From a virus: a DNA stretch of 44,038 nucleotides. The DNA is taken from positions 1-44,038 of the IMG/VR virus record IMGVR_UViG_3300048996_000059, one strand, 5' to 3'. The notes beneath the pieces were generated by a model. The model did not search any database. It saw nothing but the letters and a program-made list of their open reading frames with translations, and was not told the origin of the DNA. Shown here one piece after another: positions 1 to 44,038 of the stretch (position 1 is its first letter; each line of letters starts with the position of its first letter). A program made the position numbers and the translations under genes.

Positions 1-41
1 GGGATGACCAGCCGAGGCCGGTTGAGGGTCGCGAGGCTCAT
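1..41 (-). CDS. 5' end of next head gene (partial)
   Basis: ATG at 39-41 opens a frame that reads MSLATLNRPRLVI and runs off the left edge of the window. It overlaps the stop codon of the decoration-protein gene by one base (TGATG), the coupling seen throughout this genome. In the usual tailed-phage order (scaffold, decoration, major capsid) this would be the major capsid protein, but 13 residues cannot show that. Confidence 0.6.
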   Translation of the reverse strand, partial: MSLATLNRPRLVI

Positions 42-424
42 CAGGACACCGCCCCAACACCCAGACCGGCGCGGACGACCAGGCGGTCGGCCTCGACGGT
101 GAACCCGACGAAGTGGTTGAGGAGCACGGTCGTGGAGATGCCGGAGCCGTCGGCCACCGCGTAGTACCGCTGGCCTGCCACCGTACCGGTGACCTCGACG
201 ATGTCGCCGTACTGCATGATGTCGACGATGTCGCCCGCGTAGCGCTTGCTGGTGAGGCAGACCACACCGACGAAGCCGCTCTGGCCCGCGGTGCCCTTGA
301 CCACCTTGCCGGTCGTGTTGAGGCTGACGGGGACCACCTTGCCCAGGTCCGCATCCAGCCAGTCCGCGTTCAGAGCGGCTCGGGTACCGGAAAGGTCCGG
401 CACGTACTTGTCATAACGGGCCAT
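41..424 (-). CDS. probable head decoration protein
   Basis: This 127-residue protein is rich in Gly, Val and Thr and short beta-strand-like stretches, such as VPVSLNTTGKVVKGTAG and DIVDIMQYGDIVEVTGTVAG. Small beta-rich proteins of this size between scaffold and major capsid are typically capsid decoration or stabilisation proteins that bind the outside of the shell. An AAGGAGGAGG Shine-Dalgarno lies about 11 bases before the ATG. No catalytic motif is visible. The assignment rests on composition, length and position, not on a recognised signature. Confidence 0.65.
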   Translation of the reverse strand: MARYDKYVPDLSGTRAALNADWLDADLGKVVPVSLNTTGKVVKGTAGQSGFVGVVCLTSKRYAGDIVDIMQYGDIVEVTGTVAGQRYYAVADGSGISTTVLLNHFVGFTVEADRLVVRAGLGVGAVS

Positions 425-448
425 GTGCGGTCCCGCCTCCTCCTTCTG

Positions 449-1174
449 CTATCGGCGAATCGCGCCGTACCGCTCGCGCAGCGTCTTCTCGTCGGGCGCT
501 CCGCTAGCGGGCTTCTTGCGATTGCTGCCGGTGGGGGTGCCGGTGGGACCGGAGCCGTTGTTCTTGGTCTCCCCGTCCTCGTCGGCGTTCGACTTGACGT
601 AGTGCGGCTTCGCCTTGGCGAGCTTCTGCAGGGCCGCCTTCAGCTTGGTCTGGTCGACCTCGCCGTCCTCATCCTGCACCCCGTCGAGCAGCTTGGCCCG
701 CTGAGCGGCGGTCAGCGCGTCGTCGGGGTCGTGCCAGGTGATGTCGTTGACCTTCAGGAACGCGTTCTCGAGGGCCTGCTCCCGCACCTGCAAGGCGAGC
801 TTGGCGTTCTCGGCGGTGGTCTCCTCGAGCTTGCGCTTGGCCACCTCCAGCTCGCCCTTGTCCTTGTCCTCCAGCTCGCGCACCTTGCGCTCGGCCTCCG
901 CCGCCCGCTTGTCCGCCAGCCGAATCTTGTTGCGCAGGGCCGCGGCGTCCGCCTCGGCACCCGCCTTGCTTGCGTCCTTGTCGCCTTCGCCGTCACCATC
1001 GCCGTCGCCGTCCGCGTCGCCGGTACCGCCACTGTCGGTACCACCTTCGCCATCGCCGTCCGTGCCGTCGGCACCTCGACCCAGGTAAACCGGGCGTCCA
1101 CTGCCGTCGACGAACAGTGGCTGGCCCCACGCGATGGGGGCCTCGAAGTAGGGGTTGGCAAGCCGGATCTTCAT
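449..1174 (-). CDS. probable capsid scaffolding protein
   Basis: The 241-residue product has an acidic, low-complexity Gly/Asp segment (about residues 32-70). A long charged helix follows, likely a coiled coil (about 75-150, rich in Glu, Lys, Ala and Leu), then a basic C-terminus ending YGAIRR. This architecture and the position just upstream of the decoration and presumed capsid genes fit an internal scaffold that guides procapsid assembly. The frame opens 20 codons earlier, but the ATG at 1174 has a clear AAGGAG six bases upstream, so it is the preferred start. No protease motif is visible within it. Confidence 0.7.
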   Translation of the reverse strand: MKIRLANPYFEAPIAWGQPLFVDGSGRPVYLGRGADGTDGDGEGGTDSGGTGDADGDGDGDGEGDKDASKAGAEADAAALRNKIRLADKRAAEAERKVRELEDKDKGELEVAKRKLEETTAENAKLALQVREQALENAFLKVNDITWHDPDDALTAAQRAKLLDGVQDEDGEVDQTKLKAALQKLAKAKPHYVKSNADEDGETKNNGSGPTGTPTGSNRKKPASGAPDEKTLRERYGAIRR

Positions 1175-1273
1175 GTGGTGCTCCTTCAGGGGGTTGGTGC
1201 CTGCGCGGCACTGCTCGCGCGGCTTGGAGGGCACTGCTCCTCCGTGAGTGCCATTCTACGGGCACAGCAAGGA

Positions 1274-1305
1274 CGCGGGCACCCCTTCTTTCCAGGGTAC
1301 CCGCG
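1274..1305 (-). terminator. hairpin between structural genes
   Basis: An 11-base stem with one mismatch (1274-1284 with 1295-1305) and a 10-base loop lies between the 36-codon gene and the scaffold gene. No U-tract follows it on the minus strand, so it may be a processing or attenuation site rather than a full terminator. Confidence 0.35.
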
Positions 1306-1318
1306 CCAGGGTGTTCGA

Positions 1319-1429
1319 CTACTTGCGCTTCCGCTTCTTCTTTATCCCGGCGATGCGTTCGGCCGCTGCGTCGCTCAGCCCCTTACGCTTCATCGCCCCC
1401 TTCTTTGCGCCCTGCTTTTTGGTCGCCAC
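1319..1429 (-). CDS. small basic phage protein with KG-x-S/A-rich motif
   Basis: This is a 36-residue, Lys/Arg-rich peptide (VATKKQGAKKGAMKRKGL...). The GTG start is chosen because AGGAGG stands six bases upstream; a later ATG at 1393 would give only 24 residues. It overlaps the upstream gene by 47 bases. The stretch KRKGLSDAAAERIAGIK resembles the RRKGMSKTKAARISNAG stretch of the 58-residue protein beside the terminase genes, so both may belong to one small head-module family. Function unknown; the basic tail could bind nucleic acid. Confidence 0.6.
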   Translation of the reverse strand: MATKKQGAKKGAMKRKGLSDAAAERIAGIKKKRKRK

Positions 1430-1676
1430 GCTGGGCCTCCTGCCACTCGTCCGGCGCGTTCACGAACAGCCAGTTGTCGAAGTTGGCCCTGGCCTCGTCA
1501 GTGTCCGCCTGGTCGAATTGTAGGCCGTGGTCGCCCTTGCGCGGTTGCCGGTGGTCGCCACCGTAGAACGAGATGCTGTTGGGGATGCCGCCCGGGAAGG
1601 CGTCGCACGTGGGCTGGCGCGCAGGGCCGCGCAGGCGGGTACAGGCGCTGCAGAGGGTGGGGTGCCGGACGGTCAT
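1383..1676 (-). CDS. small Cys-containing phage protein of unknown function
   Basis: The product has 97 residues. The N-terminal half carries CSACTRL, then PTCDAFPGGIPNSI and GDHRQPRKGDHG, a pattern I associate with a small conserved actinophage family found near structural genes. The cysteines and histidine could bind a metal. The C-terminus is charged (EWQEAQRGDQKAGRKEGG). Its ATG overlaps the upstream stop (ATGA), so translation is probably coupled; no strong Shine-Dalgarno is visible. Function not known. Confidence 0.75.
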   Translation of the reverse strand: MTVRHPTLCSACTRLRGPARQPTCDAFPGGIPNSISFYGGDHRQPRKGDHGLQFDQADTDEARANFDNWLFVNAPDEWQEAQRGDQKAGRKEGGDEA

Positions 1677-1888
1677 GTCTTGGCCACCAGCTTCAGCTCG
1701 CTGAGCATGAAGGCGCGGTCTTTGATGGCCTCCGGTTGCAGTTGCTCTACGATGATGCCATCGTCATAGCGCACCAACTCGCCGAGCACCCCGGCGGCCA
1801 ACCACGCCCGGCCCTGCTCGTCGTGGAACACCATGACCATGTTCACGTCGCTCACGTATACCCCGTGCTCGGGCAGGGGCTGGCTCAT
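1673..1888 (-). CDS. hypothetical protein, 71 aa
   Basis: A small acidic protein joined by ATGA overlaps to the MuF gene upstream and the Cys-containing gene downstream. The phrase GELVRYDDGIIVEQ closely resembles GTLVRYEGGIIVED in the 80-residue zinc-binding protein at 18662-18904, which suggests a shared small beta-rich fold, although this copy lacks the cysteines. Its place directly after the portal/MuF pair fits a head-completion or connector accessory role, but nothing in the sequence proves it. Confidence 0.7.
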   Translation of the reverse strand: MSQPLPEHGVYVSDVNMVMVFHDEQGRAWLAAGVLGELVRYDDGIIVEQLQPEAIKDRAFMLSELKLVAKT

Positions 1889-3753
1889 GAATTCTCCTCG
1901 GCTAGCCTTTGCAGGATGTCCCCCATGTCCTTGATGTGCGGGCGCGGTGGGTCACCCAAAGTGTACTCTGCCCAAGTCTCAGCAAGCATTTCCAATATGT
2001 TCGTCGCCCCGTACTTGCTCACCCTCGCAGTAACCGCCACCTGGTGCGTAGCGCCCCAGCGCAACAGACTGTTGTTGTCGAAATGGAGCGGCGGCGGTAC
2101 CCCGAGCGCCGAGCATATCTCCTGTACCGCCTTGCGCCGCACCTTCTCCGGTGCGTTGACAATCCAGCGGTCGTGCACGTGGTGCCCGTATTCGTGTGCG
2201 ATGAGGGCGTCCAGGCTGTCGAAGCGCTCACCGCACTTGCTGATATAGTTGGTGGCCTTCTCCCGTGCGAACACCTGCTCCGCGGGCGGTAGGAACGCCG
2301 ACGGATGCAGGAACATCGTCCGGATGCGGTCGTCGTACTCCCCGGTGACGCCTGGCTGCCCGAAGCTGGGTGCCCGCTGATCCATCTCGGCCACCTCGTT
2401 GAGCTGAAGGGCCGTTTTGGGGGTGAACCGAGCCTGGTGCTCCAGCGCCTTCTGGGTTCTAGCCTTGTTCTTGGCGTTGGTCAGCTTGTTGATACGGGTC
2501 AGATGGTCCCGGACAGCTTGCGGGGCCTGCGAGGGAGGGGCGGGGGTGTCGGTCGTCGAGGTGGGAACGTGGGTCGCGCTTTGGATGGGCCCGGTGTGCT
2601 GGCCCTGCGGCGGTGGCGTCCCCTTCGGTGGCTTGGTGGTGGCTGTGGAAGCTGGCCGCGGGTTGCGCTTCTCCGGGTCCAGCGGTACGACCGTCGCGCT
2701 GGGGCGCGGCTTCCGCGTGGGCTTCTTGGGTGGCCGGTACGCTGCGACCATAGCCTTGGCGTCGTCCCGCTTCACGCCGTACTTGCCGACCAGATGATTG
2801 ACCAGGCTCGCGGTGCTGTTGGCCGGGTCACTGGCACTGGCCTCCAGGAACAGGATGGCCGGGTCCTTCTTCGGCGGGTCAACCTTGGCCTGGTGGCCCA
2901 GGTGCTCGTCGTATTCACCGGCCAGCAGCCTGTCGATGAACTCGTCCTCGCCGACCACCTGCTGGGTGACGTAGCAGAGACACTGCGGGTGCGGCTTCTT
3001 GGGCACCTGGCCGCGGGCGAACACCCCCGTACCGAGCCCCTGGTCCACCCGGGCGTACCGCTCGCAGACCTCCGGCTTGCCGGGTGGGCCCGGGGGATGG
3101 CTGCCCGACAGGTGCCACTCCATCCCCGGGCTCCAGGGCTCGTCGGCCCTGTCAACAGCCACCGTGTGGAAGGCGTTGTTCAGCTCGGTGCGGGCCAACC
3201 GGAACGCCGCGAAGCTAACCCCGCCCTTCACGTTGGGGTCGATGAACTGGCGCACTTGACGGGCCAGCGTCTTGGCGTCGGTTTGCAGGATGAGCGCCTT
3301 GCGTATCTGCCGGTCGATCCAGCCGTTCGCCAGGGCCTCGGTCTTGTGCACCGCCCGGCTCAGCGGGATGTTGTTGAAGCCCTTGGCGAGCACGTTCTTG
3401 AACCCGCGCTCGGCCTGGGCCCGGAAGGACGCGCGTAGCTCGGGCATGTCGAGCCCTGCCCTGGCCAGGTAGCGGTCGATGATGTTCTCACCAGCTACCG
3501 CAGCCAGGGCGGAGCGCTCCATGCCGTCCCGCAGACTGCCGTGCAGGTCTGTCCACATGGCGTGCTGTTGCTTGTGAATCTCCCTGAGGATGAGGGCCAG
3601 CTGAGCCGCCTTCAGGCTGTTGGGGTTCCGCTCCAGCAGCTTGGGGATGAGCCGCTCGGCCTCCTTGGCGGCATCGTCAAGCGTCTGGCGCATCTCCGCC
3701 TCAGTTGGCTTGTACGCCCCGAAGAACCGCTGTAGCGGCTCGGGCTGGGCCAT
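1885..3753 (-). CDS. MuF-type head morphogenesis protein with C-terminal metallopeptidase domain
   Basis: A 622-residue protein in the position expected for a MuF/SPP1 gp7 minor head protein, just after the portal. Residues about 1-280 are helical and end in a typical MuF segment with FRLARTELNNAFH and PHPQCLCYV. A Pro/Thr/Lys-rich linker follows (about 350-410). The C-terminal part carries HEYGHHVHD, in which H520, E521 and H524 form an HExxH zinc motif, and then LEMLAETWAEY, where Glu592 is a plausible third ligand. A metallopeptidase-like domain on a MuF protein could be injected with the DNA, process head proteins or act on the host. The MuF call is strong; substrate and activity are inferred. 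Confidence 0.85.
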   Translation of the reverse strand: MAQPEPLQRFFGAYKPTEAEMRQTLDDAAKEAERLIPKLLERNPNSLKAAQLALILREIHKQQHAMWTDLHGSLRDGMERSALAAVAGENIIDRYLARAGLDMPELRASFRAQAERGFKNVLAKGFNNIPLSRAVHKTEALANGWIDRQIRKALILQTDAKTLARQVRQFIDPNVKGGVSFAAFRLARTELNNAFHTVAVDRADEPWSPGMEWHLSGSHPPGPPGKPEVCERYARVDQGLGTGVFARGQVPKKPHPQCLCYVTQQVVGEDEFIDRLLAGEYDEHLGHQAKVDPPKKDPAILFLEASASDPANSTASLVNHLVGKYGVKRDDAKAMVAAYRPPKKPTRKPRPSATVVPLDPEKRNPRPASTATTKPPKGTPPPQGQHTGPIQSATHVPTSTTDTPAPPSQAPQAVRDHLTRINKLTNAKNKARTQKALEHQARFTPKTALQLNEVAEMDQRAPSFGQPGVTGEYDDRIRTMFLHPSAFLPPAEQVFAREKATNYISKCGERFDSLDALIAHEYGHHVHDRWIVNAPEKVRRKAVQEICSALGVPPPLHFDNNSLLRWGATHQVAVTARVSKYGATNILEMLAETWAEYTLGDPPRPHIKDMGDILQRLAEENS

Positions 3754-3800
3754 GGGCCTACTCTCCCCTCAGAATCGATCTGGGCGGGCTACGTCGCCCA

Positions 3801-4097
3801 TCAGACCATGCCCCGAAAGCGGGTACCGGCGTGGTCGATGAGCCCGAGGAGGCGGTGCAGGCTGGCATCGCCGTCGCGCACCAGCGTGAACACTCGTGTG
3901 TAGCTCTCACCCACCGAGTCCACGTTGTGCATGGTGCCGATGACCAGGTACTCCATCATCACGCCCTCGGTCAGCGCCTCGGCGGGCACGTCCTCGTTGG
4001 CTTCGTCGCCCTCCTCCTCGTAGTAGGCCCGCCAACACTCGAGGATGGCCTCGGTGAGGGCCTCGTCGGCCTTCTTCTGCTTAGGCGTTCGGGGCAT
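3801..4097 (-). CDS. hypothetical protein between portal and MuF genes, 98 aa
   Basis: The ATG at 4097 lies inside the end of the portal gene and has AGGAGG six bases upstream; the frame is open further back without a site. The product is acidic in the middle (YYEEEGDEANEDVP) and ends in a more regular domain with YLVIGTMHNVDSVGESYTRVF. No family recognised. Its position between portal and MuF suggests a head or connector accessory factor. Confidence 0.75.
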   Translation of the reverse strand: MPRTPKQKKADEALTEAILECWRAYYEEEGDEANEDVPAEALTEGVMMEYLVIGTMHNVDSVGESYTRVFTLVRDGDASLHRLLGLIDHAGTRFRGMV

Positions 4098-5589
4098 TGT
4101 TGGCCTCCTGCTGGAACTGCGCGTCGGTGGCGTTGGGGTCCTGGCCCAGGTTGGCCTCCGCGGCGGCGGCATCGGCGTCCGCTTGCACGCGCACTTCCTC
4201 GTCCTCCGCGAACACGACGCCCACCTTGGCCAGCCCCTCGCGGGCGGTCTGCTTGCTCATGATGCCCGCGGTGACCAGCGCGCTGAAGAGGGTAACGGTG
4301 GCGGCCACGTTCGGGGGCACCTTGGCGCCCAGTACCGGCAGCACCTCGCAGTCCGTGAAGTTGGTCTGCTCGTAGGCCGGGAACCAGCCCTGCGTCAGGT
4401 CGTAGAACATCTGGGTGTGCACGTCGACGATGTTGTCGTCCGCCTCCGCGGCCTTGCTGAGCATCGGGCCCAGCTGGAGCGCCAGCGCGACTCCGCTCTC
4501 GGCGACGGCCACGTCCACCCGACCCACCGCCACGTCCGGGGTGCCCGAGGCCTCCCGACAGAACTTGATGAGGCGGTCGATGTGCTCGCCGTACGGCTGG
4601 ATGCTGCCGATGCCCTGCACCCGCTCGAGCTTGGTGCCGCGCAGGATGGTGCCCGGGTACAGCTGGGGCTCGATGACCGTACCGGTGCTGTCCTTGAAGG
4701 TGCCACCGCTCTCGGTGTAGTACACCCCCAGCCCCTCCAGCGCGAGGGCCATATCGCTGTCGCTCACGGCCTGCGTGAGGGCGGCCAGGATGCGCTCCAG
4801 CCCGCGCAGTTCACTCGAGCCCCAGGGGTTCAGCGGCTCGGTGCGGTTCTGGATGTGGTACACCGGGAAGGCCGTGATGCGCTGGTCGAGCAGCGTCGGG
4901 GGCAGGATGACGTCGGTGGGCTCCCCGCCCTCCACGAACCACTTGTCCTCGTCGAAGATGAAGCAGCTGCTGGTGATCTGGGTGCTGCCCTCGGTGAGCC
5001 GCTCGTACGTCTGGCGCCGGACGAACGCCTTGCCGTCCGCCCCCACAATGCGCTCGGCGATGTGCACCTTGACGATGCGGTCCGGGTCACCCCCGGGCAC
5101 CACGTCCGCCTCGAACACCGGGAAGTAGTTGCCGGGGTGTACCGGCATGATGCGCAGGCGAGTGCCCTGGGCCTTGTCGGTGTCCGCGGTCACGTGCCAG
5201 CACCAGTCGCCGCGCACGAGACCGAACCGCTTGTTGTTGTTGTACTTGCTCCTGAACCGCTCGCGCCGGAACAGGCTCGTGAAGGCCGCGGTCGCGAGCT
5301 GCTGGTTCGCGGGGGTGCCCACCGTGCTGGTCACGGCGAAGTTGAAGCCCGCCCCGACGTAGCGCTGGGTGGCCTCGATGATGGTGCGGGCCTCGGGGAC
5401 GTAGATGGGGATGGCGTCGTCCGTGCCGCGCATGATGAGCTTCAGGTTCTCGTTGTTGTTCCAGTACAGGGCGTCGTACTGGTCGTACGACAACACCCGC
5501 TCTCGGTCAACTACGGGCACCCACCCTGGCTTCGCCGTGATGAGCGGCGCCACCGTACTCCAGGGGGTCTGGACCGATGCATCGGCCAT
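4081..5589 (-). CDS. portal protein
   Basis: The product (502 residues) has the length and layout of siphophage portals, which form the dodecameric ring through which DNA enters the capsid. Features include an N-terminal YDQYDALYWNNNENLKLI region, a beta-rich middle with PVHPGNYFPVF, the stem/crown region with NPWGSSELRGLERILAALTQ, and ASGTPDVAVGRVDVAVAESG. The C-terminus is acidic and Ala/Asn-rich. It starts with the ATG of a TAATG overlap with the terminase stop. The order terminase, portal, MuF is the standard one. Confidence 0.93.
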   Translation of the reverse strand: MADASVQTPWSTVAPLITAKPGWVPVVDRERVLSYDQYDALYWNNNENLKLIMRGTDDAIPIYVPEARTIIEATQRYVGAGFNFAVTSTVGTPANQQLATAAFTSLFRRERFRSKYNNNKRFGLVRGDWCWHVTADTDKAQGTRLRIMPVHPGNYFPVFEADVVPGGDPDRIVKVHIAERIVGADGKAFVRRQTYERLTEGSTQITSSCFIFDEDKWFVEGGEPTDVILPPTLLDQRITAFPVYHIQNRTEPLNPWGSSELRGLERILAALTQAVSDSDMALALEGLGVYYTESGGTFKDSTGTVIEPQLYPGTILRGTKLERVQGIGSIQPYGEHIDRLIKFCREASGTPDVAVGRVDVAVAESGVALALQLGPMLSKAAEADDNIVDVHTQMFYDLTQGWFPAYEQTNFTDCEVLPVLGAKVPPNVAATVTLFSALVTAGIMSKQTAREGLAKVGVVFAEDEEVRVQADADAAAAEANLGQDPNATDAQFQQEANNAPNA

Positions 5590-7073
5590 TACCTTCTCCT
5601 ACCTCTGCCGAAGTTGACCTTGCTGATGGTCGGGCCCAGCTGGCCCGCACCGTACCCAGCGAAGAAGCGCCCGAGGGCCTCGGGAGCGTGGTTGTCCTTG
5701 TCCTGGGGATGCTCCGGCCCCTTGGTGCCCACCCGGCGCAGGCGCGGCCAGCTGTAGGCATCCATCTCCCTGATAAGCTCGATGCAGGAGCGGTCGATGA
5801 GCAGCTGGGGCGCCCGCTCTGCATGACCCCAGGGGAGGTGTCGGTTGCGCTGCTTCAGAGTGCCCTGGATGGCCCGCACCCTGTCCATGAGCGGCCCACC
5901 GGTACCACCCATCACCTGCACATGCCAGCCCTCGCCCAGCGTCTTGGTAGCCCCGGGGTCCTCGGGGTCCGGGAACAGCGCCACCGCCTGCGGTATGAGC
6001 CTAGAGAGGCGCTCGTCCGCCAGCACGTCGTCCCGGAACTGGGTGTCGGTGCGCTGGTGCCGGTAGTACTCGGCGATGACCCGGATGTCACCGAACGGGC
6101 CCACCTGAATGAACAGGCACACATTGGGGTCGGTGTATCCGTAGTCCGTAGCCAGGAACAGCGGCCATCCCGGGACGTAGGGCAGGTCGCGCACGTGCAC
6201 GTCCTCGTCCCAGTCCTTGAACACCCGGCCCACCATATCGGTGAAGTTGCATTCAATCTCCTGGCCGAACGCCTCGGGTGTCAGGTCCACCGCCAGGGAC
6301 ACGATCTCGTGGTCCACCTCGCGGCCATCGGCGCGCATGCGCTTGGTGAGCCACTCCTTGGAAGTGTAGCCCTGGGCTATCATCTCCTTGAGCCAAGCTA
6401 CATCTGCGCGCTTCGTCTTCTGGCGGTACACGGCCCGGTTGAGCCAGGCGGGCGAGCGCCAGCTGTCCCACTCGCTGTTGTCCGGGTCCTGCCCGGCCCG
6501 GTACAGCCGATAGAACCAGTTGCGACCCTCCGGGGTACTGTCCCACCACGTCTCGCCCTCGAAGTCGGCCAGGGTGGGCCGCACGAAGCGCTCCCACACC
6601 TGCTCCTTCATCTTGGCGGCCTCAGTCATGATGGCGAAGTGCAGCCCCTCGCCGACCAGGCTTTCGGGGTGCGCACCGCTCTTGACGTGCATCAGGAAGT
6701 TGCCCCGGAACAACGAGATGCTCATGTCCAGCTTGGTGTAGTACGTGCCAGGCTTGTCGAACGGGATGCCAAGGCGGCGGAAGTCGTTGTACACCACCCG
6801 GAACAGCTTCTCACCATCGGTGTAGTTGGGCCCCACGATCCAGCCCTCGTACCGAATGCCCAGCTCCTCCAGCACCGATTGCGAGCCGTATGCCTCGTAC
6901 GCGCGCAGGACTGCTTCCCGGGCTCCAGCCACCGACTTGCCCATACGTCGCCCAGCGGCATTCACGCGGTGCCGGGCGTGACTTGCGTGAAGTTGCCGCT
7001 GGGCTACGTGCGGGTGGTACTTGAGGCGGTCCCAGACCTGCTGGACGTTCACCGCCATGGTCGGGGCAGTCAT
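5589..7073 (-). CDS. terL: terminase large subunit
   Basis: A 494-residue ATP-driven packaging motor and nuclease. Walker A is AGRRMGKS (about residues 40-47). The Walker B region is HFAIMTEAAKM, with Glu151 as the likely catalytic acid. TWWDSTPEGRNW (about 175-186) lies in the coupling-motif region. The C-terminal RNase H-like nuclease has ATDYGYTDPN (Asp310), FPDPEDPG (about 367-374) and DKDNHAPEALGRFF (Asp460). The length is normal. The first ATG is used although its Shine-Dalgarno is weak (AGGGG). Its stop overlaps the portal start (TAATG). Confidence 0.95.
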   Translation of the reverse strand: MTAPTMAVNVQQVWDRLKYHPHVAQRQLHASHARHRVNAAGRRMGKSVAGAREAVLRAYEAYGSQSVLEELGIRYEGWIVGPNYTDGEKLFRVVYNDFRRLGIPFDKPGTYYTKLDMSISLFRGNFLMHVKSGAHPESLVGEGLHFAIMTEAAKMKEQVWERFVRPTLADFEGETWWDSTPEGRNWFYRLYRAGQDPDNSEWDSWRSPAWLNRAVYRQKTKRADVAWLKEMIAQGYTSKEWLTKRMRADGREVDHEIVSLAVDLTPEAFGQEIECNFTDMVGRVFKDWDEDVHVRDLPYVPGWPLFLATDYGYTDPNVCLFIQVGPFGDIRVIAEYYRHQRTDTQFRDDVLADERLSRLIPQAVALFPDPEDPGATKTLGEGWHVQVMGGTGGPLMDRVRAIQGTLKQRNRHLPWGHAERAPQLLIDRSCIELIREMDAYSWPRLRRVGTKGPEHPQDKDNHAPEALGRFFAGYGAGQLGPTISKVNFGRGRRR

Positions 7074-7082
7074 GCCCCTATC

Positions 7083-7259
7083 TTAATGGCCGTGCCGCTT
7101 GCGCGTCCTCGCTGCCTTCTTGGCTATGCGCACGCGCTTCGCATGCGTGAGGCCCGCGTTGCTGATGCGCGCCGCCTTCGTCTTGCTCATGCCCTTGCGC
7201 CGCAGGGCCTCGTACACGAGCGGGCGCTTGATACTGGGCCCGTGCTGGTGTCCTGGCAT
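7083..7259 (-). CDS. small basic protein of terminase region, 58 aa
   Basis: The start ATG at 7259 has GGAGG seven bases upstream. The protein is strongly basic, with the helix-turn-like phrase RRKGMSKTKAARISNAGL and a KR-rich C-terminus (KKAARTRKRHGH). It lies between the two terminase genes. Similar short KG-x-S-x-x-x-A-x-x-I proteins occur near terminase genes in actinophages. The charge and the motif suggest nucleic-acid binding, perhaps as a packaging accessory. Function not established. See the related peptide at 1319-1429. Confidence 0.75.
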   Translation of the reverse strand: MPGHQHGPSIKRPLVYEALRRKGMSKTKAARISNAGLTHAKRVRIAKKAARTRKRHGH

Positions 7260-7270
7260 ACCTCACCTCC

Positions 7271-7924
7271 CTAGTCATCCACGTCCTCCTCGGCCGACAC
7301 GTGCTTGCGACGCTTTGTGTATCGGTCGTGGCTGCGAGGGGAGGGGCCTGGGGAGCTCTCTTCACCTTCCACCGCCCCTGGTCGTATGAAGCCCGCCGTC
7401 AGCATGCCCTGCCAAGGTTCATCCGCACCCTGGATGACAACCTGCTTCGGCACCGGCCCCATGACCCGCTCCATGAGGTAGATGAGCAGCTTCGCGCGGT
7501 CCTTGGGCTCCAGGTGCCCGGCCCTGCTCATCTCGATAAGCTCCTCGGTGGCGCTCAGGAGCCGCTCCTGCACCTTCTCGTTGAACCGCTTCTGTATCTC
7601 CCGCACGCAGGCTGTCTGGAAGGCCCGCGGCACCAGCGCCGGGGGCCTGCCTCGGAACCGGCCGTCCCGGTCCTTCAACTGACCGCGCGCCAGCTCCTCG
7701 GGGTCCAGCTCCTCCGTGAACTCCTCCCAGGTGTACTGCCCGTCCGCCACCTCGGTGATAATCTGGGACCACCGCTTGCCCAGGCGCTGCTTCACCCAGA
7801 TCTGCGTTCGGCCGTCCGGTTCCGTTTCGCGCTTGGCGTTGTCTATCCCGCCGCGCGGTACCTTCACCTTGTCCCGCTTAGGAACGCGCTCAGGCTCCGG
7901 CTCTTTTACCTTGCCTCTGGGCAC
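7271..7924 (-). CDS. probable terminase small subunit
   Basis: A 217-residue protein directly upstream of the large subunit. It begins with a Lys/Pro-rich segment and has a helical middle (VREIQKRFNEKVQERLLSAT). The phrase MERVMGPVPKQVVIQG followed by DEPWQGML is typical of small terminase subunits of actinophages, which recognise the packaging site and regulate the large subunit. The GTG start has AGGAGG four bases upstream. The C-terminal tail is charged and probably disordered. Confidence 0.75.
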   Translation of the reverse strand: MPRGKVKEPEPERVPKRDKVKVPRGGIDNAKRETEPDGRTQIWVKQRLGKRWSQIITEVADGQYTWEEFTEELDPEELARGQLKDRDGRFRGRPPALVPRAFQTACVREIQKRFNEKVQERLLSATEELIEMSRAGHLEPKDRAKLLIYLMERVMGPVPKQVVIQGADEPWQGMLTAGFIRPGAVEGEESSPGPSPRSHDRYTKRRKHVSAEEDVDD

Positions 7925-7963
7925 GGTTCCTCCTGAAGTCCTTTGCTTCTATGGTACGCGAAT

Positions 7964-7988
7964 GGGGCCGAGGTTTTGCCCCGACCCC
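7964..7988 (-). terminator. GC-rich hairpin upstream of terminase genes
   Basis: A 10-base stem (7964-7973 with 7979-7988, two G-U pairs on the RNA) with a CAAAA loop fills the 85-base gap between the JAMM gene and the terminase small subunit. No U-run follows. It may separate expression of the two modules. Confidence 0.35.
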
Positions 7989-8009
7989 AGGTACCCCCGC
8001 AACCGCGTT

Positions 8010-8489
8010 CTAGCCCTTGCGCACGGCCTCTGTAATGGTGAACCCCGGCGTCACCTCGTACGGCAGCGTGGCCCAGCCCGTGTCGGTCTTGACGAACACC
8101 CGCATGGCTGCTCCGCCTGCGCCGTCCGGGTATACGAGCGGGTACAGCAGCCACGGGGTCATGTATGCCAGGTCCGTCTCCGACGGCTCCTCCGGCCCCG
8201 CGGGATGGGTGTGCCAGACGCCGAGCACCTGATACCCCCACCGCTCCGCACGCTCCCAGGTGGCAGCTTGCTGGGCGGGATCGAACTCGTAGTGGTGCAC
8301 CGGGTCCGCCGCCACGTTCTGCAGCTCGCCGCACCCCGTGACGTAGGCCACCCCGTCCGCGACCCCGCCGACGAGCACCCCGCACCGCTCGAGGCCCGCA
8401 CGGTCCACGCCCGCGACACGCAGGTCCTCCCACACTGCGGCCCCCATCACCACCGACGAGGGTGCGAGTGCCTCCTGCGGGGCCGTCAC
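8010..8489 (-). CDS. JAB/MPN (JAMM) family metallopeptidase
   Basis: The 159-residue protein carries a full JAMM zinc-peptidase signature: GVWHTHPAGPEEPSETD gives H93, H95, S103 and D106 with the canonical HxH-x7-S-x2-D spacing, and Glu34 in ERCGVLVGG is the likely upstream catalytic Glu. JAMM enzymes cleave isopeptide or peptide bonds. In phages the domain is best known in tail-assembly protein K, but here it stands alone before the terminase genes. It could process a virion protein or remove host ubiquitin-like conjugates used in defence; both are speculation. The GTG start overlaps the upstream stop (GTGA). Confidence 0.85.
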   Translation of the reverse strand: MTAPQEALAPSSVVMGAAVWEDLRVAGVDRAGLERCGVLVGGVADGVAYVTGCGELQNVAADPVHHYEFDPAQQAATWERAERWGYQVLGVWHTHPAGPEEPSETDLAYMTPWLLYPLVYPDGAGGAAMRVFVKTDTGWATLPYEVTPGFTITEAVRKG

Positions 8490-8692
8490 AGCGACGCCTC
8501 TCCCGTGTATCCGTTGGCTTCCTGGTCCGCCAGCACCGCCTCGTCGACGTCCGTTCCCTGGTCCAGAACGTGCGCTCCGGCGTAGTGATGGTAGTTCCGG
8601 AGCATCTCCCCGGCGTCCTTTTCCGGCTCGTGCGGGGGTGGCTGCGTCAGCCCTCCGAACCCGCCGAATTCACTTGGTCCTGGCCTTGTCAC
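8486..8692 (-). CDS. hypothetical protein, 68 aa
   Basis: The GTG at 8692 is chosen because GGAGG lies four bases upstream, inside the preceding 39-codon gene. The product begins VTRPGPSEFGGFGGLTQPPP, a Gly/Pro-rich disordered segment, and continues with an acidic helical part (DQGTDVDEAVLADQEANG). It is coupled to the JAMM gene by a GTGA overlap, so it may be a partner or substrate of that peptidase. No family recognised. Confidence 0.65.
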   Translation of the reverse strand: MTRPGPSEFGGFGGLTQPPPHEPEKDAGEMLRNYHHYAGAHVLDQGTDVDEAVLADQEANGYTGEASL

Positions 8693-8789
8693 GTGCCCTC
8701 CATGAGAAGAATAACTCGAACCTTCGCCAGGCTGCAAGACCGAACCCAGCACCACCCAGCATAAGCGAAACCCAGTCGTGTAACGCCAT
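8670..8789 (-). CDS. 39-aa single-pass membrane protein
   Basis: The frame begins MALHDWVSLMLGGAGFGLA and continues with AWRRFELFFSW before a basic C-terminus (RARDKARTK). That is one short hydrophobic span followed by positive charge. The 3' end overlaps the next gene, whose Shine-Dalgarno lies within it. Its own ribosome site is weak (GAGGG directly before ATG). It is the first gene after an AT-rich spacer. Tiny membrane proteins of this sort may be holin-like, but there is no direct evidence. Confidence 0.55.
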   Translation of the reverse strand: MALHDWVSLMLGGAGFGLAAWRRFELFFSWRARDKARTK

Positions 8790-8910
8790 CCCTCAGTATC
8801 CCGCCCTTCGTCTGTACACAGTGAACTGATACTCTCCTCTCTTAACTACTAACTACATACCTATCTCTATCTCTCTAATAGATGTAGACGTAGTAGTGTT
8901 CTACCACGGG
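8790..8910 (-). promoter_or_regulatory. AT-rich spacer, possible late promoter
   Basis: This 121-base gap is much more AT-rich than its surroundings and has purine-repeat character on the minus strand (GAGAGATAGAGATAGG). A weak promoter-like pair, TTCACT and GATACT separated by 18-19 bases, lies close to the 39-codon gene. It separates the replication/metabolism module from the packaging genes, a natural place for a late promoter or a terminator. No convincing hairpin was found. Confidence 0.35.
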
Positions 8911-9501
8911 TCAGGCCCCGCGGCCCTTGAAGTACTTGGTCGGGTCCAGGCCCGGACTTGACACCTCGGGCGCCTTCGTTTCCGTCTCCGGCGTCTCCGG
9001 CAGGGGCTCCGGCTCGTAGCAGGTCGGACCGCACGGCCCGTCCCGGTGCGCATGCGGTGGCCCGATGAGCCTGAGCGCCGGGTCGGCCGTGGGCTTCAGC
9101 CCGCCGAGCATGTCCCCCGGCGCGTACGTCTGGCGACGGAACCGGTCCTCGGCCCGCCGCAGGTCCCGGGGCAACCCTCCCCCGACCAGACCGATGTTGA
9201 GCCGCCGCGGCACCCCGTCCGGTTCCCCGAACAGCTCGTCGGCCAGCGCCTCCGCCGTCTGAACCGCAGACAGCAGTCCCTGACCGATGTCCCGGAACAC
9301 CTGCACCGTGTCCTGCAGGAGCAGCTTGTAGTCGGTGACCCGGGCCCGGTGCCGCTTCAGGTCCGCAACCCCCATCTCCACGCGCGCCTCCAGCATGGCC
9401 ACCTGCGCCCGCAGGGCCGCAATCAGCGCCGCGGAGTCACTAGCCTCGCTGCGCTCGTTCGTAGGCGTCGGGGTCTCCTCCGGCGTCGGCGTACTGTCCA
9501 T
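8911..9501 (-). CDS. hypothetical coiled-coil protein, 196 aa
   Basis: AGGAGG six bases before the ATG fixes the start, although this overlaps the upstream gene by 62 bases. The N-terminus is Thr/Pro/Glu-rich. About residues 22-95 form a heptad-like helix (ALIAALRAQVAMLEARVEMG). The C-terminal third is Pro-rich with a pair of cysteines (DGPCGPTCYEPE). It is the last gene before the AT-rich spacer. Function unknown. Confidence 0.7.
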   Translation of the reverse strand: MDSTPTPEETPTPTNERSEASDSAALIAALRAQVAMLEARVEMGVADLKRHRARVTDYKLLLQDTVQVFRDIGQGLLSAVQTAEALADELFGEPDGVPRRLNIGLVGGGLPRDLRRAEDRFRRQTYAPGDMLGGLKPTADPALRLIGPPHAHRDGPCGPTCYEPEPLPETPETETKAPEVSSPGLDPTKYFKGRGA

Positions 9502-9778
9502 CCTTAACCTCCTGTAGGAACTTGAACGTTGCCACCCGTGCGTTGATGCTACCGAGCAATGCCCCGGCGAGCTTCAGGTGCCGGTCCATCAGACCATTGC
9601 GCCACTTCTCGTCGTCCGCGGGGTTCTCGGCCATGTGCTCCGCGATGGCCAGTGCCTGCGCCAGGTGCCAGGTGCCCAACCTGTCCATCGATATGACCTG
9701 CGCGGCCAGCTCGTTGGTGGGTATCATCGACATGCGCCGCATGATGGGGCTGAGCGTGGGGGTCGGGGGCTTTGCCAT
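9440..9778 (-). CDS. hypothetical helical protein, 112 aa
   Basis: The ATG at 9778, or the GTG immediately before it, lies downstream of GAGGAGGAG and next to the stop of the resolvase-like gene. The protein is mainly helical (ISMDRLGTWHLAQALAIAEHM, LKLAGALLGSINARVATFKF). No motif recognised. The long overlap with the next gene suggests that both are translated from one message. Confidence 0.7.
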   Translation of the reverse strand: MAKPPTPTLSPIMRRMSMIPTNELAAQVISMDRLGTWHLAQALAIAEHMAENPADDEKWRNGLMDRHLKLAGALLGSINARVATFKFLQEVKDGQYADAGGDPDAYERAQRG

Positions 9779-9783
9779 CACCG

Positions 9784-10320
9784 TCACTCCTCCTCGTATC
9801 GGGCCATCTGCCGAACGACCCGTTGGTCCGCAAACCGGCGCAGGTACACCAGCCCGTGCTTCAGCGCCGCGCGCCCGTGCTCTCGCCCCGGCTGCCACAG
9901 TCCCCAGAGCTTGAGCCGGTCGTCCCCAATGGTGTTCATCAGCGAAGGGTTCTGGCGCTCGACGGGAAGCGGAAACTCCGCCCGAGGCGGAGCGAACCTG
10001 TCATCCCATACCGCCAGCCACCGCACCGGCTCCAACAGCTCTGGGTCCGACGACAGCATCCGCAGCGTGAACCCTTCGTGTCCGACCACCATCACGTCGT
10101 CCTCGTCGGCCACGTCCTGGTAGCAGGCCCGCGCAATCTCCAGGGCCCTATCCACGTTCTCCGAGGTGGTATCGGTGCGGAACTGCCCGGTGTTCACCTG
10201 CATGTGCGGGATGGAGCCCACCTGTCCCATCGACATCAAATGCTTGATGGGCACTCGGATGATGGCCCAGCCGGTGGTCACGCCGGGGTCCATCCAGCAC
10301 ACCACCAACCGTCGGTTCAT
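9784..10320 (-). CDS. RuvC-like resolvase / RNase H-fold nuclease
   Basis: The 178-residue protein opens with the RNase H-fold signature CWMDPGVTTGWAII (Asp11). The second acidic strand is VVGHEGFTLRM (Glu82), and near the C-terminus is GREHGRAALKHGLVYLRRF, matching the A/D-x-x-H-x-x-x-x-L-R helix of RuvC-like phage resolvases. Such enzymes cut Holliday junctions and branched DNA before packaging. The start is the ATG of an ATGA overlap; the frame opens 18 codons earlier without a site. Family call is good; one expected C-terminal acidic residue appears replaced by His or Ala. Confidence 0.75.
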   Translation of the reverse strand: MNRRLVVCWMDPGVTTGWAIIRVPIKHLMSMGQVGSIPHMQVNTGQFRTDTTSENVDRALEIARACYQDVADEDDVMVVGHEGFTLRMLSSDPELLEPVRWLAVWDDRFAPPRAEFPLPVERQNPSLMNTIGDDRLKLWGLWQPGREHGRAALKHGLVYLRRFADQRVVRQMARYEEE

Positions 10321-10760
10321 ACCCGCCGCTCCGCGTGCTCGTGGGCCAGCGGCCAGTCCCGCTCGTAGTACCACACCGGACAGCCCAGCCCACCTTCGCG
10401 CCAGACCATCCCCAGCCCCTTCTCGTACGTGAACCGGTAGCCCGGCGTCCTCAGCACGGACCCGGGGTCCACGACCTCAGCCCACCGCACGAGGCGCCGT
10501 GCCCACCGCTGGCGCCACAGAGCCACCCCGCGCTTCACGAACACCTCGCCTTGCAGTCGAGCCCACCGTCGGTTGTACAGCCACACGTTGAGCCGCCCCA
10601 TAAGACCGACGCCAAGCACCGTCAGACCGACGTTGAGCCCGAGCACCAGCCAGAGGGTACCCCCAACCACCGTCGCCAGGTCCGAGCCCAGGTAGGCCAG
10701 ACCACGGGCGGGCGGCCAGGCACTGCGCCTACCGAGGCTACTGCGCCCTCCCCGGCGCAC
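10317..10760 (-). CDS. membrane protein with N-terminal transmembrane hairpin, 147 aa
   Basis: The GTG start has GGAGG six bases upstream. After a basic N-terminus (MRRGGRSSLGRR), residues about 24-56 are hydrophobic (ATVVGGTLWLVLGLNVGLTV and more), enough for one long or two short spans. The rest is Arg/Trp-rich and soluble (NRRWARLQGEVFVKRGV). No family recognised. It is coupled to the resolvase gene by ATGA. Confidence 0.7.
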   Translation of the reverse strand: MRRGGRSSLGRRSAWPPARGLAYLGSDLATVVGGTLWLVLGLNVGLTVLGVGLMGRLNVWLYNRRWARLQGEVFVKRGVALWRQRWARRLVRWAEVVDPGSVLRTPGYRFTYEKGLGMVWREGGLGCPVWYYERDWPLAHEHAERRV

Positions 10761-10761
10761 C

Positions 10762-11016
10762 TCACACCTCCGGGTCTACGACGTCGGGCCGGGCGTACAG
10801 CGTAATCGCGGGCGCGCCCGGCTCCTTCTCCGGCGGCTCGTTGCCCTCCTGCCAGCTCACGTACCCGCCCGTCACTCGACCCAGGTGCCCGCCGTACACC
10901 GAGTGCCACTCCGCCAGGTTCGCCAGCGGGAGAATGCACGACACGCCTTGTCCGCCGTCGGCCGCGCACTGCGGCCCCTCGGGGAGCCGAACCTCAATGG
11001 TCTCCACCTCAGCCAT
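10762..11016 (-). CDS. hypothetical protein, 84 aa
   Basis: The ATG at 11016 is preceded by AGGAGGAGGG, so the longer open frame is not used. The product (MAEVETIEVRLPEGPQC...) is acidic, probably beta-rich, with two cysteines (PQC and SCILPL). No motif known. The start region overlaps the end of the preceding tiny membrane gene by eight bases. Confidence 0.7.
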   Translation of the reverse strand: MAEVETIEVRLPEGPQCAADGGQGVSCILPLANLAEWHSVYGGHLGRVTGGYVSWQEGNEPPEKEPGAPAITLYARPDVVDPEV

Positions 11017-11125
11017 CCCTCCTCCTTCGCAGCCAGCGCCCAGCTGCATCTATCAACAGCCCTACTACGACCCCGGCGATCGCAGCCCCAACGATGACCA
11101 CGACCGCCGCCCAGAACAGCGTCAC
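11009..11125 (-). CDS. 38-aa single-pass membrane protein
   Basis: The GTG at 11125 has GGAGG four bases upstream and overlaps the stop of the zinc-ribbon gene (GTGA). Residues about 5-25 are strongly hydrophobic (WAAVVVIVGAAIAGVVVGLL), followed by a very basic end (GRWLRRRRDG). The orientation is probably N-out/C-in by the positive-inside rule. An ATG five codons further upstream lacks a ribosome site. Function unknown. Confidence 0.6.
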   Translation of the reverse strand: MTLFWAAVVVIVGAAIAGVVVGLLIDAAGRWLRRRRDG

Positions 11126-11253
11126 CGTACCTCCGTCCATGGGCACTGCCCGCACCACAAAGCCTCGGGGCTGGAGTACAGCTCCACCCCGCCGCACCGC
11201 GGACAGTGCCGCGGGAGTTTGGCCCTGCGCTGGATGTGCCTACCCTTGCTCAC
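11122..11253 (-). CDS. 43-aa zinc-ribbon protein
   Basis: A very short gene with GTGA overlaps at both ends, to thyX upstream and the 38-aa membrane gene downstream. The sequence includes LPRHCPRCGGVELY and ALWCGQCPWTEVR, a C-x2-C / C-x2-C zinc ribbon. The N-terminus is basic (SKGRHIQRRAK), which favours nucleic-acid binding. The coupled overlaps on both sides and the intact ribbon argue that it is real. Confidence 0.65.
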   Translation of the reverse strand: MSKGRHIQRRAKLPRHCPRCGGVELYSSPEALWCGQCPWTEVR

Positions 11254-12293
11254 GACCGCGCCGCCCCGGGGTCCGCGGCCCACTCCCGGGGGTCGATGGC
11301 GTCGATCACGGTCTCAGGGTGGTCGCATGCGTCGTGGCAGGGCATTGCGTAGTGCCACACATTCGAAGGACGACCAGCCTTGGCGTTCTGCTCGACACGC
11401 TCCCGGATGGTGCAGCCCCGGTCGAACTTGGCCATGAAGCCGCAGGACCCCGCCTGGTAGCAGTGCGGCCGGAGCTGCTCAGCGATCAGCTCGTACTGCC
11501 AGCCGACATGCTGAGAGGCGAAGCCGTTCCCGTTGGTGTACCAGTAGTTCCCGTCCTGCCTTCCGTACTCCCGCAACGCAGAAGCTACCTCGGCGAAGAA
11601 CCGCCTCCAGTGGAACTGGGCCTGGGTACAGGTGCGCTTACCCGCCTCGATGAGCAACCCCTTCAGGTTGGTCACCCAGTAATAGCGGGTGAGGATGGCT
11701 TCGGGGAGCAACCCCCGCGCCTCCTCCGCAGGCATCCCGGCGTGCACCAGGGCCGCATACGCGTCCTCGACGCCGACCAGGGTCTTCCGCCAGATGCGCA
11801 CCTTCGGGTCGTCCTCGGCCAAGCCTGCGAGGTGCGGGGGCAGGGGGATGTCTTCGGTCCAGTCCTCCTTCACCGCGAAGCGCAAGCTCTCCTGTGCGAA
11901 GAACGCTTGCTGCTGGCGGACGGCCTGATGCGTGAACGACCTGTCGACGTTCTCCACTAGGAACACGAACTGGACCGCCGATAGCGGTCCGTTAAGCTCA
12001 GTGGCCAGCATGTCCTCGAGCGCCTTGCGCCGTTGCTCGTCGGTCACATCCGAGAGGCTCCTGGTCACCCGCCCCACGTACATGCCGCACAGCGCAGCCA
12101 GCACGCCCAGCGGGTCGGCGGTGGCGCTCACCACCTTCACGGTGATGCGCCCACCGGCGGGCATCGGCTCGGCTCGGTACATCGACGCGTCGGCCCACTT
12201 CTGCACGGCCTTCGCCTCGGCGTAGTCCGCAGGCATCGGGTACTGGCCGTCCAAGCGCCAAGGCTTGTCCGGCATCTCCTGAGAGGTGTTCAC
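11250..12293 (-). CDS. thyX: ThyX-like flavin-dependent thymidylate synthase
   Basis: A protein of about 347 residues with the ThyX layout: VKVVSATADPLGVLAALCGMY near the N-terminus, SHTQAVR-like SFTHQAVRQQQAFFAQ in the signature region, and a conserved C-terminal half with LLIEAGKRTCTQAQFHWRRF. ThyX makes dTMP from dUMP using FAD and folate. The signature (RHRxxSxNxxSxR in bacteria) is degenerate here: RQQQAFFAQESLRF keeps the first Arg, the second Ser and the last Arg. Phage ThyX proteins often vary here, so activity is likely but not certain. I chose the GTG at 12293 for its GTGA overlap; an ATG at 12308 would add five residues. Confidence 0.85.
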   Translation of the reverse strand: MNTSQEMPDKPWRLDGQYPMPADYAEAKAVQKWADASMYRAEPMPAGGRITVKVVSATADPLGVLAALCGMYVGRVTRSLSDVTDEQRRKALEDMLATELNGPLSAVQFVFLVENVDRSFTHQAVRQQQAFFAQESLRFAVKEDWTEDIPLPPHLAGLAEDDPKVRIWRKTLVGVEDAYAALVHAGMPAEEARGLLPEAILTRYYWVTNLKGLLIEAGKRTCTQAQFHWRRFFAEVASALREYGRQDGNYWYTNGNGFASQHVGWQYELIAEQLRPHCYQAGSCGFMAKFDRGCTIRERVEQNAKAGRPSNVWHYAMPCHDACDHPETVIDAIDPREWAADPGAARS

Positions 12294-12529
12294 CGCTTCA
12301 CCGGCCATCCGCTGGTGCCGTTGCTGAGCTGCTTACCGCCGGTCCCTTGCCGATTCATGTCGAGGGTGTCGTACAGCTCCTGCGCGGTCTGCATCACGGC
12401 GTTGGCCGCGCCCGCCAGAATGAATACCTCGTTGTCCTGGAAGCTGAACTTGCGCTCGATGCCCTGGTAGTCCAGGCTGTCGTTGGGGTGCACCGTGCGC
12501 ACCGAGATGGTAACCTCGTAGACGGTCAT
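12290..12529 (-). CDS. hypothetical protein, 79 aa
   Basis: This small protein (MTVYEVTISVRTVHPNDSLD...) looks beta-strand rich at the N-terminus and helical in the middle (ILAGAANAVMQTAQELYDTL). It is joined by ATGA to the DUF4406 gene and by GTGA to thyX, so it belongs to the same nucleotide-metabolism run. No family recognised. Confidence 0.75.
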   Translation of the reverse strand: MTVYEVTISVRTVHPNDSLDYQGIERKFSFQDNEVFILAGAANAVMQTAQELYDTLDMNRQGTGGKQLSNGTSGWPVKR

Positions 12530-12987
12530 ACCCCAGCCCGCCCCTTCGGGCCCCACGGGCCCCACACGGCCGACACACCGACGTCCTCGCCGTTGGCCTC
12601 CCGCACTGCCTCGAACAAGTGCGAGCCCTGGCTGGTGCGCATGCTGCCGAAGTCGCCCATGTAGTGGATGGGCACCCCGCAGGCGGCGGCGATGGTGTGC
12701 TCCTGGCGCGCGCCGTGCGACTGCTCCCAGCCGGGCAGCATCAGCACCGCGTCGCACGCCAGCATGGCCATCACGTCGGCCCGCAGGTGGCACGGGTAGG
12801 TGTGCCCGGTGGCTTCGCGCTTGCCGTCCGGGATGCACCGGCCCTGGTGGTCCGGCATGACGTCGTGCGGGATGAGCGGCAAGGCGCCCGCCGAGGCCAC
12901 CATCTTGGCGGCGTCCTCGAACTCGGGGCGGTTGGCCTCCGGGATGCCACTGATGGCCCCAGAGATGTAGATTTTCAACAGTTCCAC
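12526..12987 (-). CDS. DUF4406 / nucleoside 2-deoxyribosyltransferase-like protein
   Basis: A 153-residue Rossmann-like protein. It starts with LKIYISGAISGIPEANRPEF, the glycine-rich loop typical of DUF4406. It continues with RADVMAMLACDAVLMLPGWE, then SHGARQEHTIAAACGVPI, which places the Glu and the substrate-loop residues of the nucleoside deoxyribosyltransferase superfamily. Such phage proteins probably handle nucleotides or nucleosides. The GTG start has AGGAG six bases upstream. Exact substrate unknown. Confidence 0.8.
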   Translation of the reverse strand: MELLKIYISGAISGIPEANRPEFEDAAKMVASAGALPLIPHDVMPDHQGRCIPDGKREATGHTYPCHLRADVMAMLACDAVLMLPGWEQSHGARQEHTIAAACGVPIHYMGDFGSMRTSQGSHLFEAVREANGEDVGVSAVWGPWGPKGRAGV

Positions 12988-12996
12988 GTTTCGCTC

Positions 12997-13140
12997 CTAG
13001 CGGGGGTAACTGACGTACGGGGCGGGCTGCGCAGGCGTCGGGGTGATGGCGCCAAGCACCACCAGGCCAGCACAGCAAACGAGAACAACGAAAGCAACGG
13101 TGGCACAGATGACAAGGGCCACCTTCACCGCGGTCGGCAT
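12997..13140 (-). CDS. 47-aa membrane protein
   Basis: The ATG is preceded by AAGGAG at six bases. After MPTAVK comes a continuous hydrophobic span (VALVICATVAFVVLVCCAGL and a few more), then a Pro-rich tail (TPTPAQPAPYVSYPR). The layout is a signal anchor or lipoprotein-like precursor (CCAG within the span). It stands between the SDR gene and DUF4406. Function unknown. Confidence 0.65.
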   Translation of the reverse strand: MPTAVKVALVICATVAFVVLVCCAGLVVLGAITPTPAQPAPYVSYPR

Positions 13141-13193
13141 ATGCCTCTCCTTGGTTGGGGTGGCCCCATCGTTGCACGCTTATACGCCGAGCG

Positions 13194-13925
13194 CTACTGC
13201 TCCCCGGCGTCCATTCGGTGCAGAGTGCCGTTCAGGGCCATGCCGCCCCAGAACATGTTGTGCGCCACGAAGCCCGCCACCTGGTCGGCCGAGAGCCCGT
13301 AGTTGTTGGTGATGCCCGGCATGCGGTGCGCAGGCCCGCGGTCACCCCAGGCCCTGCCGTGCACCGCGTCGCGAGTGGCCTTGGTGTCCATGAGGCCGGG
13401 CTCGACGCCCCACACGATGGGCTGACCCTTCCACCGTCGGGCCAGCGACCGCACCGTGTGCGACATCGCGGCCTTGCTCGCCCCGTAGCCCACCGAGGGC
13501 GACCGCGCCACGTTGGCCGTGTTGCTGCTCACGGCCACCAGGTGCGAGCCCGGCAGCGCCACCATCTGGAACGCCTCGGCGCACCGCAGCCAGCCCGCCA
13601 CGTTCAGCTCGAAGTGGTCCGTAGCCGAATTGGCCAGCGTTCCCTCACCCGCATTGTCCGTGTGGTTCATACCCACCGCGTACACCACGTGATGAGGCTG
13701 CACGGTGGCCATGACGCCCTCGTGCACCGTCAGCGAATCCGTCACGTCGTACTGCACGAAAGCGCCCTCGCCGTACCCGCACTCCGGCCGGTCCGCTCCG
13801 ACGATTTCCCACTGCGTGGTCTCGTCCCGCATCCCTTCCGCTCGCAGGGCGGCGATGAGCGAGTGGCCGAAGCTCCCCGGGGTGCAGCCCACCACCAACA
13901 CCCGAAACTTGGCGTCAGACCTCAT
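13194..13925 (-). CDS. short-chain dehydrogenase/reductase (SDR) family protein
   Basis: A 243-residue Rossmann protein. The cofactor loop is VVGCTPGSFGHSL (about 11-23), a variant of TGxxxGxG. An Asp follows the second strand (VGAD, about 42-45) and YDVTD is at 59-63. The substrate/catalytic strand is HLVAVSSN (about 128-135), with the catalytic YxxxK as Y147 and K151 in VGYGASKAAM. EPGLMDT marks the usual post-catalytic loop. SDRs are NAD(P)-dependent oxidoreductases or epimerases; here the partner substrate is unknown. It is an uncommon phage gene, possibly linked to nucleotide or sugar modification. Confidence 0.85.
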   Translation of the reverse strand: MRSDAKFRVLVVGCTPGSFGHSLIAALRAEGMRDETTQWEIVGADRPECGYGEGAFVQYDVTDSLTVHEGVMATVQPHHVVYAVGMNHTDNAGEGTLANSATDHFELNVAGWLRCAEAFQMVALPGSHLVAVSSNTANVARSPSVGYGASKAAMSHTVRSLARRWKGQPIVWGVEPGLMDTKATRDAVHGRAWGDRGPAHRMPGITNNYGLSADQVAGFVAHNMFWGGMALNGTLHRMDAGEQ

Positions 13926-14643
13926 CCTCGTCCTCTTCCTCGTCGTCGTAGTTCTCGATGTCCAGCAGCTCCAGCTCCTCCGGGTCGTTGACCGCTTCGG
14001 TCGGGGTGTGGTCCCGCAGGTTCACGCGCGGCTTGAGCCACAACACCGACTCGGTGTCGCTGGGGTGGCGCCAGTAGCTGAACAGCCCGTAGCTGCTCTC
14101 GCAGTACTGGCCACACATCCAGCCCTCACGCTGCAAGTGGTCCAGCGTCAGGCGGTAGACCTCCTCGTCTGGCACCTTGAAGCTGGCGTGCACCACCGAG
14201 GCGTCGGTGTCCCGGTCCGACACCTCGAACATGCTGTGCAGCGGGCTCAGGCCCGCCACGATGGTGAGCAGCTCCAGGCGCACCCCCTCCACGCCGGTGG
14301 TGAAGAAGTCGTACACGACCTCGTACCTACTGGGCAACGGGTTGCACTTCACCGCGTCCTCCACGTGGTTGAAGTACGTGAAGCCCGCCCGCCCCACCCG
14401 GCCCATCATGCGGGCCAGCCAGGTAGCACCGTTGCCGTTCACCGGCGGCAACAGGAAGGCCACCTCGTCGATGAAGCGGCCGGTCATGCCAAGCGCGAGG
14501 AGCATAGCTCCCGCCCTGCTCCGCGCGTTCTCCACCATCTGGTTCACCTGGCGATCGGTCATACCCCAGCCGACCCACACCATCGGCGGCTGACCCTTGT
14601 CCCGCAACGGCCTGCGGGGCCGCCTTGTGTCTGTGGTCTTCAT
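13915..14643 (-). CDS. hypothetical protein, 242 aa
   Basis: The start at 14643 has GGGGAG five bases upstream. The protein has a basic N-terminus (KTTDTRRPRRPLRDK). A middle of mixed strands and helices follows, with AFLLPPVNGNGATWLARMM and YEVVYDFFTTGVEGVRLELL. It ends in a strongly acidic tail (YDDEEEDEDEV), which overlaps the SDR start by 11 bases. It lies between the DNA polymerase and the SDR. No family recognised. Confidence 0.75.
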   Translation of the reverse strand: MKTTDTRRPRRPLRDKGQPPMVWVGWGMTDRQVNQMVENARSRAGAMLLALGMTGRFIDEVAFLLPPVNGNGATWLARMMGRVGRAGFTYFNHVEDAVKCNPLPSRYEVVYDFFTTGVEGVRLELLTIVAGLSPLHSMFEVSDRDTDASVVHASFKVPDEEVYRLTLDHLQREGWMCGQYCESSYGLFSYWRHPSDTESVLWLKPRVNLRDHTPTEAVNDPEELELLDIENYDDEEEDEDEV

Positions 14644-14653
14644 TGCATCTCCC

Positions 14654-17600
14654 CTATCCAACGTTCAGCACGTGCAGTTCGGTGGCGTAGATGGCGCGCC
14701 GGTATTCCGCTCGCTTGGTGCCGTGCACCAACAGTAGGTCCCGGTCTGGAGCCATCCCCCAGATCAGGTCCTTGTACCTCTCGTATAGCCCTCCCCAGCG
14801 CTGCACGGTAATGGTGAGCGGGCCGGTCTCGTCCTCGCCCAGGATGACGGCATAGTTGACGTACTGCGGCTCCTTGACGGTGGCCGGGTCCAGCTCCTCG
14901 CCGGTACGCGAGCGGTGCAGCTCGTAGATGTCCTTCAGGTTGCGTTCCCGCACCACCCCGACCCAGAAATACTGGCCCCTGCGCGCCTCATAGGGCACGT
15001 CCTGTGAGCGGTGCGGGGCCCGGAACAGCCCCGCTTGCTTGGCGTTCACCTTCAGCCACTTCCGCACCGCCGCCAAGGTTTTGGTCATGCGCAGGATACC
15101 GAACGGGTCCTCCTCAGCACAGAAGGCTTCGATGCTCTCGGTGGTCTTAGGACCGAAGCCCTTCAGCACCTCGTACGCTGCCCAGTCGTTACCCGCAGCC
15201 TTGATGGCCCGCCGCCCGCCGCCGCGCTCCCGCCACTCCACCATTCGGGGCGCCATGTTCTCGCCGATGCCCTTGACTTGGGTAAGGCCAGCCCGCAGAG
15301 CATCACCTTCCACCGACCACGTCTCCTGCGAGCGGAGGGGGTGGGGCGGGAGGATGCGGATGCCCTTCGCGTAGGCTTCCTTCAGCAGGTCAAAGCCCTT
15401 CACCTTCGGGTCGTACTTGCGGAGCGACGCGCAGTAGAACGGCAAGGGATAGTGCTGCTTCAGCCACATGGTCCAGTAGGCCAGCATCCCATACGAGACA
15501 CAGTGCGCAGCGTTGAAGGCATACGCACCAGCCGTGACCAGCTGCTTCCAGATGCGCTCCGCCACCACGTCCGTGAGCCCCTTGTCCAGCGCCCCTTCCA
15601 CGAACTTGTCCTTCATGCGGTTGAAGGCTTGCTCGCCCTGCTTCTTGGAGATGAGCTTGCGGATGAGAGCGGCCTCCTCCCACGAGAACCCACCGATCTC
15701 CCGCACCACTTGCAGGATCTGCTCCTGGTAGACGATCTGGTAGTTGGTATGCTCGGTGATGTGGTCGATGACGCCACCGTGCCGCTCAGGCTTCTTCTTG
15801 CCGTGCTTGACCATGATGTACTCCGCCGCCGCACCCGAGTGCAACGGCCCTGGCCGCGCCAGGGCGTTGATGTCGCACACCTCCATGAAGGTGTCCGGCT
15901 TTACCTCCCGGTTCACACTGCGCATAGCCCGCCCGTCGAACTGGAAAATGCCAATGACCTCGTTGCGCCGGAAGCCCTCGTACACGGCCTCGTCGTCGAG
16001 CGGTAGGCGGTACAGCTCCTCAAGCTCCATGCCCACCATGTCCAGGATGATGCGTATGACACCCATGGTGGTGAGCCCCAACACGTCAATCTTGAGGGCG
16101 TTCAGGTACTCGGCGTCCCGCTTGTCAATCGAGAGCACCTCGCCGATGACGTTGCCCTTGGCGTCAGTGCGCTTGTACACGGCCACCGAGTCCGTCAGGG
16201 GTTGGTCGGCCACCACGATGCCCGCGGCGTGCACCGAGAACCCCTTGATGTTCCCCTCCAGGCGCTGGGCCTGCAACAGCTGGGGATACTTCTTGAACAC
16301 TGCGGCCACGTCCGGGAACATGGAGATGGTGTCCTCGATGGTGGCATTGCCGCGCAGGTCGCCGGAGGAGCGCTCGATGAGCTTGTCCTTCACGGTGTCC
16401 ACCACGTACCCCGGGATGCCGTACACCCGGGCCACCGACTCGAGGCTGTTCTTACCCCGGTAGAACGTGAAGGTGCCGATGTTGCCCACTCGGGCCGCAC
16501 CGTACCGGCTCACCAGGTACTCGCGCACCCGGTAGCGCTGCTCGTCGTCGAAGTCCAGGTCGATGTCCGGCAGGTCGTGGCGGTTGATGTCGATGAACCG
16601 CTCGAACAGCAGGGTGGGGAACTGCAACGGCTCTACCTCGGTGATGCGCAGGAGGTAACAGACCAGGCTGGCCGCCGCACTGCCGCGGGCTGGACCCACC
16701 GCGATGCCGTTGTCCTTGGCCCAGCGCACCATGTCCCCGACTACCAGGAAGTAGTCCGTGAAGCCCTTCTTCTCGATAAGATCCAGCTCGTACTTGACCC
16801 GCCGCTTGTACCGCCGATGCTCCTTGCCCTCCAACTTGTCGAAGCCCCGGTACCGCCAGCCTCGGCTCAGCAGCTTGCGGAACAGCTGGGGCCCCGGGAT
16901 GTCGCTGGGGAACACCAGCTCGCGCAACCGCGGTAGGGTCACGTTGCACCGCTCGTAGATGTCGAGGGTGGTGCCTACCGCCTGCGCTGCTTCGCGCGCC
17001 CCCAGCCCCGTCCCTCGCAGCCCCCGCAGCACCTCGGCCGCGGAGTGGTACGTCAGCTCGATACTGGCCTCCCAGTCCTGCGAGGCTGCCTCTAGAGTGG
17101 CCTTGTTGCCGCCGCGGGCAATGGCGTGCAGGAGCGGATAGATGTCCTGGTGCTCGATGAGCGGGTAGTGCACGTCGCCGGTAGCCACCAGCGGAATGCC
17201 AAGCCGTTGTGAGAGCCGGGCATTGCCCTGGTTCAAGGCGTGCTGCTTGGCGAGGGTGGTGTGTGGTTGCACCTCGAGGTAGTACCGGTCGCCAAACACC
17301 TCCCGCATGCGGGCCGCTACTCGCGACGCTGCGCGCAGATCTGCCGAATGCTCGCCCTCGCCCTTGCCCCCGAGCATCGCGACCGCCAGGCGGCCACCTA
17401 GGCACCCGCTCAGGGCTATCAGGCCCTCGCTGTGCTCGGTCAGCATGGCGCCCGTGGTCGTCGGCTTGTACTTGAAGTTGTCCCACGACGCTGTCACAAG
17501 TCGCTGAAGGTTCCGGTACCCCCGGGTGTCCATGGCCAGGAGGGTCATGTGGTTCTTCAGCTGGCCCCGCGGGTCCTCGGGCCGGGCGCAGTACGCCTCG

Positions 17601-17800
17601 TATCCAAAGATGGGCTTCACACCTGCGGCATTGGCTGCCTGCTCGAGCTGCACGTGGCTGCTGATGTTGCCGTGCTCGGTCAGGGCGAGCCCCGGCTGGT
17701 CCAGCGCCACCACCGCCGCGACGTGCTCGGCGGGCAGTTGATACCCGTCCCCGTCGCTCAGCGTGGTGTGCCCGTGGAGGTTCACCATCTGGTCCGTCAC
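14654..17800 (-). CDS. dnaE: DNA polymerase III alpha subunit (DnaE type)
   Basis: The 1048-residue C-family replicative polymerase carries an N-terminal PHP domain with NLHGHTTLSD (H9, H11), ALTEHGN and GDVHYPLIEHQD. The metal-binding residues look intact, so 3'-5' proofreading like that of actinobacterial DnaE1 is possible. The palm holds VGPARGSAAASLV and LPDIDLDFDDE, where D412 and D414 are the catalytic aspartates. The usual tandem HhH/OB region follows (LTQVKGIGENMAP). The C-terminus is somewhat shorter than host DnaE. The GTG start has GGAGG seven bases upstream and overlaps the preceding stop (GTGA). No clamp gene is visible, so it may use the host clamp. Confidence 0.95.
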   Translation of the reverse strand: MTDQMVNLHGHTTLSDGDGYQLPAEHVAAVVALDQPGLALTEHGNISSHVQLEQAANAAGVKPIFGYEAYCARPEDPRGQLKNHMTLLAMDTRGYRNLQRLVTASWDNFKYKPTTTGAMLTEHSEGLIALSGCLGGRLAVAMLGGKGEGEHSADLRAASRVAARMREVFGDRYYLEVQPHTTLAKQHALNQGNARLSQRLGIPLVATGDVHYPLIEHQDIYPLLHAIARGGNKATLEAASQDWEASIELTYHSAAEVLRGLRGTGLGAREAAQAVGTTLDIYERCNVTLPRLRELVFPSDIPGPQLFRKLLSRGWRYRGFDKLEGKEHRRYKRRVKYELDLIEKKGFTDYFLVVGDMVRWAKDNGIAVGPARGSAAASLVCYLLRITEVEPLQFPTLLFERFIDINRHDLPDIDLDFDDEQRYRVREYLVSRYGAARVGNIGTFTFYRGKNSLESVARVYGIPGYVVDTVKDKLIERSSGDLRGNATIEDTISMFPDVAAVFKKYPQLLQAQRLEGNIKGFSVHAAGIVVADQPLTDSVAVYKRTDAKGNVIGEVLSIDKRDAEYLNALKIDVLGLTTMGVIRIILDMVGMELEELYRLPLDDEAVYEGFRRNEVIGIFQFDGRAMRSVNREVKPDTFMEVCDINALARPGPLHSGAAAEYIMVKHGKKKPERHGGVIDHITEHTNYQIVYQEQILQVVREIGGFSWEEAALIRKLISKKQGEQAFNRMKDKFVEGALDKGLTDVVAERIWKQLVTAGAYAFNAAHCVSYGMLAYWTMWLKQHYPLPFYCASLRKYDPKVKGFDLLKEAYAKGIRILPPHPLRSQETWSVEGDALRAGLTQVKGIGENMAPRMVEWRERGGGRRAIKAAGNDWAAYEVLKGFGPKTTESIEAFCAEEDPFGILRMTKTLAAVRKWLKVNAKQAGLFRAPHRSQDVPYEARRGQYFWVGVVRERNLKDIYELHRSRTGEELDPATVKEPQYVNYAVILGEDETGPLTITVQRWGGLYERYKDLIWGMAPDRDLLLVHGTKRAEYRRAIYATELHVLNVG

Positions 17801-18021
17801 AGGTACCCCTCCAGATGTCCGAAGCCCTTGCACCAGTGCCGCACAAAGGAGAACTCAGCCGTGTACATCTCCTCGGCGCAAAGGACGACGGGCTCTTCGA
17901 ACCATTCGTCCCAGGCGTGCGCACGGTGGGCCGTCTCCCTGCCGCAGAACACCGGTGGGTCGGAAGGCTCATCCGATTCGAGCATCTTGCGCGGCTTCTG
18001 CCACGGTACCGGCGCGCTCAT
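17797..18021 (-). CDS. hypothetical protein, 74 aa
   Basis: A small acidic protein with three cysteines and several histidines (VFCGRETAHRAHAWDEWFEE, VVLCAEEMYTAEF, RHWCKGFGHLEGY), which could bind one metal ion. It is linked by ATGA upstream and GTGA to the polymerase gene downstream. No family recognised. Confidence 0.7.
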   Translation of the reverse strand: MSAPVPWQKPRKMLESDEPSDPPVFCGRETAHRAHAWDEWFEEPVVLCAEEMYTAEFSFVRHWCKGFGHLEGYL

Positions 18022-18218
18022 GTCTTACGCAGCCATATCTCCAGCACGGGCTCCTCGGCCTGCGCCAGCTTCCAGGACCGCTCATGAACGACCCAATCGG
18101 TGTACTCCCACACCACCAGGTCTCCGATGAGCGGGAGCCCGGTCAAGTGCGCCTGCGCCTCGGGCACCTCGAACAGGAAGTCCGGGCTCTCTTCGGCCGT
18201 GTGGAACTCGACCCTCAC
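18018..18218 (-). CDS. hypothetical protein, 66 aa
   Basis: The GTG at 18218 overlaps the stop of a 26-codon membrane gene (GTGA). The protein (VRVEFHTAEESPDFLFEVPE...) alternates strand-like segments such as IGDLVVWEYTDWVVHERSW and ends EPVLEIWLRKT. It may be a small beta-barrel or beta-sheet protein. Function unknown. Confidence 0.65.
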   Translation of the reverse strand: MRVEFHTAEESPDFLFEVPEAQAHLTGLPLIGDLVVWEYTDWVVHERSWKLAQAEEPVLEIWLRKT

Positions 18219-18295
18219 GTCACCACCGCCAAGGCCACCAGGTAGCCCACCGAGAAGGTGACCAACAGCACCCGCCAGAAGTACGGCCAGTCCAT
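18215..18295 (-). CDS. 26-aa membrane peptide
   Basis: The ATG has AGGAG seven bases upstream. The peptide reads MDWPYFWRVLLVTFSVGYLV plus six residues, a single span with a Trp-rich interface at its N-terminus. It is joined by TGATG to the 33-aa membrane gene upstream and by GTGA to the 66-aa gene downstream. A good ribosome site and coupling on both sides make it credible despite its size. Confidence 0.55.
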   Translation of the reverse strand: MDWPYFWRVLLVTFSVGYLVALAVVT

Positions 18296-18396
18296 CACAC
18301 AACTCCTAGCACGTCAGGCAGCATCACCAGCAGGTACCACACGGCCCAGAGCACCAGCACCAGGCCGACGGAGGCCGCGGTCAGGGCCGCCTTCAC
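18295..18396 (-). CDS. 33-aa membrane peptide
   Basis: The GTG start overlaps the upstream stop (GTGA). The sequence begins VKAALTAASVGLVLVLWAVW and continues hydrophobic to its end (YLLVMLPDVLGVV). It is the first of two consecutive tiny membrane peptides; the pair could act together, for example as a two-component pore, but this is only a guess from the arrangement. Confidence 0.55.
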   Translation of the reverse strand: MKAALTAASVGLVLVLWAVWYLLVMLPDVLGVV

Positions 18397-18665
18397 AGGT
18401 TCGCCCCCTTGGCACCTTCCAGCCAGGCACGGTCGAGCTGGTCCTGGCTGACGTAGCCCAGCGGCCCGTTCACCACCTTGCCCGGTAGCTCCTGTATCCA
18501 CAGCAGGGCGTCGAACGAGTAGCGCTGCTCCTTGTGCAGCCACCAGACCACCAGGGCCATACCGGCATGCCGGTACACCGGGTGATTGTGGGTGACGAGG
18601 AGCGTGGCGGTTTCCCCGCCCATCTCGAACACGTCACCCGGCTTCAGTTCCTGAACGGTGGTCAC
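18393..18665 (-). CDS. hypothetical protein, 90 aa
   Basis: The start is the GTG of a GTGA overlap at 18665. The N-terminus (TVQELKPGDVFEMGGETATL) resembles the LKPGD-V type beta-hairpin used by many small beta-barrel proteins, followed by LVTHNHPVYRHAGMALVVWW. I see no complete Hint/intein motif. Function unknown. Confidence 0.7.
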   Translation of the reverse strand: MTTVQELKPGDVFEMGGETATLLVTHNHPVYRHAGMALVVWWLHKEQRYSFDALLWIQELPGKVVNGPLGYVSQDQLDRAWLEGAKGANL

Positions 18666-18904
18666 TGGCACCCCTTCTGTCCCGGCGCATGCACGGTGAA
18701 GCACGCCATGCACATGGCCTCTCGGTAAACCTGACGCTGCACCGGGCTCAGCCCGGCGTCTTCCTCTGGTGCTTGCAGGTCGCATTCGTCCTCAACGATG
18801 ATGCCGCCCTCGTACCGCACGAGAGTGCCCACCTTGAACGTCCGGTTGCAGCTACCGCACCGGCCGCCGTAGTACGCCTTCCACGCTCCGGTGGTGGTCC
18901 TCAT
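18662..18904 (-). CDS. small zinc-binding protein, 80 aa
   Basis: Cysteine pairs GRCGSCNRTF and AMCMACFTVH give a C-x2-C / C-x2-C metal site. Between them lies KVGTLVRYEGGIIVEDEC, a phrase nearly repeated in the 71-residue protein at 1673-1888. The length and fold suggest a zinc-knuckle adaptor or a nucleic-acid-binding protein. It is coupled by ATGA and GTGA to its neighbours. Confidence 0.75.
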   Translation of the reverse strand: MRTTTGAWKAYYGGRCGSCNRTFKVGTLVRYEGGIIVEDECDLQAPEEDAGLSPVQRQVYREAMCMACFTVHAPGQKGCQ

Positions 18905-19494
18905 GCGATGGCCATGCGGTCGAACACGGACTCGTAGTGGTGGGCGCCCATGATGGCGCGTGCCTCGGCCAGCGTCAGGCCCAGTCCGCGCATAGCCTCC
19001 ATGATCACAGTGTCGAGCTGCTTGCGCACTCGACTTTCGGCCGCCCGCACCTCACTGACGGCAAGCGCCTTGCGCTTGGTGGCCACCGTCGCACGCGCCC
19101 GCTTCGGCTTCGGGGCATCGAACACCCGGTGCTTGCGGATGTGCTCAGCGGGGGTGGGGATGGTGTCGACCACCAGACCGGTCTCGGTCACTACTGCGAG
19201 GAGGGGGCGGGCGGGCGGTGCCATGACGATGGTGTTGCCGCCCTGCTCCTCCCACTCTGCCAGCACGACCAGAGGCTGCTCGCCCGTCTCCCGCTCGCGC
19301 TTCAGGCGCGCGACCTTGACCGGCTCGGCCAGCTGGTGCAACGTTCTCTGCCAGTCCCGGTCGGCCGCCCCGCGGCCCAAGCCCCGCTTGTTCTCGCCGA
19401 CAACCTGGGCGTAGTCCTGCAGGGCTTCGAGCCACTGCCACACATACAGCGCGAGCAAGATGATGGCCCGCTCGAGTCGGTTCACGTCACGCAT
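18901..19494 (-). CDS. hypothetical helical protein, 197 aa
   Basis: The N-terminus is helical and aromatic (RAIILLALYVWQWLEALQDY). A strand-rich middle follows (PLLAVVTETGLVVDTIPTP). A Lys/Arg-rich linker (KPKRARATVATKRKALAV) leads to a C-terminal helical domain (LDTVIMEAMRGLGLTLAEAR). The start overlaps the glycosylase gene stop by eight bases. It lies downstream of the uracil-DNA glycosylase. No family recognised. Confidence 0.75.
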   Translation of the reverse strand: MRDVNRLERAIILLALYVWQWLEALQDYAQVVGENKRGLGRGAADRDWQRTLHQLAEPVKVARLKRERETGEQPLVVLAEWEEQGGNTIVMAPPARPLLAVVTETGLVVDTIPTPAEHIRKHRVFDAPKPKRARATVATKRKALAVSEVRAAESRVRKQLDTVIMEAMRGLGLTLAEARAIMGAHHYESVFDRMAIA

Positions 19495-20059
19495 GGGGCA
19501 CCTCCAATAGCCTGCTGAATTCCTCGAACAGCGTGGTCCGAAGGCTCATACGGTACAGGGCTACCGCGGGGTGATACAGGGGCATGAGCCAGGGCCAGCC
19601 AGCCACAGTCTGCCACTGCCCGCGTACCGCAGACAACCGCAGGGTTGGCTCCAGTGCGTGCAGCGCGTGTCTCCCCAGCGTAACCACGTACATAGGAGCG
19701 ACGATACTCAGCTCTTTGCGCAGGTATGCGACACTGGCCGCCACCTCCATCGGGCTGGGGTCGCGGTTCTTGGGCGGGCGGTACTTGACGACGTTGGTGA
19801 TGTACACCATGTCCCGCGAGAGCCCAATGCTCTCCAGCATCTCGTTCAGCAGTCGGCCACTGGGCCCACAGAACGGACGCCGCGCCCTCTCCTCAGCAGC
19901 GCCAGGCGCCTCGCCGATGAAGGCATAGGTGGGGCTCAGCGCCCCGCGGCCCGGGACGTATGTCGTGTTGGCCCGCAGGTGCACCAGCGCTGGCGAGCGG
20001 TCCACACAGTAGGTCACCCCGAGGGCGGTCAGCTTGGCACGGCGTCCGTTCTCTGGCAT
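19487..20059 (-). CDS. uracil-DNA glycosylase superfamily protein
   Basis: The 190-residue protein has motif A as FIGEAPGAAEE (about 48-57) followed by RRPFCGPSGRLLNEML, a central ITNVVKYRPPKNRDPSP (Asn89), and motif B as LYHPAVAL (His163). This pattern fits family 4/5-type glycosylases, which remove uracil or deaminated bases from DNA. Family 4 enzymes carry four cysteines for an Fe-S cluster; here only C18 and C64 are seen, so the cluster is probably absent. The frame opens 89 codons earlier, but the ATG at 20059 has a GAGGAGAGG site and a TAATG overlap with the PP-loop gene. Confidence 0.85.
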   Translation of the reverse strand: MPENGRRAKLTALGVTYCVDRSPALVHLRANTTYVPGRGALSPTYAFIGEAPGAAEERARRPFCGPSGRLLNEMLESIGLSRDMVYITNVVKYRPPKNRDPSPMEVAASVAYLRKELSIVAPMYVVTLGRHALHALEPTLRLSAVRGQWQTVAGWPWLMPLYHPAVALYRMSLRTTLFEEFSRLLEVPHA

Positions 20060-20949
20060 TAGACCTCTCCTCGAGCCATCGCGCTGTACAGCCCGCGCGC
20101 ACTGCGGTACCCGGGATAGCGAGCCAGCAGTATGCGGCCCATCTCCTCGGCGAAGTAGCTGTCTCCCTTGTGCAGGTTGACGGGCAAGGGCCGCGTCGGC
20201 AGGAGCAGGCTGTCGACCAGCTTGAAGGCCATGTGCAGCGGCGCCTTCACGATGGGCCGGTTGACCTCCTGCCAGGTGGTACCCCGGAATGCCTCTCGAA
20301 TGGTGGGGTCTCGGAAGGGCGTCCACACGCTTAGGCCCATCTCCTCTCCGATGCGCTTCACGCCCTGGCTACAGCTCTTGTCCAGGGTGTAGTACCGGTC
20401 GCGCAGTTCATCGATACGGGTGGGGTCGGTATCCTGCTGGACGTTGGTGCGCTGGCCCTTGGGGACGCCCTTGCTGCGCTCCATGTTGTGACTGGCCCAC
20501 TTGCTGTTCGCGAAGTACCCGTCGGCCTGGTCTCCGGTCAACAACACCTCCAGCCCCTCCTCCTTCGCAGCCCGCATCACCACCACCATGGGTGCCAGGC
20601 ACTCCACCTCCACCTTGCCCTTGTACCCGTAGCTGATGACCAGTCGGGCGGCCATCTCCAGGTCCTCCGGGCTCATCACGGCAATGGCCCCGCGGAAGGG
20701 CAGCCTGAGCGCCTTCGCGGCCTCCTGGGCCATGGTGAAGTCCGTGCTGGTGGTGGTGCTGGGCGTGTAGCTCACGACGGTGGGCCGGTGGCCCACCGTC
20801 AGCAGGGCGGCCAGCACACAGCTACTGTCGACGCCGCCGCTAAGGGCTACCCCGACCTGGTGGCCCGCCGGGATACTCTCGGCGCAGGCCAGGAGCCGCC
20901 GCCGCACCGTACCGGCGATGCGTGCGGCGACGGACCTCTGGGCGTTCAT
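20059..20949 (-). CDS. PP-loop ATP pyrophosphatase, asparagine-synthase-like
   Basis: A 296-residue protein with the N-type ATP pyrophosphatase P-loop ALSGGVDSSCVLAAL (SGGVDSS at 37-43). The second signature, VLLTGDQADGYF (about 136-146), matches the synthetase domain of asparagine synthase (LLSGDGADELF-like). The N-terminal glutaminase domain of AsnB is missing. Such stand-alone domains adenylate a carboxyl or carbonyl group and then amidate or thiolate it. It sits between a glycosylase and an Nmad1 protein, so a role in nucleobase modification is possible. No QueC-type cysteine motif is present. Substrate unknown. Confidence 0.82.
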   Translation of the reverse strand: MNAQRSVAARIAGTVRRRLLACAESIPAGHQVGVALSGGVDSSCVLAALLTVGHRPTVVSYTPSTTTSTDFTMAQEAAKALRLPFRGAIAVMSPEDLEMAARLVISYGYKGKVEVECLAPMVVVMRAAKEEGLEVLLTGDQADGYFANSKWASHNMERSKGVPKGQRTNVQQDTDPTRIDELRDRYYTLDKSCSQGVKRIGEEMGLSVWTPFRDPTIREAFRGTTWQEVNRPIVKAPLHMAFKLVDSLLLPTRPLPVNLHKGDSYFAEEMGRILLARYPGYRSARGLYSAMARGEV

Positions 20950-21165
20950 TTAGAGCTTCAACTCCCGACGGCGGAACTGAACGGTGACGTAGCGGTGCGG
21001 CAACTTGACGATGAAGCCCATCACGGTACGGAGGCCGGTCTTGCCCTTCAGCACCGCCCCGCCGAACTCGTTGGCGTGCAGCCAGCTGAAGCCCCAGGTG
21101 CCCGCTACGCGACTACGCCGCTTGCGGCTTTGGAACATTGGCGCCTTGAACGATTGGGTTGCCAT
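20950..21165 (-). CDS. small basic protein, 71 aa
   Basis: The ATG at 21165 is preceded by GGAGG at six bases. The product is rich in Arg and Lys (SFKAPMFQSRKRRSRVAGTW) and ends VTVQFRRRELKL. Its stop touches the ATG of the PP-loop gene (TAAATG). Being basic and beta-rich, it could be a small DNA- or RNA-binding protein. No family recognised. It overlaps the upstream gene by 53 bases. Confidence 0.65.
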   Translation of the reverse strand: MATQSFKAPMFQSRKRRSRVAGTWGFSWLHANEFGGAVLKGKTGLRTVMGFIVKLPHRYVTVQFRRRELKL

Positions 21166-21355
21166 TCTTGACCTCCGGTGGAAGGCACTGACAATCGCAG
21201 CCCGCACATTTGGCGTGCTGCTCCGTGGCCTCGCGCAGGGCCCCGGTAAGGACCCCTCGCGAGATTTCGGCGTGACCCTTTGCGGCCAGCCGTTCGGCGT
21301 GCTCGCGCTTGATGGCCAGCATGTCGGCCGCCGTAGCGCACTCGGTACTAATCAC
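21113..21355 (-). CDS. hypothetical protein with C-terminal cysteines, 80 aa
   Basis: The GTG start overlaps the Nmad1 stop (GTGA). The N-terminal half is one long helix (ADMLAIKREHAERLAAKG). AKCAGCDCQCLPPEV then offers four cysteines in a compact C-x2-C-x-C-x-C cluster, likely metal-binding. The gene ends inside the next reading frame. Function unknown. Confidence 0.65.
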   Translation of the reverse strand: MISTECATAADMLAIKREHAERLAAKGHAEISRGVLTGALREATEQHAKCAGCDCQCLPPEVKNGNPIVQGANVPKPQAA

Positions 21356-22092
21356 TTGCCGCCGCCCCAGCGGTTCTCCTCGGTCCAGTTGACGACCGTG
21401 AAGGCGGACAGGTTGATGAGGTCGAGCAGGGTGTCGACGACGGTCTCACCATCCCGGGTGTAGTTGGCGGGCAACGGATACCCGTCTCCGTCGGCGTCCC
21501 GCCAGAGCATGCTCTTCAGGCGCTCGGCCTTGCTCTGAACGCGGGACAGGTTGCCCATGTACCCCTGTTTGCGCCAGGCGTCCCGATAGCTGGCATTCTT
21601 GCTCTCCAGCAACCGAAGCGCGTCCCCGACCACGTTGCGCACGTCCTGGAGCGGCATCGGGTCGCCGTGCGCCACCTGGTCCTCGCGCGCCTTCAACAGC
21701 TCCAGCTCGAGCCGCTGCACCTTCTCCCGGCGCTCCCCCTCGGCGGTTTCGTACATGTCCGGGCTCTCGCCCATGTAGGCACCGTCGAAGGCGACCTGCA
21801 CGCTCGGCGAAGCGTAACTACCGAAGGTGGTCGCCTGCGCCCTCAGGTCGGCCTCGTGCTGTGCCCGCTGACGGTTGCGCCGCTTCTCGATGTAGTACTC
21901 GTCCTCGCTCATCTCCTGGTCAGCCCTGGCCTCGGAGGGGTGCTTGCGCAGGTATGCCTCCTTCTCCTGGCGCCCTCGGGCTACCTCCTGGTGGAAGGTG
22001 CGCACCTGCGGCTCCACGTCCAGCTGGGCCCTGTGGATGCACTCCGCGGGGTCGCACTGGCGGTGGTTGTCGGCTGCGTGGTTCTCGCTCAA
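21352..22092 (-). CDS. Nmad1 (DUF1599) domain protein
   Basis: The 246-residue protein has a helical, charged N-terminal half (QARADQEMSEDEYYIEKRRN-like region). The C-terminal half matches the nucleotide-modification-associated domain 1: LESKNASYRDAWRKQGYMGN, RVQSKAERLKSMLWRD and GETVVDTLLDLINLSAFTV. Nmad1 proteins are linked to phage pathways that hypermodify bases. TTG is the start: AGGAG lies six bases upstream and no ATG competes. The N-terminal extension carries two cysteines (QCDPAECIH). Together with the neighbouring PP-loop, HAD and MazG genes it suggests altered nucleotides. Confidence 0.8.
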   Translation of the reverse strand: MSENHAADNHRQCDPAECIHRAQLDVEPQVRTFHQEVARGRQEKEAYLRKHPSEARADQEMSEDEYYIEKRRNRQRAQHEADLRAQATTFGSYASPSVQVAFDGAYMGESPDMYETAEGERREKVQRLELELLKAREDQVAHGDPMPLQDVRNVVGDALRLLESKNASYRDAWRKQGYMGNLSRVQSKAERLKSMLWRDADGDGYPLPANYTRDGETVVDTLLDLINLSAFTVVNWTEENRWGGGK

Positions 22093-22101
22093 CCTGTGCT
22101 C

Positions 22102-22809
22102 CTAGTTCTTCGGTTGGGTGCCAAGGAACGCGTACTCGCTCCATCGGCCTCGTTCGAGGTGCTCGACCAGGCTCAGGCGGGCACCGTCGCAACTGTTCTC
22201 CCACCACTCCTCGCCCTCCCAGTGGTGGACGTTGTGCGTGCGCAGCATGAACATCGCCGGTACCGGCAGGGTCAAGCCGCGAGCCTGCGAGAGGAGGGCG
22301 GGGTCGTCGTCTAGCACTGCCGCGACGTAATCCCCGTACTGACGCTTCAGGTCGCGGTACTTGTGCTCGCCCATCAGCAGGGCGTCGTACGGGAGACGGT
22401 TGCGGCGCAACCACTCCACCGTGTCCGGCTCGATGTTGTCCATGTGCAGGTACGGCCGGGTCGTGCAGAGCACCACCCACGCCCTCCTTCGCAGCGTGGC
22501 CAGCAGCTCGCGAGCCCCCGGGTACACCGGCATGCTGCGCTTCAGCCCTCCGCGGCGGTAGGCGAGCTTACACTGCCGATACCGGGCCTTGCTGATGCCC
22601 ATGTACTCCGCCAGCGTGCAGCTACCGTCGTAGGCGTCGTCGGGCCAGTACTGGTGCTCGCCGCGCGCCACCTTTGGCCCAGGCCAGAACTCCGGCGCGC
22701 CCAGCCAGTCTCGGGCGAAGGCGAGGAAGTGGTCGTGGTACTGGCCCAGGGTGCCATCGATGTCGATGCCCACCACCGGGTCGTTCTGGTTCCAGCTACG
22801 ACGGGTCAA
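22102..22809 (-). CDS. HAD-family phosphatase
   Basis: A 235-residue protein with the four HAD motifs. VVGIDIDGTLG gives nucleophile D16 and acid/base D18; LCTTRPYLHM is motif II; the Lys of EHKYRDLKRQYG is motif III; and VLDDDPALL is motif IV. A cap region lies between motifs I and II. HAD enzymes of this type are 5'-nucleotidases or polynucleotide 3'-phosphatases. In this gene run a nucleotidase role is likely. The TTG start has GGGGAG nine bases upstream and overlaps the previous gene by 14 bases. Confidence 0.82.
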   Translation of the reverse strand: MTRRSWNQNDPVVGIDIDGTLGQYHDHFLAFARDWLGAPEFWPGPKVARGEHQYWPDDAYDGSCTLAEYMGISKARYRQCKLAYRRGGLKRSMPVYPGARELLATLRRRAWVVLCTTRPYLHMDNIEPDTVEWLRRNRLPYDALLMGEHKYRDLKRQYGDYVAAVLDDDPALLSQARGLTLPVPAMFMLRTHNVHHWEGEEWWENSCDGARLSLVEHLERGRWSEYAFLGTQPKN

Positions 22810-23014
22810 CGGGACGCACTCCCCACATGTACGTGAAGCCGCCGCCCGGGAGAGCGGCTACCCCGACCGGCCGGAGCCCGTACTGCGGGTCGCGCTCCTG
22901 TAGGGCCTGCTTGGCCTCGCGGTCCACGTGCGCAACGCACACGGCCCGCTCCTCGTCGGTGAGATCACTCCACCGCTTCGTGTGGTACTGCCGGAAGTAC
23001 AGCGGTGCGGCCAT
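22796..23014 (-). CDS. hypothetical protein, 72 aa
   Basis: The start is the ATG of a TAATG overlap with a small membrane gene. The sequence has RQYHTKRWSDLTDEERAVCV, a helical segment, and a Gly/Val-rich end (VGVAALPGGGFTYMWGV). No family recognised. It precedes the HAD gene and overlaps it slightly. Confidence 0.7.
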   Translation of the reverse strand: MAAPLYFRQYHTKRWSDLTDEERAVCVAHVDREAKQALQERDPQYGLRPVGVAALPGGGFTYMWGVRPVDPS

Positions 23015-23178
23015 TACGGCTTCTCCCTCATGATGGCTCGGATGGCCAGGTCGCTTACCAGGTACAGCAGATGGAGCAAGGCGACGACCATGACCAACGT
23101 GACCAGCGCCAGGAACGGGTCCAGGGCGGACAGGTACTCGGTCAGGCTCATCACGTGGTCATGGTCGTACTGGGGCAC
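23014..23178 (-). CDS. small membrane protein, 54 aa
   Basis: The hydrophobic core is LDPFLALVTLVMVVALLHLL followed by YLVSDLAIRAIMREKP. I use the GTG at 23178, two bases after the MazG stop; the ATG at 23151 would give 45 residues and include the whole membrane span. Neither start has a strong Shine-Dalgarno, so translation is probably coupled to mazG. Function unknown. Confidence 0.6.
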   Translation of the reverse strand: MPQYDHDHVMSLTEYLSALDPFLALVTLVMVVALLHLLYLVSDLAIRAIMREKP

Positions 23179-23180
23179 GG

Positions 23181-23558
23181 CTAGTGCACCCGCCCGTGCT
23201 TGAAGGGCCGGGTGGCGTTGTACGCCATCTTCTCCCGGATGGCCCGCACCAGGTCGATGCCGTACTCGCCCGACATCTGACAGGCCCGAATGACCACGTC
23301 GGCCAATTCGGCAGGGATGCCCTCCGGCTTGCCCCGGTTGCCCTCCTCGTCGTACTGGTCCCGGCTCAGCCCGCGATCCCCAGGGAGCCGGTAGTAGAAC
23401 GCGGTTGACTCTAGGCCGTCCCGCCAACATCCGAACAGCTCGCTGACCTCCTCGTGGAGCAAGGAGGTGTGCTCGGCGATGGGCCGCGGCACATTGCCGA
23501 CCCACCCGTGGTTCACGGCGTTGGCGTGCGCCTGCTCGATGATGTGTTCAACTTCCAT
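23181..23558 (-). CDS. MazG-like nucleotide pyrophosphohydrolase
   Basis: The 125-residue all-helical protein contains SLLHEEVSELFGCWRDG, the ExxE metal site (E36/E37, E40), and GIPAELADVVIRACQMSGEY, the second acidic helix with its E-x-x-D pattern. It ends KMAYNATRPFKHG, a tail typical of phage MazG-like proteins. These hydrolyse NTPs or dNTPs to monophosphates, cleaning the pool or lowering alarmones. The start is the ATG of a TGATG overlap with the oxidoreductase gene. Confidence 0.9.
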   Translation of the reverse strand: MEVEHIIEQAHANAVNHGWVGNVPRPIAEHTSLLHEEVSELFGCWRDGLESTAFYYRLPGDRGLSRDQYDEEGNRGKPEGIPAELADVVIRACQMSGEYGIDLVRAIREKMAYNATRPFKHGRVH

Positions 23559-24364
23559 CAGAACAACACTCCCTGTTCCTCGCTGAGCCGCTTGGCTACG
23601 TCCTCCCACACCTGGTGCACCAGGTAGCCCTTCTGCCACCGGCCGTATCGGCCCACGTACTGCACCTCGGGCAGGCAGGTGCAGTCGGTGATGACGGGCT
23701 TGCTCACCATGGCTACGCCGCTGTAGGGCGGCTTCCGCCCGTCCCGCCAGGGCCACTCGCAGGTGGTGTATCCGAACACCTTGCTGGTCCGGTACCAGCC
23801 CACGTCTCGCTCTCCGTTGCACAGCACCATGTTCGGGCGCGGCGGGTAGACGGGGCACTGTTGCTCCTCGCTGTCCCCCAGCGCCCACACGTCCTGACTG
23901 GCGAAGGTGCATCGGCGGTTGCTGCACAGCACCGGGCGGGGGATGGTGCTGATGACGATGCCGTCTCGGAGGAAGTCCGGGATGACGTCGGCGGCCACCT
24001 TCTGGTCGAACGACACGTCGACGATGTGCGGCTCCCACTTGTGCCAGAGCTTGTCGTACGTGGCGCGCAGGTCCCAAGCCTGATGCCGCCCCTCGTACTC
24101 GTCGGGGCTGGTGTCACCGCGGAATCCCGGCCCGTACACCTTGTCCCGGTAGTCGACAATGCTGCCGTGCAGCACGTAGTCGACGGTCACCGGCTCGAGC
24201 GGGGTCATGTGCGGGATGGGTGCGTGCAGGTACTGACACCCCCACAGATGGCTCGGCCGCTTGCGGCTCAGCACCTTGACCTCGTGGCCAGCCGTCAAGG
24301 CGGCTTCGGCGGCCACCAGCCCGCTCGGGCCGCACCCCAGCACGAAAACTGCCTTCAATGCCAT
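23558..24364 (-). CDS. FAD/NAD-binding oxidoreductase-like protein
   Basis: A 268-residue protein with an N-terminal dinucleotide-binding motif VLGCGPSGLVAAEAAL (GxGxxG at 10-15). The acidic or basic end of the second strand is VKVLSRKRPSHLWG. It has many cysteines (PVLCSNRRC, CTCLPEV), and the second Rossmann half seen in full FAD reductases is short. It may be a flavin-dependent halogenase/reductase relative or a degenerate monooxygenase; the precise reaction is unclear. The ATG has AAGGAG five bases upstream. With the SDR gene it gives the phage two redox proteins. Confidence 0.75.
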   Translation of the reverse strand: MALKAVFVLGCGPSGLVAAEAALTAGHEVKVLSRKRPSHLWGCQYLHAPIPHMTPLEPVTVDYVLHGSIVDYRDKVYGPGFRGDTSPDEYEGRHQAWDLRATYDKLWHKWEPHIVDVSFDQKVAADVIPDFLRDGIVISTIPRPVLCSNRRCTFASQDVWALGDSEEQQCPVYPPRPNMVLCNGERDVGWYRTSKVFGYTTCEWPWRDGRKPPYSGVAMVSKPVITDCTCLPEVQYVGRYGRWQKGYLVHQVWEDVAKRLSEEQGVLF

Positions 24365-24427
24365 GTCGTCTCCTTTCAGTGCGCACGCATAGCCAACCAC
24401 CATTGTGAGGTATCGGCAACCGTGCAG

Positions 24428-27283
24428 CTACTCCATGTCCCTGCGAAGCCGCTTCAGAACACCTATCAACTCGGGCTGCAACCTGATATAGCCGCGGGTG
24501 CTGCGTCGTACCATCCGGAGCTTAATCAGCTCACCGATGGCGTCCTGGCTCTGGTCCCGGCCCAGTGCACCGAACTCCTCCAGGTCACGCACTCGGAATT
24601 GCGTATCGGTCATGACCTGGAACATCGCCTTGGCGACGTTTTCGTTTGCCACCAACCACTTGCGGACCTTGCGTTGGTTCTGCTCGGCCTGCTTGCGGTT
24701 GCTAATCTCCTCTCGACTGTGCTCGGCATACCCGAAGGTCGGGGCACCGTACAGCGCATCCAGAATGCTAACGGCGCACCGCACGTGCTCTCGGGTTACC
24801 AGCAGCTGTTCACCGTCGGGACTGCTGAACAACCGTGCGGCCACCGCCACGGCCATGCGAGCCAGTTTGATACGCACGTTGGCTGCCTGCACCAGGGGCG
24901 GCTCCTCAACGTACCTGGCCCCCAGCGCCATGGCCTGGTCAAGCACCAGGGCCTCCGTGCCCGGCTCCCACAGCACCTGGTCGGCGCGGCGGCTCCAGGC
25001 CCAGGTCACCAGCGTCGAGCACCTGCGGCGGTTGAAGCGATGCTTGACCACCGGAGGGGCCTGAGTGTTGATGCTGTCCGAGTTGACGTCGGCACTGGCC
25101 GCCGCCATGGCGAAGTCGAACCGGGCGATGTCCTCCGGGTTCGGCACCAGCCCTTCAATGGCGTCGATGGCCCCGCGGCTCATGCTGGTCAGCGGGCGGC
25201 CATCCACCGGATTGCTAATCCAGATGAGCCTGGTGCGCGCCTTGGTCTGGCTGCTGACCACCTTGGTGATCTGAGCCACCCCAGACGAACGCACCGCACT
25301 CATCTGTTCCATCACGCCCTTGTCCTTGATACCGCTCACCTCGTCGAGGATGACCAACCGCCTATCCTGCAACGGAATGGTGCCCCAGGTGATGACCCAG
25401 TTGTTACCCAGCTGCTGAGCCCCGCCCACCAGACCGGCCAACGTGGCGCCCTCGCAGGACTTCAGGATGCCCGACTGGTAGTGCTCGGTGAGGCGCAGGG
25501 CGGCCTCACTCTTGCCGGTACGGGTGTCCCCCATGACGAGCAGCTCCAGCCAACCCTTGCCGACGTTCTTGCCCATGAACGGGAAGTCGAGCAAGCTGTG
25601 CCACACCAGGTCGTAGGCGATATGCAGGTCGGCACGGCCGTGGATGTGCGTCACGTTCGCGGCCAGGTCCCGGGCGATGGCCTTGAGCTTGTCGAAGGCT
25701 CGCTGACCCTCCTTGGGCTGGAAGGCTTGCAGACGACGGCGGATGACGTCGCTCATGACGAAGCTGTCAATACTGGTCTTGGTGGGCTCGCACTGCCAGC
25801 TCTGGAACACGCTCTTGCCGGTCTTCGGGTCGGTCACACTGGCCCCCTGAAACCGCATGACCTGGTTCACCGGCGTGTTGTACGGGCCGACGTTGTATGT
25901 GCGACGGCTGGCCTGGATATTGCCGTCACTGCCAGGGTCTTCCGCGTTCGGTAGCAGCACCAGCTCCTCGACGGACCAGCGCCTGTCTACGTGCATCTCA
26001 GCATACGGGCAGTTTCGTTGGACCCCGTGCTCCTTTCGGATAAGAGCATCCGATTCCTCTACCGGCCGGTCAATCATGGCCATCAACAGCGGATCATCGG
26101 CCCGCAGTTCAACAGCGGTCTGGCCGCCACTGTCGTTGTTCAAGCAGCTCCGGCACTTGCTGCCCCACTTGCCGGGCTCGCACAGAATATCCAACTGGCG
26201 AGGGAGAAGGTAAGTGCTCTGGGAACGGCCACCAACCGTTGCCGTCACCTGCAATAGCTTTCCCGCGTACTCTGCGTCCAGGCTCTTCTCAACGCCAACC
26301 ACAATAGGATCGCCGTTCTGCATCACACGGCTTAGCTTGCGGTCCCCGAACGGCGGAGTGGCCTCCATGAGGGCCTTCAGGTCTCGCTTACCCAGCCCCT
26401 GCGCCACGAAGAAGTCCGTCAAGTCCTGCTTAGCAGCCACCGGAAGCTTCATGACAAACACCGCCGCTGCGACCTTCTTCAGGTGGTTGGCCACCTTCCG
26501 AGCGCCGCTCTCTCCGGCCTGATCATTGTCGTAGGCGATGTACACCGTCTTACCAGTGAAGGCATTGCTCCACTGCTCTTGCCAGGTGCCCGCCCCAGCG
26601 GTGGCGGTCACAGTGGCGAAGCCGTACTGCTCCCCGATGAGGGCGTCCAGCTCGCCCTCGCAGAGCAGCACCACCTCGCTTTGCGCGATGTTGTCCATCA
26701 TGTACAAATTGGCCGAGCCATACCCGGGCCAGTTCAGCATCTTGTCCCGGATGGACTCAGGCTTGTACCGGCGCACGTTCACCAATGCACCGTCCGGCCC
26801 GTACACCGGAATCATGTAGCGGTCCCCGTCATACCCGAGCATGCGCTTGCGAAGCGTTTCGTCGTTGAGCCCTCGCTTGTCATGCAAGGGCCTGAGGAGA
26901 ATGCTGCTCCGCATCAGGCGGTCATGCCACTTGCGCACCTGCCCCTCGTCGGGCAACGGCGTCACTGGCTTGCCGCCGCGGCTCTTGGCACTGTTGATGC
27001 TCCGCACGTTGTCAGCACTGCGAGGGGAGGGGCGGGCGGCGGGACGCTCGCCTACAAAGTCCGCGTCGTCCTTAACGGCCTCGTACAGGTCCTTGATGCG
27101 CATACCGCCGCACTGGCTGAAGCAGTTGAACACCCCCTTGCCGAAGTTGAAGCTGGCTGACGCTGTCTTACTTCCGCCCTTCCTGGGCTTCTCGTGTGAT
27201 GGGCAGAACGCCTTCGTCTCGCCATCTGCCTGCTCTCGAACCAGGTATGCGCCGAAGACCTTCCGCCAGTCGCGGCTAGGCAT
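24428..27283 (-). CDS. TOPRIM primase fused to MCM-type AAA+ helicase
   Basis: A 951-residue replication protein. N-terminal zinc site: C27, H30, C54, C58 (KAFCPSHEKP, VFNCFSQCGG). TOPRIM core: LLCEGELDAL (Glu209) and IAYDNDQAGES (D252, D254). A second cysteine-bearing beta region follows (DILCEPGKWGSKCRSCLN), resembling the zinc/OB part of MCM. The AAA+ motor has Walker A VMGDTRTGKSEAA (Lys591), Walker B LVILDEVSG (D647, E648), sensor-like LIWISNPVDG and an arginine-finger-like IARFDFAM. A C-terminal winged-helix-like part ends the protein. One chain could thus prime and unwind. The start has only a weak ribosome site and overlaps the preceding stop. Confidence 0.9.
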   Translation of the reverse strand: MPSRDWRKVFGAYLVREQADGETKAFCPSHEKPRKGGSKTASASFNFGKGVFNCFSQCGGMRIKDLYEAVKDDADFVGERPAARPSPRSADNVRSINSAKSRGGKPVTPLPDEGQVRKWHDRLMRSSILLRPLHDKRGLNDETLRKRMLGYDGDRYMIPVYGPDGALVNVRRYKPESIRDKMLNWPGYGSANLYMMDNIAQSEVVLLCEGELDALIGEQYGFATVTATAGAGTWQEQWSNAFTGKTVYIAYDNDQAGESGARKVANHLKKVAAAVFVMKLPVAAKQDLTDFFVAQGLGKRDLKALMEATPPFGDRKLSRVMQNGDPIVVGVEKSLDAEYAGKLLQVTATVGGRSQSTYLLPRQLDILCEPGKWGSKCRSCLNNDSGGQTAVELRADDPLLMAMIDRPVEESDALIRKEHGVQRNCPYAEMHVDRRWSVEELVLLPNAEDPGSDGNIQASRRTYNVGPYNTPVNQVMRFQGASVTDPKTGKSVFQSWQCEPTKTSIDSFVMSDVIRRRLQAFQPKEGQRAFDKLKAIARDLAANVTHIHGRADLHIAYDLVWHSLLDFPFMGKNVGKGWLELLVMGDTRTGKSEAALRLTEHYQSGILKSCEGATLAGLVGGAQQLGNNWVITWGTIPLQDRRLVILDEVSGIKDKGVMEQMSAVRSSGVAQITKVVSSQTKARTRLIWISNPVDGRPLTSMSRGAIDAIEGLVPNPEDIARFDFAMAAASADVNSDSINTQAPPVVKHRFNRRRCSTLVTWAWSRRADQVLWEPGTEALVLDQAMALGARYVEEPPLVQAANVRIKLARMAVAVAARLFSSPDGEQLLVTREHVRCAVSILDALYGAPTFGYAEHSREEISNRKQAEQNQRKVRKWLVANENVAKAMFQVMTDTQFRVRDLEEFGALGRDQSQDAIGELIKLRMVRRSTRGYIRLQPELIGVLKRLRRDME

Positions 27284-27479
27284 CCTTCACCATTGCGCCG
27301 ACGATGACTGTGTACATCGCTGGATAGGAGTAATCCTCGTGCGTGTGGTCGCAATGCACGGACTTATGCCTCAGCTCGTGCTGTTCGAGACGCTCTGTTA
27401 GCCCACCTTCCAGCGGCTCTGACCCAGGGTGCCTGCGGTGCCAGTGCTGGTTCATGGCACGCTTCTCTTCGCGGCTCAT
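27276..27479 (-). CDS. histidine-rich small protein, 67 aa
   Basis: The start is the ATG of an ATGA overlap with the ribbon-helix-helix-like gene. The protein has many histidines and one cysteine (NQHWHRRHPG, EQHELRHKSVHCDHTHED), so metal binding is possible. It is followed directly by the primase-helicase gene, overlapping its start by eight bases, and may assist it. No family recognised. Confidence 0.7.
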   Translation of the reverse strand: MSREEKRAMNQHWHRRHPGSEPLEGGLTERLEQHELRHKSVHCDHTHEDYSYPAMYTVIVGAMVKDA

Positions 27480-27817
27480 CGAGCCACCTCGAAGATGCTC
27501 TGCTCGCCAGCCTCGGCACACTCCTTTGCGTACACCTCGTAAGCGTCTTCTATGATTGTCTCGGCGTCGGGCCCCAGGCGGCGACGGAGGCCCTCCCATA
27601 TGAGCGCGCGCAGTTCCTGGCTGACGGCCTGGGCCCGAAGGCCAGCCCGATAGCTGGCCCAGACACACAGTGCGTACCGCACAGGTGGCGTCAGATTAAC
27701 CAGAACTCGGTCATTGCCCCTCTTGGCCGTCCGGCGCCTCACGTACAGCTGGGCGCTCCGGCCGCGACGAAGACCCCGTCGCAGTCTCGCCTCGTATTTA
27801 TCCCGTCCAGCACTCAT
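27476..27817 (-). CDS. putative ribbon-helix-helix DNA-binding protein
   Basis: The 113-residue protein has a strongly basic N-terminus (RRGLRRGRSAQLYVRRRTAK). A region with ribbon-helix-helix character follows: strand DRVLVNLTPPVRYAL, then helices around YRAGLRAQAVSQELRALIWE (about 38-80). An acidic C-terminal tail ends it. It is the first gene after the 510-base non-coding region with its inverted repeats, so it may bind those repeats as a replication initiator or autorepressor. The ATG at 27817 has GAGAGGG upstream. The fold is a pattern-based guess. Confidence 0.6.
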   Translation of the reverse strand: MSAGRDKYEARLRRGLRRGRSAQLYVRRRTAKRGNDRVLVNLTPPVRYALCVWASYRAGLRAQAVSQELRALIWEGLRRRLGPDAETIIEDAYEVYAKECAEAGEQSIFEVAR

Positions 27818-28005
27818 GGCACCCTCTCTTTTACTTACTTTACTATCTCCTCTCCTTTTCTCGAAAATGAGATATAGAGAAGAGGTAGGCTCTACCTGGG
27901 CTGGCAGTAGGGCAGGCCCACACGCTACCGCACCGCAACCCATTGTGCGTGCTCACTTTCACACGCCATTCGTCATATGCACCGGTGAGACGTATTGGTC
28001 ACAAT

Positions 28006-28022
28006 GCAAGTGATACCACCCG
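28006..28022. repeat. left arm of 17-base inverted repeat
   Basis: GCAAGTGATACCACCCG, exactly complementary to 28138-28154. The arms enclose 115 bases whose centre carries a second, perfect 10-base stem. Confidence 0.95.
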
Positions 28023-28066
28023 TGGAGAGCGAGGGGTTTTGGGTTTTTCCTAGGCGCGTCCTGAGC

Positions 28067-28092
28067 GCCCCTACGCATGCACGCGTAGGGGC
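28067..28092. repeat. central 10-base-stem hairpin
   Basis: GCCCCTACGC (28067-28076) pairs perfectly with 28083-28092 around the loop ATGCAC. Its midpoint (28079.5) coincides within a base with the midpoint of the flanking 17-base arms (28080). No U-run follows on either strand. Confidence 0.9.
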
Positions 28093-28137
28093 CCAACTTC
28101 TTTACCCCCTATAGCTTGCCGGGGGTGCTTCACTCAC

Positions 28138-28154
28138 CGGGTGGTATCACTTGC
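28138..28154. repeat. right arm of 17-base inverted repeat
   Basis: CGGGTGGTATCACTTGC, exact complement of 28006-28022. Could be a binding site for a dimeric regulator or initiator. Confidence 0.95.
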
Positions 28155-28282
28155 CCGCCCGCCCAGCCTCCTCTTCGCAGACGCCCGAACATTGGCTCTG
28201 CGATGGGCTACCCCCACCGGGCTAGCCCAAAGGGGTGGTTGAGGCCGCAGCGTCGGTTCTAGGGCACCGCAATCGGGCAGTC

Positions 28283-28313
28283 AAAAGGGCGGCACCCTGG
28301 CCGGGTACCGCCC
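28283..28313 (-). terminator. Rho-independent terminator
   Basis: The RNA of the minus strand folds into an 11-base stem with one mismatch (28287-28297 with 28303-28313) and a 5-base loop, followed at once by UUUU. It lies 15 bases after the stop of the acidic protein gene and ends the recombination operon before the control region. Confidence 0.8.
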
Positions 28314-28327
28314 CTCGGGCTCGACAG

Positions 28328-29173
28328 TTACTTGCGCTTGGCCTTCTTCGACTTGGCGTCGGTGATCGGGGTCACCTTGGAAGCGGCCTTCTTCGAGGCG
28401 GGCTTCGACGCGGCCTTGGCGGGGGTCGCCTTCTTGCCCTTCTTCGCGGGCGGCTCCGGCTCCTCCTCCTCGTCCTCGTCGTCGTCTTCCTCCTCGTCCT
28501 CCTCCTCCTCGTCTTCGTCGCTTTCGTCGTCGTCTTCCTCGTCCGTGTCCTCGTCGTCCTCCTCGTCGTCGCCTTCCTCGTCCTCTTCCGCGTCATCCGC
28601 GTCCTCGAACTCGTCGTCGACGTCGGTGTCTTCCTCGTCCTCGTCGTCATCTTCAGCGGCTTTCAGAGCCGCCTTCCGCGCGGCCATCTTGGCCTCGTCG
28701 AGGGCGATGATTTTGCCCAGGTCGAAGCTGGGGTCGTCGTCGTCGCTGTCCCGGTCGCGCTGCACCCGGCCCCGCACGAGCTTCGCCTTCTTGATGTACT
28801 TGGAGACCGAGTCCTCGTCGGACATGTCCAGGCGCACCTTCGCGGCCTTGGTGCCCTTGACGGCGTTGCCGCCCGCCAGCGCGAGCATGATCTCATCGGT
28901 CTTCCACTTGGTGGTGTCGAGGTTGCTGTACACCGTGCGGGTCCAGCCCTCGTAGTTCACGTCGTCCCGGAGGGAGAAGATCCACTTGAAGCCCTCGGCA
29001 CCCGCCTGGCTGGTGTGCTGGCCTGCGTTCACCAGCTCGAAGGTGTAGAAGCCGGGACGGGGGTCGTCCCCGTCGTACGCCTCCCGCACCTCCACGTTGT
29101 TCAGGTCGATCTCGATGACGCCGCTGGCGCTCTTCTTGCTCTTCTTACCCTTGGGTCCCTTGCTGCTGACCAC
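28328..29173 (-). CDS. acidic-tailed protein, possible ssDNA-binding
   Basis: A 281-residue protein. Residues about 15-160 form a globular, beta-rich domain (IEIDLNNVEVREAYDGDDPR, GFYTFELVNAGQHTS, GFKWIFSLRDD), like the DUF669/phage ssDNA-binding proteins that accompany Sak4-type ATPases and exonucleases. About residues 173-245 are almost only Asp and Glu. The last 35 are Lys/Ala-rich. The acidic tail recalls single-strand-binding protein tails that recruit partners, but is far longer. The GTG start has GGAGG eight bases upstream. A terminator follows. Confidence 0.65.
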   Translation of the reverse strand: MVSSKGPKGKKSKKSASGVIEIDLNNVEVREAYDGDDPRPGFYTFELVNAGQHTSQAGAEGFKWIFSLRDDVNYEGWTRTVYSNLDTTKWKTDEIMLALAGGNAVKGTKAAKVRLDMSDEDSVSKYIKKAKLVRGRVQRDRDSDDDDPSFDLGKIIALDEAKMAARKAALKAAEDDDEDEEDTDVDDEFEDADDAEEDEEGDDEEDDEDTDEEDDDESDEDEEEEDEEEDDDEDEEEEPEPPAKKGKKATPAKAASKPASKKAASKVTPITDAKSKKAKRK

Positions 29174-29176
29174 GTG

Positions 29177-30001
29177 CTACTCCTCCTCGGCTTTGGCCGT
29201 GCGCTTAGAGCGCTTGGCCGTTTTCAGGGGTACCCCAGTGGTGGCCACTTTTGCCATTCGTGGGATGGTGGGGCTGCTGACGTACGGTACGAGGGCCGGG
29301 TAGCGGCTCTTGGCCACCCAGAAGTCGCTCCCCTCCACGTACAGCCTGCGGCCCCTGGTAACGCCGTCGCGCTTCACCTCGCGGAGCAGGCCCACCAGGC
29401 TTACGCTGGCACAGATGCGGGAGCTGGTATCCCCGCGCTTTGGGCTACCGATGAGCGGCATGAGCTGGCTGCGCTCCTCCTCGGTTTCCGAGTCGAAGCT
29501 CTCGATGCGCATGGCGTTGGCCGTGTAGATGACGTTGATGGGCAAGCGGTTGAACTCCGCCACGTGCCGCTTCATCATGTTCCACACGATGGGGTAGTCG
29601 CCCAACGCTGGCTTGTACTCGGGGCGCTTCTTGTTGCGCTTGCGCCCCTCGCCCATGGTGTACGCCCAGGCGTGCTCCTCGAGCGTGCTCAGGTTGTCAC
29701 TGGTCACCCAGTCGTAGTCCGTACAGCCAGAACCGAGCTGGAAATACGCCAGCGCGTCGAGGTACTCCATCCAGGTCTCGATTTGCCACTCGTCGGCGGT
29801 GCTGCCCAGCGCACGGGCGCTCTCGGTACCCTCGATGTCGTACGACAGGATGAGGCCCCGTGGTGCGGTACCGGCCAGCACCGTCTTGCCTACGCCCGGT
29901 TCGCTGTACACCAGCCAGTTCCGGTAGACGGGCCGTGCACCGCCCTGCAGAGCCACGATGGCACTCGGGCGCTTCGGCGGGCGCCTGCGAGGGGTGACCA
30001 T
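29177..30001 (-). CDS. AAA ATPase, Sak4-like recombination protein
   Basis: A 274-residue RecA-fold ATPase. Walker A is VYSEPGVGKTVLAG (SEPGVGKT, 33-40). LSYDIEGTESA and DYDWVTSDNLSTLEE follow, the latter resembling the Walker B strand of the AAA_24/Sak4 group. INVIYTANAMRIE would be the sensor strand. The C-terminus is basic. In phages, Sak4-type ATPases work with an ssDNA-binding protein and an exonuclease in annealing-type recombination, and all three types appear to be encoded here. The start is the ATG of a TGATG overlap. Confidence 0.82.
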   Translation of the reverse strand: MVTPRRRPPKRPSAIVALQGGARPVYRNWLVYSEPGVGKTVLAGTAPRGLILSYDIEGTESARALGSTADEWQIETWMEYLDALAYFQLGSGCTDYDWVTSDNLSTLEEHAWAYTMGEGRKRNKKRPEYKPALGDYPIVWNMMKRHVAEFNRLPINVIYTANAMRIESFDSETEEERSQLMPLIGSPKRGDTSSRICASVSLVGLLREVKRDGVTRGRRLYVEGSDFWVAKSRYPALVPYVSSPTIPRMAKVATTGVPLKTAKRSKRTAKAEEE

Positions 30002-30483
30002 CAGTCGTTGTCCGCCGTGCGGTAGTTGAGCGTGACGAGGTCGTGCTCCAGGTCGGACATCAGACCGAACATGGCGCTCTTGATGTTGGTTCGTGGATGG
30101 GCCACCTTGCCCCGGGAGTGCAGTTCCAGGATGAGGTCGCGCGTGGTGGCGAGACCCAGGTTCGCCTTCTCGGGTGGGGTCTCCTCGTGCTCTACCGGAC
30201 CGGCCAGCCAGGCCGTGAACTCGGTGGCCACCACAAGAATGCGCTCGGCCAGTTCCTGGCCCTCGAGGTTCGTGCTCGGGCGGGTGCGGGCCAGAGCCTG
30301 CACCACGTCCGGCTGAAGGGCGCGATCGAGGGCGTGCTGGCGGAGCTGGTGCGGGGTGGGCTTCGGTGAGCTGACCATCTGTACCTCCTCGGCTAGAGCC
30401 ACCAGCCTAGCGCGTATGTACGCGCGTATGTCCTCCTGTGTCAGGGGAGGGCTTGCCAGGTATACGGCTCGTTCTCCGAGCAT
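30001..30483 (-). CDS. hypothetical helical protein, 160 aa
   Basis: The ATG at 30483 lies eight bases after GGGAGG. The protein is helical (LTQEDIRAYIRARLVALAEE, DVVQALARTRPSTNLEGQ), with no motif known. Position between the nuclease and the ATPase suggests a recombination accessory role. It overlaps the small secreted-protein gene by 43 bases. Confidence 0.7.
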   Translation of the reverse strand: MLGERAVYLASPPLTQEDIRAYIRARLVALAEEVQMVSSPKPTPHQLRQHALDRALQPDVVQALARTRPSTNLEGQELAERILVVATEFTAWLAGPVEHEETPPEKANLGLATTRDLILELHSRGKVAHPRTNIKSAMFGLMSDLEHDLVTLNYRTADND

Positions 30484-30647
30484 ACGAATACCCTCCCTTC
30501 GGCTGCGCCGACCTGCCCCGGAGTGCTGCAGAAGGCGCCAGGGGTGGCCGCCGGTAGCGGTGCAGGCACGGTGCCAGTGGGGCCGCAGTAGCCATAGAGG
30601 GCCGCACACACGGCAAACCCTGCACCGGCCAGCAGCGCCCGTTTCAC
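30441..30647 (-). CDS. small secreted or membrane-anchored Cys protein, 68 aa
   Basis: The GTG overlaps the nuclease stop (GTGA). The N-terminus is a signal peptide or anchor (VKRALLAGAGFAVCAALYGY). The mature part contains PGAFCSTPGQVGAAEGRVF, then VCSENEPYTWQALP. The pattern PGAFCS-x2-G-x2-G-x3-G-x4-C-x4-PY-x-W recurs in the 109-residue protein on the other side of the nuclease gene (31792-32121). The two cysteines probably form a disulphide outside the membrane. Confidence 0.65.
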   Translation of the reverse strand: MKRALLAGAGFAVCAALYGYCGPTGTVPAPLPAATPGAFCSTPGQVGAAEGRVFVCSENEPYTWQALP

Positions 30648-31789
30648 AGCCGAACGCCGTTGACTTTCATCGCCTCGCGGTGGTCGGCGTACGGGTCGAT
30701 GTAGGACAGCACCGACTCCGCGTACTCCTTCCCCTGCAACGGATCCTGCTCGTCGAGCTGGCACATATCGAACAATGGACACCGCACACACTCCTCGGTC
30801 TTGTTCTTCAGGATGGGGAGCTTGCCGCGGCGCACGGCGTTCATGTGCTTGGCCTCGTTCAGCACGTGCTGGGCCTGGCGCACCCGCTCCTCGGGGCCGC
30901 GTCGGCTGGTGTACCGGTGGAACAGCTCTCCGGGCTGCTTGGCACTCACATCCCCGAACACCTCGAGCTTGGCTGTAGCGGCCAGTTCCTGCAGCCGGTC
31001 CAGCTTCGTGGTCCGCGCAGGTACGATGACACCCACCTGCGCTAGCGCCTCGAGGTAGTGCTCCTTCTTCGGCAGGTTGGTGGCCTCGCCCAGCGCGTTG
31101 CGCGGGCGCTTGTCCGGCAGAGCCTTCTTCAGGCAGTTGAACACGATGCCCTCGACCTTGCGACTGTCCTTCTTGGTGAACACGCCCTGGTGCTCCAGCA
31201 CCTCCGGCGCCACCCAGAGGTATGAGCCACCCTGGTCGTTCAGGTCGTAGAAGGACCATACGGCCGGGAAGGTCTTACGGGTCTTGTGGTCCACCACGTA
31301 GAAGCGCTTCGTGCTGGGATCCCACACCACCATGTCGAAGGTGCCGCAGTAGACCAACAAGCGCTTACCGGTGGCCGGGTCCCGCACGTCGATCTGGAAG
31401 GGCTGCTCGGTGTGGATGACCTGCCAGTGCTGGTCTCGGCCGTACCGCTGGGCATATCCGACGAGCATGGCCTTGCCCAGCTCGGTAGCGTCGACCACTT
31501 CCTCTTCGTCCAGCTCGTTGCCCTCGGTGTAGATCTTGCCGGTCTCGCCGTCCACGGCAGCCTCGAAGGCGTCCAGCACGTCGGCCATGTGACCGCGCTT
31601 CTTACCGATGGGGTACCGCACCTGAAGGGCTTTGTGCACAGCGGTGCCGAACCAGGCCCACGTCGGCGAGCGCGAGCCCGAGAGGCCCAGCACCCAGCGC
31701 ACGAACCATAGCCACTGACACCGCTTGAAATCCGAGCGCTCGCTGGTGCGCATCATGACCAGGCCCGGCTTCGTGGTGGTCTTCTTCAT
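30644..31789 (-). CDS. Cas4/RecB-like PD-(D/E)XK exonuclease
   Basis: The 381-residue nuclease has the RecB-family active site: GTFDMVVWDP (Asp152) and YVVDHKTRKTF (Asp167, Lys169), with an upstream His in GTAVHKAL (about 52). An N-terminal cysteine (FKRCQWLWFV, C24) plus C-terminal C334, C337 and C343 (ECVRCPLFDMC) match the four-cysteine 4Fe-4S site of Cas4/AddB-type nucleases. It probably resects DNA ends for recombination with the ATPase and the putative ssDNA-binding protein downstream. The ATG at 31789 has GGAGG five bases upstream. Confidence 0.9.
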   Translation of the reverse strand: MKKTTTKPGLVMMRTSERSDFKRCQWLWFVRWVLGLSGSRSPTWAWFGTAVHKALQVRYPIGKKRGHMADVLDAFEAAVDGETGKIYTEGNELDEEEVVDATELGKAMLVGYAQRYGRDQHWQVIHTEQPFQIDVRDPATGKRLLVYCGTFDMVVWDPSTKRFYVVDHKTRKTFPAVWSFYDLNDQGGSYLWVAPEVLEHQGVFTKKDSRKVEGIVFNCLKKALPDKRPRNALGEATNLPKKEHYLEALAQVGVIVPARTTKLDRLQELAATAKLEVFGDVSAKQPGELFHRYTSRRGPEERVRQAQHVLNEAKHMNAVRRGKLPILKNKTEECVRCPLFDMCQLDEQDPLQGKEYAESVLSYIDPYADHREAMKVNGVRL

Positions 31790-31791
31790 CG

Positions 31792-32121
31792 CTACCTCCG
31801 CCATCGGTAAGGCTTTGGGCCCTTGCATGTGTATGTGGTTCCGCGGTAAGTACCGATGGCTCCCGCCGGAGAGCAGAACGCACCCGGATGCACGGTGACC
31901 ACGGTGTCCTCTGCCTCTTCTTGATGTACTGCCGGAGTAGGTTCACTTGATGGCAATGGTGGAGGCTGTGCTTCCTGAAGACCAACGCTGGGTGCCAGGC
32001 TGGGCACCACTGGCGGGGCCTCTGGGGCCTTGTGGTCTACCCCGACTACCACCATCACAAGGCCACTCACGGACATGGCAGCAAACGCCACTGATGCCGC
32101 TAGTCTGTTTCGCTTGCTCAT
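31792..32121 (-). CDS. secreted or membrane-anchored Cys protein, 109 aa
   Basis: The ATG has GGGGAGGGG just upstream. The product starts with a signal-anchor (RLAASVAFAAMSVSGLVMVV) and has a Pro-rich spacer. It ends with VHPGAFCSPAGAIGTYRGTT and YTCKGPKPYRWRR. The C-terminal 30 residues are a known-looking actinobacterial extracellular motif, shared with the 68-residue protein at 30441-30647. It probably faces the outside of the cell. A role in superinfection exclusion or cell-wall contact is conceivable but unsupported. Confidence 0.7.
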   Translation of the reverse strand: MSKRNRLAASVAFAAMSVSGLVMVVVGVDHKAPEAPPVVPSLAPSVGLQEAQPPPLPSSEPTPAVHQEEAEDTVVTVHPGAFCSPAGAIGTYRGTTYTCKGPKPYRWRR

Positions 32122-32152
32122 TACCCCTCCCCGGGTAGCTTCTTACGTACGT

Positions 32153-32231
32153 GGGCGACGGGGAGACTCGAACTCCACTAGACCGGCCAGCAACTGCGCA
32201 GACTGCATCTCCGGCGTGCCCCTGCGTCGGC
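32153..32231 (-). tRNA. degenerate tRNA-like element
   Basis: The minus strand holds a T-arm (TGGAG-TTCGAGT-CTCCC), a 7-base acceptor that pairs 6/7 (GCCGACG with CGTCGCC), and a possible anticodon arm GCAGT-CTGCGCA-GTTGC, which would give anticodon GCG. The total is 79 bases. The D-arm is not recognisable and position 8 is not U, so it may be a decayed or non-decoding copy. Confidence 0.3.
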
Positions 32232-32334
32232 CTAACCGCCTACCGACATGTGCGACCTATGGTGACCACCTGGCTGATGCCTTCTCCCGGCGGGTTCTCA
32301 CTCCGCCCTCATCAGCACTCTCGCACTTCCTCCG

Positions 32335-32442
32335 TGGGGTGAGCAGGACTCGAACCTGCGACCTCGGGGTCCCCACTCCGGCGCATAGCGCGCACTCGCG
32401 CCGGAGCATGCCACCGCGCTCTATCCACTGAGCTATCACCCT
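32335..32442 (-). tRNA. tRNA-like gene with 35-base insertion, isotype undetermined
   Basis: The minus strand shows an acceptor AGGGTGA/TCACCCC (6 of 7 pairs), U8-A9, a perfect D-arm (GCTC-AGTGGATA-GAGC), variable AGGTC and a perfect T-arm (GCAGG-TTCGAGT-CCTGC). The anticodon stem CGGTG/CCCCG (4 of 5 pairs) closes a loop of 42 bases instead of 7. The extra 35 bases contain a 9-base perfect stem, CTCCGGCGC/GCGCCGGAG. If the insertion were removed at the 5' edge of the loop, GTGGGGA would remain, with anticodon GGG. No CCA is encoded. It may be a pseudo-tRNA, a structural mimic or an intron-like case. Confidence 0.45.
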
Positions 32443-32446
32443 ACGC

Positions 32447-32511
32447 GGGAGCCCTACCGCTATCGGCCAGTGCGTATGCCCGCTCAGGCGCACTGCAACG
32501 GTAGGGCTCCC
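32447..32511 (-). ncRNA. nested hairpin directly before tRNA-like gene
   Basis: A perfect 13-base inverted repeat (32447-32459 with 32499-32511) encloses a second, perfect 7-base stem (32468-32474 with 32489-32495). The structure ends five bases before the tRNA-like gene and starts just after the upstream coding region. No U-run follows, so a processing signal or structured RNA is more likely than a simple terminator. Confidence 0.55.
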
Positions 32512-32518
32512 AGTCCCG

Positions 32519-33019
32519 CTAGAACGCCGCGGCGCGCTTGGCCTTCTTGGTGCTGGCCGCGGGCGCCTCGTCGGCCGTCGCCGCCTTGGCCTTCTTGGAC
32601 TTCTTCGGGGGCGCGGCCTCCGGCTCCGGCGTCTCGGCCTCGGCCGCCTTGGCCTTCTTCGCCTTGGCCTTCGCCTTGGCCTTGCCCTCGGCGGTGGTGG
32701 GCGTCTCGTCCTCGTCGGCGTCCTCGGCTGCCGCCTTGGCCGCCGCGCGCTGTTCCGCGGCCGTCGCCTTGGCCTCCGCGCGGGCCTCCTGCGCGGCCTT
32801 GAGCTTCAGGTACTCCGGGCTCTGGCGGAACGCCCGGCGCTGGGTCTGGGCCAGGTACACCGTGTACGGGTCGTGCTCGCCCTCGAAGTTCTCGTCGAGC
32901 CACGCGGCCATCGCCTCGTGCAGGGCACCGGGGCCTCGGCCGCCGCCGGTCTCCTCTTCCTCGGTCTCCTCCGGCTCGGGTGCCGGAGCGGGCGTCGGGG
33001 CCTTGCTCTTCTTCGCCAT
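32519..33019 (-). CDS. Ala/Lys/Glu-rich low-complexity protein, 166 aa
   Basis: GGAG lies eight bases before the ATG. The N-terminus is Pro/Glu-rich. Residues about 30-75 form the only ordered-looking part (ALHEAMAAWLDENFEGEHDP, YTVYLAQTQRRAFRQSPEYL). The rest is Ala/Lys/Glu repeats (KAKAKAKAKKAKAAEAE), similar in composition to histone-H1-like tails. It could bind DNA. It shares the KKAKR-type tail style with the acidic protein at 28328-29173. No family recognised. Confidence 0.7.
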   Translation of the reverse strand: MAKKSKAPTPAPAPEPEETEEEETGGGRGPGALHEAMAAWLDENFEGEHDPYTVYLAQTQRRAFRQSPEYLKLKAAQEARAEAKATAAEQRAAAKAAAEDADEDETPTTAEGKAKAKAKAKKAKAAEAETPEPEAAPPKKSKKAKAATADEAPAASTKKAKRAAAF

Positions 33020-33109
33020 GCTTGCATCTCCTCGGTTGTGTTTGCGGTTCGCAATGCCATCTTACGCGGAGCCCCAGCCAGTTCGCATGACCATTCAGGC
33101 TCCAGTTGG

Positions 33110-33343
33110 TCAAAGACGCGGGGCCTTCTTCATGCGGCCCCACTGGGCCTTCTGCACCATCACCGGGCGGTCGTGCGGGGTGAAGGTGGCCGTCGTTGGG
33201 GCGGGCTGCGAGGAAGGGGCCGGGGTGGTGCGCCTGTTGGCTGCCCTCGCCATTCGTGGCCGAATGTAGTACCGCCACATCAGCACCCCGCCGACGGCTT
33301 GCCCCAGCAGGGAGCCCAGGAATGCAGCCAGTGTGCTCGTCAT
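33110..33343 (-). CDS. small membrane protein, 77 aa
   Basis: The start is the ATG of an ATGA overlap with the SNF2 gene. The N-terminus is a glycine-zipper-like hydrophobic span (LAAFLGSLLGQAVGGVLMWR). A basic, Pro-rich tail follows that includes TPAPSSQPAP. DNA coding for that phrase is part of a 28-base sequence repeated exactly in the DUF6011 gene. Function unknown. Confidence 0.7.
   Translation of the reverse strand: MTSTLAAFLGSLLGQAVGGVLMWRYYIRPRMARAANRRTTPAPSSQPAPTTATFTPHDRPVMVQKAQWGRMKKAPRL
33200..33227. repeat. 28-base exact direct repeat, copy 1
   Basis: Identical to 39707-39734. Contains the dispersed CTGCGAGGAAGGGGC element. Lies inside the 77-aa membrane-protein gene. Confidence 0.95.
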
Positions 33344-35292
33344 GCTTGCCCCTCACAATCGCGCTCGTGGAACATGTTGCGGCGCACTCCGCACCCGGGG
33401 CACCGCCGGATCTTCCCCAAGTACGGGCGACGCCCGTCGGGGGTGGTGCGCATCAGCTCGCGCGCCACGCTCAGCCCTCGGCGCGCGTCGAGCACCTTCA
33501 GCTGCTCGGCCAGCGTGGCGGCCACGTCCCCGGCGATGTTCACGTCGATGCTGTCCTCGCTACGGAAGTACACCACCCGAGCCTCGTGCACCCGGCTCCG
33601 CCGGAAGATGCGGCGGTGCAGCTGCTCATTAGCCTCCGGCGGGAACATTTCGTCCAGCTGGAACAGGAAGTCGGCGGCGTCAAGGGTGATGCTGAAGCCA
33701 CCAGCCCGTCCGTTCATAATGAACAGACGCGGCCCGCCTTCAGCCTGGAACTGGTCCATCATGCGGTCGCGTGCCACGTCGCTGCTACTGCCGGTCATCA
33801 GGTGGTACGGGGTCCCCTCCACATCTAGCCGCTGACACAGCGCCCGCAGGTACTCGTTCCACTGGCTGGCAATGACCACCTTGCGGCGGGCGGGGTTCGG
33901 GGCACCGCGTAGGCCCATCTCCTCGAGGCGCTGCATCACGGCGTCGAGCTTGCCGGACTCACCGGTATAGCGGACAGAGCCCTTCCCCTCCCCTTCCTTT
34001 CGCAGGACGCCGTTGGCCAGCTGGCGAGCCCGGGTCATCTCCGCCAGGCTGCCCACCGCTGTGATGATGCCGCCCTCCACGGCTACCTCGGCGTCGGCCA
34101 CGAACGCGGCGTACTGCTCGCGCTGCTTGTCGGTCATCTCGCAGATGACCTCCTCGTACCCGCGCAGGCCACGGTGTGCGGGGCTGACCTCCTCCAGGGT
34201 GCGTCGCATCACGCGCGGCCCCAGGTCCTTGAAGAACTGCTCCTCGCTCTTGTCACCCTTCAGCTTGCCCACCTTGCGCACCATCTGAGTCGCCCCGTGG
34301 CCGCCTCGGATGAACACCCGCTCCTCGGTGACCTCGAAGTTCTCATCAGCCCACCGCCAGAAGGCGGAGAACTCCTTCGGCCAGCCCCAGTGCAGGTGAC
34401 CGAAGAAACCCTCCACGTCGCCACCCCGGCCGAACGGGGTACCCGAGACCATCAGGCGCAGGCCCAGCGGTGCGGGCGCCACGTCCAGGTGCCGCAGGCC
34501 ATGGCTCATCAGGTTGCCCTTGGTGATGGTGAGAGCACCGAGCAGCTTCTGGCTTTCGTCCAGTACAGCCACGGTCCAGGTGACGCCGAACAACTCGGGG
34601 TAGTCGAAGCCGGTCACGCGGAAGCGAGTGCCCTTGCCGCCGCCCTGCTTCTCTAGAGTGCCCTGGGCGCGCAGCATCTCCGCCACCACGATGAGCACCT
34701 TGGTAGGGGCCCTGTCGGCGAAGAAGGCATCGAGCACCGTCTGACGCTGGGCACGCGTGCCGCGGGCCGCATAGACCGGCCAGGGGCCACCTGCGAGGTG
34801 CCGTTGCCACACCGTCTTCACGCTGATTTTGGGGCACACGATGAGGATGGGGCCGTACGGGTTCCTCTCGTACAGGCCCGCAATGGTGCTGTAGGTCTTG
34901 CCCAAGCCAGGCTCGTCGGCCAGGATACCAGCGCCGTTGTACGCGTGCGCAATCCAGCTGGCCGCCGCCCGTTGGTCGGGGCCGATGAAGGCCAGCAGGT
35001 CGGGCGCTAGGCGCTTGAGACTGGGCAGGCTGGTGGCCTCGGTGGCCACCGCCCTCTCGGCCTGCTGGTCACGCTGTGCGGTGGCTGCGCGGTACCAATC
35101 GCCCAGCTTGCGCTCGATGTGTAGGTCCTTGCCCCACGCGCGGCGCATCTCCTGGCACTTGGCAATGCTCAGCGGATAGCTGTACTCGTTCGTGCCCTTC
35201 AGCCAGCTACCTGAGCGTACCTGCTTGTGCGCCTCATCACTGCGACTGACGAACTCGACGGCGATACGGTTACCGCGCAGCCTGGCCTTCAT
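33340..35292 (-). CDS. SNF2-like DEAD/DEAH-box helicase
   Basis: A 650-residue superfamily 2 ATPase. Motif I is ILADEPGLGKTYSTIA (Lys132), motif Ia ILIVCPKISVKTVWQ, motif II VAVLDESQKL (D245, E246) and motif III LMVSGTPFGR. The second RecA domain carries RKVVIASQWNEYLRAL, LFIMNGRAGGFSITL and motif VI around QLHRRIFRRSRVHE. A C-terminal CPGCGVRRNMFHERDC zinc site ends the protein. SNF2-like phage proteins translocate on dsDNA and are common beside recombination genes. Its start follows the TAG of the previous gene directly, with a GAGG site. Confidence 0.92.
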   Translation of the reverse strand: MKARLRGNRIAVEFVSRSDEAHKQVRSGSWLKGTNEYSYPLSIAKCQEMRRAWGKDLHIERKLGDWYRAATAQRDQQAERAVATEATSLPSLKRLAPDLLAFIGPDQRAAASWIAHAYNGAGILADEPGLGKTYSTIAGLYERNPYGPILIVCPKISVKTVWQRHLAGGPWPVYAARGTRAQRQTVLDAFFADRAPTKVLIVVAEMLRAQGTLEKQGGGKGTRFRVTGFDYPELFGVTWTVAVLDESQKLLGALTITKGNLMSHGLRHLDVAPAPLGLRLMVSGTPFGRGGDVEGFFGHLHWGWPKEFSAFWRWADENFEVTEERVFIRGGHGATQMVRKVGKLKGDKSEEQFFKDLGPRVMRRTLEEVSPAHRGLRGYEEVICEMTDKQREQYAAFVADAEVAVEGGIITAVGSLAEMTRARQLANGVLRKEGEGKGSVRYTGESGKLDAVMQRLEEMGLRGAPNPARRKVVIASQWNEYLRALCQRLDVEGTPYHLMTGSSSDVARDRMMDQFQAEGGPRLFIMNGRAGGFSITLDAADFLFQLDEMFPPEANEQLHRRIFRRSRVHEARVVYFRSEDSIDVNIAGDVAATLAEQLKVLDARRGLSVARELMRTTPDGRRPYLGKIRRCPGCGVRRNMFHERDCEGQA

Positions 35293-35727
35293 CTACCTCG
35301 CCCACTCCGGTACGTCCCAGCCCAGTCGGGCCATGCGGTCAACTACGGTGGTAACCATACCGCTGTTCGCCCGGGTTCCCGCGACATAGGACTGAACGAG
35401 CGCCTGCGCCTTGCTCGCCGCCCCGCGCAGCCTGGTGGTCAGGTTACCCGCCACGATGACGGCGCCGATGCCGGTGATGCGCACGGTGTAGAACGGGCTG
35501 CTCTCGATGTGCACGTGCTGGCTGGGGCAGTGCACCGAGCAGCCCTTGCGGTCGTACCCGCCCACGGTGCCCCGGCTCTCGACAGCGGCCACACCGAGCA
35601 GGTCGGCAACTGCGAGAGCGAGGGCCTGGTCGCGGGTGGTGACGGTGATAGTGGTCTTGCCTTCGTTCCAGCGGGCCTTGATGTCGAGCACACCAGCCAG
35701 CCAGGACATGTCGCCTAGGGTAATCAT
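35293..35727 (-). CDS. hypothetical protein, LAGLIDADG-like fold possible
   Basis: The ATG at 35727 has GAGG five bases upstream. The 144-residue protein begins ITLGDMSWLAGVLDIKARW, which resembles the WLAGLLDADG helix of LAGLIDADG proteins, but the catalytic acid position reads Asp-Ile-Lys. A pattern of strands and helices follows (TTITVTTRDQALALAVADLL), then FYTVRITGIGAVIVAGNL, as in that fold. It is probably not an active homing endonuclease; a DNA-binding or maturase-like derivative is possible. Confidence 0.6.
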   Translation of the reverse strand: MITLGDMSWLAGVLDIKARWNEGKTTITVTTRDQALALAVADLLGVAAVESRGTVGGYDRKGCSVHCPSQHVHIESSPFYTVRITGIGAVIVAGNLTTRLRGAASKAQALVQSYVAGTRANSGMVTTVVDRMARLGWDVPEWAR

Positions 35728-35729
35728 CT

Positions 35730-36692
35730 CTACCTCACCGTGTGGATGGCGGCCAGGCGCACGGTGCGCGTGGGGCCTGCAATGGGGGCGCTGTCGCCCG
35801 TCTTCGGGTCGGGCTCGTACCAGCCCTCCAGCGTGCGGAAGTTGAGGCACCGCTCGCCGTTGACCTCCTTCACGTACACGTCCGTCGGGTGCACCCGGGC
35901 CTCCTGCTCGGCCCACTGGGGTTCACCCTTGCCGCCCGCCAGGCGCGCCAGATCGATGACCCACTCCACGGTCTTGCCGTGCACCAGGGCCACCACGTCC
36001 TCGTCGGGCATGTCGTCACTGAAGAAGCCGCCCTGGCGCTGGGCCACCTCTCGGCGGGCGGTCTTGCTGCCCACCTGCGCGGCGTGCCGCGTGCTGGCCC
36101 GCGGGGCTCGGGTGGGCCCGGGGGCGCTGGTGTGCGGCTTGCCGGTGTGCGCGGCGTACAGCTTGCGAGCCGCCGCCGCACCGGTCTTCGCACCGGGCAG
36201 GCCCAGGGCCGCGCCGATGGCTGCCCAGCTGACAGCGCCCTCGTCGCGCATCTGCACGCACCGGGCGCCCAGGTCCTCGCTGTGCGCCTCGGGCCGGGTT
36301 ACCACCCTTGCCCCTGCGGTCAGCTTGGTTCGGGCCTTAGCGTCGATCTGAGGGGCCGCTACGGGGCACGTACCGCCGTGCCCGACCTTACCGGCGCAAC
36401 CGCGCGTGTGCTGGCATGGCGGCTTCTCGGTGCAGCCCTTGCCGTGGCCCGCCGCCTTCAGCTCGACCAGTGTGCCGGTGGTTCGGCAGACGGGGCAGCG
36501 CTTGGCGGGCTCGACGGTGGTACCACGGATAGCCGCCGAGTCACGCTTGCGGCGGTCGAGCGCCTGCTCCTCGGTCAGCTTCACGGCGCGAGCGGTCTTG
36601 TCAGTAGCTCGGGTAGTGGCCTCTGCGATGATGGTGTCGGCCTGCTGGTCCGCCCACTTGCTGGCGCGTGCGGCTCTCTCTTGTCTGGTCAC
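35730..36692 (-). CDS. zinc-binding protein with HTH-like segment, 320 aa
   Basis: The GTG start follows the start-associated sequence (36700-36712). The N-terminal part is helical and Ala/Arg-rich. A multi-cysteine region follows: RCPVCRTTGTL (C66, C69), KGCTEKPPCQHTRGC (C87, C93, C99) and GGTCPV (C109). Next comes VSWAAIGAALGLPGAKTGAA, similar to a helix-turn-helix. The C-terminal domain (TVEWVIDLARLAGGKGEPQW, CLNFRTLEGWYEPD) is unassigned. It may be a transcriptional regulator, but no DNA-binding family was recognised with certainty. Confidence 0.7.
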   Translation of the reverse strand: MTRQERAARASKWADQQADTIIAEATTRATDKTARAVKLTEEQALDRRKRDSAAIRGTTVEPAKRCPVCRTTGTLVELKAAGHGKGCTEKPPCQHTRGCAGKVGHGGTCPVAAPQIDAKARTKLTAGARVVTRPEAHSEDLGARCVQMRDEGAVSWAAIGAALGLPGAKTGAAAARKLYAAHTGKPHTSAPGPTRAPRASTRHAAQVGSKTARREVAQRQGGFFSDDMPDEDVVALVHGKTVEWVIDLARLAGGKGEPQWAEQEARVHPTDVYVKEVNGERCLNFRTLEGWYEPDPKTGDSAPIAGPTRTVRLAAIHTVR

Positions 36693-36730
36693 GGGGGTGC
36701 CTCCCGGCGGTCTTGAACGGTGGTAACTGC

Positions 36731-36759
36731 ATCTTGCTGGCTGGCTTCGATGTGCGCAA
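36731..36759 (-). promoter_or_regulatory. promoter with start-associated sequence (for 320-aa gene)
   Basis: TTGCGC (36754-36759) and CAAGAT (36731-36736) with a 17-base spacer. The start-associated sequence variant GACCGCCGGGAGG lies at 36700-36712. Unlike the other copies, no hairpin surrounds the -35, and it overlaps the end of no gene. Confidence 0.5.
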
Positions 36760-36768
36760 GGAGCGCGG

Positions 36769-36870
36769 TCACTCCTGTTCGCGGCGGCTTCGCCAGATGC
36801 CCCAGGAGCCAACGAGCATGAATAGAGCGCCCAGGGCCATCCCGGCGTAGCCTACGGTGTTGCTGAGCAC
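36769..36870 (-). CDS. 33-aa membrane protein
   Basis: The GTG is preceded by GGAGG at eight bases. The peptide VLSNTVGYAGMALGALFMLV continues with GSWGIWRSRREQE: one hydrophobic span and a basic end. It lies three bases after the 120-aa gene. A longer overlapping frame (36689-36895) was rejected because it has no ribosome site. Function unknown. Confidence 0.55.
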   Translation of the reverse strand: MLSNTVGYAGMALGALFMLVGSWGIWRSRREQE

Positions 36871-36873
36871 TTG

Positions 36874-37236
36874 CTAGTCCTCCGGAAAGTCGCACTTGCT
36901 GGCGGGGTACGGACGGGGGTAATCGTGGTCGATGCGGTAAGTGGTGTTGGCCTCCAACGGGAACACCAGCTCCTCGTCGGCCTCCCAGTCGGCTTGCTCG
37001 GCATCTACGTCGCTGACAAAGGGCTCGGGGCCATCGTCGTTGGGCGCCTTGCCCTGGGCAATGATGACCTCACTGGTGGTGCCCATCGTGTGCGCAATCT
37101 CGGCGCCCAGGCGGGTACCGTCGGTGCTGAACTTGATGCACGGCTGGCCCAGCGGCCAGGTGCACTTCGGGTCGTGCAGCATGATGGCTTGCTGCTCGCT
37201 GAGCCGTTCCCTTGCGTTCCACTTACGCCTTGACAT
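36874..37236 (-). CDS. hypothetical protein, 120 aa
   Basis: GGAGG four bases before the ATG. The N-terminal part has KWNARERLSEQQAIMLHDPK and two cysteines (KCTWPLGQPC), a pattern seen in small phage proteins that bind a metal with a third Cys near the end (SKCDFPED). The middle is acidic (DVDAEQADWEADEE). No function assigned. Confidence 0.75.
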   Translation of the reverse strand: MSRRKWNARERLSEQQAIMLHDPKCTWPLGQPCIKFSTDGTRLGAEIAHTMGTTSEVIIAQGKAPNDDGPEPFVSDVDAEQADWEADEELVFPLEANTTYRIDHDYPRPYPASKCDFPED

Positions 37237-37432
37237 GGCGCCTCCTACTGTTCTTCTCCATCCAGTAACCTGACAAGCCCGAGCGGATGGCCCCGCAGGC
37301 GCATCGGCCGTACATCGTCATGCCGACCATGCCCCAGGTCTGCACCTTGCACAGATGCCAGCGCCGGGGGAGCTTGGCCTCGTACCAAGGCACGTCGTGC
37401 AGGTGGTGAATGGTCGTAAACGTGTCATTCAT
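37223..37432 (-). CDS. hypothetical protein, 69 aa
   Basis: The start ATG overlaps the upstream stop (ATGAATGA). Cysteines occur as HLCKVQTWG and YGRCACGAIRS, which could form a small zinc site. The basic tail is KNSRRRHVKA. It overlaps the next gene by 14 bases. Function unknown. Confidence 0.65.
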   Translation of the reverse strand: MNDTFTTIHHLHDVPWYEAKLPRRWHLCKVQTWGMVGMTMYGRCACGAIRSGLSGYWMEKNSRRRHVKA

Positions 37433-37832
37433 TCTGGTCCAACTCCCATCGGCGCATAGCCTCGGCGCGCACGGCCTCGATGCTGGGCCTGTACGGGTTC
37501 TGAATGGTGGCGATGGCAAAGGCCACCCCCTGCGCCTTGCCCACGTCGTGCTCGTCGGCCGCCTCGGCCATGATGCGCTCGACGATGGCATCAAGCTCCT
37601 CCCAGAGCATCTCGAACAGGCTCTTGCCGCCGCACACCTGCGAGGCCGGGCGGATGGGGCGGAAGCCGTTAATCTTGGTCAACCGCGCCAGTGCCCGCTT
37701 CAGGTCCTTCGGGTGCACGTAGCGGGCCAGCGCGATGCGCAGGTGCCGCACGTCCAACTCACTGATAGGCTCGATGTAGCCCTCGGCGTTCACCTCGGCA
37801 ACCGCGGGGTCTGCGTGCCTGGGCTTGGCCAT
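37425..37832 (-). CDS. hypothetical helical protein, 135 aa
   Basis: The ATG at 37832 has AGGAG seven bases upstream; the frame is open further back but lacks a site. Helical segments include LDVRHLRIALARYVHPKDLK and LFEMLWEELDAIVERIMAEA. No family recognised. It precedes several small accessory genes. Confidence 0.7.
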   Translation of the reverse strand: MAKPRHADPAVAEVNAEGYIEPISELDVRHLRIALARYVHPKDLKRALARLTKINGFRPIRPASQVCGGKSLFEMLWEELDAIVERIMAEAADEHDVGKAQGVAFAIATIQNPYRPSIEAVRAEAMRRWELDQNE

Positions 37833-37902
37833 TATGTCACTCCTCTCCTGGGTTAGGCGGCAACCACCGTGCCGGTCGATGTGCCGCAGGCAGGCCAGCG
37901 GG

Positions 37903-38154
37903 TTAGCGGGCACTGTGCGCACCCTGGTCAAACTCGTAGTCGTAGCACTTAGGATGGAAGAACTCCAGCACCTCGTCTCCCTCGTTGTCGGTGCGGATGA
38001 CACGGGCGTACTTGCTGCCCCTGGTGATGATGGCCTGGTGCTCGGGGCACGCCTCGCTGTCGCACAGGTGGTTAGTGCCAGCATTGCGGAACTTGACAAA
38101 ATGCTGGACGGGGGCGGGCGCCCCGAGGGGCGCCCCGTTCCGTGCGGTGCTCAT
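37903..38154 (-). CDS. hypothetical Cys/His protein, 83 aa
   Basis: The start is the ATG of an ATGA overlap with the DUF2786 gene. LCDSEACPEHQAIITRG and FFHPKCYDYEF supply three cysteines and two histidines spaced like a small treble-clef zinc site. The N-terminal coding region contains a GC-rich palindrome (GGGCGCCCC). It may be a DNA- or RNA-binding accessory factor; function unknown. Confidence 0.7.
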   Translation of the reverse strand: MSTARNGAPLGAPAPVQHFVKFRNAGTNHLCDSEACPEHQAIITRGSKYARVIRTDNEGDEVLEFFHPKCYDYEFDQGAHSAR

Positions 38155-38879
38155 GACCCGATCTCCTTACGGTTGGTGCTGGCGCCCAGGCGCTCTCCGC
38201 CCAGGTCTGCGCGGCGGCCAGCCTCGTCGCCCGCCATACGACCGTACACGTTCTTGTCGCTGGTGGGGATGCGACGACCGGCCACCAAGCCGTCGTACTG
38301 GTTCTCGGCCCACTCCTTGCTCAGCTGGGCACGGTTGCGCAGGACCACAGCGGTACCGGGGGTGCCCGCGTCGGCCGCCCGCACGCTGGCGTTCTTGGCG
38401 TCCATCATGCGGTAGCCCACCCGGCGCACGTACCCGTGCGCGTAGCTGACACGCCACTCGCCGATCTGGCCCACGACCAGCCCCCGCGCCTCGGCCTGCA
38501 ACATGCTGCGCTGCATCTGCAGGAGCAGGCTCGCGAACAGGTGCTCCAGCATGGCCACGTCGCTTTCGTGGCCGCTCACCTCCAGGTAGGCCCGTCGTGG
38601 CCCCATGACCACAAAGCAGCTGTTCACGTCCGCCAGGTACATAACCAGGTGGCGCTTCGCCTTGATGAGCTTGGTGTTCCGCTCGGTGCACAGCTTGATC
38701 TGCTTGAAGCCCTCCCGGGCCTCACCGCGGACCGCACGGGCCGCATCGATGACAGCCTGCTCGATGGCGTAGGTGGTGGCCAGCTCCTGGGCCTTGGCGA
38801 TGAGCGCCTCGGCTTCCTCGGGGGTGGTGCTCTCCGCCTTGGCGAGCAGCTTGGTGATGAGGTCGAGTGCGTTGGCCAT
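38151..38879 (-). CDS. DUF2786 domain protein
   Basis: The 242-residue product begins LDLITKLLAKAESTTPEEAE and continues ALIAKAQELATTYAI, the classic DUF2786 helix pair. The C-terminal part (KLIKAKRHLVMYLADVNSCF, VSGHESDVAMLEHLFASLLL, AHGYVRRVGYRMM) fits the domain that commonly accompanies it in actinophages. Molecular function is unknown. The ATG follows a start-associated sequence (38886-38898) and its own promoter cassette, so it is probably expressed early or independently. Confidence 0.82.
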   Translation of the reverse strand: MANALDLITKLLAKAESTTPEEAEALIAKAQELATTYAIEQAVIDAARAVRGEAREGFKQIKLCTERNTKLIKAKRHLVMYLADVNSCFVVMGPRRAYLEVSGHESDVAMLEHLFASLLLQMQRSMLQAEARGLVVGQIGEWRVSYAHGYVRRVGYRMMDAKNASVRAADAGTPGTAVVLRNRAQLSKEWAENQYDGLVAGRRIPTSDKNVYGRMAGDEAGRRADLGGERLGASTNRKEIGS

Positions 38880-38933
38880 GATGTGCCTCCCGGCTGTCGG
38901 CCCCTGGGGCGGGGCGCTTTCTCTTACATGAAC

Positions 38934-38962
38934 ATACAACCACACGGAGCCCAGGGGCGCAA
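38934..38962 (-). promoter_or_regulatory. promoter cassette for DUF2786 gene
   Basis: -35 TTGCGC (38957-38962), 17-base spacer, -10 TTGTAT (38934-38939); TATGTT overlaps as an alternative. The -35 lies in the loop of a 7-base hairpin (38944-38950 with 38963-38969). CTGAGAA precedes the hairpin. Start-associated sequence at 38886-38898. Confidence 0.65.
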
Positions 38963-39027
38963 GCTCCGTTCTCAGGTCCTGGGGTCGATTATGCGGGCCG
39001 CTGGGGCACTACCCCTGGTCGCACCAA

Positions 39028-39049
39028 GGGCACCCCACGCGGGGCGCCC
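39028..39049 (-). terminator. GC-rich hairpin after DUF6011 gene
   Basis: A 9-base stem (39028-39036 with 39041-39049, one G-U) with loop GCGU, 16 bases after the stop. No U-run. Similar GGGCGCCCC palindromes occur at about 38121-38140 and 42189-42214. Confidence 0.5.
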
Positions 39050-39064
39050 CTGGTCGGTTCTAGG

Positions 39065-39835
39065 CTACTTGGCACCGCAGTCCGGGCCCAGGCCCATGGC
39101 GTAGTACGGGTTCCCCGTGGTGTCGGTCAGGCTGGCACCGCACTCGTAGCACCGGTGCATCAGCTCGGCAAAGCGCTTGCCCGCGGCCTCGGCGCCACCC
39201 TGGTCGATGATGGCCTGCGCCACGGTGGCCAGCATGCGGTCGGCCCGCGGGAACAAGTCGTCGCTGACCCGCTCCTGGATCTTCCAGCTACCGGGGCGGC
39301 GGCTCTGCTTGCCCCGCTTACTCACCCGGTAGAACCGGGCCTTGCCGTCCTCGTCGATGATGCAGAAGTTGCGCTCCTCGCGCTTGCCCATCACCTGGTC
39401 GACCAGGGCGCGCCAGCTGCTCGGCGCGCTGGCCGTGGGGGCGCTGGCCGCCATGGCCCGCTGACTGGTGCGCATGACCAGCATGTCATCGATCATGCGC
39501 TTGGCGTCCGCGCTGCTCAGGTTGTCGGCCATGGCCAGCGCCCGCACCTGGGCCTCGCCCACCAGCACCTCAGCGGCCAGGTCCTTGAAGAACTGCACGG
39601 CCTTAGGGCTGGCCGGGTACACCCGGGGCGCCTCGCCGCGGGGGAAGAACGGGCTGGTCTGGCTGGCCAGGCGGCGCATGCTCTCGCTACGGGCCTCGTC
39701 CGCGTTGGCGGGCTGCGAGGAAGGGGCCGGGGTGCGGCCCTGGAAGCAGGCCCGAACGGCGTTGCGGTCCGCGTGGTAAACCCGGTCCCGGCCGTGGTTC
39801 CCGCAGCGAACGCCCTGGTCAGTGGTGGTGTTCAT
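39065..39835 (-). CDS. DUF6011-type protein, 256 aa
   Basis: The C-terminal HRCYECGASLTDTTGNPYYA followed by MGLGPDCG is the cysteine-rich GIGPxC module of DUF6011. The N-terminus has another possible metal site (VRCGNHGRDRVYHADRN, AVRACFQGRTP). The middle has helices (FFKDLAAEVLVGEAQVRALA) and a beta segment around RNFCIIDEDGKARFYRVSKR. The ATG follows a start-associated sequence and a strong cassette promoter. Function unknown; zinc-dependent nucleic-acid binding is plausible. Confidence 0.8.
   Translation of the reverse strand: MNTTTDQGVRCGNHGRDRVYHADRNAVRACFQGRTPAPSSQPANADEARSESMRRLASQTSPFFPRGEAPRVYPASPKAVQFFKDLAAEVLVGEAQVRALAMADNLSSADAKRMIDDMLVMRTSQRAMAASAPTASAPSSWRALVDQVMGKREERNFCIIDEDGKARFYRVSKRGKQSRRPGSWKIQERVSDDLFPRADRMLATVAQAIIDQGGAEAAGKRFAELMHRCYECGASLTDTTGNPYYAMGLGPDCGAK
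39707..39734. repeat. 28-base exact direct repeat, copy 2
   Basis: Identical to 33200-33227. Both copies lie in coding regions and are read in the same frame, giving P-A-P-S-S-Q-P-A in both proteins. Confidence 0.95.
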
Positions 39836-39871
39836 GGTGGCCTCCCGGCTGTCGTTGTTGCTGATAGTTGA

Positions 39872-39900
39872 ACAGTAGTCGGCCCCAGGGGCCAGCGCAA
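39872..39900 (-). promoter_or_regulatory. promoter cassette for DUF6011 gene
   Basis: -35 TTGCGC (39895-39900), 17-base spacer, -10 TACTGT (39872-39877). The -35 is in the loop of a perfect 11-base hairpin (39881-39891 with 39901-39911), preceded by CTGAGAGAATC right after the upstream stop. Start-associated sequence at 39841-39853. Confidence 0.75.
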
Positions 39901-39920
39901 CCCCTGGGGCCAAGATTCTC

Positions 39921-40229
39921 TCAGTGACCACCGTCGCACCAGAACGGGCCATCGGGCTGTGCCCAGCCCCAGGCCATCCAGTACGCAGCGTGCGTGCGCG
40001 CCTCGCAACGGCGGTGCGCCACCGGGACCCACAAGGGCTCGCGCAGGAAGGGGAAGTCCACGTTCATCACGCGGGGGTCGTCCAGGTCGCGGTCCAGGTG
40101 TACGTCGGTGCTGCCGTCCTCCTGGGCGACCAGGCGCACCACGCGGCACACCTCCTGCTTGACGAGCAGGCCCTGGCCTGGCTTCAAGTCCACGGTGGCG
40201 AGAGTGGGTTGGGCGGTACGTGCGGGCAC
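39921..40229 (-). CDS. hypothetical protein, 102 aa
   Basis: The GTG at 40229 has AAGGAGG six bases upstream. The protein has strand-like segments (ATVDLKPGQGLLVKQEVCRV, GSTDVHLDRDLDDPRV) and ends in an aromatic stretch (AYWMAWGWAQPDGPFWCDGG). No family recognised. It is one of the few genes in this part without the start-associated sequence, so it is probably read from the promoter of the gene before it. Confidence 0.7.
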   Translation of the reverse strand: MPARTAQPTLATVDLKPGQGLLVKQEVCRVVRLVAQEDGSTDVHLDRDLDDPRVMNVDFPFLREPLWVPVAHRRCEARTHAAYWMAWGWAQPDGPFWCDGGH

Positions 40230-40242
40230 GGTGTTCCTCCTT

Positions 40243-40527
40243 CTAGTAGCCAAGGGCCTTAAGGTCAGCGTTGGCGCAACGGCCCCGCACCTGCTCGGCA
40301 CCGGACACGTACGTGCGGCCGTCGTTGTCCACCTTCACGGTGGGGTTCTTGTACACGGCACCTGCCGAGATGGCCAGCGCCAGCCGGTCGGCCGTGCGCT
40401 GGTCCTTCACGATCCAGCCACCGGTGTTGGGCCGGTCCACGCCAGCCCAGATCGGGTTGACCTCGACGCCCATGGGGACCACCTTCACCTCGACGGTGTG
40501 CAGCTGGCCCTTGTCGCCTGCGTTCAT
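40243..40527 (-). CDS. hypothetical protein, 94 aa
   Basis: The ATG is preceded by the start-associated sequence (40534-40546). The product is beta-rich (HTVEVKVVPMGVEVNPIWAG, KNPTVKVDNDGRTYVSGAEQ), with a helix DQRTADRLALAISAGAVYKN between. A single Cys lies near the end. It may be a small double-psi or OB-like fold; no family recognised. Confidence 0.72.
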   Translation of the reverse strand: MNAGDKGQLHTVEVKVVPMGVEVNPIWAGVDRPNTGGWIVKDQRTADRLALAISAGAVYKNPTVKVDNDGRTYVSGAEQVRGRCANADLKALGY

Positions 40528-40563
40528 TGGGTGCCTCCCGGCTGTCTTGTTGGTGTTGTGAGA

Positions 40564-40593
40564 ACAGTAGCGCCCCGAGGCCGCAGTGCGCAA
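40564..40593 (-). promoter_or_regulatory. promoter cassette for 94-aa gene
   Basis: -35 TTGCGC (40588-40593), 18-base spacer, -10 TACTGT (40564-40569). The -35 lies within the loop of a hairpin with a 6-base stem (40572-40577 with 40597-40602). CTGAGATT directly follows the stop of the lipoprotein gene. Start-associated sequence at 40534-40546. Confidence 0.7.
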
Positions 40594-40616
40594 CCCCGGG
40601 GCTATGCCAATCTCAG

Positions 40617-41114
40617 CTAGTTCAGCGTGGCCGTTCCGCCGCACCGGTTTCCGCTGCCGGGGAACGCGTGGTACGAGCCCTTCCAGAAGTACGCGCACTC
40701 GATGCTCTTGTTGCCCATGTTGCCCTGGGCGGACAGGAACACCACGTCGCCAGCCTTGGCGGTGACGGTGTACTCCCAGAAGCCGATGTAGTCCAGCACG
40801 CCAGGCTCCTGCACACCCTTGGCCAGGCCCTCGCAGGGGTGGCCCAGGCCAGGCGCGTTTAGGCTCCACTCGCAGGCTGGGGTCTTGTTGTTCTGGGACG
40901 TCCACTCGACGTGCAGGTCCAGCTCGCCAGGCTGCTTGTTGTGCGCGTTGGGGTCACCCTGCACCGGTGCAGGCTGCTGGGCCCCTGGCTGGGGCTGCTG
41001 GGCACCACCCGCGGGCGGCTTCGGGGGCTTGGCGGGCTGGTGGCTGCCCTGTTCGGGCTCGCAGGCGGTCAGCGCCAGGGTGCACGCCAGGAGCAGGGCC
41101 AGTGCCTTCTTCAC
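40617..41114 (-). CDS. MmpS-like lipoprotein
   Basis: The GTG has GAGGAG five bases upstream. The N-terminus VKKALALLLACTLALTACEP is a lipoprotein signal with lipobox LTAC (lipid-bearing Cys18). A Pro/Gln-rich linker follows (about 20-60). The exported domain contains EYTVTAKAGDVVFLSAQGN and IECAYFWKGSYHAFPGSG, a pattern resembling the small beta domain of actinobacterial MmpS-family proteins. It probably sits on the outer face of the membrane. Phage lipoproteins of this type often block superinfection; that role is inferred only. Confidence 0.75.
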   Translation of the reverse strand: MKKALALLLACTLALTACEPEQGSHQPAKPPKPPAGGAQQPQPGAQQPAPVQGDPNAHNKQPGELDLHVEWTSQNNKTPACEWSLNAPGLGHPCEGLAKGVQEPGVLDYIGFWEYTVTAKAGDVVFLSAQGNMGNKSIECAYFWKGSYHAFPGSGNRCGGTATLN

Positions 41115-41149
41115 TCGATCTCCTCGGTTGGTCGAGCTTGCCTGCACAC

Positions 41150-41178
41150 ACAGTAGCGGGGCACCAGCCCGTAGGCCA
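41150..41178 (-). promoter_or_regulatory. weak promoter-like cassette for lipoprotein gene
   Basis: TACTGT (41150-41155) follows a GC-rich hairpin as in the other cassettes, but the matching -35 (TGGCCT, 41173-41178) is poor and the start-associated sequence is absent. Confidence 0.35.
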
Positions 41179-41201
41179 GTGCCCCCGCGTGTCCGTTCTC
41201 C

Positions 41202-41540
41202 TTACTCGGCCAGCTCGGCCGCGCCAACCAACAGCGCCTCGATCTCCTCGGCGTCCAGCTCCTCAAACTCGCGGGTCAGGAGCAGATCGTTGTACGCGCG
41301 GCGGGTGGCCGCGGGGCTCAGGTGCAGCCCGCCCGCGATCTGCGCCATGGTCTGGCCGTTGTCCCGCATGGCCTCGACGTACTCGGCCAGCACGCGGCCC
41401 TCGCTGCCCGGGGCCAGGAAGTGGAGGCGGCGGGTGGTGCCGTTGGCCCGCTCCTTGTGCAGCTGGGCGGTCCCGGTGGCCAGGTCGGCGAGGAAGGTGG
41501 CGGCGGTGGTGGTGGCGGCGGCGGTGACGAGAACCTGCAT
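41202..41540 (-). CDS. HTH-containing protein, probable regulator
   Basis: The 112-residue protein starts after a start-associated sequence variant (41547-41559). The N-terminus is Ala/Thr-rich. About residues 55-90 contain MRDNGQTMAQIAGGLHLSPA followed by ATRRAYNDLLLT, a sigma-region-4/LuxR-like helix-turn-helix. An acidic tail ends it (EFEELDAEEIEALLVG). It may regulate transcription, possibly of the cassette promoters around it. The specific family is uncertain. Confidence 0.7.
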   Translation of the reverse strand: MQVLVTAAATTTAATFLADLATGTAQLHKERANGTTRRLHFLAPGSEGRVLAEYVEAMRDNGQTMAQIAGGLHLSPAATRRAYNDLLLTREFEELDAEEIEALLVGAAELAE

Positions 41541-41595
41541 GGTGTGCCTCCCGGCGGTCTGTGGGCCCGTGTGGCCCGCTTGCCTTACAAGATGA

Positions 41596-41624
41596 ACACT
41601 AGCCGAGTGGAGGCGGGGCCGCAA
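41596..41624 (-). promoter_or_regulatory. promoter cassette for HTH gene
   Basis: -35 TTGCGG (41619-41624), 17-base spacer, -10 TAGTGT (41596-41601). Hairpin 41612-41618 with 41628-41634 carries the -35 in its loop. CTGAGAATTCTC precedes it. Start-associated sequence at 41547-41559 (GACCGCC variant). Confidence 0.75.
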
Positions 41625-41642
41625 GGACCCCGCCGAGAATTC

Positions 41643-41768
41643 TCAGGAGTCGTACTTGCGCAGGAGAAACGCCAGGCTGCCCACCAGGGCCAGCACAACC
41701 GCCAGCAGGCCCAGCGCCACCGCGGGGTGCGCGGGCAGCGCCACGAAGGCGCGCACCAGGGCGCTCAC
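41643..41768 (-). CDS. 41-aa membrane protein
   Basis: The GTG start overlaps the upstream stop (GTGA). The peptide has one strong hydrophobic span (AVALGLLAVVLALVGSLAFL) and a basic end (LRKYDS). It shares the cassette of the 78-aa gene before it. Function unknown. Confidence 0.65.
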   Translation of the reverse strand: MSALVRAFVALPAHPAVALGLLAVVLALVGSLAFLLRKYDS

Positions 41769-42001
41769 CGCGCGTCCACGTAACGCGTGCCGTCCCAGGC
41801 CACCGGCACCACTTCGACGCGCCAGGATCCACCAGCCAGGCCCGGCATGGTCAGCTGGGCGCCACTCAGGGTGCCCATGTCCGCCCCGGTGCCGAACTCG
41901 ATAACGTGGCCATCCACCAGCGTGGCCAGGAAGCGGGTGTGCGCACGGCGCTTGCCGTTGCGGGTGACCGTGTATACCGCATGGGTGGGGTGCTGTGCCA
42001 T
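41765..42001 (-). CDS. hypothetical protein, 78 aa
   Basis: The ATG follows a start-associated sequence (42008-42020). The protein is beta-rich: THAVYTVTRNGKRRAHTRFL, LVDGHVIEFGTGADMGTLSG, SWRVEVVPVAWDGTRYVD. It could be a small SH3-like barrel. No family recognised. GTGA overlap couples it to the 41-aa membrane gene. Confidence 0.72.
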   Translation of the reverse strand: MAQHPTHAVYTVTRNGKRRAHTRFLATLVDGHVIEFGTGADMGTLSGAQLTMPGLAGGSWRVEVVPVAWDGTRYVDAR

Positions 42002-42048
42002 TGGGTGCCTCCCGGCTGTCCGGCGGTGCTGTGCACCGCGCTGGGACC

Positions 42049-42078
42049 ACTATGGCACAGGGGCCGATGAGATGGCAA
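42049..42078 (-). promoter_or_regulatory. promoter cassette (variant) for 78-aa gene
   Basis: -35 TTGCCA (42073-42078), 18-base spacer, -10 CATAGT (42049-42054), overlapping the cassette motif TAGTGGTC. The hairpin of the other cassettes is replaced here by a copy of the CTGCGAAGG element (42081-42104). Start-associated sequence at 42008-42020. Confidence 0.55.
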
Positions 42079-42188
42079 GCGCCCGCCCAGCCCTTCCTTC
42101 GCAGCCCGCTCAGATCGATTCTGCGGGCCTGGGCGCCCCGGGGTAGGTCGAGGTATGCCCCAGGGGCTGCACGGGCCCCACGTCGTCG

Positions 42189-42214
42189 AAGGGGCGCCCC
42201 GTAGGGCGCCCCTT
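42189..42214 (-). terminator. strong hairpin with UACG tetraloop
   Basis: A perfect 11-base stem (42189-42199 with 42204-42214) capped by UACG, ten bases after the DUF2637 stop. Only two or three U follow. Likely stabilises or ends that transcript. Confidence 0.65.
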
Positions 42215-42223
42215 GCCAGGTGG

Positions 42224-42709
42224 TCAGACCACCTGAAGCTTGCGGGCCTTGGTGGGCGCCTTCGCCGCGGGGGTGGCCTTGGCGGTCGCGGCCTTGCGCG
42301 GGGTCGCCTTGCGGGCCTGCGAGGTGCGGGCGGCGGGGGTGGCCTTGAAGCCGTACACGACCAGCTCCATGGTGATGATCAGGGCAATCGCGGGGATGAG
42401 GTTGATGATGATGTCGCTGACGTTGCCCCAGCCAGAGTGCGCCATGTTGGCGAACACGGTGGCGGAGAAGCCGAAGTACCGGCCCACCGTGGCCCAAAGC
42501 TTGGCCATCTTGTTGACCCCGGTGGCCGCCACCAGGTACAGCGCGCTGACCAGGATGACCGCGTCGATGCACACCGGGTAGACCGCGGCGGTGGCCGTGT
42601 CGTTCTTGGCGCCCATGGCCACCTCGAAGATGTGCCGGTAGCTGACGAAGAAGCTGGCCGCGCACACGATGAGGGTGAGCGCGATGCGGAGCTTGGCGTT
42701 GGTGTTCAT
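42224..42709 (-). CDS. DUF2637 (SpdB-like) membrane protein
   Basis: The 161-residue protein has four hydrophobic segments (LRIALTLIVCAASFFVSYRH, AVYPVCIDAVILVSALYLVA, YFGFSATVFANMAHSGWGNV, IINLIPAIALIITMELVVYG) and a basic Ala/Lys/Thr tail. The pattern S-Y-R-H, YPVCIDAVILV and N-x-x-HSG matches DUF2637, found in Streptomyces plasmid-spread (SpdB) and integrative-element transfer proteins. The ATG follows a start-associated sequence (42715-42727). In a phage it could remodel the membrane or exclude other elements; the transfer link is known only for the family. Confidence 0.82.
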   Translation of the reverse strand: MNTNAKLRIALTLIVCAASFFVSYRHIFEVAMGAKNDTATAAVYPVCIDAVILVSALYLVAATGVNKMAKLWATVGRYFGFSATVFANMAHSGWGNVSDIIINLIPAIALIITMELVVYGFKATPAARTSQARKATPRKAATAKATPAAKAPTKARKLQVV

Positions 42710-42755
42710 AGTTGCCTCCCGGCTGCCTTGGGGGCTGGCTGCCCCGCTGAGGAGA

Positions 42756-42784
42756 ACACTACGGGGCCCGGCCCAGGTCCACAA
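42756..42784 (-). promoter_or_regulatory. promoter cassette for DUF2637 gene
   Basis: -35 TTGTGG (42779-42784), 17-base spacer, -10 TAGTGT (42756-42761). The -35 lies in the loop of a perfect 10-base hairpin (42769-42778 with 42788-42797), preceded by CTGAGAAACTCGG. Start-associated sequence variant GGCAGCCGGGAGG at 42715-42727. Confidence 0.78.
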
Positions 42785-42820
42785 GGAACCTGGGCCGAGT
42801 TTCTCAGAATTGGCCTTCTA

Positions 42821-42839
42821 GCTGGGCGTTAGGCCCAGC
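42821..42839 (-). terminator. hairpin at end of 17-codon gene
   Basis: GCTGGGC (42821-42827) pairs perfectly with 42833-42839 around a 5-base loop that contains the stop codon. No U-run follows. Confidence 0.4.
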
Positions 42840-42882
42840 CCCAGTCGCGCCGCGGGGCGCTCCAGTCGAAGTCCTTGTGCAT
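42829..42882 (-). CDS. 17-aa microprotein with its own promoter
   Basis: The frame MHKDFDWSAPRRDWGWA starts with ATG five bases after GGGGAGG and lies 30 bases from a complete cassette promoter, so it looks like a separately expressed gene. It is aromatic (three Trp) and near neutral. Nothing else fits the 78-base gap before the DUF2637 cassette. The alternative is an untranslated leader or small RNA with a chance ATG. Function unknown. Confidence 0.5.
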   Translation of the reverse strand: MHKDFDWSAPRRDWGWA

Positions 42883-42912
42883 GTTCACCTCCCCGTATCG
42901 CTTGGCATGCAT

Positions 42913-42942
42913 ACGCTACGGGGTGGGCCCCGGGGCTGGCAA
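42913..42942 (-). promoter_or_regulatory. promoter cassette for 17-aa gene
   Basis: -35 TTGCCA (42937-42942), 18-base spacer, -10 TAGCGT (42913-42918). The -35 is in the loop of an 8-base hairpin (42928-42935 with 42943-42950). A GGGGAGG site follows, but not the full start-associated sequence. Confidence 0.7.
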
Positions 42943-42960
42943 CCCCGGGGGCCGCTCCAG

Positions 42961-43488
42961 CTACGCCGGGAGGCGCAGGGCCGAGAAGGCCACCCGCACG
43001 GGGGTGGGGCGCTTGCTGTTCGTGCGGACCAGCAGCTTGCCAGCGCCCAGGTCGCGGATGATGAAGCCCTGGTGGGTCTTGTTGCGCGCCCCGTCCCACT
43101 CCACCAAGCCAATGTACGCCGCGTGCAGCACGGGCGCGGCGGGCGCCTCGGTGGCCTGCTCGGCCTTGGCCGCCCAGAACGCCTTCCGGCACTCCCGGCG
43201 GGCGCTGGGGGTCTGCGCGTGGCTGCACGCCCGGTGGTTGATCTGAGGACGCCGCGGGCTGCGGTGGCCCTTGCGCTCCGGCTTCACGTAGGTGGCCTGC
43301 GCCCGGTTCAGCTCCGGAAGGCAGATCCAGCACTTGCCGCCCTCGACCCCACCGCACTGGCCGTCAGCGTGCTCGTTCTCGAAGCCAGCCTCGGTCTCGC
43401 ACGGCTCGCAAGCCTGGATGCTGATGCTGCCACGGTTCTGGCTGGTGGCGGGGCGGGTGTTGCAGAACTCGCAAAGCTTGCGTGCCAT
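42961..43488 (-). CDS. cysteine-rich zinc protein with CRKAF motif, 175 aa
   Basis: N-terminal cysteine pairs (RKLCEFCNTRP, IQACEPCETEA, GKCWICLPEL) form one or two zinc knuckles. The central segment NHRACSHAQTPSARRECRKAF is the same motif as HTSHAHPATPAARKACRKAF in the neighbouring 124-aa protein. The C-terminal domain (LVEWDGARNKTHQGFIIRDL) is beta-rich. The ATG follows a start-associated sequence (43495-43507). The shared SHA-x-T-P-x-A-R-x2-CRKAF module is probably a small metal- or nucleic-acid-binding unit. Function unknown. Confidence 0.75.
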   Translation of the reverse strand: MARKLCEFCNTRPATSQNRGSISIQACEPCETEAGFENEHADGQCGGVEGGKCWICLPELNRAQATYVKPERKGHRSPRRPQINHRACSHAQTPSARRECRKAFWAAKAEQATEAPAAPVLHAAYIGLVEWDGARNKTHQGFIIRDLGAGKLLVRTNSKRPTPVRVAFSALRLPA

Positions 43489-43533
43489 GGGATACCTCCC
43501 GGCTGTCTGTGTGCTGCATTGCTTACAAGAAGA

Positions 43534-43562
43534 ACATTAGCCGAGTCGTCACCGGGGCGCAA
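43534..43562 (-). promoter_or_regulatory. promoter cassette for 175-aa gene
   Basis: -35 TTGCGC (43557-43562), 17-base spacer, -10 TAATGT (43534-43539). Hairpin 43546-43576 (13-base stem with two mismatches) carries the -35 in its loop. CGAGAAACTCG precedes it. Start-associated sequence at 43495-43507. Confidence 0.78.
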
Positions 43563-43593
43563 GGCCCCAGCGACGAGTTTCTCGTTTCTCCTG

Positions 43594-43968
43594 CTAGCTC
43601 ACCACGCGGTAGGTCTCCACCGTGCCGATGCCGTACGCCTCGAACACGCCGTGGATGGCCTCGCTGACGGCCTGGTTCACGGTGCGCTCCCGGGTCCAGC
43701 CCTTTTCGTGTGCCTGTACGAACAGCGTGGGGTTCTGGTACTGGTCGAACAGCACCCGACAGGTCTTGCCGTCCTTAAGGACGAAGTGGATCGTGATGGG
43801 CTGGGGCAACGGGGCGGGCGAGCCGTACCAGGTGGCGTCCTTGCGGTCCTGCTCGGCTTCCCACTCGGCTTTAATCTCGGCCTGGTCCTGGCGGAACGCC
43901 TTGCGGCACGCCTTGCGGGCGGCGGGGGTGGCGGGGTGCGCGTGGCTGGTGTGGTCGATACGGTTCAC
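43594..43968 (-). CDS. CRKAF-motif protein, 124 aa
   Basis: The GTG follows a start-associated sequence (43974-43986). The N-terminus carries the SHA-x-T-P-type motif (DHTSHAHPATPAARKACRKA), then a charged helix (FRQDQAEIKAEWEAEQDRKD). A beta-rich C-terminal domain follows (PITIHFVLKDGKTCRVLFDQ, VNQAVSEAIHGVFEAYGIG). It is the first complete gene in the direction of transcription. The shared motif suggests a duplication with the next gene. Function unknown. Confidence 0.75.
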   Translation of the reverse strand: MNRIDHTSHAHPATPAARKACRKAFRQDQAEIKAEWEAEQDRKDATWYGSPAPLPQPITIHFVLKDGKTCRVLFDQYQNPTLFVQAHEKGWTRERTVNQAVSEAIHGVFEAYGIGTVETYRVVS

Positions 43969-44004
43969 TGGGGCCTCCCGGCTGTCGTTGTGCTTGTGAT
44001 GAGA

Positions 44005-44033
44005 ACGCTACAGAGGTGGGCCCCCGGGGGCAA
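44005..44033 (-). promoter_or_regulatory. promoter cassette for 124-aa gene
   Basis: -35 TTGCCC (44028-44033), 17-base spacer, -10 TAGCGT (44005-44010). GGGGG-CAA-CCCCC on the plus strand (44026-44038) puts the -35 in a hairpin that the window edge cuts off. Start-associated sequence at 43974-43986. Confidence 0.72.
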
Positions 44034-44038
44034 CCCCC

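Follow-up and report, generated by a model that had tools for sequence, protein, structure and literature searches.

Iteron-type replication origins of phages and plasmids, such as those of lambda, P4 and RSF1010, consist of non-coding repeats beside replication genes. A different kind of origin is found in the prophages of cluster A mycobacteriophages, in which it is RNA-based, lies beside parABS and expresses an RNA (PMC7157519). The pRN1-family plasmids of Sulfolobus carry a stem-loop of about 100 nt with low sequence conservation and high structural conservation, the integrity of which is needed for replication (PMC4234260). This stem-loop adjoins a terminator hairpin as well as an operon that encodes a small repressor and a primase-helicase, and the authors proposed the same for Bordetella phage BIP-1 (PMC4234260). 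It is the nearest published parallel to the element described here.

The DNA analyzed here (the window, 44,038 nucleotides) is the record of an uncultured phage in IMG/VR (IMGVR_UViG_3300048996_000059), with nearly all genes on the minus strand. The order of transcription is an SNF2-type helicase, an exonuclease, a Sak4/RecA-like protein, an acidic-tailed protein, a non-coding gap, a small protein, a very small protein and a primase-helicase. The gap (27818–28327, 510 nt) separates two operons, and was among the largest intergenic stretches in a crude gene call that misses low-GC3 genes. The features of the region are the following.

24428–27283, minus strand: primase-helicase, with a TOPRIM primase and an MCM-like P-loop domain
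27476–27817, minus strand: small protein with a ribbon-helix-helix-like sequence pattern, the first gene after the gap
28006–28022: outer arm GCAAGTGATACCACCCG, nearer the small-protein/primase operon, a perfect match to its partner arm
28067–28092: apical hairpin GCCCCTACGC-GTGCAT-GCGTAGGGGC, its core 16 nt of alternating pyrimidine and purine
28104–28127: intra-dyad segment, ACCCCC/GGGGGT arms around TATAGCTTGCC
28138–28154: outer arm, exact reverse complement of GCAAGTGATACCACCCG, nearer the upstream terminator
28283–28313, minus strand: intrinsic-terminator-like hairpin plus TTTT, predicted by folding to close the upstream operon
28328–29173, minus strand: acidic-tailed protein gene, upstream of the gap, positional counterpart of the DUF669 proteins in Bacillus-group relatives
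29177–30001, minus strand: Sak4/RecA-like recombinase

The primase-helicase gave matches to TOPRIM primases, and weaker but consistent ones to the MCM P-loop domain (PF00493, 23.5 bits against a cut-off of 23.3; MCM2 structures, E 2.7e-5). A fusion of a TOPRIM (DnaG-like) primase with an MCM-like P-loop domain was also present in Weizmannia phage Youna2. The acidic tail encoded by gene 28328–29173 is of low complexity; in this position, Youna2 and Bacillus phage BSP7 have genes for DUF669 proteins.

A preliminary description had reported a perfect 17-bp inverted repeat enclosing, concentrically, a hairpin with a perfect 10-bp stem. All of this was confirmed. The repeat matched perfectly at 28006–28022 (plus) and 28138–28154 (minus), the hairpin stem at 28067–28092 was perfect over 10 bp, and the two centres (28080.0 and 28079.5) lay half a base apart. 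When lengthened to 22 nt, the outer arms were 91% complementary. The 17-bp pair was the longest perfect inverted repeat with a span of up to 300 nt in the window, the runner-up being 13 bp. This length was reached in none of 200 dinucleotide shuffles of the 510-nt gap, in which the maximum was 12.

No further copy of the arm 17-mer was found in the window, even with three mismatches allowed, and an exact 17-mer scan of viral contigs gave three single matches, about the chance expectation. The block contained no direct-repeat array of the iteron kind. The idea that each arm was itself a palindromic operator was dropped, because palindromes internal to the arms were not above chance level (P 0.24).

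In relatives, a GGAGCTAYCCCC-type motif, recognized by eye, is the apparent counterpart of the segment at 28104–28127. The hairpin cores of the window and its relatives are alternating pyrimidine/purine runs, of up to 32 nt in locus L011. Such a run was often the longest one in the 1.5 kb preceding the primase. Genome-wide, on the other hand, it was not the longest, or did not come close to being so, in four of six records, and for this reason Z-DNA is not claimed.

The gene order Sak4, acidic/DUF669 gene, gap, optional DNA-binding gene and primase was shared by Krampusvirus, Wollypog, about 24 uncultured actinophage-type loci and the Bacillus-group phages Youna2 and BSP7. The gaps measured 431–496 nt in Krampusvirus, Wollypog and TinyMiny, all of the same order, and 484 and 311 nt in Youna2 and BSP7, respectively, whose primases are about 30% identical. 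A profile search of viral contigs yielded 38 loci; a scan of genome contigs gave only distant relatives (21–35% identity). One locus (L048, G004:C1:44073-44894) had a Sak4-like match with one in-frame TAG stop. The closest relative was contig G001, with 77–78% identity in Sak4 and primase. Its gap aligned with that of the window on either side of the dyad, and the dyad itself was altered. Many relatives had hairpin cores of the type CYYACGCG..CGCGTRAGG in the same position.

The arms had been expected to be conserved in relatives. Their sequence diverged; what was often kept was the match between the two arms of one phage. For this comparison, 24 window-type loci were centred by hand on the hairpin core, and the pairing of the flanks was scored with G-U and A-C treated alike. 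A stricter stem scoring was used, as an earlier permissive scoring had over-extended. The mean own-arm score was 22.5, versus 15.8 (sd 0.72) when partners were permuted among phages (0/20,000). Permutation within related subgroups gave a mean of 17.8 (0/20,000), the direct-repeat orientation 15.4, and a centre shifted by 260–400 nt 14.3–14.7. Centring by eye may favour symmetric positions; the permutation retains the same positions. The dyad symmetry appears to be under selection.

Individually, 11 of the 24 loci (the window, L012, L013, L017, L018, L023, L025, L034, L038, L039 and L041) fell in the 5% tail of cross-phage scores, with L026 at 0.054. The remaining 13 had no individually significant outer stem, and G001, with nine pairs, was among them. 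Conserved pairing without conserved sequence, the pattern of the pRN1 type, was seen at the population level and individually in 11 of 24 loci.

A miniature transposon, an attachment site or a protelomerase site would carry terminal inverted repeats like those around these 149 bp. A protelomerase core is also resembled by some hairpin cores, for example TACGCGCGTA in L034/L039. However, target duplication was not seen, the syntenic place was fixed, the arms were diverging, and the hairpin centre in the window was not palindromic. ResT-TelK (PF16684) and tyrosine integrase (PF00589) gave no match in seven, possibly incomplete, records. This explanation is largely refuted and hardly credible.

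A structured non-coding RNA from the gene strand, with the arms as its basal helix, would be expected to fold strongly and to show co-varying arms. The folding was indeed strong (z about −5.8 for the block and −6.8 for the gap), and the arms co-varied. In a transcribed helix, however, G-U on the RNA strand should be tolerated more than A-C, and no such excess was seen: there were 8 G-U versus 9 A-C in the significant outer stems and 11 versus 12 in the hairpins, that is, 19 versus 21 in total. The block also folded about equally well on both strands, and no Rfam family matched the element. Such an RNA is improbable. A gene-strand energy preference in an earlier fold comparison was unsupported by the symmetric wobble count. 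Because G-U and A-C were about equally frequent and the two strands folded about equally well, the symmetry seems to be kept in DNA and not in RNA. Selection on DNA, whether double-stranded or either single strand, seems favoured by these counts, which are small.

Plain termination had been considered unlikely, and this view was upheld. No T-run adjoins the hairpin of the window, and the terminator-like hairpin of the gap (28313–28287, minus strand, followed by TTTT at 28286–28283) lies outside the reported block. Similar hairpins were found in relatives directly after the same (acidic-protein) gene. Many relatives did have an A-tract before the apical hairpin and a T-tract after it, as expected if the element were a bidirectional terminator or an insulator between the two operons. 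Nevertheless, a separate terminator-like hairpin already ends the upstream operon, and matching arms 115 bp apart are unnecessary for termination. A role of this kind is quite improbable, even more so than that of an RNA.

The 27476–27817 product had been described as ribbon-helix-helix-like. This label comes from a sequence pattern, and Pfam and PDB searches gave no match. One AF2 model (pLDDT 67) showed a beta-alpha-alpha arrangement, and the strand was absent from the alignment-based model. We treat the product as a putative DNA-binding protein. Most window-type loci had a gene of this type after the gap, and it evolved faster than the primase (40–67% versus 82–91% identity in subgroup B). 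In L023 of subgroup B, LTANMK takes the place of IGTNLK in the presumed strand, and the arms are unrelated to the rest; this is one case. L034, L039 and L026 kept the element with the small gene absent from the gap, and for this reason the small protein is not clearly the arm binder.

These observations bear on the possibility that the arms are an operator pair, on which a phage repressor loops the DNA and controls the small-protein and primase operon, and not an origin. The frequent presence after the gap of a small, fast-evolving putative DNA-binding gene favours it, and so does L023, the most different small protein of subgroup B, with its unrelated arms. A TTGACT/TATAAT-like promoter sequence, recognized by reading the sequence, lies within the dyads of BSP7 and Youna2, which suits an operator pair and fits an origin equally. 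On the other hand, the gene is about 190 bp or more downstream of the arms in the window, and a consensus promoter was not found at this place. The loci that keep the element without the small gene count against a repressor, and so does the length of the arm matches (17–26 bp), which exceeds that of most operators. Operators alone are a rather unlikely explanation, although an origin and an operator pair need not exclude each other, and these two functions lead the other readings.

Other architectures were seen at the same place. BSP7 and Youna2 had perfect arm pairs of 16 and 25 bp, respectively (each 0/200 shuffles), and additional inverted repeats shared the centre of the Youna2 pair. Krampus and TinyMiny had no long perfect arm pair; their gap contained seven CACAAT/ATTGTG copies in dyad-symmetric arrangement, and the neighbouring 20 kb had none. 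Repeats of the CCCACAAT type formed an inverted array in the Krampusvirus gap (L006:8682-8791 and L008:8649-8791). In L040, CCTCAGT-type repeats replaced those of the Krampusvirus type. In the distant relatives vB_BboS-125 and ctIqW946, the gap was about 115 nt long and lacked a dyad.

We interpreted the block as a DNA-level dyad element in a replication-control gap, probably serving as a replication origin or its core (probability roughly 0.5). This was suggested by the syntenic gap, the self-matching but diverging arms, the related hairpin core and the lack of strand bias. The fusion of the primase to an MCM-like helicase domain, the parallel with pRN1 and the CACAAT repeats of Krampus also count for an origin. 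Against it stand the lack of a GC-skew switch at the dyad, the 13 of 24 loci without a significant stem and the Krampus gaps without a long pair, and also the promoter-like sequence inside the BSP7 and Youna2 dyads and the dyad-free gaps of ctIqW946 and vB_BboS-125. The preliminary description had proposed an origin or a master operator. This is still the best reading; synteny, the co-variation of the arms and a published analogue support it, short of proof.

At such an origin, a phage DNA-binding protein, either the 27476–27817 product or a DNA-binding part of the primase-MCM protein, would bind both arms symmetrically. The arms would fold back, or be bridged, across the hairpin. The primase-MCM helicase would then be loaded at the dyad, and unwinding and priming would follow in both directions.

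Among the known systems, the iteron-type origins resemble the CACAAT repeats of the Krampusvirus relatives at the same place, whereas in the window direct iterons are absent and a single inverted pair with a hairpin is present. Like the cluster A origins, the element is a non-coding, here putative, replication region in actinobacteriophages; unlike them, it has no RNA strand bias, and a ParA search for the window phage gave no match. Like the pRN1 stem-loop, the element has a terminator-like hairpin and a primase-helicase gene as neighbours. A small gene, for a putative DNA-binding protein, usually goes with it. However, the element lies upstream of the primase, whereas the pRN1 stem-loop lies downstream of the replication gene; its arms are longer and nested; and the enzyme has a TOPRIM and an MCM-like domain in place of the archaeal-type (archaeo-eukaryotic) primase and SF3 helicase. 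Because position, primase and helicase type differ, we do not class the element as a member of the pRN1 type, although it may work like the pRN1 stem-loop.

It is possible, as a tentative proposal, that the element represents an undescribed class of origin in actinobacteriophages and Bacillus-group phages: a fast-changing, self-matching nested dyad at which a TOPRIM-MCM protein would be loaded, with arms and binder co-evolving. If this is true, a large group of actinobacteriophages, together with related Bacillus phages, would have an origin that can be tested, and there would be a hint at the way in which a bacterial virus loads an MCM-like helicase that is fused to a primase of the bacterial type. 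It would also broaden the concept, proposed for pRN1, of an origin defined by structure and not by sequence.
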